Virus record (IMG/VR): IMGVR_UViG_3300028866_000027
Location: 1 to 21,561 of that record
Reading direction: 5' to 3' (one strand)
Source of the DNA: a virus
DNA length: 21,561 nucleotides
Shown here: positions 1 to 21,561 of the stretch, piece after piece
How positions within the stretch are numbered: the first letter of the stretch is position 1
Layout: every line of letters starts with the position of its first letter
The notes under the pieces: model-generated
Seen by the model: only the letters and a program-made list of their open reading frames with translations
The model's database searches: none
What the model was told of the DNA's origin: nothing
Position numbers and translations under genes: made by a program

Positions 1-2
1 TG

Positions 3-80
3 ATGGAAGGAAAGGCCATGAGGGAAGCGCGGGAGAAGGCGATTGCCGCGGTTGGACGGCTCGTTGCACAGGTTTTGTGA
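3..80 (+). CDS. Short unrecognised ORF at the window edge
   Basis: A 25-codon reading frame opens with ATG at 3, overlapping a TGA at 1-3 in the TGATG manner common between coupled genes in this window, and closes with TGA at 78-80. The peptide is rich in Ala, Arg and Glu and would form one amphipathic helix. It may be a real small gene, or the tail of a longer gene cut by the window edge (an internal ATG lies at 18). No function can be assigned. Confidence 0.25.
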   Translation: MEGKAMREAREKAIAAVGRLVAQVL

Positions 81-156
81 AGGGAATCTCGGTTGCGTGG
101 TTGGACTATACAGAATATCCGTTATCAGACATTGGAGGTCGTTTTGAGGATACCCG

Positions 157-819
157 GTGGCTGCCTGTCTGGTTTGGTCTCAGCTCGATCTTTTTAAGCA
201 TGGCGCGCTTGCGCTGAATGCGCGTGGCCCGTCTCTTTGGAAAATGAGCGACCGCGAACGAGACCGCCGCAGTGGCGGTCAATGGCTTCGGGCCGTAAAG
301 GCCTACCTCGAGTTCGGTGCCGGCTCCGCCTGGCGCCGCCTCTCCGACCCTGATCAACGCAACAGCCCGGAGCGCGATTGGTATTTGGGCGGCATCCGGA
401 CCCTGAACGGGATTCCGGCGCGTGGTGATCTCGCCCAAGACGTGCCGGCACGAGTGGGCGCGACCCGTTTCGCAGGTACCCCGGCCGCTGCCGCGCCGCG
501 CGTCCCAAGCTCGAGTTCGCCCGTCGCTCGATTGATGGCGTCGCGTTCCCGAGGCTGGATCGTCGACGAGCTGCTCCGCGTGAACCCAGTCCTCACCGAT
601 AAAAAACTCCTATTGCGTCTCTCCCACGCCAAACTAGCTGCCATGCTCATCACCGCTCGCGGAGGAGTAAGTTCCTGCGCCGGGTACCCTCTGGGTGCGG
701 TCGGAAAGCCAGAAAGCCAGAAAGCCAGAAAGAAGGAAAGTCGCCTGACACTGCCAAAGCCCACGAAGAGCGTCGTTCCGGTGCGGCCCTTCCCTGTCCC
801 CTTACGAGGTGCTGCATGA
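157..819 (+). CDS. Unrecognised protein upstream of the helix-turn-helix genes
   Basis: A 220-codon open frame starts at GTG 157 behind GAGGA (146-150, about 6 nt away). ATG 244 is an alternative start. Its TGA overlaps the ATG of the next gene as ATGA (816-819), the coupling seen throughout this window and the main reason to believe it is translated. Codons are GC-rich at the third position. No family is recognised. The middle has a Pro/Ala/Ser-rich low-complexity stretch, then a helical segment around residues 130-165 (DELLRVNPVLTDKKLLLRLS), then a basic Lys/Pro tail. Within the gene (704-727) are three tandem 8-bp copies of GAAAGCCA, a unit that is not a multiple of three. A long antisense frame also exists here, so the coding call is moderate only. 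Confidence 0.5.
   Translation: MAACLVWSQLDLFKHGALALNARGPSLWKMSDRERDRRSGGQWLRAVKAYLEFGAGSAWRRLSDPDQRNSPERDWYLGGIRTLNGIPARGDLAQDVPARVGATRFAGTPAAAAPRVPSSSSPVARLMASRSRGWIVDELLRVNPVLTDKKLLLRLSHAKLAAMLITARGGVSSCAGYPLGAVGKPESQKARKKESRLTLPKPTKSVVPVRPFPVPLRGAA
704..727 (+). repeat. Three tandem 8-bp repeats (GAAAGCCA)
   Basis: Three exact copies of GAAAGCCA lie head to tail, followed by the related GAAAGAAGGAAAG. They sit in the 3' part of the unrecognised gene ending at 819. A change of copy number would shift its frame. Confidence 0.8.
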
Positions 820-1151
820 GTGAAACGAAATCACGAACGACGCGTAGCGTGCGAAAGTCTGGGGTCGTCTGGGTCGACAACGAAGTGCTCGACAGGTTCG
901 GCGACGACCTCGGGGCAGCCGGCATCGCCGCTTACATGGTGATGGCGCGGTATTGCGACGACAAACCCGGCGCCACCACGGTCCGTGAACTGGCGAGCCG
1001 AGTTGGCATGAGTAAAGACTCGTTCGCGCGGGCGCTCAAGCGAATGGTGGAATTAGGGCTGCTGATCGAAGACAAGGGGCCGACGCCGATGTCTGAAAGC
1101 AACTACACGCTGGCGGATGTTCAGGATTTAGTGAAAGGCCGTGCCCTTTGA
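816..1151 (+). CDS. Small winged helix-turn-helix protein (replication/regulatory type)
   Basis: This 111-aa protein begins at ATG 816 with ACGAGG about 7 nt upstream. Residues about 20-100 read as a winged helix-turn-helix of the kind found at the N-terminus of phage and plasmid replication initiators. A helical segment (IAAYMVMARYCDDK) precedes the recognition unit TVRELASRVGMSKDSFARAL, then a wing-like GLLIEDKG. It is the start-proximal partner of the larger wHTH protein that follows; both may bind the same DNA or form replication and control partners. Its leader (about 776-818) resembles the leader of the next gene (about 1171-1209). A DNA-binding role is likely; whether it controls copy number, lysogeny or replication cannot be seen. 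Confidence 0.75.
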   Translation: MSETKSRTTRSVRKSGVVWVDNEVLDRFGDDLGAAGIAAYMVMARYCDDKPGATTVRELASRVGMSKDSFARALKRMVELGLLIEDKGPTPMSESNYTLADVQDLVKGRAL

Positions 1152-1206
1152 CCGATGCGGAATCAAGAACGGTGCCGGGCTTCCCTGTTTCCTTGAGGGG
1201 GGCCGC

Positions 1207-2601
1207 ATGAGCGTTCAAATGATGGGCGCTGTGATCAATTGCGGGCCGCAGGACAGGACCCAGTTCTGTGTGATGATGGCCCTGGCGAACTACGCCGACG
1301 ACTTCGGTTTTGCGTACCCGTCGATCGAAACCATCGCCGCGAACTCGCGTTGCGACATGCGCACGACGCGGCGGCAGATCTCGAATTTGGAGGCTGAGGG
1401 TTGGCTCTATTGCGCCCGAAAAGCGGTAGGCGGCAAGTCTAACGCCTACATTTTGAACATCGGCAAGATAGGGGTCACAGTGCCCCCTAATGGCAAACGT
1501 AGCCCTTTGTTTCTAAAGCTTTACAAATCGTTAGGGGTCACCATGACCCCTATTTTCGCGCCAGAGAAGTCAGAGGGCACCGTGCCCTCTGAACACCTAA
1601 AAAATGACGATTTCGACGAAAACTCAGAGGACATTGGCGACTTTTCAGAGGACAATCCACAGCCCCTCACAGGTCAGGATGAACAGAGTCAGAGGACATT
1701 TGAGGGGGGTTCAGAGGACATAGCTTGTCCCCCTAACCGTTATAACCGTCAAGAACCGTCAGGAACCGTCAGTTTAGAACCACCCACCCTACCCTCCCGC
1801 GGGGAGGGTGCAGTTCAAACCCCTTCTCCCGCCGAGACCGGCCCTGACCCCGGCAAGCCGGCAGCTAGGCCTTGGCCGAAGTTCATCGCGGCGCTGAAGA
1901 GCCAGATGTACGACATCCCGATCGGCGTCGAGACCGGGAAGCGCTGGAAGCAGGTCAAAAATGGCGAACACGACTTTGTGGCGTGCTTCAGCGGATGGTG
2001 GCTGGAGCAAATGCAGCGGAACTCCGCAGGGATAACGTTCGTCACCTTCGCCGAGGACGAGGCCGCGACCGAGGCAGGGATTGCGAAGTATCGCAAGCGG
2101 CTAACACGCCTGCTGGGCGAGTTTTTCGATCTGCCTAAAAACGAGCCGGTGAGCTTCAAAGTGCTGCGCGCTGAAGAGGCGCAAAAAACAGCCCCTGTCC
2201 CACACTGGGACAGAGGCCTCACCAACCCAGCTCCAGACGCGGGGTTGGAAGCGGCTTTGTCCCACAGTGGGACAGAGCCCGCGGAAAGACCCCTCTCCAA
2301 CGGCGAAATACCGGCCTCGGATAGGGAGGCTTGGGAGCAAGTGCAGCGTCTCGCGAAAGAGCACCTGGAACGGATCGCGAAAATGAACCCCGGCATCCGC
2401 CGGGAGTGGATCGAACAGGCGGTCGAGCCTGCGGAGCTGGAGTCGGTCGAGGGCGTGAACGGCAAGCGGCTATGGAAGCTGCGTTCGCCTGCGCCGGAGA
2501 CGACGCGCGTGGTGATAAATCTGCTCGGACGCCAAGCCATTCGCAAAGTCGCCGGCGAAGTGGAGATCGTGGTGGTGGGCCCCGAAGGCGAGAGCCCGTG
2601 A
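1207..2601 (+). CDS. Putative phage replication initiator with N-terminal winged helix (lambda O-like organisation)
   Basis: This 464-aa protein starts at ATG 1207 behind GAGGGG (1195-1200). Residues about 8-85 form an HTH_36-type winged helix: helical AQ/MMALANYADDFGFAYPS, recognition part TIAANSRCDMRTTRRQISNL, then the wing WLYCARKAVGGKSNAYIL. A long polar linker follows (about 88-215). Its DNA holds palindromes, half-sites and four AACCGT repeats. A second globular part spans about 220-315 (KFIAALKSQM...FSGWWLEQMQ), then another linker with two more palindromes, then a C-terminal piece. An initiator gene that contains its own origin repeats is the lambda O arrangement. It sits directly upstream of parA. 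The initiator call rests on the wHTH plus the embedded repeats; no helicase or primase motif is seen. A large DNA-binding regulator is the alternative. Confidence 0.7.
   Translation: MSVQMMGAVINCGPQDRTQFCVMMALANYADDFGFAYPSIETIAANSRCDMRTTRRQISNLEAEGWLYCARKAVGGKSNAYILNIGKIGVTVPPNGKRSPLFLKLYKSLGVTMTPIFAPEKSEGTVPSEHLKNDDFDENSEDIGDFSEDNPQPLTGQDEQSQRTFEGGSEDIACPPNRYNRQEPSGTVSLEPPTLPSRGEGAVQTPSPAETGPDPGKPAARPWPKFIAALKSQMYDIPIGVETGKRWKQVKNGEHDFVACFSGWWLEQMQRNSAGITFVTFAEDEAATEAGIAKYRKRLTRLLGEFFDLPKNEPVSFKVLRAEEAQKTAPVPHWDRGLTNPAPDAGLEAALSHSGTEPAERPLSNGEIPASDREAWEQVQRLAKEHLERIAKMNPGIRREWIEQAVEPAELESVEGVNGKRLWKLRSPAPETTRVVINLLGRQAIRKVAGEVEIVVVGPEGESP
1469..1809. other. Candidate replication origin: palindromes, half-sites and iteron-like repeats inside the initiator gene
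   Basis: Visible elements in order. 1469-1489: palindrome with 10-nt arms (TAGGGGTCAC / GTGCCCCCTA), one mismatch, 1-nt centre. 1532-1552: perfect 9-nt arms TAGGGGTCA / TGACCCCTA around CCA. 1570-1592: perfect 11-nt arms beginning TCAGAGGGCAC around one C. Four direct copies of TCAGAGGACA at 1624, 1645, 1689 and 1711. Four AACCGT units at 1735, 1744, 1754 and 1764, the last three extended to AACCGTCA, so about one helical turn apart. 1791-1809: 8-nt arms ACCCTCCC / GGGAGGGT around GCG. The set falls in the low-complexity linker of the wHTH protein, where protein constraint is weak. Origin function is inferred by analogy with lambda ori within O; autoregulatory operators are the alternative. 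Confidence 0.55.
2195..2279. repeat. Second pair of palindromes in the initiator gene (GTCCCAC/GTGGGAC type)
   Basis: Two inverted repeats lie 39 nt apart in the second linker. At 2195-2213 the arms are CTGTCCCA / TGGGACAG around CAC. At 2253-2279 the arms are 13 nt (GGCTTTGTCCCAC / GTGGGACAGAGCC) around one A, with one mismatch. They share the TGTCCCA half-site. They differ from the upstream palindromes, so they may be bound by a different protein or a different domain of the initiator. Confidence 0.7.
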
Positions 2602-2622
2602 GGGCGCGGCCGTGGACGTCGA

Positions 2623-2673
2623 ACCTGAGTAGTAAACGCACCTGAGTACCTGAAGTACCTAAAGCACCTGAGG
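2623..2673. repeat. ACCTGAGT-type repeat cluster upstream of parA, candidate partition site/operator
   Basis: Five related units lie just before parA: ACCTGAGT at 2623 and 2640, ACCTGAAGT at 2648, ACCTAAAGC at 2657 and ACCTGAGG at 2666. The last four are spaced 8-9 bp apart. The last unit runs into the ribosome site (GAGGAGG) of parA, so a protein bound here would also block translation initiation or transcription of parA. The same motif recurs inside and after the partner gene, which is what a centromere-like site for a ribbon-helix-helix partition protein would look like. Confidence 0.6.
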
Positions 2674-2680
2674 AGGCACG

Positions 2681-3322
2681 ATGATCGTGAGCGTAGTGAG
2701 CGACAAAGGCGGGGTGGGCAAAACCATGACGGCGGTGCATCTGGCCGCATACCTGCAGGGCCTGGCACCGACGCTGCTGCTGGACGGCGACGATGTGCAC
2801 AACGCGATAGCCTGGTCGAAATGCGGCGAAGGTTTCCCGTACAAAGTGGCGCCCTTCGAGCAGGCGGCGAAGTTGGCGGCCAATTACAAACACATCGTGA
2901 TCGACGTTGGGCAGCGGCCCGGCAGCGCTGGCCTCGAAGCCGCCGCAGATGGTTGCGATCTGCTGGTGGTGCCCACCACCCTGGGCGGCCAGGCAACCAA
3001 CGGGCTGGGGCAGACGGTGCGCGCGCTGCAAGCGATCGGCGCCGATTTCCGAGTGCTGCTGGCCGCGGTGCCTCAGTACAAGGCCAAGGAGGCTGCCGCG
3101 CTGCGTAACCTGCTTACCGAGTCCCACGCGCCGGTTTTCGACGGCGAGATCCCGCGGCTCGAAGTCTTCCAGAAAGCGGAGACGGCGGGCTGCATCGTGT
3201 GCCAGGTGAAAGACCCCGCGGCCGACCGAGCCTGGGAGTCTTACGTGAAGATCGGGCGCCAGCTCACATCCATGGGGATCTTGTACGCGCCCGCTGTAAA
3301 AGACACGGCGGTGCGGGCATGA
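2681..3322 (+). CDS. parA: ParA-family partition ATPase
   Basis: This 213-aa protein starts at ATG 2681 behind GAGGAGG. It has the deviant Walker A of ParA/MinD ATPases near the N-terminus (DKGGVGKTMTAVHLA, residues 8-22, signature Lys9 and P-loop Lys14). The LLLDGDD strand follows (Asp35/Asp37), then the Walker B/switch strand HIVIDVGQRP with Asp75. It is short, with no N-terminal HTH, matching small type Ib ParA proteins that work with a ribbon-helix-helix partner. Such ATPases bind nucleoid DNA non-specifically in the ATP state and move replicons through a partner bound to centromere repeats. The stop overlaps the start of the partner gene as ATGA. Repeats on both sides support true segregation; an orphan ParA-like regulator is the alternative. 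Confidence 0.88.
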   Translation: MIVSVVSDKGGVGKTMTAVHLAAYLQGLAPTLLLDGDDVHNAIAWSKCGEGFPYKVAPFEQAAKLAANYKHIVIDVGQRPGSAGLEAAADGCDLLVVPTTLGGQATNGLGQTVRALQAIGADFRVLLAAVPQYKAKEAAALRNLLTESHAPVFDGEIPRLEVFQKAETAGCIVCQVKDPAADRAWESYVKIGRQLTSMGILYAPAVKDTAVRA

Positions 3323-3630
3323 GCGATCTGAAATCGGCTGGCCTTACCAAGTTGTTCGCGGGAATCAAGCAGGCGCAGGAGCCGGAGCGCGCAGGCGGTA
3401 CTCAGGGTACTCGGATCGCTCAGGGTACTCGCGGCACCCAGCCGGGGCCGAGGCTCGCGCCGCTGCCTTCGCAGGCGACGGCGAAGAGCAAGCATCCGGA
3501 GTACAAAGCTGTGAAAGTCTTCATGCGGCGTGAAAACCATCGAGCCGCGGCCCGCAAATGGAGATACGACGAGGGCGGCGACTTCAGCGACCTGGTGGAT
3601 CACCTCGTCGAGCAGTATCTGCACACCTGA
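3319..3630 (+). CDS. Ribbon-helix-helix partition partner (ParG/ParB-like), downstream of ParA
   Basis: This 103-aa protein is coupled to parA through ATGA (3319-3322). The first 60 residues are flexible and contain a short repeat (GGTQGTRIAQGTRGTQ) encoded by the 9-bp DNA repeat unit. Residues about 60-101 fit a ribbon-helix-helix fold: a strand (YKAVKVFMRRENHRAAARKW), a turn, then helix FSDLVDHLVEQYL. A disordered N-terminus plus a C-terminal RHH dimer is the architecture of ParG-type centromere-binding proteins, whose N-terminal arm stimulates the ParA ATPase. Size, order and coupling all fit type Ib partition. The specific family cannot be named from sequence alone, so no gene symbol is given. 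Confidence 0.7.
   Translation: MSDLKSAGLTKLFAGIKQAQEPERAGGTQGTRIAQGTRGTQPGPRLAPLPSQATAKSKHPEYKAVKVFMRRENHRAAARKWRYDEGGDFSDLVDHLVEQYLHT
3397..3430. repeat. Internal GGTACTC repeats in the partition partner gene
   Basis: GGTACTC occurs at 3397-3403, 3406-3412 and 3424-3430, spaced 9 and 18 nt, so the reading frame is kept. Its reverse complement GAGTACC is the core of the repeats upstream of parA (TGAGTACC at 2643-2650). The motif family therefore continues through the operon on the other strand. Confidence 0.65.
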
Positions 3631-3698
3631 GGTGCCTGAGGTACCTTTTGCAGGCGGTCGCTGCGTTAGGTACTTCAAGTACCCGGCGCACCTGAAAG
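3624..3698. repeat. Downstream ACCTGAGG / GTACTTCAAGTAC cluster, candidate partition site
   Basis: After the partner gene lie CACCTGAGGTG (3624-3634, inverted with one-base centre), GCCTGAGGTACC (3634-3645), the 15-bp inverted repeat with arms GGTACTT / AAGTACC (3669-3683) and ACCTGAAAG (3690-3698). The 13-mer GTACTTCAAGTAC (3670-3682) matches GTACCTGAAGTAC upstream of parA (2646-2658) at 11 of 13 positions. The last unit touches the ribosome site of the next gene. Together with the upstream cluster it brackets the ParA operon. Confidence 0.6.
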
Positions 3699-3707
3699 GA
3701 AGATGCG

Positions 3708-3935
3708 ATGGGACGCGAACGCGAAGAACATCTGGCTGAGTGCAAGCGACGGGCGATTGAATTGCTCGACGCGGGCGATCCGATGCAGGCAGTGACGTCG
3801 ATGCTGTCGGATCTGGGGAAGCACCCGATTACTGAAAATCACCCGGCGATACCGCTCGGCGTGCAGTTCATGATGCTGCCTGGCTGGCTCTCCAACACAG
3901 CGGAAGTGCGCAGGTTCATTGAGGGGTTCCGATGA
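3708..3935 (+). CDS. Small conserved-looking phage protein of unknown function
   Basis: This 75-aa protein starts at ATG 3708 behind AAGGAAGA; ATG 3703 is out of frame. It is soluble, with an N-terminal charged helix (EREEHLAECKRRAIELLDAG) and a second helical unit (PMQAVTSMLSDLGKHP). No catalytic motif or membrane segment is visible. Its stop overlaps the next ATG (ATGA, 3932-3935), making it the first of six coupled small genes. Small helical proteins next to partition or replication genes are often phage early accessory factors, but no function can be read here. Confidence 0.75.
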   Translation: MGREREEHLAECKRRAIELLDAGDPMQAVTSMLSDLGKHPITENHPAIPLGVQFMMLPGWLSNTAEVRRFIEGFR

Positions 3936-4108
3936 GCGAGCCCCGAATTCCATTGGCTCCAAGCAAGGGTCCGCCGAAGAAGCTTTGTATCGACTGCGGG
4001 ATGGACTTCGCCGTTGACGACGAATGCTCACGTTGCGAGGGATGTCTTCATGATTGGCAGGTGCGGATCGCGCGAAAGCTGCAGCGACGGGCAGCCTCAG
4101 GAGGCTAG
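3932..4108 (+). CDS. Small zinc-ribbon-like protein
   Basis: This 58-aa protein starts at ATG 3932, overlapping the previous stop as ATGA, and ends with TAG 4106-4108. It has CIDC (Cys19, Cys22) followed nine residues on by CSRCEGC (Cys32, 35, 38), a compact four-or-five-cysteine zinc ribbon. A basic C-terminal helix follows (WQVRIARKLQRRAAS). The fold suggests a zinc-stabilised nucleic-acid or protein adaptor. The AGGAGG of the next gene lies within its last codons. The gene is short and easily missed, but coupling and the cysteine pattern support it. Confidence 0.72.
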   Translation: MSEPRIPLAPSKGPPKKLCIDCGMDFAVDDECSRCEGCLHDWQVRIARKLQRRAASGG

Positions 4109-4110
4109 AC

Positions 4111-4314
4111 ATGGCATTGGATCCAAGGAATAACTCGCGCGTGAATACCGAAGGCCTGGCAGCCGAAGCCCGTGCGCTGGCGTGGGCGCGCAGCCCGATC
4201 GGGACGCCCTATGGCGGGACTGAAGTCGTACTGGTGGCGCCGGAATCGGGTACCAACCCCGAACTGCCTGATCAGGGCATTCCACGGCTGCGGGGAGGAG
4301 ATGCTTGTGGCTGA
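4111..4314 (+). CDS. Small phage protein of unknown function
   Basis: This 67-aa protein starts at ATG 4111 with a perfect AGGAGG at 4099-4104. No domain is recognised. The N-terminal half is a short helix (TEGLAAEARALAWAR); the rest is Gly/Pro-rich and probably extended. The next gene starts at ATG 4301 inside its 3' end, so the two overlap by 14 nt. An upstream in-frame extension exists but has no ribosome site as good as that of ATG 4111. Confidence 0.6.
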   Translation: MALDPRNNSRVNTEGLAAEARALAWARSPIGTPYGGTEVVLVAPESGTNPELPDQGIPRLRGGDACG

Positions 4315-4702
4315 AACAACCCTAAGCTCGGAAGCGAAGAAAGAACTGGCCACGCTGATCGTCGCGGCTCTTTACGCCAGCTTCGATGTCGCGATGCTTG
4401 AAGGAAGTGCAGTTTATGAACGAGGCGCTGACCGAGTTGATCGAGCAGAGAAAGGCGGAGCAATGCAAATAGAGAGCGGGTACCACGAATCGGAAGACGG
4501 AAAGACGATCACGCTGGGGGTGACGTTTACCAGGGAAGAGTGGGAGCGCTTCGTGCTCCTGTTGGGTATGGCCGCAGGCGTGGTGCGCCGCGAAGACATG
4601 AACGAGGTGTTCTGGGAAGGCATCCGCCTGATCAACAAGATCATGGAGGGCAACCCGCACTGGCATCCCTTCTGGACACCGGAAGCGCAGGTGAAGCCGT
4701 GA
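4301..4702 (+). CDS. Phage protein of unknown function, possibly two coupled units
   Basis: The ATG 4301 start lies behind GGGGAGGAG and overlaps the previous gene. The 133-aa product has a helical N-terminal part (SEAKKELATLIVAALYASFD). Its second half starts at an internal ATG at 4463 with GGCGGAG upstream (MQIESGYHESEDGKTITLGV, then FTREEWERFVLLLGMAAGVV). In another frame, ATG 4416 behind AAGGAA opens an 18-codon frame (MNEALTELIEQRKAEQCK) ending at TAG 4470-4472 just past that internal ATG. The real arrangement could therefore be three small coupled genes rather than one. Stop TGA 4700-4702 overlaps the next start as GTGA. Function unknown. Confidence 0.6.
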   Translation: MLVAETTLSSEAKKELATLIVAALYASFDVAMLEGSAVYERGADRVDRAEKGGAMQIESGYHESEDGKTITLGVTFTREEWERFVLLLGMAAGVVRREDMNEVFWEGIRLINKIMEGNPHWHPFWTPEAQVKP

Positions 4703-4932
4703 CCGAAGCGGAGAGAAGATGGGTCCAGGTGTTGATGACCGCCCTGCGGGAGTCGGTGAACCTGCAGGGACACTACGCAGAGCTTCTAAACATGCACGAC
4801 GGCGGCGAGCGACTGGTGTTCACGAGCCCGACGGAATTCATCGCGCGCCTGGCTGCGACCGGCGCCATCCCGATCGACGAGGTTCACGAGATTTTCGAGT
4901 TGATGTCAAAGCCCCCCAAGGAAGCGAACTGA
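4699..4932 (+). CDS. Small helical phage protein of unknown function
   Basis: This 77-aa protein starts at GTG 4699, coupled as GTGA to the previous gene, and ends at TGA 4930-4932, which overlaps the next ATG (TGATG). The sequence is helical and acidic (AERRWVQVLMTALRESVNLQ; IPIDEVHEIFELMSKPP). No motif is recognised. The double overlap makes it part of the same translational unit. Confidence 0.68.
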   Translation: MTEAERRWVQVLMTALRESVNLQGHYAELLNMHDGGERLVFTSPTEFIARLAATGAIPIDEVHEIFELMSKPPKEAN

Positions 4933-5381
4933 TGACGACCATGGGAATCAGGCCTGGGGATGCGGTGCTGGTGATCGAGCGCCGAGGCGAGCAGCAGCTT
5001 GTCTACAACGCGCTGGTGGCGGGCTTTTCGATGGACGAGAAGCTGGCGGGCACGCGCGGAGAGCCGGCGATCGAGGCCTGCTTTGTGGCGACGCACGCGG
5101 AAGCCCGCAATGTGCGCAGCGGAGGCCTGGCCACGCTGACGGTCCCGAAAGTCGTCCACATCTCACACCGCGACTTTATCGAGGGGCGCGCAGGCCTGGG
5201 ATACGAAGAGCTGCCAGGACCGGTCCAGGGCATCTGCCGCTACTGCGGATGTACCGAGCGACGCGCATGCCCAGGCGGGTGCTTGTGGGCCAACCTCGAG
5301 GAAACAGTGTGCTCGGCGCCAGAATGCATGACGAAGCTCATCGAGGACAACAGGGCGCTGAGCGCCGCCGAGAAGGATTGA
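4932..5381 (+). CDS. Phage protein with C-terminal cysteine-rich zinc-binding motif
   Basis: This 149-aa protein starts at ATG 4932, overlapping the previous stop. The N-terminal ~95 residues form a soluble beta-rich domain (PGDAVLVIERRGEQQLVYNA). The C-terminal ~45 residues carry CRYCGCTERRACPGGCLW followed by VCSAPEC, eight cysteines in a pattern seen in many uncharacterised phage proteins and consistent with one or two zinc sites. Its biochemical role is unknown. It is the last plus-strand gene before the minus-strand cassette. Only three bases separate its stop from the stop of the converging gene, with no terminator between them. Confidence 0.78.
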   Translation: MTTMGIRPGDAVLVIERRGEQQLVYNALVAGFSMDEKLAGTRGEPAIEACFVATHAEARNVRSGGLATLTVPKVVHISHRDFIEGRAGLGYEELPGPVQGICRYCGCTERRACPGGCLWANLEETVCSAPECMTKLIEDNRALSAAEKD

Positions 5382-5384
5382 GCG

Positions 5385-5762
5385 TCAGACGCGGTCCGGT
5401 CGCGGCCCGCGTTTTCTCGCAGCCAGCACCATGATGCGGTCCAGGATCTCCGCATTGGAGCGCAGGCTGCGGCGGAACAGCGTCGAGTCGGGAGTTACAC
5501 CGACCGGTAGGCGGTCCTCATCGGTGACCACGAGCGTGTTGGTCGCCGGGCTGATCTCCTTAGACCGGTTCAATAGGGCTTCTGCACCGTCGAGGGGCCA
5601 CTCCAGCAGCAACACGTCGATGGGCTGGCACAGCAGCTCCGCGGCCTCGGCGGGGCTGGAGGCTGTAATTACAGCGTATTTATAGGTGCGGAGTAGATAG
5701 CGCAGCACGCCGATCCGCTCCTCATCATCACCAACCAGCAGGATCTTCCGAGGCGGCCTCAC
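5385..5762 (-). CDS. Degenerate response-regulator receiver-like protein
   Basis: This 125-aa protein starts at GTG 5762, overlapping the upstream stop as GTGA. It reads as a single CheY-like receiver: first strand KILLVGDDEE with the acidic pair Asp12/Asp13, helix VLRYLLRTY, the AEAAELL helix, then strand DVLLLEWPLDGAE. At the position of the phospho-accepting aspartate there is glutamate (Glu54), and the conserved lysine before the last helix is not evident (FRRSL). Threonine (VVTDE, Thr80) is kept. No output domain follows. This is a pseudo-receiver that probably cannot be phosphorylated normally and may mimic or titrate a host two-component partner. Fold assignment is fairly sure; role is inference. 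Confidence 0.7.
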   Translation of the reverse strand: MRPPRKILLVGDDEERIGVLRYLLRTYKYAVITASSPAEAAELLCQPIDVLLLEWPLDGAEALLNRSKEISPATNTLVVTDEDRLPVGVTPDSTLFRRSLRSNAEILDRIMVLAARKRGPRPDRV

Positions 5763-6031
5763 CGAAGGTTCGACTTTTCAGCTTTGGCGTGGAAGTCAGC
5801 CAGCCGCGCCCTTGCGGCCGCACTCTTTCCGCGCGCGTAGGCCTCGACACATCTTGGAACAGGCGGAACACGCACGCTGTTATCGCTGGCCTTGAGATGC
5901 GCGGCAGCGGCCCAATTTTGGACAACCGCCAACTCCCAGCCGGACCACTCGCGCATCACTAGAAGCGGGACGGGCGAATCGACCAGCAGCAGCATGTCGC
6001 GCAGGATGCGCAGATTCTGTTCATGCTTCAT
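5759..6031 (-). CDS. Unknown phage protein in the minus-strand operon
   Basis: This 90-aa protein starts at ATG 6031, coupled to the upstream gene by ATGA, and is coupled by GTGA to the receiver-like gene downstream. It is largely helical (HEQNLRILRDMLLLVDSPVP; WELAVVQNWAAAAHLKAS), with a basic Ala-rich C-terminus (ARGKSAAARARLADFHAKAE). The tail of the sequence could bind nucleic acid. No family is recognised. Confidence 0.68.
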   Translation of the reverse strand: MKHEQNLRILRDMLLLVDSPVPLLVMREWSGWELAVVQNWAAAAHLKASDNSVRVPPVPRCVEAYARGKSAAARARLADFHAKAEKSNLR

Positions 6032-6408
6032 GGCTTCACCCCCAGGCTTTGGAACATGATCATCAAGGCGGCGCGCTCGGCAGGCGCGAAGAGATCGTCC
6101 AACTCCGCCCGTGCCAGGCCGCGCATGGCCGCAGCGACGGAAATAGTGTAGTAGAGGGAGCTTTCGGGATTGAAAGCGTAAGTTCGGCCGAAGACGTCGA
6201 CGTTCAGATAGCGGAGCGAGTCAACATGCTTGTAGAGGTAGATTCCATCGGCCGAGCCCATGAACCTGAACTGCTCGCAGAGCCCGGGCGGACAGAGTTT
6301 CTCGAGGGGTGCCCAGTTGGGTGCGACCGCTTCGCGAAGCATTTCGGCGAGCACTGTTACGTTATCCTTGGGGTGCGCGGGTACGGCGACACCTTGGCGG
6401 GTGTGCAT
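6028..6408 (-). CDS. Unknown phage protein, first gene of a three-gene minus-strand operon
   Basis: This 126-aa protein starts at ATG 6408 behind AAAGGAGG, the best ribosome site on this strand. The body is alpha/beta (DNVTVLAEMLREAV; ADGIYLYKHVDSLRYLNVDV), with a C-terminal helical stretch (ARAELDDLFAPAERAALMIM). No catalytic motif is evident. It is coupled to the two downstream genes, so the three probably act in one pathway or complex with the receiver-like protein. Function unknown. Confidence 0.75.
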   Translation of the reverse strand: MHTRQGVAVPAHPKDNVTVLAEMLREAVAPNWAPLEKLCPPGLCEQFRFMGSADGIYLYKHVDSLRYLNVDVFGRTYAFNPESSLYYTISVAAAMRGLARAELDDLFAPAERAALMIMFQSLGVKP

Positions 6409-6443
6409 TGTGGCCTCCTTTGAAGGCTGTAGTGCGGCTGGCC

Positions 6444-6461
6444 CGCGCCTTCGTTGGCGCG
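6444..6461. other. Short hairpin between minus-strand genes
   Basis: CGCGCC, a TTCGTT loop and GGCGCG form a 6-bp GC stem in the 79-nt gap between the ribbon-helix-helix gene and the three-gene operon. No T-run follows on either strand, so it is at best a weak terminator or an mRNA-processing site. Confidence 0.4.
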
Positions 6462-6487
6462 AAGGGAGCGGGGCGTGAACTTTCTTC

Positions 6488-6691
6488 TCAGCGTGTTTTG
6501 CGCGCTGGTGTGGGTGCGACGGCGGCTAAGGACCGTTCCTTCTCCACCAGCAGTTTAACCCCCATGCGAAAGAGCTGGGCGTCCTTCAGCCCGGTGCGCT
6601 CGATGAGATAGTCGAGCAGAGCGCGGGTCTCCGGATTGATGCGCATGGAAAAGGGGCTCGTGGGTACAGACTTTTGCGGCTTCGTTATCAT
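6488..6691 (-). CDS. Small ribbon-helix-helix (CopG/Arc-like) DNA-binding protein
   Basis: The start is taken at ATG 6691 behind AGAAGG, giving 67 aa; a longer upstream frame lacks a convincing start. Residues about 12-52 fit a ribbon-helix-helix: strand FSMRINP, helix ETRALLDYLIERTG, turn, helix DAQLFRMGVKLLVEKE. The tail is basic (PTPARKTR). Such proteins are dimeric repressors, antitoxins or partition factors. No toxin gene is evident beside it. As the only obvious regulator inside the minus-strand cassette, it may control the three-gene operon downstream. Confidence 0.75.
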   Translation of the reverse strand: MITKPQKSVPTSPFSMRINPETRALLDYLIERTGLKDAQLFRMGVKLLVEKERSLAAVAPTPARKTR

Positions 6692-6753
6692 GCTGCCTTC
6701 TTTTTGGCGTAAGGACTTTTTACTTCGACGGGGCTTCCGCGTGTGGATGCCGG

Positions 6754-7401
6754 TTATTCGGTGAGATCTACGAACGTGCAAGCCTTGCCCTGTATGCAAG
6801 AGACCTTGCACTCCATTGTGTGCCTCAGCACTGCTCCGTATGTGTTTCTCCCCATGATGCCCCAATCGATGATTATCCAGTTTCTAGTGAGGACTGCGCC
6901 AAAACCGTAAGCGTACTTGTCATCGAACTGCACCGAGGACGGGTCTTTAGCCGTCGCAACAATAGCAGACTTGCACATCTGAGCGGCCGCATCCACCCTG
7001 CTCTGTAGAAAATCGGTTCGGCTCAGCTTGCCTGATGGTGCGGGGGTGGGCACCACCTGCTGGTCGGCGGCGGGAACCGGAGGCATGGCTTCTGTAAAGC
7101 ATAATTTCACCGCTTTTGTTTGCGCGGTTCCCCACTGTTGCGCCTCCTCTTTTGTAAGTGGTGATGCACTATAGGCCATTTCTGCAATCGCCGAAAAAAC
7201 CTTCACCCCGCATGCTTTCTCTGCTTCATTCCGGTTGCCGCTTGCGGTAATTTCTGTTTGCAGAGATGGGAGCTTGTCACGGAGCGCCTGACGAAACACG
7301 GACGCATCGAAGGGGACAGCAGGTGCGGTGACCGGCGTCACCTGCGCGATTGCCGGGACGGTGAACATCAGTGCGAGTAGGACCAAAATGAAGCGTTTCA
7401 T
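6754..7401 (-). CDS. Exported protein of unknown function with six cysteines
   Basis: This 215-aa protein starts at ATG 7401. The first 20 residues (MKRFILVLLALMFTVPAIAQ) are a classical Sec signal peptide, cleaved near AIA-Q, with no lipobox. The mature chain has a Pro/Ala linker near 105-123. The C-terminal domain carries KDPSSVQFDDKYAYGFG and a late strand pair ending in ECKVSC and KAC, a pattern reminiscent of small secreted domains of unknown function in bacteria and prophages. Six cysteines (64, 101, 143, 198, 202, 208) suggest disulfides in the periplasm. It is visibly more AT-rich than the structural genes, fitting acquired conversion cargo. No virion role is apparent. Confidence 0.75.
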   Translation of the reverse strand: MKRFILVLLALMFTVPAIAQVTPVTAPAVPFDASVFRQALRDKLPSLQTEITASGNRNEAEKACGVKVFSAIAEMAYSASPLTKEEAQQWGTAQTKAVKLCFTEAMPPVPAADQQVVPTPAPSGKLSRTDFLQSRVDAAAQMCKSAIVATAKDPSSVQFDDKYAYGFGAVLTRNWIIIDWGIMGRNTYGAVLRHTMECKVSCIQGKACTFVDLTE

Positions 7402-7471
7402 GATGTGTTCTTTCTTCTTGCGTTGAGAAGCGCTTGGCTATATCTAAGTTTCTGTATCGTTGACCGCCTAA

Positions 7472-8083
7472 TCAGCCCGTCAGTTCGATGCCGCGTTCTA
7501 CGAGAGTCTTGTCGCGCCAGTTGAGCATTGCCAGCAGAGTGGCGGGGTTCTCTGCCTTGTCCGATGCGAATGCCAGCTTCTCAAGCCAGCGCACCGCGGA
7601 TTCATTCCGGGACGTGCTGTAGTGTGTATGTACTTCGCTGCCGGAGATGAGGGGCTGAAGAGCGTAACCTTGGGCGAAGAACTCTTTTATGGCGAGATCA
7701 CGCCAGTGGAGCATCTCCACGAAGGCGAGGGCGTTGTCTCTTGTTTTCAGATGCTCCGCCCGTTCCCACAGCCACCTCAATGCAGCATTTACGCTATCTT
7801 GAGTCAAAGCCTGTCCTGCAACCATGGCCGTATTTTTGTTGGCGCACTCGACCTCCCTGAAGTAGCCTTTGCCGAGCTTCTGTTTCGCCAGCTTGTCGAA
7901 AACGCTAGTTGCTTCGGCAAGTGACACCGGCGTGTCAGTCTTGGTTCCACGGGACAATTCCGTGCCTCTACGGCCGAACTGGTAATTGACTACGTAGCCG
8001 TTGCCGGCCTCTTCGATCTGTGCGCGATAAACCTTGTCATGAAAGCCTTCGCGGCATGAGAGGTCGATTGACTCGATGCTCAT
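7472..8083 (-). CDS. WGR-domain protein with a duplicated C-terminal helical repeat
   Basis: The start is set at ATG 8083 behind AGAGGCACC, giving 203 aa. An upstream ATG at 8137 falls inside a promoter -10 element and has no ribosome site. Residues about 1-80 form a WGR domain: charged strands, then YVVNYQFGRRGTELSRGTKT with the core as FGRRG, then the conserved helix SLAEATSVFDKLAKQKLGKGY. The rest holds two similar ~40-residue helical units: ALRWLWERAEH...LHWRDLAIKEF (about 101-135) and AVRWLEKLAFA...LNWRDKTLVER (about 163-197). WGR domains occur in PARP enzymes, where they bind DNA ends, and in many bacterial proteins of uncertain role. No PARP catalytic domain is present. Confidence 0.8.
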   Translation of the reverse strand: MSIESIDLSCREGFHDKVYRAQIEEAGNGYVVNYQFGRRGTELSRGTKTDTPVSLAEATSVFDKLAKQKLGKGYFREVECANKNTAMVAGQALTQDSVNAALRWLWERAEHLKTRDNALAFVEMLHWRDLAIKEFFAQGYALQPLISGSEVHTHYSTSRNESAVRWLEKLAFASDKAENPATLLAMLNWRDKTLVERGIELTG

Positions 8084-8134
8084 CGGTGGTGCCTCTTTTC
8101 TCTTGGGCTGTGTGAAATGTAGGACAAAGTAATA

Positions 8135-8163
8135 CATATAGCAAGATTAAAATGCGGAAACAA
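8135..8163 (-). promoter_or_regulatory. Putative sigma-70-type promoter for the WGR gene
   Basis: On the minus strand, TTGTTT (8163-8158) and TATATG (8140-8135) are separated by exactly 17 nt. The -10 covers the upstream in-frame ATG at 8137, which is why the downstream ATG 8083 is preferred as translation start. The element lies in the divergent gap between the WGR gene and the Crp/Fnr-type regulator. Confidence 0.45.
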
Positions 8164-8206
8164 GTAACACTTTTGGGGGAGGACCGCGCGGGAGTAACCT
8201 TGGATC

Positions 8207-8917
8207 ATGTACACGAACACTGTTCTGCGCGCGCTTTCGGCCGAGGTAGTTGGACGGCTGCGGTTGCGCCCGGTGAAGTTCGATCTGGCTCATGAGTTTG
8301 AGTTTCCGGGAAAGCCGATCGAGCATCTCTTCTTCATTGAGGCTGGCATGGCGTCCATGACCACCACCTTCCAGGACGGCGTCCAGGTCGAGGTTGGCAT
8401 GTTCGGCTGCGAGTCGATTATCGGCGTGTCCGCGCTGATGGGGACCAAGCGCAGCTTGAACCGCGTGTACACACAGATCGCAGGCTCGGGCTTTGCGGCA
8501 AAGCTAGAGCTGGCGCGGCTCGAATTCGCGCGTGGCGGAATCTTCCAGTTGTTGGCATTGCGCTATGTGCAGGCGCAACTGGTGCAGGCGATGCAGAGCG
8601 CGGGCTGCAACAGCCGGCATAACTTTGAGCAGCGCCTTGCGCGGTGGCTGCTGATCTGCGCCGACCGCGCGCGCACGGACACATTCGCCTTGAGCCAGGA
8701 GTACCTGACCGACATGCTGGGGGCGACGCGCTCAACCGTGTCGATCGCCGCCAGCGCGCTCAAGGCCGCGGGGCTGATCGACTACGTCCGCGGCACGGTG
8801 CGCATCCTGGATGCGTCGAGCCTTGAGGAGCGCGCGTGCGAATGCTACCGGGTGATCAAGGACCACCTGGATAACTACGCGGAGTTCGATCACGGCGTGG
8901 CGCTGCCAGGGGCCTGA
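8207..8917 (+). CDS. Crp/Fnr-family transcriptional regulator
   Basis: This 236-aa protein starts at ATG 8207; GGAG lies about 13 nt upstream and a stronger GGGGGAGGA lies farther back. Residues about 20-130 form a cyclic-nucleotide-binding-like jelly roll (HLFFIEAGMASMTT, then VEVGMFGCESIIGVSALMGT). The phosphate-binding signature of true cAMP-binding Crp proteins is missing, and no Fnr-type cysteine cluster is evident. A long helix follows, then a winged HTH at about 160-205 (LSQEYLTDMLGATRSTVSIA). Its ligand is therefore unknown. It is divergent from the WGR gene and overlaps the converging downstream gene by 28 nt. A phage-borne Crp-like regulator may couple phage or cargo expression to host physiology. 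Confidence 0.88.
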   Translation: MYTNTVLRALSAEVVGRLRLRPVKFDLAHEFEFPGKPIEHLFFIEAGMASMTTTFQDGVQVEVGMFGCESIIGVSALMGTKRSLNRVYTQIAGSGFAAKLELARLEFARGGIFQLLALRYVQAQLVQAMQSAGCNSRHNFEQRLARWLLICADRARTDTFALSQEYLTDMLGATRSTVSIAASALKAAGLIDYVRGTVRILDASSLEERACECYRVIKDHLDNYAEFDHGVALPGA

Positions 8918-9291
8918 GTCTTCGCCTGGCCGATCTGGTACGGCATCCACTCGCAGTACGCGCCATCGGGGATTTCCCCGGCGCCTTGATAGAGCCACAC
9001 CGAGGTCCGGCTGTGCGCTTCGCCCTCGGGGTCGAAGACGGCGAGATTGACCATGGTATCTGAGTGGACGTAGGCGATGAGAGCCGCCTGGGGCTGAGTC
9101 CCAGGGTTTAGACCGTGCGGCCAGAACCAGACGACGCGTCCGATGGTTGGCTTGATCATTGTTGGCGCCTCCTTGAGCGCTTCGTCGATGTGGTCGGCCA
9201 TCTCTTCAGCGAGTTCGGTTGAAGCGTTGCCGTACTGGTAACTGCGCAGCGCGTGAACAGCGGCCGTCAACAGCTCTCGCAAATCGGCCAT
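8890..9291 (-). CDS. Phage protein of unknown function with an N-terminal helical extension
   Basis: The start is taken at ATG 9291, 8 nt after GGAGG; ATG 9306 is an alternative. The 133-aa product has two parts. Residues 1-44 are a helical unit (ADLRELLTAAVHALRSYQYG...LAEEMADHIDEALKE). From Met45, MIKPTIGRVVWFWPHG begins a beta-rich unit with NLAVFDPEGEAHSRTSVWL and GAYCEWMPYQ. The latter resembles a widespread small phage protein whose role is unknown. The gene is antisense in an otherwise plus-strand stretch, and its 3' end overlaps the regulator gene by 28 nt. It looks like two phage modules in one frame. Confidence 0.7.
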   Translation of the reverse strand: MADLRELLTAAVHALRSYQYGNASTELAEEMADHIDEALKEAPTMIKPTIGRVVWFWPHGLNPGTQPQAALIAYVHSDTMVNLAVFDPEGEAHSRTSVWLYQGAGEIPDGAYCEWMPYQIGQAKTQAPGSATP

Positions 9292-9326
9292 CACCAACAC
9301 CTCCATCCCCCAAGATACGCGCGTAA

Positions 9327-9352
9327 GTGCGGAGTCGCACTGTGCGGAGTCG
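9327..9352. repeat. Direct repeat GTGCGGAGTCG x2, operator-like
   Basis: GTGCGGAGTCG occurs at 9327-9337 and 9342-9352, 15 bp apart. The first copy continues to CGCAC, giving a GTGCG/CGCAC inverted repeat with a 4-nt spacer. It lies in the divergent gap (9292-9389) between the antisense phage gene and the helix-turn-helix gene, a good place for an operator. Confidence 0.5.
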
Positions 9353-9389
9353 AATCAACTTTGCGAGCTTTTTTGCTCATAACTAGAGT

Positions 9390-9662
9390 GTGCCCTTACA
9401 ACTTAGATTGCTCGTTGCGGTGAATGAGTCCGGCCGGAGAATCGGCGCGACCCACCACAACGCTGTCCTCTCCGACGCCCTGGTCGACCAAATGCGCAAC
9501 TCGCATGAGGATGACGGGCTCGGCTACAAGAAAATCTCACGCGAACTCAACCTGGCTCGAACCACGGTGCGGAAGATCTGCACCTACGAGCGCCGCGCGC
9601 AGACGCCGGCGCGCTGGAAGTCGATTCGCGTTCGCAGGGCGAAGCCGGTGCTCATTGATTGA
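9390..9662 (+). CDS. Small helix-turn-helix phage protein
   Basis: The frame opens at GTG 9390; GTG 9420 is an alternative giving 80 aa. Neither start has a strong ribosome site. The 90-aa product has GRRIGATHHNAVLSDALVDQ, then the helix-turn-helix GYKKISRELNLARTTVRKIC and a basic tail YERRAQTPARWKSIRVRRAK. This arrangement, ending with RAQTP-RWK, is frequent in small phage proteins and resembles resolvase- or homing-type HTH segments (NUMOD/HTH_7-like). Probably DNA-binding, with target unknown. Its TGA overlaps the next frame. Confidence 0.72.
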   Translation: MPLQLRLLVAVNESGRRIGATHHNAVLSDALVDQMRNSHEDDGLGYKKISRELNLARTTVRKICTYERRAQTPARWKSIRVRRAKPVLID

Positions 9663-9852
9663 ATCCAACTCCATCGCGGAAATAACCGCAGAGGTTGATG
9701 CCGCCCTGCTCCGCGAGCGCGCTCGGTGGTCGCCTGTGAACCCTCAGATCTCCTACTACGAACGACTGGTGGAGACGGCGAGCCACGACCAGAACGCCCT
9801 TCGCCGCCTTTACGGGCACATCCACTGGGCCGGGAGCTTCGCCGGCTTATGA
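9655..9852 (+). CDS. Small helical phage protein, probable TTG start
   Basis: A frame without stops continues from inside the previous gene. The first usable start at the junction is TTG 9655, overlapping the TGA at 9660-9662. This gives 65 aa, including EITAEVDAALLRERARWSPV and YYERLVETASHDQNALRRLY. The stop TGA 9850-9852 overlaps the next ATG as ATGA, which supports translation. No family is recognised. The start is uncertain. Confidence 0.5.
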   Translation: MIESNSIAEITAEVDAALLRERARWSPVNPQISYYERLVETASHDQNALRRLYGHIHWAGSFAGL

Positions 9853-10088
9853 AAAAGCCACGTATGAAGTCCCCCATTCACGCGCCCATCAAAATCACCT
9901 GGCGCAACTACCCCGACTCGCTCCACGCGCCCTTCAAGCGGCTGCCGTGCGGGCAATCTTTGCGCCCAAACCTCAAAGTCATGGAAGACTACGTCGCGGG
10001 ATCGAGCGTCGCACGCGCCATCGTCGCGTCGTGGAATCCAGCGCTTTTTTATGCTCGGCTCATCAGGGTCGAAGAGTTGGCGGCCTGA
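9849..10088 (+). CDS. Small phage protein of unknown function
   Basis: This 79-aa basic protein starts at ATG 9849 (ATGA coupling) and ends with TGA 10086-10088, overlapping the sigma-factor start as TGATG. It contains PIKITWRNYPDSLHAPFKRL and a helical end VARAIVASWNPALFYARLIR. No motif is recognised. Tight coupling to the sigma factor suggests co-regulation and possibly a related role such as an anti-sigma or adaptor function, but nothing in the sequence proves it. Confidence 0.6.
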   Translation: MKKPRMKSPIHAPIKITWRNYPDSLHAPFKRLPCGQSLRPNLKVMEDYVAGSSVARAIVASWNPALFYARLIRVEELAA

Positions 10089-10807
10089 TGCGCGAGCCAG
10101 CCATGACCGCAGCGGAGCAAGCATTGGTGATCGGAGGCATGACCGCTGTCAGATGCTTGGCGTTCAGCATGCATAAGAAGATGCCGCAAACAGACCTCGA
10201 CGCCCTGCTGTCCGATGCCTCGTATGGAGCCATAGAAGCTGCCAGGCGATTTGAACCGGGCAGCTCGACGTTCACAACGTTCATGAGGGGCCGCGTAACT
10301 GGCGCCATGCTGGATGGCATACGCGAGAAGGACTGGTGCTCGCGCGTGGCCCGTAGCAGAGGCAGGAAGATGGCCGACGCAGAGCAACTACTTACCCGAA
10401 AGCTACAGAGAGACCCTGAAGATGAGGAAATCGCAGCCCTGCTGGAAGTGAGCCTGGTAGACCTGCACCAGTTGAGGGAAGATCTGGCGCGATCGTATGT
10501 GTTTGACCTGGACAAGCCTGGCCGCATAGACGAGAGCGGTGACGAAGTGGACATAAAAGCCACCGTCGCCAGCCAAGGGGAAGACCAGCTGGATCGCGTG
10601 ATCAGGATGGACTTCGCAGACAAGATGATGGAGGCCGTGGCCCTGTTGTCTATTCGTGAGCAAACGATTCTCAGGATGCGCTTTGAAGACGACATGACCC
10701 TGCGCGAGATCGGCCTGGTCCATGGTGTGTGCATGGCACGAGTGGGTCAGATACTGGCCAAGTGCGTGGTGAAGCTGAGGAAGAGCCTGAGGGGGTTGGC
10801 GGCATGA
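10088..10807 (+). CDS. Sigma-70 family factor, FliA/SigB-like three-domain architecture
   Basis: This 239-aa protein is coupled to the previous gene (TGATG). Region 2 spans about residues 36-85 (DLDALLSDASYGAIEAARRF, then STFTTFMRGRVTGAMLDGIR), with the aromatic/charged -10 recognition helix ending REKDW. Region 3 is about 86-135 (RKLQRDPEDEEIAALLEVS). Region 4 is about 180-235 (LSIREQTILRMRFEDDMTLR, then EIGLVHGVCMARVGQILAK). No region 1.1 is present, so it is an alternative sigma of the group 3 (FliA/SigB) type. It lies upstream of the HNH/terminase/head genes and is a strong candidate for a late-gene sigma. It is followed by a second sigma factor through ATGA. Confidence 0.85.
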   Translation: MREPAMTAAEQALVIGGMTAVRCLAFSMHKKMPQTDLDALLSDASYGAIEAARRFEPGSSTFTTFMRGRVTGAMLDGIREKDWCSRVARSRGRKMADAEQLLTRKLQRDPEDEEIAALLEVSLVDLHQLREDLARSYVFDLDKPGRIDESGDEVDIKATVASQGEDQLDRVIRMDFADKMMEAVALLSIREQTILRMRFEDDMTLREIGLVHGVCMARVGQILAKCVVKLRKSLRGLAA

Positions 10808-11313
10808 CGCGCGGCCGACTGCAAGCATCCTTTGTCGCTTACAAAGCCGGCGAGCTGAGCCTGGACGGCATGATTCTGGAGTCACGCGCGTTCGCCGTGA
10901 GTGTTGGCCGCCTGGAAGGCCGCGAGGATGCCGAGGACCTTGCGCAGGAGGCGTGCATCCAGGTCTGGAAACACATTAACGGGTTCGACGGCCGCCATGC
11001 GAGCTGCGCGACCTGGCTTCGCAAGATTCTCCGCAACCTGATCCTCGACAAGGCCCGCCATGCGCGGTCAGTCCTGTCGGATGCCAGAATCGTCGAAATG
11101 CTCGAGCAGGAACTTGCGCGCGACGACTCAGACGATTCCCCGCGCAGGGGCATGAGCGATTTGCCGCCCGTCTGGCTGACTGTAGATCAGCTTGACCTGG
11201 TGGGCGCGCTGGTGGACGGCGCGGAGATGCGCGACATCGCGGAAGCAACCGGCCTGAGCCTGGGCGCCGTGCGCGCTCGATTCGACCGCATCAAGGGGAA
11301 GTGCCGTAGATAA
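10804..11313 (+). CDS. ECF-type sigma-70 factor
   Basis: This 169-aa protein starts at ATG 10804, coupled as ATGA to the upstream sigma gene. Region 2 is clear: GREDAEDLAQEACIQVWKHI, then GFDGRHASCATWLRKILRNL with ILDKAR (residues about 39-85). After a Ser/Asp-rich linker comes a short region 4 with the helix-turn-helix EMRDIAEATGLSLGAVRARF (about 141-160). This is the two-domain plan of ECF sigma factors, though the region 4 lead-in (VWLTVDQLDLVGALVDG) is atypical. No membrane anti-sigma gene adjoins it, so control differs from host ECF systems. It may act after, or compete with, the FliA-like partner. Confidence 0.8.
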   Translation: MTRGRLQASFVAYKAGELSLDGMILESRAFAVSVGRLEGREDAEDLAQEACIQVWKHINGFDGRHASCATWLRKILRNLILDKARHARSVLSDARIVEMLEQELARDDSDDSPRRGMSDLPPVWLTVDQLDLVGALVDGAEMRDIAEATGLSLGAVRARFDRIKGKCRR

Positions 11314-11360
11314 TTCCGAAGATCCGCGTTTATGTAATTAGGGCAGTAAAAGGCGGACAC

Positions 11361-11558
11361 ATGCGGCTCCAGATCGAACGGTGCACACTCCGCTGCGATG
11401 ACTGCCATGAGCTAATCGAGATCCCGATGCGCATAAAGCGCGCGGACGAACTGATCGAATTCCAAGACAGCCAGCAGGCCGATCACGTCTGCAAACTCAA
11501 AACAGCTACGGTCACGCCGGTTGACCGGACGGTCCATCTGACCACTGTCACGCGGTAG
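11361..11558 (+). CDS. Small cysteine-motif protein
   Basis: This 65-aa protein starts at ATG 11361, with AAAGGCGG about 6 nt upstream. Near the N-terminus CTLRCDDCHELIEIP forms a CxxxCxxC motif, and HVC occurs about 30 residues later, so a single metal site is possible. The rest is charged and probably structured only around the metal. No family is recognised. It opens the stretch between the sigma genes and the packaging genes. Confidence 0.6.
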   Translation: MRLQIERCTLRCDDCHELIEIPMRIKRADELIEFQDSQQADHVCKLKTATVTPVDRTVHLTTVTR

Positions 11559-11590
11559 CCAACGGCTGCCAACCGGCGCAATCTTCTCAA

Positions 11591-11633
11591 GCCCGCAGCC
11601 GAGTGAGGCCCTTCAGCGGCCTCGCCAGCGGGC
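11591..11633. other. Nested hairpin in the gap before the unknown helical gene
   Basis: Outer arms GCCCGC (11591-11596) and GCGGGC (11628-11633) enclose inner arms GAGGCC (11605-11610) and GGCCTC (11618-11623) with a CTTCAGC loop. It occupies the 120-nt gap 11559-11678. No T-run follows, so it may be a structured leader, a processing site or a weak terminator rather than a classical intrinsic terminator. Confidence 0.5.
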
Positions 11634-11678
11634 GTTCTCAGCAAACCAAATCCAACCAACCCTCAAAGGAGCAATACA

Positions 11679-11999
11679 TTGAGCCTTAAAACCGTAGTAG
11701 AGAAGATCGTTGCCGACGTCGAATATCCGTTTGTGCACGCCCCCAAGTTTGTGACGCTGATCGACGAAGCCGTCAAAGGCGAACCCGCGATCAAGGCCGC
11801 AGTGATCAACCTGGTCAAGGCTGCAGAGCTGGCGATTGCCGATGGCGCTATTGCGGTCGCCGCCAAGGGCATCGACCTTCCGGCAGACCTGGCCGAAGTT
11901 CATGATATCGAGTCCTTCTTCACCTATTTCAAGGGCACGTTCCTGCCGTTGATTGAAGCTGAATACAAAGAGCTTTCGGCCACAGCGACAGCGGCCTAA
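11679..11999 (+). CDS. Unknown helical phage protein with TTG start
   Basis: The start is TTG 11679, chosen because AAAGGAG (11665-11671) lies at the right distance and no ATG follows nearby. The 106-aa product is almost entirely helical and Ala/Val-rich (IKAAVINLVKAAELAIADGA), with an aromatic C-terminal helix (SFFTYFKGTFLPLIEAEYKE). There is no signal peptide or clear membrane span. It lies directly before the HNH gene. The strong ribosome site with a weak start codon suggests good but tuned expression. Function unknown; a small virion or DNA-associated protein is possible. Confidence 0.72.
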   Translation: MSLKTVVEKIVADVEYPFVHAPKFVTLIDEAVKGEPAIKAAVINLVKAAELAIADGAIAVAAKGIDLPADLAEVHDIESFFTYFKGTFLPLIEAEYKELSATATAA

Positions 12000-12000
12000 C

Positions 12001-12342
12001 ATGCCGCCTCGACCGTCGCGTCCCTGTGCGTATCCGAGTTGCCCAAGCCTTGTGGTTGCGGGCTATTGCGCTGCGCACGGGGTCGCGGCTGCCTCATCCG
12101 GCTTCGGCCGTGGCACCGCAAACGAGCGCGGCTACGACTATGAGTGGCAGCAGTTCCGGCTTCGGTATTTACGGGAGCATCCGCTCTGTGTCGACTGCCT
12201 GGGACATGGCCGCGTGCGCGTGGGCACCGACGTCCACCACACAATCAAGCTCCGATACGCTCCCGAGCGCAGGTTTGACGACACGATCCTAATGGCGCTC
12301 TGCGGCGACTGCCACAAGTCACGAACGGCCGCCGGCGAATAG
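12001..12342 (+). CDS. HNH endonuclease (packaging-associated)
   Basis: This 113-aa protein starts at ATG 12001, one base after the previous stop; the ribosome site is weak, so translational coupling is likely. The HNH core is VHHTIKLRYAPERRFDDTIL with the His79-His80 pair, then ALCGDCHKSRT. Zinc ligands are Cys63/Cys66 (CVDC) and Cys101/Cys104. An extra N-terminal cysteine/histidine set (CAYPSC, YCAAH) may bind a second zinc. In many HK97-like phages a small HNH nuclease sits right beside the terminase genes and is needed with the large terminase for cos cleavage. The location here, just before the terminase pair, fits that role. Confidence 0.9.
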   Translation: MPPRPSRPCAYPSCPSLVVAGYCAAHGVAAASSGFGRGTANERGYDYEWQQFRLRYLREHPLCVDCLGHGRVRVGTDVHHTIKLRYAPERRFDDTILMALCGDCHKSRTAAGE

Positions 12343-12466
12343 AGGCTCCCAAAGTCACTCCGGGTCGCCCCAAAGGGATAGGGGGTCTCAAAAGGTTTTG
12401 AGGCCATCCTCTCTAGACCACGCGCCCCTTTTTCACGTGTCCGCAGTTCAGGAAATTTGAGATGCC
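12343..12466. other. Candidate cos / terminase recognition region
   Basis: The 124-nt gap between the HNH and small terminase genes is GC-rich, with a G-run (GGGATAGGGGG, 12375-12385) and a near-palindrome at 12384-12405 (core arms CTCAAAA / TTTTGAG around GG). It then has a pyrimidine stretch (ATCCTCTCTAGACCACGCGC) and CCCCTTTTTC. HK97-like phages with a packaging HNH nuclease commonly carry cos in this position. The exact nick positions cannot be read from the sequence. A simple intergenic leader is the alternative. Confidence 0.45.
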
Positions 12467-12868
12467 ATGCCCGCACCGCGAAAAGCAACCTCAGTCCTGG
12501 CCATATCGGGCAGCATCGAGCACGACAAAAAACGCTATGCCAACCGAACCAGCGAGCCTAAACCAACCGGCGCCCTCGGCCCAGCCCCAAAGCATTTCGA
12601 CGCGGAGCTGAAGGCGATCTGGAAAGAGCTGGTCCGCCAGATTCCACCCGGCGTGCTCATGAACTCCGATCGCCTAATCCTTGAGCTGACCTGCCGGCTC
12701 ACCTTCCAGATGCGCTTCGGCGTCGAGTTCACGAGCAGCAACGCCGCCCAACTTGTGAGCTGCCTCAGCCGCCTGGCCATGACCCCTTCCGATCGGAGCC
12801 GGGTCAACCTGGCGCCCGGTAAGGGCGACCCGGCCCTAGCGCCTTCACCGTTCGCAAAATTCGCATGA
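12467..12868 (+). CDS. terS: Phage terminase small subunit, P27-like
   Basis: This 133-aa protein starts at ATG 12467. It has a basic N-terminus (PAPRKATSVLAISGS), the motif PTGALGPAPKHFDAELKAIW typical of P27-type small terminases, then a helical core (VLMNSDRLILELTCRLTFQM). The C-terminal SRLAMTPSDRSRVNL is the usual family ending ahead of a short tail. It would bind the packaging site and hand DNA to the large subunit. The stop overlaps the large terminase start as ATGA. Size and position are normal for the family. Confidence 0.88.
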   Translation: MPAPRKATSVLAISGSIEHDKKRYANRTSEPKPTGALGPAPKHFDAELKAIWKELVRQIPPGVLMNSDRLILELTCRLTFQMRFGVEFTSSNAAQLVSCLSRLAMTPSDRSRVNLAPGKGDPALAPSPFAKFA

Positions 12869-14553
12869 TTACGGAATGCTTGAGCTACGCCGGCGCGGCA
12901 ACACAATACGCGGTCGAGGTCGCCAACGGCACCATCCTGGCTTGCAAGTGGATCCGCCTTGCTGCAGCCCGGCACCTTGAGAATTTAGAGCGGCCGGGTT
13001 TCCCATATAGGTTCGACGACGCGACCGCCAACAAGGCCTGCGAGTTCATCGAACTGCTTCCCCACACCAAGGGCCGCTGGGCAGCGCGCAGAGAGAAGCT
13101 CAAGCTCGGTCCCTGGCAGATCTTCATTGTCTGCTCGATCTTTGGCTGGCTCAGTAAAGAGACTGGGCTTCGCCGGTACCGCGAAGCGTACATTTGTGTG
13201 CCGCGCAAAAACGGCAAGTCGCCCCTCGCCGCCGCGATCGGCCTCTACATGCTGCGGTGCGATAACGAGGCCGGCGCCGAAGTAGTCTGCGGCGCCACAA
13301 GCGAAAAGCAGGCGTTCGAAGTATGGCGCCCGGCCAAGATCATGGTCGAGAAAACCCTTGACCTGCGCAAGGTCCTGGGCATCAAGGCCAACGCGCGATC
13401 GCTCACCGTCGAGGCAACCGGCGGCAGTTTCATCCCCGTCATCGGCAAACCCGGCGACGGCGCATCGATCTCATGCGGCATCTGCGACGAGTTTCACGAG
13501 GCAGACACAGCGGAGCTGTACGACACCCTGCGCACCGGGATGGTCGGGAGAGAGCAACCACTCCTCCTGGTCATCACCACGGCGGGATTCAACACGGCGT
13601 CCCCGTGCCACGATCTGCAGATCACCGCGCAGCGCGTCCTCGAGGGCGCCCTGATCGACGAGCAGCTTTTCACGGTTATCTACACGATCGATGCCGGCAC
13701 CGACTGGACCACTGTAGCGGCTCTCTGGATGGCGAACCCGAACCTGGGTGTGTCCGTCTCGCTCGAAACGCTACTGCACGATCAGCAACAGGCCATCAAG
13801 AACGCGGGTAAGGCCGGGGTCTTCCGCACCAAGCATTTGTGCGAGTGGATGACGGCATCGGCCGCGTATTTCAACCTGGTCAAATGGGCGGCTGGCGCAG
13901 ACGCCACGCTCAGCGAGGAAGACTTCAAAGCGGATCCACTTTACATCGGCATGGATCTCGCCAGCGTGCTCGATCTCAGCGGCGTGGTCAAAGTTTATGT
14001 GCGCTCGGCCGACGGGAAGCTGCATTTCTATGTGTTCCCGCGGCACTACCTTCCGCAGGATCGGATCTCGCTGCCTCAGAACCAGCACTATCAAAAGTGG
14101 GCGGACGAGGGCTTCCTGATCCCCTGCGAGGGCAGCGCGCTTGACTACGCCCTAGTGCGCACCGATCTGACGGCCGACATCGAGGCCCACAGCGTCACGG
14201 CGCTGTGCTACGACAAGCGCTACTGCGACCAGCTTACCCAGGAGCTATACCTGGCCACCGGCGTCACGCTCGTTGAGGTGCCACAGATTCCGCAGTATCT
14301 CAGCCTGCCGATGAAGTCGCTCGATGCGGCGATCCTCGACGGCCGCGTGCACCATACCGGCGATCCGGTGTTGACCTGGTGCATGAGCAACGTGGTTTCC
14401 AAAGTTCGCGGCCAGTCCGAGAATGCCTTCCCGGAGAAACAGAAGCCGGCCAACAAGATCGACGGCGCGGTCGCCTTACTTAACGCGATGAACCGCGCCC
14501 TCACCGCTGAATCGACCGCCAGCCAATCCGGTATCGGCTGCTTCTCGATGTAG
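12865..14553 (+). CDS. terL: Phage terminase large subunit, HK97-type
   Basis: This 562-aa protein is coupled to terS by ATGA. The ATPase has Walker A CVPRKNGKS (residues 111-119), Walker B SCGICDEFHEAD (203-214) and a coupling motif VITTAGFN (236-243). The nuclease domain begins at LYIGMDLASVLD with Asp364. Further acidic residues lie at CYDKRY (Asp450) and KIDGAVALLNA (Asp533), giving the expected RNase H-like metal triad. Length and motif order are normal. It translocates DNA into proheads and cuts concatemers, likely with the adjacent HNH protein. No frameshift or inactivating change is seen. Confidence 0.96.
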   Translation: MITECLSYAGAATQYAVEVANGTILACKWIRLAAARHLENLERPGFPYRFDDATANKACEFIELLPHTKGRWAARREKLKLGPWQIFIVCSIFGWLSKETGLRRYREAYICVPRKNGKSPLAAAIGLYMLRCDNEAGAEVVCGATSEKQAFEVWRPAKIMVEKTLDLRKVLGIKANARSLTVEATGGSFIPVIGKPGDGASISCGICDEFHEADTAELYDTLRTGMVGREQPLLLVITTAGFNTASPCHDLQITAQRVLEGALIDEQLFTVIYTIDAGTDWTTVAALWMANPNLGVSVSLETLLHDQQQAIKNAGKAGVFRTKHLCEWMTASAAYFNLVKWAAGADATLSEEDFKADPLYIGMDLASVLDLSGVVKVYVRSADGKLHFYVFPRHYLPQDRISLPQNQHYQKWADEGFLIPCEGSALDYALVRTDLTADIEAHSVTALCYDKRYCDQLTQELYLATGVTLVEVPQIPQYLSLPMKSLDAAILDGRVHHTGDPVLTWCMSNVVSKVRGQSENAFPEKQKPANKIDGAVALLNAMNRALTAESTASQSGIGCFSM

Positions 14554-14578
14554 TCCACGCACCACTGAGAACTTACAC

Positions 14579-16282
14579 ATGGCCCTCTTCGGCAAAAGAA
14601 TCACTTCCGCGTTGATCGCCCTTCGCGGCGGCAGCCCCATCGACAATCCCGCCATCCCCCTCAGCTCCAGCGCGATCTGGGATTGGCTAGTTGGCGGCGA
14701 AGCCACCGTCGCCGGCGAGCAGATCAATGAGGCCAACAGCCTCCAGATTACGACCGTTTATTCCTGCATCACCCTGCTCGCTTCAATGGGAGCCACGCTC
14801 CCGCTGCGGCTGATGGAGCGCACCGACAAGGGGCACGTCGTCGCGGAAGACACCGGCCTGCACTACCTGCTCAACAGCGAGCCAAACCCGGAAATGTCCG
14901 CGCCGAGTTTCGTTGAGACTATGATCGGCTGCCTCGCCATGGGCAACTGCTACGCGCAGATCGAGCGCAACAAGCTCAGGCAGGCTGTCGCGCTCTGGCC
15001 GCTGAATCCGCTCAAGACCGAACCAGTCCGACAGCCCAGCGGCGTCATGGCGTACAAAACTTCGCAGGGCGAACCTCTCGGCACCTATCGCATCGTCGAT
15101 GCCAAGGACATGATTCACGTCCCGCTGTTTTCACTCGAAGGCCGCAAGGGCATGTCCCCCATCATGCTGGCCCGCCAATCTCTGGGCCTGGCCAAGGCGG
15201 CTGAGAAACATGGCGCGCGACTCTTCGGCAACGGCACAAAGGGCACAGGCGTCTTCATGAACAAGGCCCCCAAGCCGTCTCCAGCGGTGCAGAAAGAAAT
15301 GAAGGAAAGCTGGCAGGAGAACGCCGGCGGCGTCAATCAGGGACGTATGCAATTTTTATGGGGCGGCGACTGGTCCTATCAGTCCCTCGGGCTCACGCCC
15401 GAAGAATCGCAGTTCCTCGCGACCAGGTCATTCCAGCGCGCCGATATCGCGGCGCTCTGGAAGATCAGCCCGCACCTGGTCGGCGACACCAGCCGTTTGA
15501 GTGGCACGAACTCAGAGCAGCTCATGCTCCAATTCCTGGTCATCTCCCTGGCACCGCTGCTGCGCAAGCTTGAGGCCGAATTCGATCGCAAGCTCTGCCC
15601 CACCCAAGGCAGCAAGGCAGGGAAGTTTTACAGCAGCTTCGATGTAACCCGACTGCTGCGCACCGATTTGAAGTCGCAGAACGAGGCCTACCAGGCCGGG
15701 CGCAACGGTGGGTGGTACACGGCCAACGACGTGCTCCGCAAGCTCGGTGAGAATCCCGGCGGTCCGGAGTGCGATGTCTACGTCACGGCCGTCAATTACC
15801 AAAATTCAAAGCGACTGCTCGATACCGAGTCGCTGCAAGACCAGCCCATTGACGCGGCACTGCCCACGCCGGCGGAGCGGTCCATGCTTGGCGTGTACAC
15901 CCGCGCCTTCATCGGCCTCTATTCAGACGGGTTCAACCGCCTTTTGACCCGCAGCAAGAGGGATTTGGCCGCGATTACGGCCTGTTTCCAGCCTGTTCTT
16001 CGCTCCATCGCGGACACGGCGATCGGTCAAAACGGCGTCGGTTTGTTCACCGGAGGCGATCCAGCCGACGGCGTAATCAACGACGCGCTGCGCGCAATGG
16101 AAAAGCGGGCCGCAAAGTGGCCGGCAGTCATTCCAGACGCCGATCGCGCCGGTTACGCCAACGCCGAGTTCACCCGCGCCGTCCGCTCCATTCACATCGC
16201 GGTTTCACGCGACATCGCCGCGGCCAAAGCGGTACACGAACTCGCAGCACCCGAAGAGGACACAGATGATCAAGCAGCCTAA
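14579..16282 (+). CDS. Phage portal protein, HK97-type
   Basis: This 567-aa protein starts at ATG 14579, 25 nt after terL, with only a weak ribosome site. Family features include VYSCITLLASMGATLPLRLM (near residue 60), GRKGMSPIMLARQSLGLAKA and the IAALWKISPHLVGDTSRLSG segment followed by EQLMLQFLVISLAPLLRKLE. It forms the dodecameric portal ring at one capsid vertex. At 567 aa it is well over 100 residues longer than HK97 gp3. The excess is mainly a C-terminal helical extension after about residue 440, ending in an acidic tail. The 3' end overlaps the protease gene by 17 nt. Confidence 0.94.
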   Translation: MALFGKRITSALIALRGGSPIDNPAIPLSSSAIWDWLVGGEATVAGEQINEANSLQITTVYSCITLLASMGATLPLRLMERTDKGHVVAEDTGLHYLLNSEPNPEMSAPSFVETMIGCLAMGNCYAQIERNKLRQAVALWPLNPLKTEPVRQPSGVMAYKTSQGEPLGTYRIVDAKDMIHVPLFSLEGRKGMSPIMLARQSLGLAKAAEKHGARLFGNGTKGTGVFMNKAPKPSPAVQKEMKESWQENAGGVNQGRMQFLWGGDWSYQSLGLTPEESQFLATRSFQRADIAALWKISPHLVGDTSRLSGTNSEQLMLQFLVISLAPLLRKLEAEFDRKLCPTQGSKAGKFYSSFDVTRLLRTDLKSQNEAYQAGRNGGWYTANDVLRKLGENPGGPECDVYVTAVNYQNSKRLLDTESLQDQPIDAALPTPAERSMLGVYTRAFIGLYSDGFNRLLTRSKRDLAAITACFQPVLRSIADTAIGQNGVGLFTGGDPADGVINDALRAMEKRAAKWPAVIPDADRAGYANAEFTRAVRSIHIAVSRDIAAAKAVHELAAPEEDTDDQAA

Positions 16283-16988
16283 AACCGAGCGCACAGTACG
16301 CACGCTTCTTACCACCGAGTTCCGCGTCGCCACCGCAGACGACGGCACCCGCACGCTCTCCGGGCTCATCCCCTACAACTCGCCGTCGTGCGACCTGGGC
16401 GGCTTCACCGAGCTGCTGGCCCCTGGAGTCTTCGCCGGCGCGCTCAAGGCTGGCGCAGACGTACTCTGTCTCCGCGATCACATCCCGGCCAACCTGCTCG
16501 GCCGGACAAAAAGCAAGACTCTGGCTCTGACCGATTCGCCCGAAGGCCTGCGCTTCGTTTGCAAGCTGCCGAAGAACTCCCAGGGCTCTGACCTGGCCGA
16601 GTCGGTTGACCGCGGCGACCTGGACGCCAACAGCTTCGGATTCTCCACCATTGAGGACAAGTGGCTCTGCGATGCCGCCGGCAACGTGGTGCGCACGCTG
16701 ATCGCCGTCGACCTTTACGAGATCTCGCCATGCAGCTTCCCGGCGTACCAGTCGTCCGAGGTATCGATCCGGTCCCTCGCGTCGTGCCCCGTCGAGATCC
16801 GCGCCAAGATGAAACAGCGCGACGCAGAACAATGCTCCTGCGACTGCGCCGAGTGCGCCGGCGGCGATTGCGGCCTGTGTTCCGACGCCGATTGTGACGA
16901 GGAGTACTGCTCGTGCGCCGAGTCGCGCTCCATCAGAAACGCAGACGCAAACCGCGTGATGAACATCCGCCTGGCCTTCACCGACTAA
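16266..16988 (+). CDS. HK97-type prohead protease with cysteine-rich C-terminal tail
   Basis: This 240-aa protein starts at ATG 16266 inside the end of the portal gene. The peptidase U35 core is visible: FTELLAPGVFAGAL, then VLCLRDHIPANLLGRT with catalytic His72, then GDLDANSFGFS with Ser123, and VDLYEISPCSFPAY. It cleaves the scaffold-like N-terminal domain of the capsid protein during prohead maturation. After the core, residues 190-217 hold nine cysteines in 28 residues (CSCDCAECAGG, DCGLCSDADCDEEYCSC), an unusual acidic Cys cluster that could bind metal. The usual protease ends shortly after the core, so this tail is an addition. Confidence 0.92.
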   Translation: MIKQPKTERTVRTLLTTEFRVATADDGTRTLSGLIPYNSPSCDLGGFTELLAPGVFAGALKAGADVLCLRDHIPANLLGRTKSKTLALTDSPEGLRFVCKLPKNSQGSDLAESVDRGDLDANSFGFSTIEDKWLCDAAGNVVRTLIAVDLYEISPCSFPAYQSSEVSIRSLASCPVEIRAKMKQRDAEQCSCDCAECAGGDCGLCSDADCDEEYCSCAESRSIRNADANRVMNIRLAFTD

Positions 16989-17017
16989 TCTAGTGATGAA
17001 TTCGGAGGTAGAACCGG

Positions 17018-17176
17018 ATGCCCAACGACAAGAGAAAAGAAGTTGAAGCTCTGATCGATAAGGCCGCGAAGGCGGAGAAGTCAGAGGAAGCATTGAAGTT
17101 CTCGCAGGCCGCCTGCAACGCGGCCAATGCCATGTGTGCGATTAAGACCGCGGAGCATATGCCCAACCACGGTTAA
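17018..17176 (+). CDS. Small helical protein between protease and capsid genes
   Basis: This 52-aa protein starts at ATG 17018 with a strong GGAGG (17004-17008). It is a single charged helix region (RKEVEALIDKAAKAEKSEEA) followed by LKFSQAACNAANAMCAIKTA. Small proteins with the ALKFSQAA-NAAN pattern are common at this place in HK97-like gene clusters, but their role is unsettled. The strong ribosome site and conserved position make it very likely real despite its size. Confidence 0.75.
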   Translation: MPNDKRKEVEALIDKAAKAEKSEEALKFSQAACNAANAMCAIKTAEHMPNHG

Positions 17177-17317
17177 ACCACTTTTTGCATCACGCATGAC
17201 GGGCGCGCCGCTTGCCGGCCGCGTTCACTCGCACCCGTCTGTCATGCCGCTGAGAAGCCCCAGCCTGCCGCTGCCGCTGTCCTGCAAGCATCAAATCTCG
17301 CAGCACAAGGAAGTACC

Positions 17318-18502
17318 ATGACCCTTTTTGAATTGCAGGAAAAGCGCAACAAACTCCTCTCTGACGCCCGCGCCATTATGGCCGGCGCAGACGTGACGAC
17401 CGAGCAGCGGGTCGCCGTAGACAAGATGTTGGCCGACGCCAACGTGATCAAGGCCGACATCGAGCGCACTGTTTCGCTCGAAGCCGACGCGGCCGAGCTC
17501 CGCAGCGTACCCAACCGCGTTGCCCAGGCGCCCATCGCCGATGGCGCCATCGTCGTAGCTGAGACCCGCTCCATGGATGAGCGCCGCGCCGCAACCGCGG
17601 TGGCACTCCGCAACTACGCAGCCGGAGCCACATTCGAGCGCCGCGATCTGACTATTGCCATCGATGGCTCTGTCATGATTCCGGTAGGCGTCACCGATCC
17701 GAAGATTGCCCTCAAGTCTTCGGGCTCGGTATACGACCTGGTGTACAAGTTCCGTACCAGCACCGGCGAAGCGGTCAAGGCTCCCCTCCTCTCGGATCTG
17801 GCTAACGGCTTCGTGCTCAACTCGGCCCCCATCACCACCACCGATCCCTCGGCCACCGGCGTCACCATCCAGGTTGACGACATCCGGTCGAATCCGATCC
17901 TGCTCGACAACTCTCTGCTCAACGACGTCCTGTTCGACCTGGTCGGGTTCGTTGAGAAGGCGACCCAGACGCGCTATCAACGCACAGCCGCGAACTGGAT
18001 CACCAACGGCAACACGTCGAACGTCGGCGCGCTCTCGGCCGTCGCCGCGGGCATCACCGGTGCCACCACGCTCGTGACCAAATATGCCGATCTGACTGGC
18101 ATGCTGGCCACCCTGGACCCTGCATACGCGATCGGCGCTTCGTGGCTGATGAGCAATGCAACCCTCGCCAACGGGATCATGAACATCACGGACGGCAACC
18201 AGCGCCCCATCTTCCTGCCCTTCCTTGACGGCGGAATCTCCGGCTTCGCGGGCACGATCTTCGGCTTCCCGGTGAAGATCAACCCCTACCAACCCGCGAT
18301 CGGCGTGGGCAACCCGTACATCCAGTTCGGCAACTTTTCAGAGGGTTACACCTACCGCGAAGTGCTTCCCGGCATCATGCTCAAGAAGAGCGTTGACCGC
18401 TGGATCGAGCTGAACCGGACTGGCTTCGTGGCCTTCGCCCGCGTGGGCGGCGCTGTCACGGATGCAGGCAGCCATCCTGTAATCACACTCACAGGCAAGT
18501 AA
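17318..18502 (+). CDS. Major capsid protein, HK97 fold
   Basis: This 394-aa protein starts at ATG 17318 behind AAGGAAG. Residues about 1-105 are a charged coiled-coil-like delta domain (TLFELQEKRNKLLSDARAIM), removed by the prohead protease. The shell part follows, with VYDLVYKFRTSTGEAVKAPL, the P-domain helix LDNSLLNDVLFDLVGFVEKA, ASWLMSNATLANGIMNI, IFGFPVKINPYQPAIG and IQFGNFSEGYTYREV near the C-terminus. Length and order match HK97-type capsid proteins. The gap before it (17177-17317) holds no gene. A strong hairpin follows the gene. Confidence 0.96.
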   Translation: MTLFELQEKRNKLLSDARAIMAGADVTTEQRVAVDKMLADANVIKADIERTVSLEADAAELRSVPNRVAQAPIADGAIVVAETRSMDERRAATAVALRNYAAGATFERRDLTIAIDGSVMIPVGVTDPKIALKSSGSVYDLVYKFRTSTGEAVKAPLLSDLANGFVLNSAPITTTDPSATGVTIQVDDIRSNPILLDNSLLNDVLFDLVGFVEKATQTRYQRTAANWITNGNTSNVGALSAVAAGITGATTLVTKYADLTGMLATLDPAYAIGASWLMSNATLANGIMNITDGNQRPIFLPFLDGGISGFAGTIFGFPVKINPYQPAIGVGNPYIQFGNFSEGYTYREVLPGIMLKKSVDRWIELNRTGFVAFARVGGAVTDAGSHPVITLTGK

Positions 18503-18526
18503 CCAATCCCTCAACCTCCTCCCCAC

Positions 18527-18550
18527 GGGGCCGGCTTCAACGCCGGCCCC
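18527..18550. terminator. Strong hairpin after the capsid gene
   Basis: GGGGCCGGC (18527-18535), loop TTCAAC and GCCGGCCCC (18542-18550) form a perfect 9-bp GC stem 24 nt after the capsid stop. No T-run follows; instead GAAGAGG comes next, the ribosome site of the next small gene. It is better seen as an attenuator or mRNA-stabilising element that raises capsid mRNA over downstream genes than as a full terminator. Confidence 0.55.
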
Positions 18551-18561
18551 GAAGAGGCCCC

Positions 18562-18672
18562 ATGCCACAAACCCCAGTTCCAACCCCACCGGCTCCCAAG
18601 CCGGCGCCGATCCGCGTCCCCCGCGAACAGGCGGACCGTCCAATTCAGAACCGCGAACGCGCCATCAGGTAA
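18562..18672 (+). CDS. Tiny proline-rich protein after the capsid hairpin
   Basis: This 36-codon frame starts at ATG 18562 behind GAAGAGG and ends TAA 18670-18672, three bases before the connector gene. The N-terminal half is Pro-rich (PQTPVPTPPAPKPAPIRVP) and the C-terminal half is basic. It could be a coupling leader for the connector or a minor head protein. Evidence is the ribosome site and tight spacing only. Confidence 0.45.
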   Translation: MPQTPVPTPPAPKPAPIRVPREQADRPIQNRERAIR

Positions 18673-18675
18673 ACC

Positions 18676-19551
18676 ATGCCCCTCGTCTACAAAGAAATGT
18701 CCGCGCCCATCGCGGAGCCGATGACCCTCGCCCAGGCGAAGCTGCAATGCATCATCGACTCCGGCGATACCTCGCAGGACACGGTGATCGGCGGATACAT
18801 CATCGCCGCGCGGCAATATGTCGAGAAGAAAATGCAGCGCGCCATCTTCCCACGCGCCATGCGCCTGAACCTTGACTTCTTTCCCTTCCCTGATTGGTCT
18901 GGCACCATCGGCGCAAATGATCGCCACGTCCTTTACGGGAAATACTGGCACGCGCTCATGATCAGGCTGCCGATGGTGGCCACGCTCTCAGTTGAAAGCA
19001 TCACTTACATCGATCTCACCGGCACTCTGCAGACTCTCGATCCAAGCCAGTATTACGTCGACCTGACGAGCGAGCCGGCGCGCATCGTGCCCATGCCGGG
19101 GCTTTACTGGCCATACACACAGAGCTACCTCCCCGGCTCGGTCACCATCCTCTACACGGCCGCGACGTATGCGCTGCCGGTTGTGGATTCGCTGGAAGTT
19201 CCATTGGCTTCGCCATTCGCAATTACGCTTTCCCAGGCCGCGGCGTTCATGGCTGGCACGGTACTCCAGGTCACCAACATCGTCCTGGTGGACTCTACCG
19301 GCGCTCCAGTCCCCTTCACCAATGCGAGTTCGGTCTTGACCGTCAACAGCTCGTACACAGGCGCGACACTCACGGCGAGCTACTGCATCGGCAACTGCCC
19401 GGCCACCATCACCCAGGCCATGAGCCTGCTGATTTCGTATTGGTTCACCCACCGCGACGCAGCCGAGGCCAATCCGCCCAAAGCCATCGAGATGGGCGTT
19501 GAGAGCCTGCTTGCAACCGACACCTTCGACACCTTCGGGTACCAGGCATGA
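18676..19551 (+). CDS. Head-tail connector protein (gp6-like) with an internal beta-rich insertion
   Basis: This 291-aa protein starts at ATG 18676. The connector core is recognised by PMTLAQAKLQCIIDSGD with helix DTVIGGYIIAARQYVEKKMQ, the strand pair LPMVATLSVESITYID, PSQYYVDLTSEPARIV, and SVTILYTAATYA. The core then resumes at CPATITQAMSLLISYWFTHR near the C-terminus. Between them, residues about 167-239 form a Thr/Val/Ser-rich beta segment (ITLSQAAAFMAGTVLQVTNI...PFTNASSVLTVNSSY) not expected in usual family members of about 190-220 aa. It forms the ring below the portal. The stop overlaps the next start as ATGA. Confidence 0.85.
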   Translation: MPLVYKEMSAPIAEPMTLAQAKLQCIIDSGDTSQDTVIGGYIIAARQYVEKKMQRAIFPRAMRLNLDFFPFPDWSGTIGANDRHVLYGKYWHALMIRLPMVATLSVESITYIDLTGTLQTLDPSQYYVDLTSEPARIVPMPGLYWPYTQSYLPGSVTILYTAATYALPVVDSLEVPLASPFAITLSQAAAFMAGTVLQVTNIVLVDSTGAPVPFTNASSVLTVNSSYTGATLTASYCIGNCPATITQAMSLLISYWFTHRDAAEANPPKAIEMGVESLLATDTFDTFGYQA

Positions 19552-19910
19552 CCTTCGACCCAACCCAACTCGCCGCCGGCCGGCTTCGCCACTCCATCAC
19601 CATCCAAAAGCCCAGCTCCACCCGCGACTCAGCCGGGCAGCCCGGCACTACCTGGTCAACGGTGCTGACCACGCACGCCGCCATCGAGGGCACCTCGAGC
19701 CTGACCTTCAAGTTTTCGTTTCAGAACTCCACTCAAGCGGCCAACGCAACCGACTGCATCACCATCCGCTATCCCGCGGTCGCGATCGCGCCCGGCATGC
19801 GGATCCAGTTCGGCGACAATGCCTACACCATCCAGGATGTTGACGACGTGAATCGGCGTCACCGGATTTTGATCCTCGCCTGCATCGGCGTTGACACCGT
19901 GAGTTCGTAA
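19548..19910 (+). CDS. Head-closure / head-tail adaptor protein (SPP1 gp16-like)
   Basis: This 120-aa protein starts at ATG 19548 (ATGA coupling). It begins with AGRLRHSITIQKPSSTRDSA-type residues, the usual opening of head-closure proteins, then TWSTVLTTHAAIEG, ITIRYPAVAIAPGMRIQFGD and the closing YTIQDVDDVNRRHRILILAC. The small beta-barrel closes the portal channel until tail joining. Its length is normal. Its stop shares one base with the next ATG (TAATG). Confidence 0.88.
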   Translation: MTFDPTQLAAGRLRHSITIQKPSSTRDSAGQPGTTWSTVLTTHAAIEGTSSLTFKFSFQNSTQAANATDCITIRYPAVAIAPGMRIQFGDNAYTIQDVDDVNRRHRILILACIGVDTVSS

Positions 19911-20428
19911 TGGCCGATGAAGTCAAGCTCACCATCGACACGCATGAATGGGAGGACCTGCTCAAGGCACTCCCCACGCGCGTAGCCAAGCGGGCGGTCC
20001 GCAACGCGCTGCAGGCCGGCGGTGATGTCCTCCTCGACGCAATGGTCGCGGAATGCCCCGAGCGTACCGACGAACCGACTCCGGACAGCAATGCCCTGCA
20101 GCCGGGCGTGCTCAAAGAAAGTCTCTGCGACCAGGTCGTCATCGGGACCAGGTACAACCCGGCGGTGAAGGTCGGCCCCGGCATCGGCACCGGCCACGTG
20201 GCCTATTGGGTTGAGAACGGCTTCGACCACATCGAGGGCGGCAAGAGCGGTGAAAAGGGTTCGCACGTTACAAAGCACATCGACGCAAACCCGTTCATGG
20301 TGCGCAGCTTCGATTCTTCGATTGAGCGGGCCGTCGAAGTGATGCTTGAAAACCTGGCATCTTCGCTCGGCCAGGACCTGGCCGACGATTCACCTTCCGA
20401 CTCGGAGTACGGCGGAGAGGACTACTAA
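19910..20428 (+). CDS. HK97 gp10-family head-tail/tail completion protein
   Basis: This 172-aa protein starts at ATG 19910. Features are WEDLLKALPTRVAKRAVRNA followed by LQAGGDVLLDAMVAECPERT, the KESLCDQVVIGTRYNPAVKV segment, then HVAYWVENGFDHIEGG and the ANPFMVRSFDSSIERAVEVM ending. This is the standard plan of HK97 gp10-type proteins, which join head and tail. The C-terminal tail is acidic and slightly longer than usual. The stop TAA directly abuts the next ATG. Confidence 0.9.
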   Translation: MADEVKLTIDTHEWEDLLKALPTRVAKRAVRNALQAGGDVLLDAMVAECPERTDEPTPDSNALQPGVLKESLCDQVVIGTRYNPAVKVGPGIGTGHVAYWVENGFDHIEGGKSGEKGSHVTKHIDANPFMVRSFDSSIERAVEVMLENLASSLGQDLADDSPSDSEYGGEDY

Positions 20429-20845
20429 ATGGTCACACTCATCGAAGGCATTGTCGCGCTGCTGCTCACCGAGACGCCCATCGTGGCCATCGTCGCCGGC
20501 GGCGACAGCATCCAGCCGATCCCCGCGCCCGTCGATATCTCGCTCTTCCCCGCCATCGTGTACCAGGCGGTCAGCGATCACGACGAGATGACGCTCACCG
20601 GATCGAGCGGTGTGGCCCACGCGCGCATTCTGTTTAGCTGCCACGCGTGCTTCGGGCCAGGCAGCTACCTCATCGCCCACAAGCTCGGGCTCGCGGTCAA
20701 GGCCGCGCTCAACGGCTACCAGGGATTTCTCCCCGGCGGTCCACAAGTCTTCTTCGCCGACGTCGTCAATCTCACCGATTTGTATCAGTCCGACGCCCTG
20801 CTCTCCACAACCAACGTCTCAGTCCTGGTCGATTACCAGAGCTAA
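20429..20845 (+). CDS. Tail terminator / tail completion protein (DUF3168-like)
   Basis: This 138-aa protein starts at ATG 20429 with zero spacing from the upstream gene. Typical features are LIEGIVALLLTETPIVAIVA, FPAIVYQAVSDHDEMTLTGS, then HARILFSCHACFGPGSYLIA and a C-terminal beta segment ending TNVSVLVDYQS. Proteins of this type cap the tail tube and set the joining interface. Position between gp10-like and tube genes agrees. The family call is by fold pattern, with moderate certainty on the exact name. Confidence 0.85.
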   Translation: MVTLIEGIVALLLTETPIVAIVAGGDSIQPIPAPVDISLFPAIVYQAVSDHDEMTLTGSSGVAHARILFSCHACFGPGSYLIAHKLGLAVKAALNGYQGFLPGGPQVFFADVVNLTDLYQSDALLSTTNVSVLVDYQS

Positions 20846-20874
20846 GCCCCCACCGCTTCACACGAGGTAACATC

Positions 20875-21417
20875 ATGTCCACTCTCTCAAAGGGCGGCAC
20901 AGGCGCAGGCGCAGTCCTGGTTATCAATGCCACTCCCGCAACCATTGCAGCGCCTGTCGCTGCTCCGTCCATTCCTCCGACCGCGTTGACTCTTGCCCCG
21001 GCTGCAACCCCCACCGGCATTGCGCTCTTGCAGATTAAGGACTTCACCCTGCCAGAACAGAAGCTGAGCTTTGACGACATCACAAATACAGGCTCGCCTT
21101 CCGACATCGCCGGCACCGTCACGAAGGAATCCATTCCGACCGTGCTGGACCCCGGTGAGTTCACCGCGACGGGTGTGTTCTTGCCCGGTGACCCCGGTTT
21201 GATTGCGCTCCAGACAGCTTTCCTGTCCGGACTCGCGAACCAGTATCAGGTGCAATTGCAGAAGATCGCCGGACAAGTCACGAGCGGAAACGTGTACGAC
21301 TTCAATGGCTGGGTCTCCTCTATGCCTACCCCGGTCGGCATAGGTGCTGACAAGACGCTGACCGTCAAGATCAACATCAAGTTGCAAGGGATCATGACCA
21401 TTAAGACCGGCAGCTAA
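20875..21417 (+). CDS. Major tail tube protein
   Basis: This 180-aa protein starts at ATG 20875 behind GAGGTAA. After an Ala/Pro-rich N-terminal stretch comes IALLQIKDFTLPEQKLSFDD followed by a small beta-barrel segment (VLDPGEFTATGVFLPGDPGL) and a late strand pair ending LTVKINIKLQGIMTIKTGS. This resembles tail tube proteins of siphoviruses (lambda gpV-like). Position after the terminator gene is as expected. The N-terminal Ala/Pro/Thr segment (about 20-45) is an extra not typical of the fold. A strong hairpin follows the gene. Confidence 0.85.
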   Translation: MSTLSKGGTGAGAVLVINATPATIAAPVAAPSIPPTALTLAPAATPTGIALLQIKDFTLPEQKLSFDDITNTGSPSDIAGTVTKESIPTVLDPGEFTATGVFLPGDPGLIALQTAFLSGLANQYQVQLQKIAGQVTSGNVYDFNGWVSSMPTPVGIGADKTLTVKINIKLQGIMTIKTGS

Positions 21418-21436
21418 ACCCAACTGAACTGGGTTC

Positions 21437-21465
21437 CCCCGGTCCCTCGCGTTTGGGGACCGGGG
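21437..21465. terminator. Strong hairpin after the tail tube gene
   Basis: CCCCGGTCCC (21437-21446) and GGGACCGGGG (21456-21465) form a 10-bp stem around a 9-nt loop, just before the next ATG. No T-run follows and the stem reaches the next ribosome site. It may lower expression of the downstream gene relative to the abundant tube protein. A smaller AACCCA/TGGGTT stem lies immediately upstream (about 21417-21435). Confidence 0.55.
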
Positions 21466-21470
21466 ATAAC

Positions 21471-21561
21471 ATGGCCCCACCTCTGGCCGTATTAGGCGCC
21501 GACACCACCGTAGTCCTCGACAACCAGATCCTCGGCAAGCCCGAATCCCCCGCCGACGCCG
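21471..21561 (+). CDS. Start of next tail gene, cut by the window edge (possible tail assembly chaperone)
   Basis: A frame opens at ATG 21471 with GGGG upstream, encoding APPLAVLGADTTVVLDNQIL and continuing to the window end. In phages of this type the gene after the tail tube usually encodes a tail assembly chaperone, often with a programmed frameshift. Only 30 codons are visible, so this is an expectation from gene order. Confidence 0.5.
   Translation, partial: MAPPLAVLGADTTVVLDNQILGKPESPADA

Follow-up and report, generated by a model that had tools for sequence, protein, structure and literature searches.

A probable lambda-type replication origin inside the initiator gene of a tailed phage, with a phased array that may serve in melting or loading

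Why is the linker of a phage DNA-binding protein packed with palindromes and phased short repeats, and is it the peptide or the DNA that is conserved there? The question is raised by the gene at 1207-2601 of the window (the whole virus record that was analysed, 21,561 bp), whose repeats an earlier note had put forward as a probable origin of replication. Judged from sequence and family comparisons, these repeats very probably form a lambda-type intragenic replication origin. The phage that it would serve is, with the same high confidence, a tailed one; terminase and major capsid genes lie downstream of the initiator gene.

The initiator gene and its repeats

The 464-aa product of the gene matches replication initiation O-like families (PHROG 391, E=2.2e-15; PHROG 1032, E=7e-15; also 11896 and others), and a Pfam scan of the protein gives HTH_36 only, above cut-off, with no Rep_3/RepA-type initiator domain. 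The first 86 residues of the protein, in an alignment with 23 relatives, are confidently predicted to fold as a winged helix (wHTH; mean pLDDT 91, pTM 0.81), and the closest solved folds in the PDB are MarR regulators and centromere-binding proteins, none of them below E=0.001. The earlier description of a winged-helix, lambda-O-like initiator is thus supported by both fold and family. A ParA-like gene follows, and a family search of the window recognised no helicase-loader gene adjoining the initiator. The features of the locus are as follows.

1207-2601, plus strand: lambda-O-like replication initiator gene, host of the proposed origin (464 aa; PHROG 391/1032/11896, Pfam HTH_36)
1207-1464, plus strand: N-terminal winged-helix DNA-binding domain (AlphaFold pLDDT 91, pTM 0.81)
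1469-1489, no strand: palindromic iteron 1, TAGGGGTCACAGTGCCCCCTA
1532-1552, no strand: palindromic iteron 2, TAGGGGTCACCATGACCCCTA, with 9-bp perfect arms
1571-1591, no strand: palindromic iteron 3, CAGAGGGCACCGTGCCCTCTG, inside an 11-bp perfect-arm palindrome at 1570-1592
1624-1633, plus strand: iteron half-site TCAGAGGACA
1645-1654, plus strand: iteron half-site TCAGAGGACA
1689-1698, plus strand: iteron half-site TCAGAGGACA, in a codon frame different from the other copies
1711-1734, no strand: half-site TCAGAGGACA opposite a degenerate half TGTCCCCCTA, an imperfect palindrome (pairing read from the sequence)
1735-1772, plus strand: phased AACCGT array, local form of the conserved GAACCGTCA element, proposed unwinding or ssDNA-loading element
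1791-1809, no strand: GC-rich inverted repeat 3' of the array, arms 1791-1798 and 1802-1809, not conserved in relatives
2196-2212, no strand: second-cluster palindrome TGTCCCACACTGGGACA
2258-2274, no strand: second-cluster palindrome TGTCCCACAGTGGGACA

The repeats first noticed (the palindromes, four TCAGAGGACA copies, four AACCGT units and a final inverted repeat) are all present where they had been placed. They fall into two DNA classes, the palindromic iterons (1469-1734) and the AACCGT array (1735-1772): the palindromes and AACCGT units stand as distinct kinds, but TCAGAGGACA does not, as palindrome 3 reads TCAGAGGGCAC-C-GTGCCCTCTGA and TCAGAGGACA is its half-site. Exact copies of the half-site start at 1624, 1645, 1689 and 1711, with spacings of 21, 44 and 22 bp (about 2, 4 and 2 helical turns), and allowing at most one mismatch gives 6 matches against 1.1 expected, a number that none of 100 shuffles reaches. 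The large palindromes, all three, stand in the same codon phase, and the TCAGAGGACA copies lie in phases 0, 0, 2 and 0. The AACCGT units start at 1735, 1744, 1754 and 1764 (spacing 9, 10 and 10 bp) in codon phases 0, 0, 1 and 2, that is, in all three frames, and even three such phased units are expected 0 times by chance. The mixed frames of AACCGT and TCAGAGGACA point to selection acting on the DNA.

The same follows from 2000 rounds of shuffling in which protein and codon usage were held constant. Between 1465 and 1775 there are 23 direct 8-mer repeats against a shuffle mean of 2.8 (maximum 16) and 27 inverted 8-mers against 4.6 (maximum 26), counts reached in none of the 2000 rounds, so that the density is indeed beyond what coding would produce, as had been claimed; at 9 and 10 bases, the inverted count is equalled in 1 and 30 of the 2000 shuffles. 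Since the repeats exceed all or nearly all shuffles and occupy several codon frames, the DNA rather than the peptide appears to be conserved, and because the copies lie in different frames, synonymous mutations can probe the role of the DNA without much change to the protein.

A second palindrome pair (2196-2212 and 2258-2274), overlooked at first reading and expected 0 times by chance, lies outside the canonical linker. These near-perfect 17-bp palindromes, TGTCCCACxGTGGGACA, fall in the part of the gene that encodes the C-terminal half of the initiator and differ in codon frame; on the minus strand, the one at 2196-2212 also has a terminator-like stem score.

As regards the genomic setting, record IMGVR_UViG_3300031524_000058 (30,640 bp) is nearly identical to the window and circularly permuted, and the two combine into a circular map of roughly 36-38 kb. 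The window lacks 41 bp at 4401, the other record carries about 1.5 kb more near window position ~6700, and the remainder is nearly identical; the initiator gene is 100% identical in this second copy of the phage, which makes a test of variation uninformative. Just 5' of the initiator gene, a related wHTH ORF (111 aa) occupies 816-1151, and a 42-bp leader, 76% identical, precedes both this ORF (779-820) and the initiator (1170-1211), which suggests a duplicated gene start or a common regulatory site. Elsewhere in the window, two different sigma-70-family factors are encoded by adjoining ORFs (10088-10807 and 10729-11313).

Variable iterons and a constant array in relatives

Are the repeats peculiar to this phage? 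A GGGGTCACCATGACCCC search of viral contigs returned the near-identical record and otherwise unrelated intergenic or coding sites, so the iterons are lineage-specific; single-protein scans gave only the same phage or no match. In a first set of relatives (Vibrio, Klebsiella, E. coli, Microcystis, Psychrobacter, Arthrobacter, Microbacterium, Pantoea and Proteus), O-like genes from phage and plasmid or chromosome records carry repeats directly 3' of the wHTH, as judged by eye. The iterons differ by lineage: Vibrio and Psychrobacter phages have GTGACAnnnTGTCAC, enterobacterial ones a TCAAAATCTGA type and Arthrobacter a GGGGTGnC type. In several cases a second set of short repeats comes after them, for example GAACCGTCCTT in Arthrobacter phage TaylorSipht, GAACCTATCAAT in a Psychrobacter phage and GAACCAGTCA in Vibrio phage D77. 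In relatives with the array, genes next to the initiator include those for P-like loaders, DnaC-like helicase loaders or DnaB-like helicases.

To avoid circularity, an unselected set was drawn with the wHTH profile alone from 1,429 genomes of five phyla; it gave 89 loci, of which the 67 that were non-redundant and in which the gene runs on for 200 nt or more beyond the wHTH were kept. Significant DNA repeats (p<0.01 against codon shuffles) occur in the first 240 nt of the linker in 72% of these genes (n=67), against 1% for the wHTH and 9% for the next 240 nt of the same genes. The intragenic-origin layout is thus found in the majority of an unselected sample that spans several phyla. Repeat arrays, whose absence from close relatives would have spoken against the original proposal, are present at the corresponding protein linker, with iterons of different sequence. 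Iterons together with a conserved GAACC array are common in the wHTH initiator family, which overturns the view that several unlike repeat classes in one array are unusual.

Among all 1024 5-mers, GAACC ranks first for recurrence at 9-13 bp (22 of 51 non-Bacillota genes, the best unrelated 5-mer, CCCCC, reaching 4), and 23 of the 51 non-Bacillota linkers contain a pair of GAACC units separated by 7-20 bp, against a shuffle mean of 1.2 (maximum 5 in 200 rounds), with none on the antisense strand of the 51. Pair spacing in the unselected genes is mostly 11 and 12 bp, the consensus of the unselected set is GAACCGTCA with weaker, A/G/T-rich spacers, and 20 of 26 arrays have units in more than one codon frame. 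In relatives, the array follows downstream of the iterons and reads in the sense of the gene; its sense strand is rich in A and poor in T (34% versus 15%), and on average it coincides with the least stable 30-bp stretch (61 genes). Bacillota relatives have no GAACC, and carry at the corresponding position A-rich repeats with a period of about 14-15, as judged by eye and from a rough count of periods.

A blind search of 2.9 million viral contigs with the pattern GAACCGTC-N(1-5)-GAACCGTC-N(1-5)-GAACC found at least 120 stretches. Among the 120 matches listed, 73 lie inside an ORF matching the wHTH profile, always in gene sense; in 36 of the remaining 47 the units are spaced by a multiple of 3, most of these being exact 12-bp tandem repeats, and several of the last 11 are contig-end fragments resembling truncated initiator genes. 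The matches listed include 34 non-redundant viral clusters, with spacings of 11 (25), 12 (20), 10 (5) and 13 bp (2), where the pattern permitted only 9-13, and with units in the three codon phases 52, 21 and 17 times. A stricter pattern with the first spacing set at 11, run on 84,980 genomes of bacteria and archaea, matched at 36 loci against about 0.5 expected in random sequence by our own estimate; 20 of them are in wHTH genes of Pseudomonadota, Actinomycetota and Verrucomicrobiota, and most others are exact 11-bp minisatellites. The simple DNA pattern can therefore indicate origins in uncultured phages and prophages. The open-access literature that we searched does not describe a GAACCGTCA array conserved across phyla next to variable iterons, and papers containing GAACCG, GAACCGTC or GAACCGTCA concerned primers or unrelated work, so the conserved array is probably new.

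A hairpin after the array was considered as a third conserved element and rejected as a general one: the longest stem is 6.5 against 5.8 in codon shuffles, and significance is reached in 10% of genes, equally 10% at +210. The final inverted repeat of the earlier note is real at 1791-1809, but it is not shared by relatives.

What might the array do? By analogy with lambda, where the melting region has the corresponding position, we infer an unwinding and/or ssDNA-loading element. In its general form, the proposal is that wHTH phage origins have in the phased GAACCGTCA array a conserved element that acts sequence-specifically in melting or loading and corresponds, in phages, to the DUE/DnaA-trio elements of bacteria. 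It would remain recognisable in phages and prophages of Pseudomonadota, Actinomycetota and Verrucomicrobiota as the iterons diverge and would work with different helicase-delivery systems, the AACCGT array being one instance; we put the chances of this at about even. The occurrence of P-like, DnaC-like and DnaB-like neighbours argues against one particular loader reading the array, and the GAACC form may be the version, in GC-rich lineages, of a more general phased element.

Alternatively, the initiator or a host protein could bind the GAACC/AACCGT array as double-stranded DNA, and the helical phasing of these further sites would serve to extend the nucleoprotein filament. Its spacing near the helical turn (10-13 bp, mostly 11-12, and 9-10 bp in the window) and the well-defined GAACC motif would suit such sites, whereas its place at the local stability minimum and at the position of lambda's DUE would not, and because the array is common to phages with differing iterons, wHTH domains of different specificity would have to read one site. 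We consider this possible but rather doubtful; it concerns the second element alone, and the origin reading would stand. Which protein, then, reads one constant sequence beside ever-changing iterons?

The origin and competing explanations

In the origin reading, the wHTH domain would bind the palindromic iterons as dimers and form an O-some-like complex, which would strain the adjoining AACCGT array (1735-1772) until it opens; the initiator, or the helicase loader that belongs to it, would then keep hold of the exposed strand, and the replicative helicase would be placed on it. Some observations, among them the composition checks proposed in the earlier note, count against an origin here. The cumulative GC-skew minimum lies 3.5-5 kb upstream of the array on the composite map, and the skew is only loosely compatible with an origin at the array and not decisive. 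The array of the window is not AT-rich (47% GC at 1720-1779, with an AT-richer 60-bp window at 1600-1659), though over 61 genes the array lies on average at the local stability minimum. No helicase-loader gene was recognised beside this initiator, where ParA follows, though loaders or helicases adjoin it in relatives.

Palindromic sites of wHTH proteins are often operators, and replication initiators can autoregulate. Could the palindromes then serve the wHTH protein in repressing or attenuating transcription through its own gene, with replication starting elsewhere? The related wHTH ORF at 816-1151 just upstream would fit, but the sites lie 260-560 bp within the coding region, a consensus scan of 600-2700 found no promoter-like site, the family carries a replication-initiation annotation, relatives adjoin helicase loaders and helicases, and the directional GAACC array would be left unexplained, all of which makes an operator function improbable.

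A partition (centromere-like) site of the ParA system after the gene is less probable still. It is suggested by the ParA-like gene at 2681-3322 and by the wHTH centromere-binding proteins among the top structural neighbours; however, GTACCTGAG-type repeats, a separate family, flank parA and fit a partition role better, and relatives of like layout adjoin replication genes. The candidate partition locus proper (2681-3630) comprises the ParA-like gene and a 103-aa ORF (3319-3630) with no family match, whose tail looks ribbon-helix-helix-like by eye, and GTACCTGAG/CTCAGGGTACTCG repeats at 2620-2672, 3397-3431 and 3623-3695 flank the two; such a locus would suggest a phage-plasmid lifestyle.

That the repeats are simply coding, a low-complexity peptide linker (EPS-EPS, GVTMTP) selected as protein, is hardly credible, for although a single codon phase is common to the three large palindromes and GAACCGTC in its commonest frame reads EPS, AACCGT, TCAGAGGACA and the 2196/2258 pair each occur in differing frames, frames are mixed within one array in 20 of 26 unselected relatives, and the codon-usage-preserving shuffles reject it.

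Comparison with known origins

A lambda-style origin within the initiator gene is textbook knowledge for a few phages. In oriLambda, P22 gene 18 and the Stx phages, as proposed for the locus in the window, the origin lies in the linker of the initiator gene after an N-terminal DNA-binding domain, and palindromic iterons lead, on the same side, into a phased and A-skewed region that melts easily, a property that the array of the window may share. The lactococcal phage TP901-1, which has a mapped origin, offers a similar picture when read directly, with linker repeats TTTTCCAGATGTGG and then a phased A-rich tract; it differs in its DnaD-like protein, its low GC content, and a unit ACAAAAYACTGA with a period of about 14-15. 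More generally, the classical origins (lambda, P22 and TP901-1) have at the array position phased A-rich repeats with a period near 14-15 and, like the Bacillota relatives, show after their iterons repeats such as ACAATACC and ACAAAAGACA, with a period often of 14-15 rather than 11-12.

Two other systems are more distant. In P1 repL/oriL, an origin is postulated within the initiator coding sequence, as here, and function suffers from synonymous changes to an A/T-rich stretch inside it (PMC9948254), but the element is an unrelated one. In bacterial oriC, the short repeats of the DnaA-trio/DUE, next to initiator boxes, mark where the strands open (PMC10797057). The GAACC array likewise adjoins putative initiator sites; however, its GAACCGTCA unit recurs at 10-13 bp in relatives and at 9-10 bp here, with no 3-nt periodic repeat of the DnaA-trio type, and the initiator is a wHTH phage protein rather than DnaA.

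The closest model remains lambda, where O dimers occupy four inverted-repeat iterons inside gene O and an A+T-rich region of 40 bp next to them is opened (PMC5043065). The O protein of the in-frame deletions ori95 and ori96 in that region still complements (PMC6022878), which points to a role of the region as DNA in cis. Compared with oriLambda, the window has iterons of unrelated sequence, with half-sites in addition to three full sites, and in place of a 40-bp A+T-rich tract it has an AACCGT array of ~47% GC; no P-like gene is recognised beside the initiator. Lambda-type intragenic origins with iterons are already known, and in that respect the phage described here would be a further member; the GAACC array occupies the position of the lambda melting region, and the part usually called just 'AT-rich' contains, in GC-rich lineages, a short conserved GAACCGTCA code repeated about one helical turn apart.
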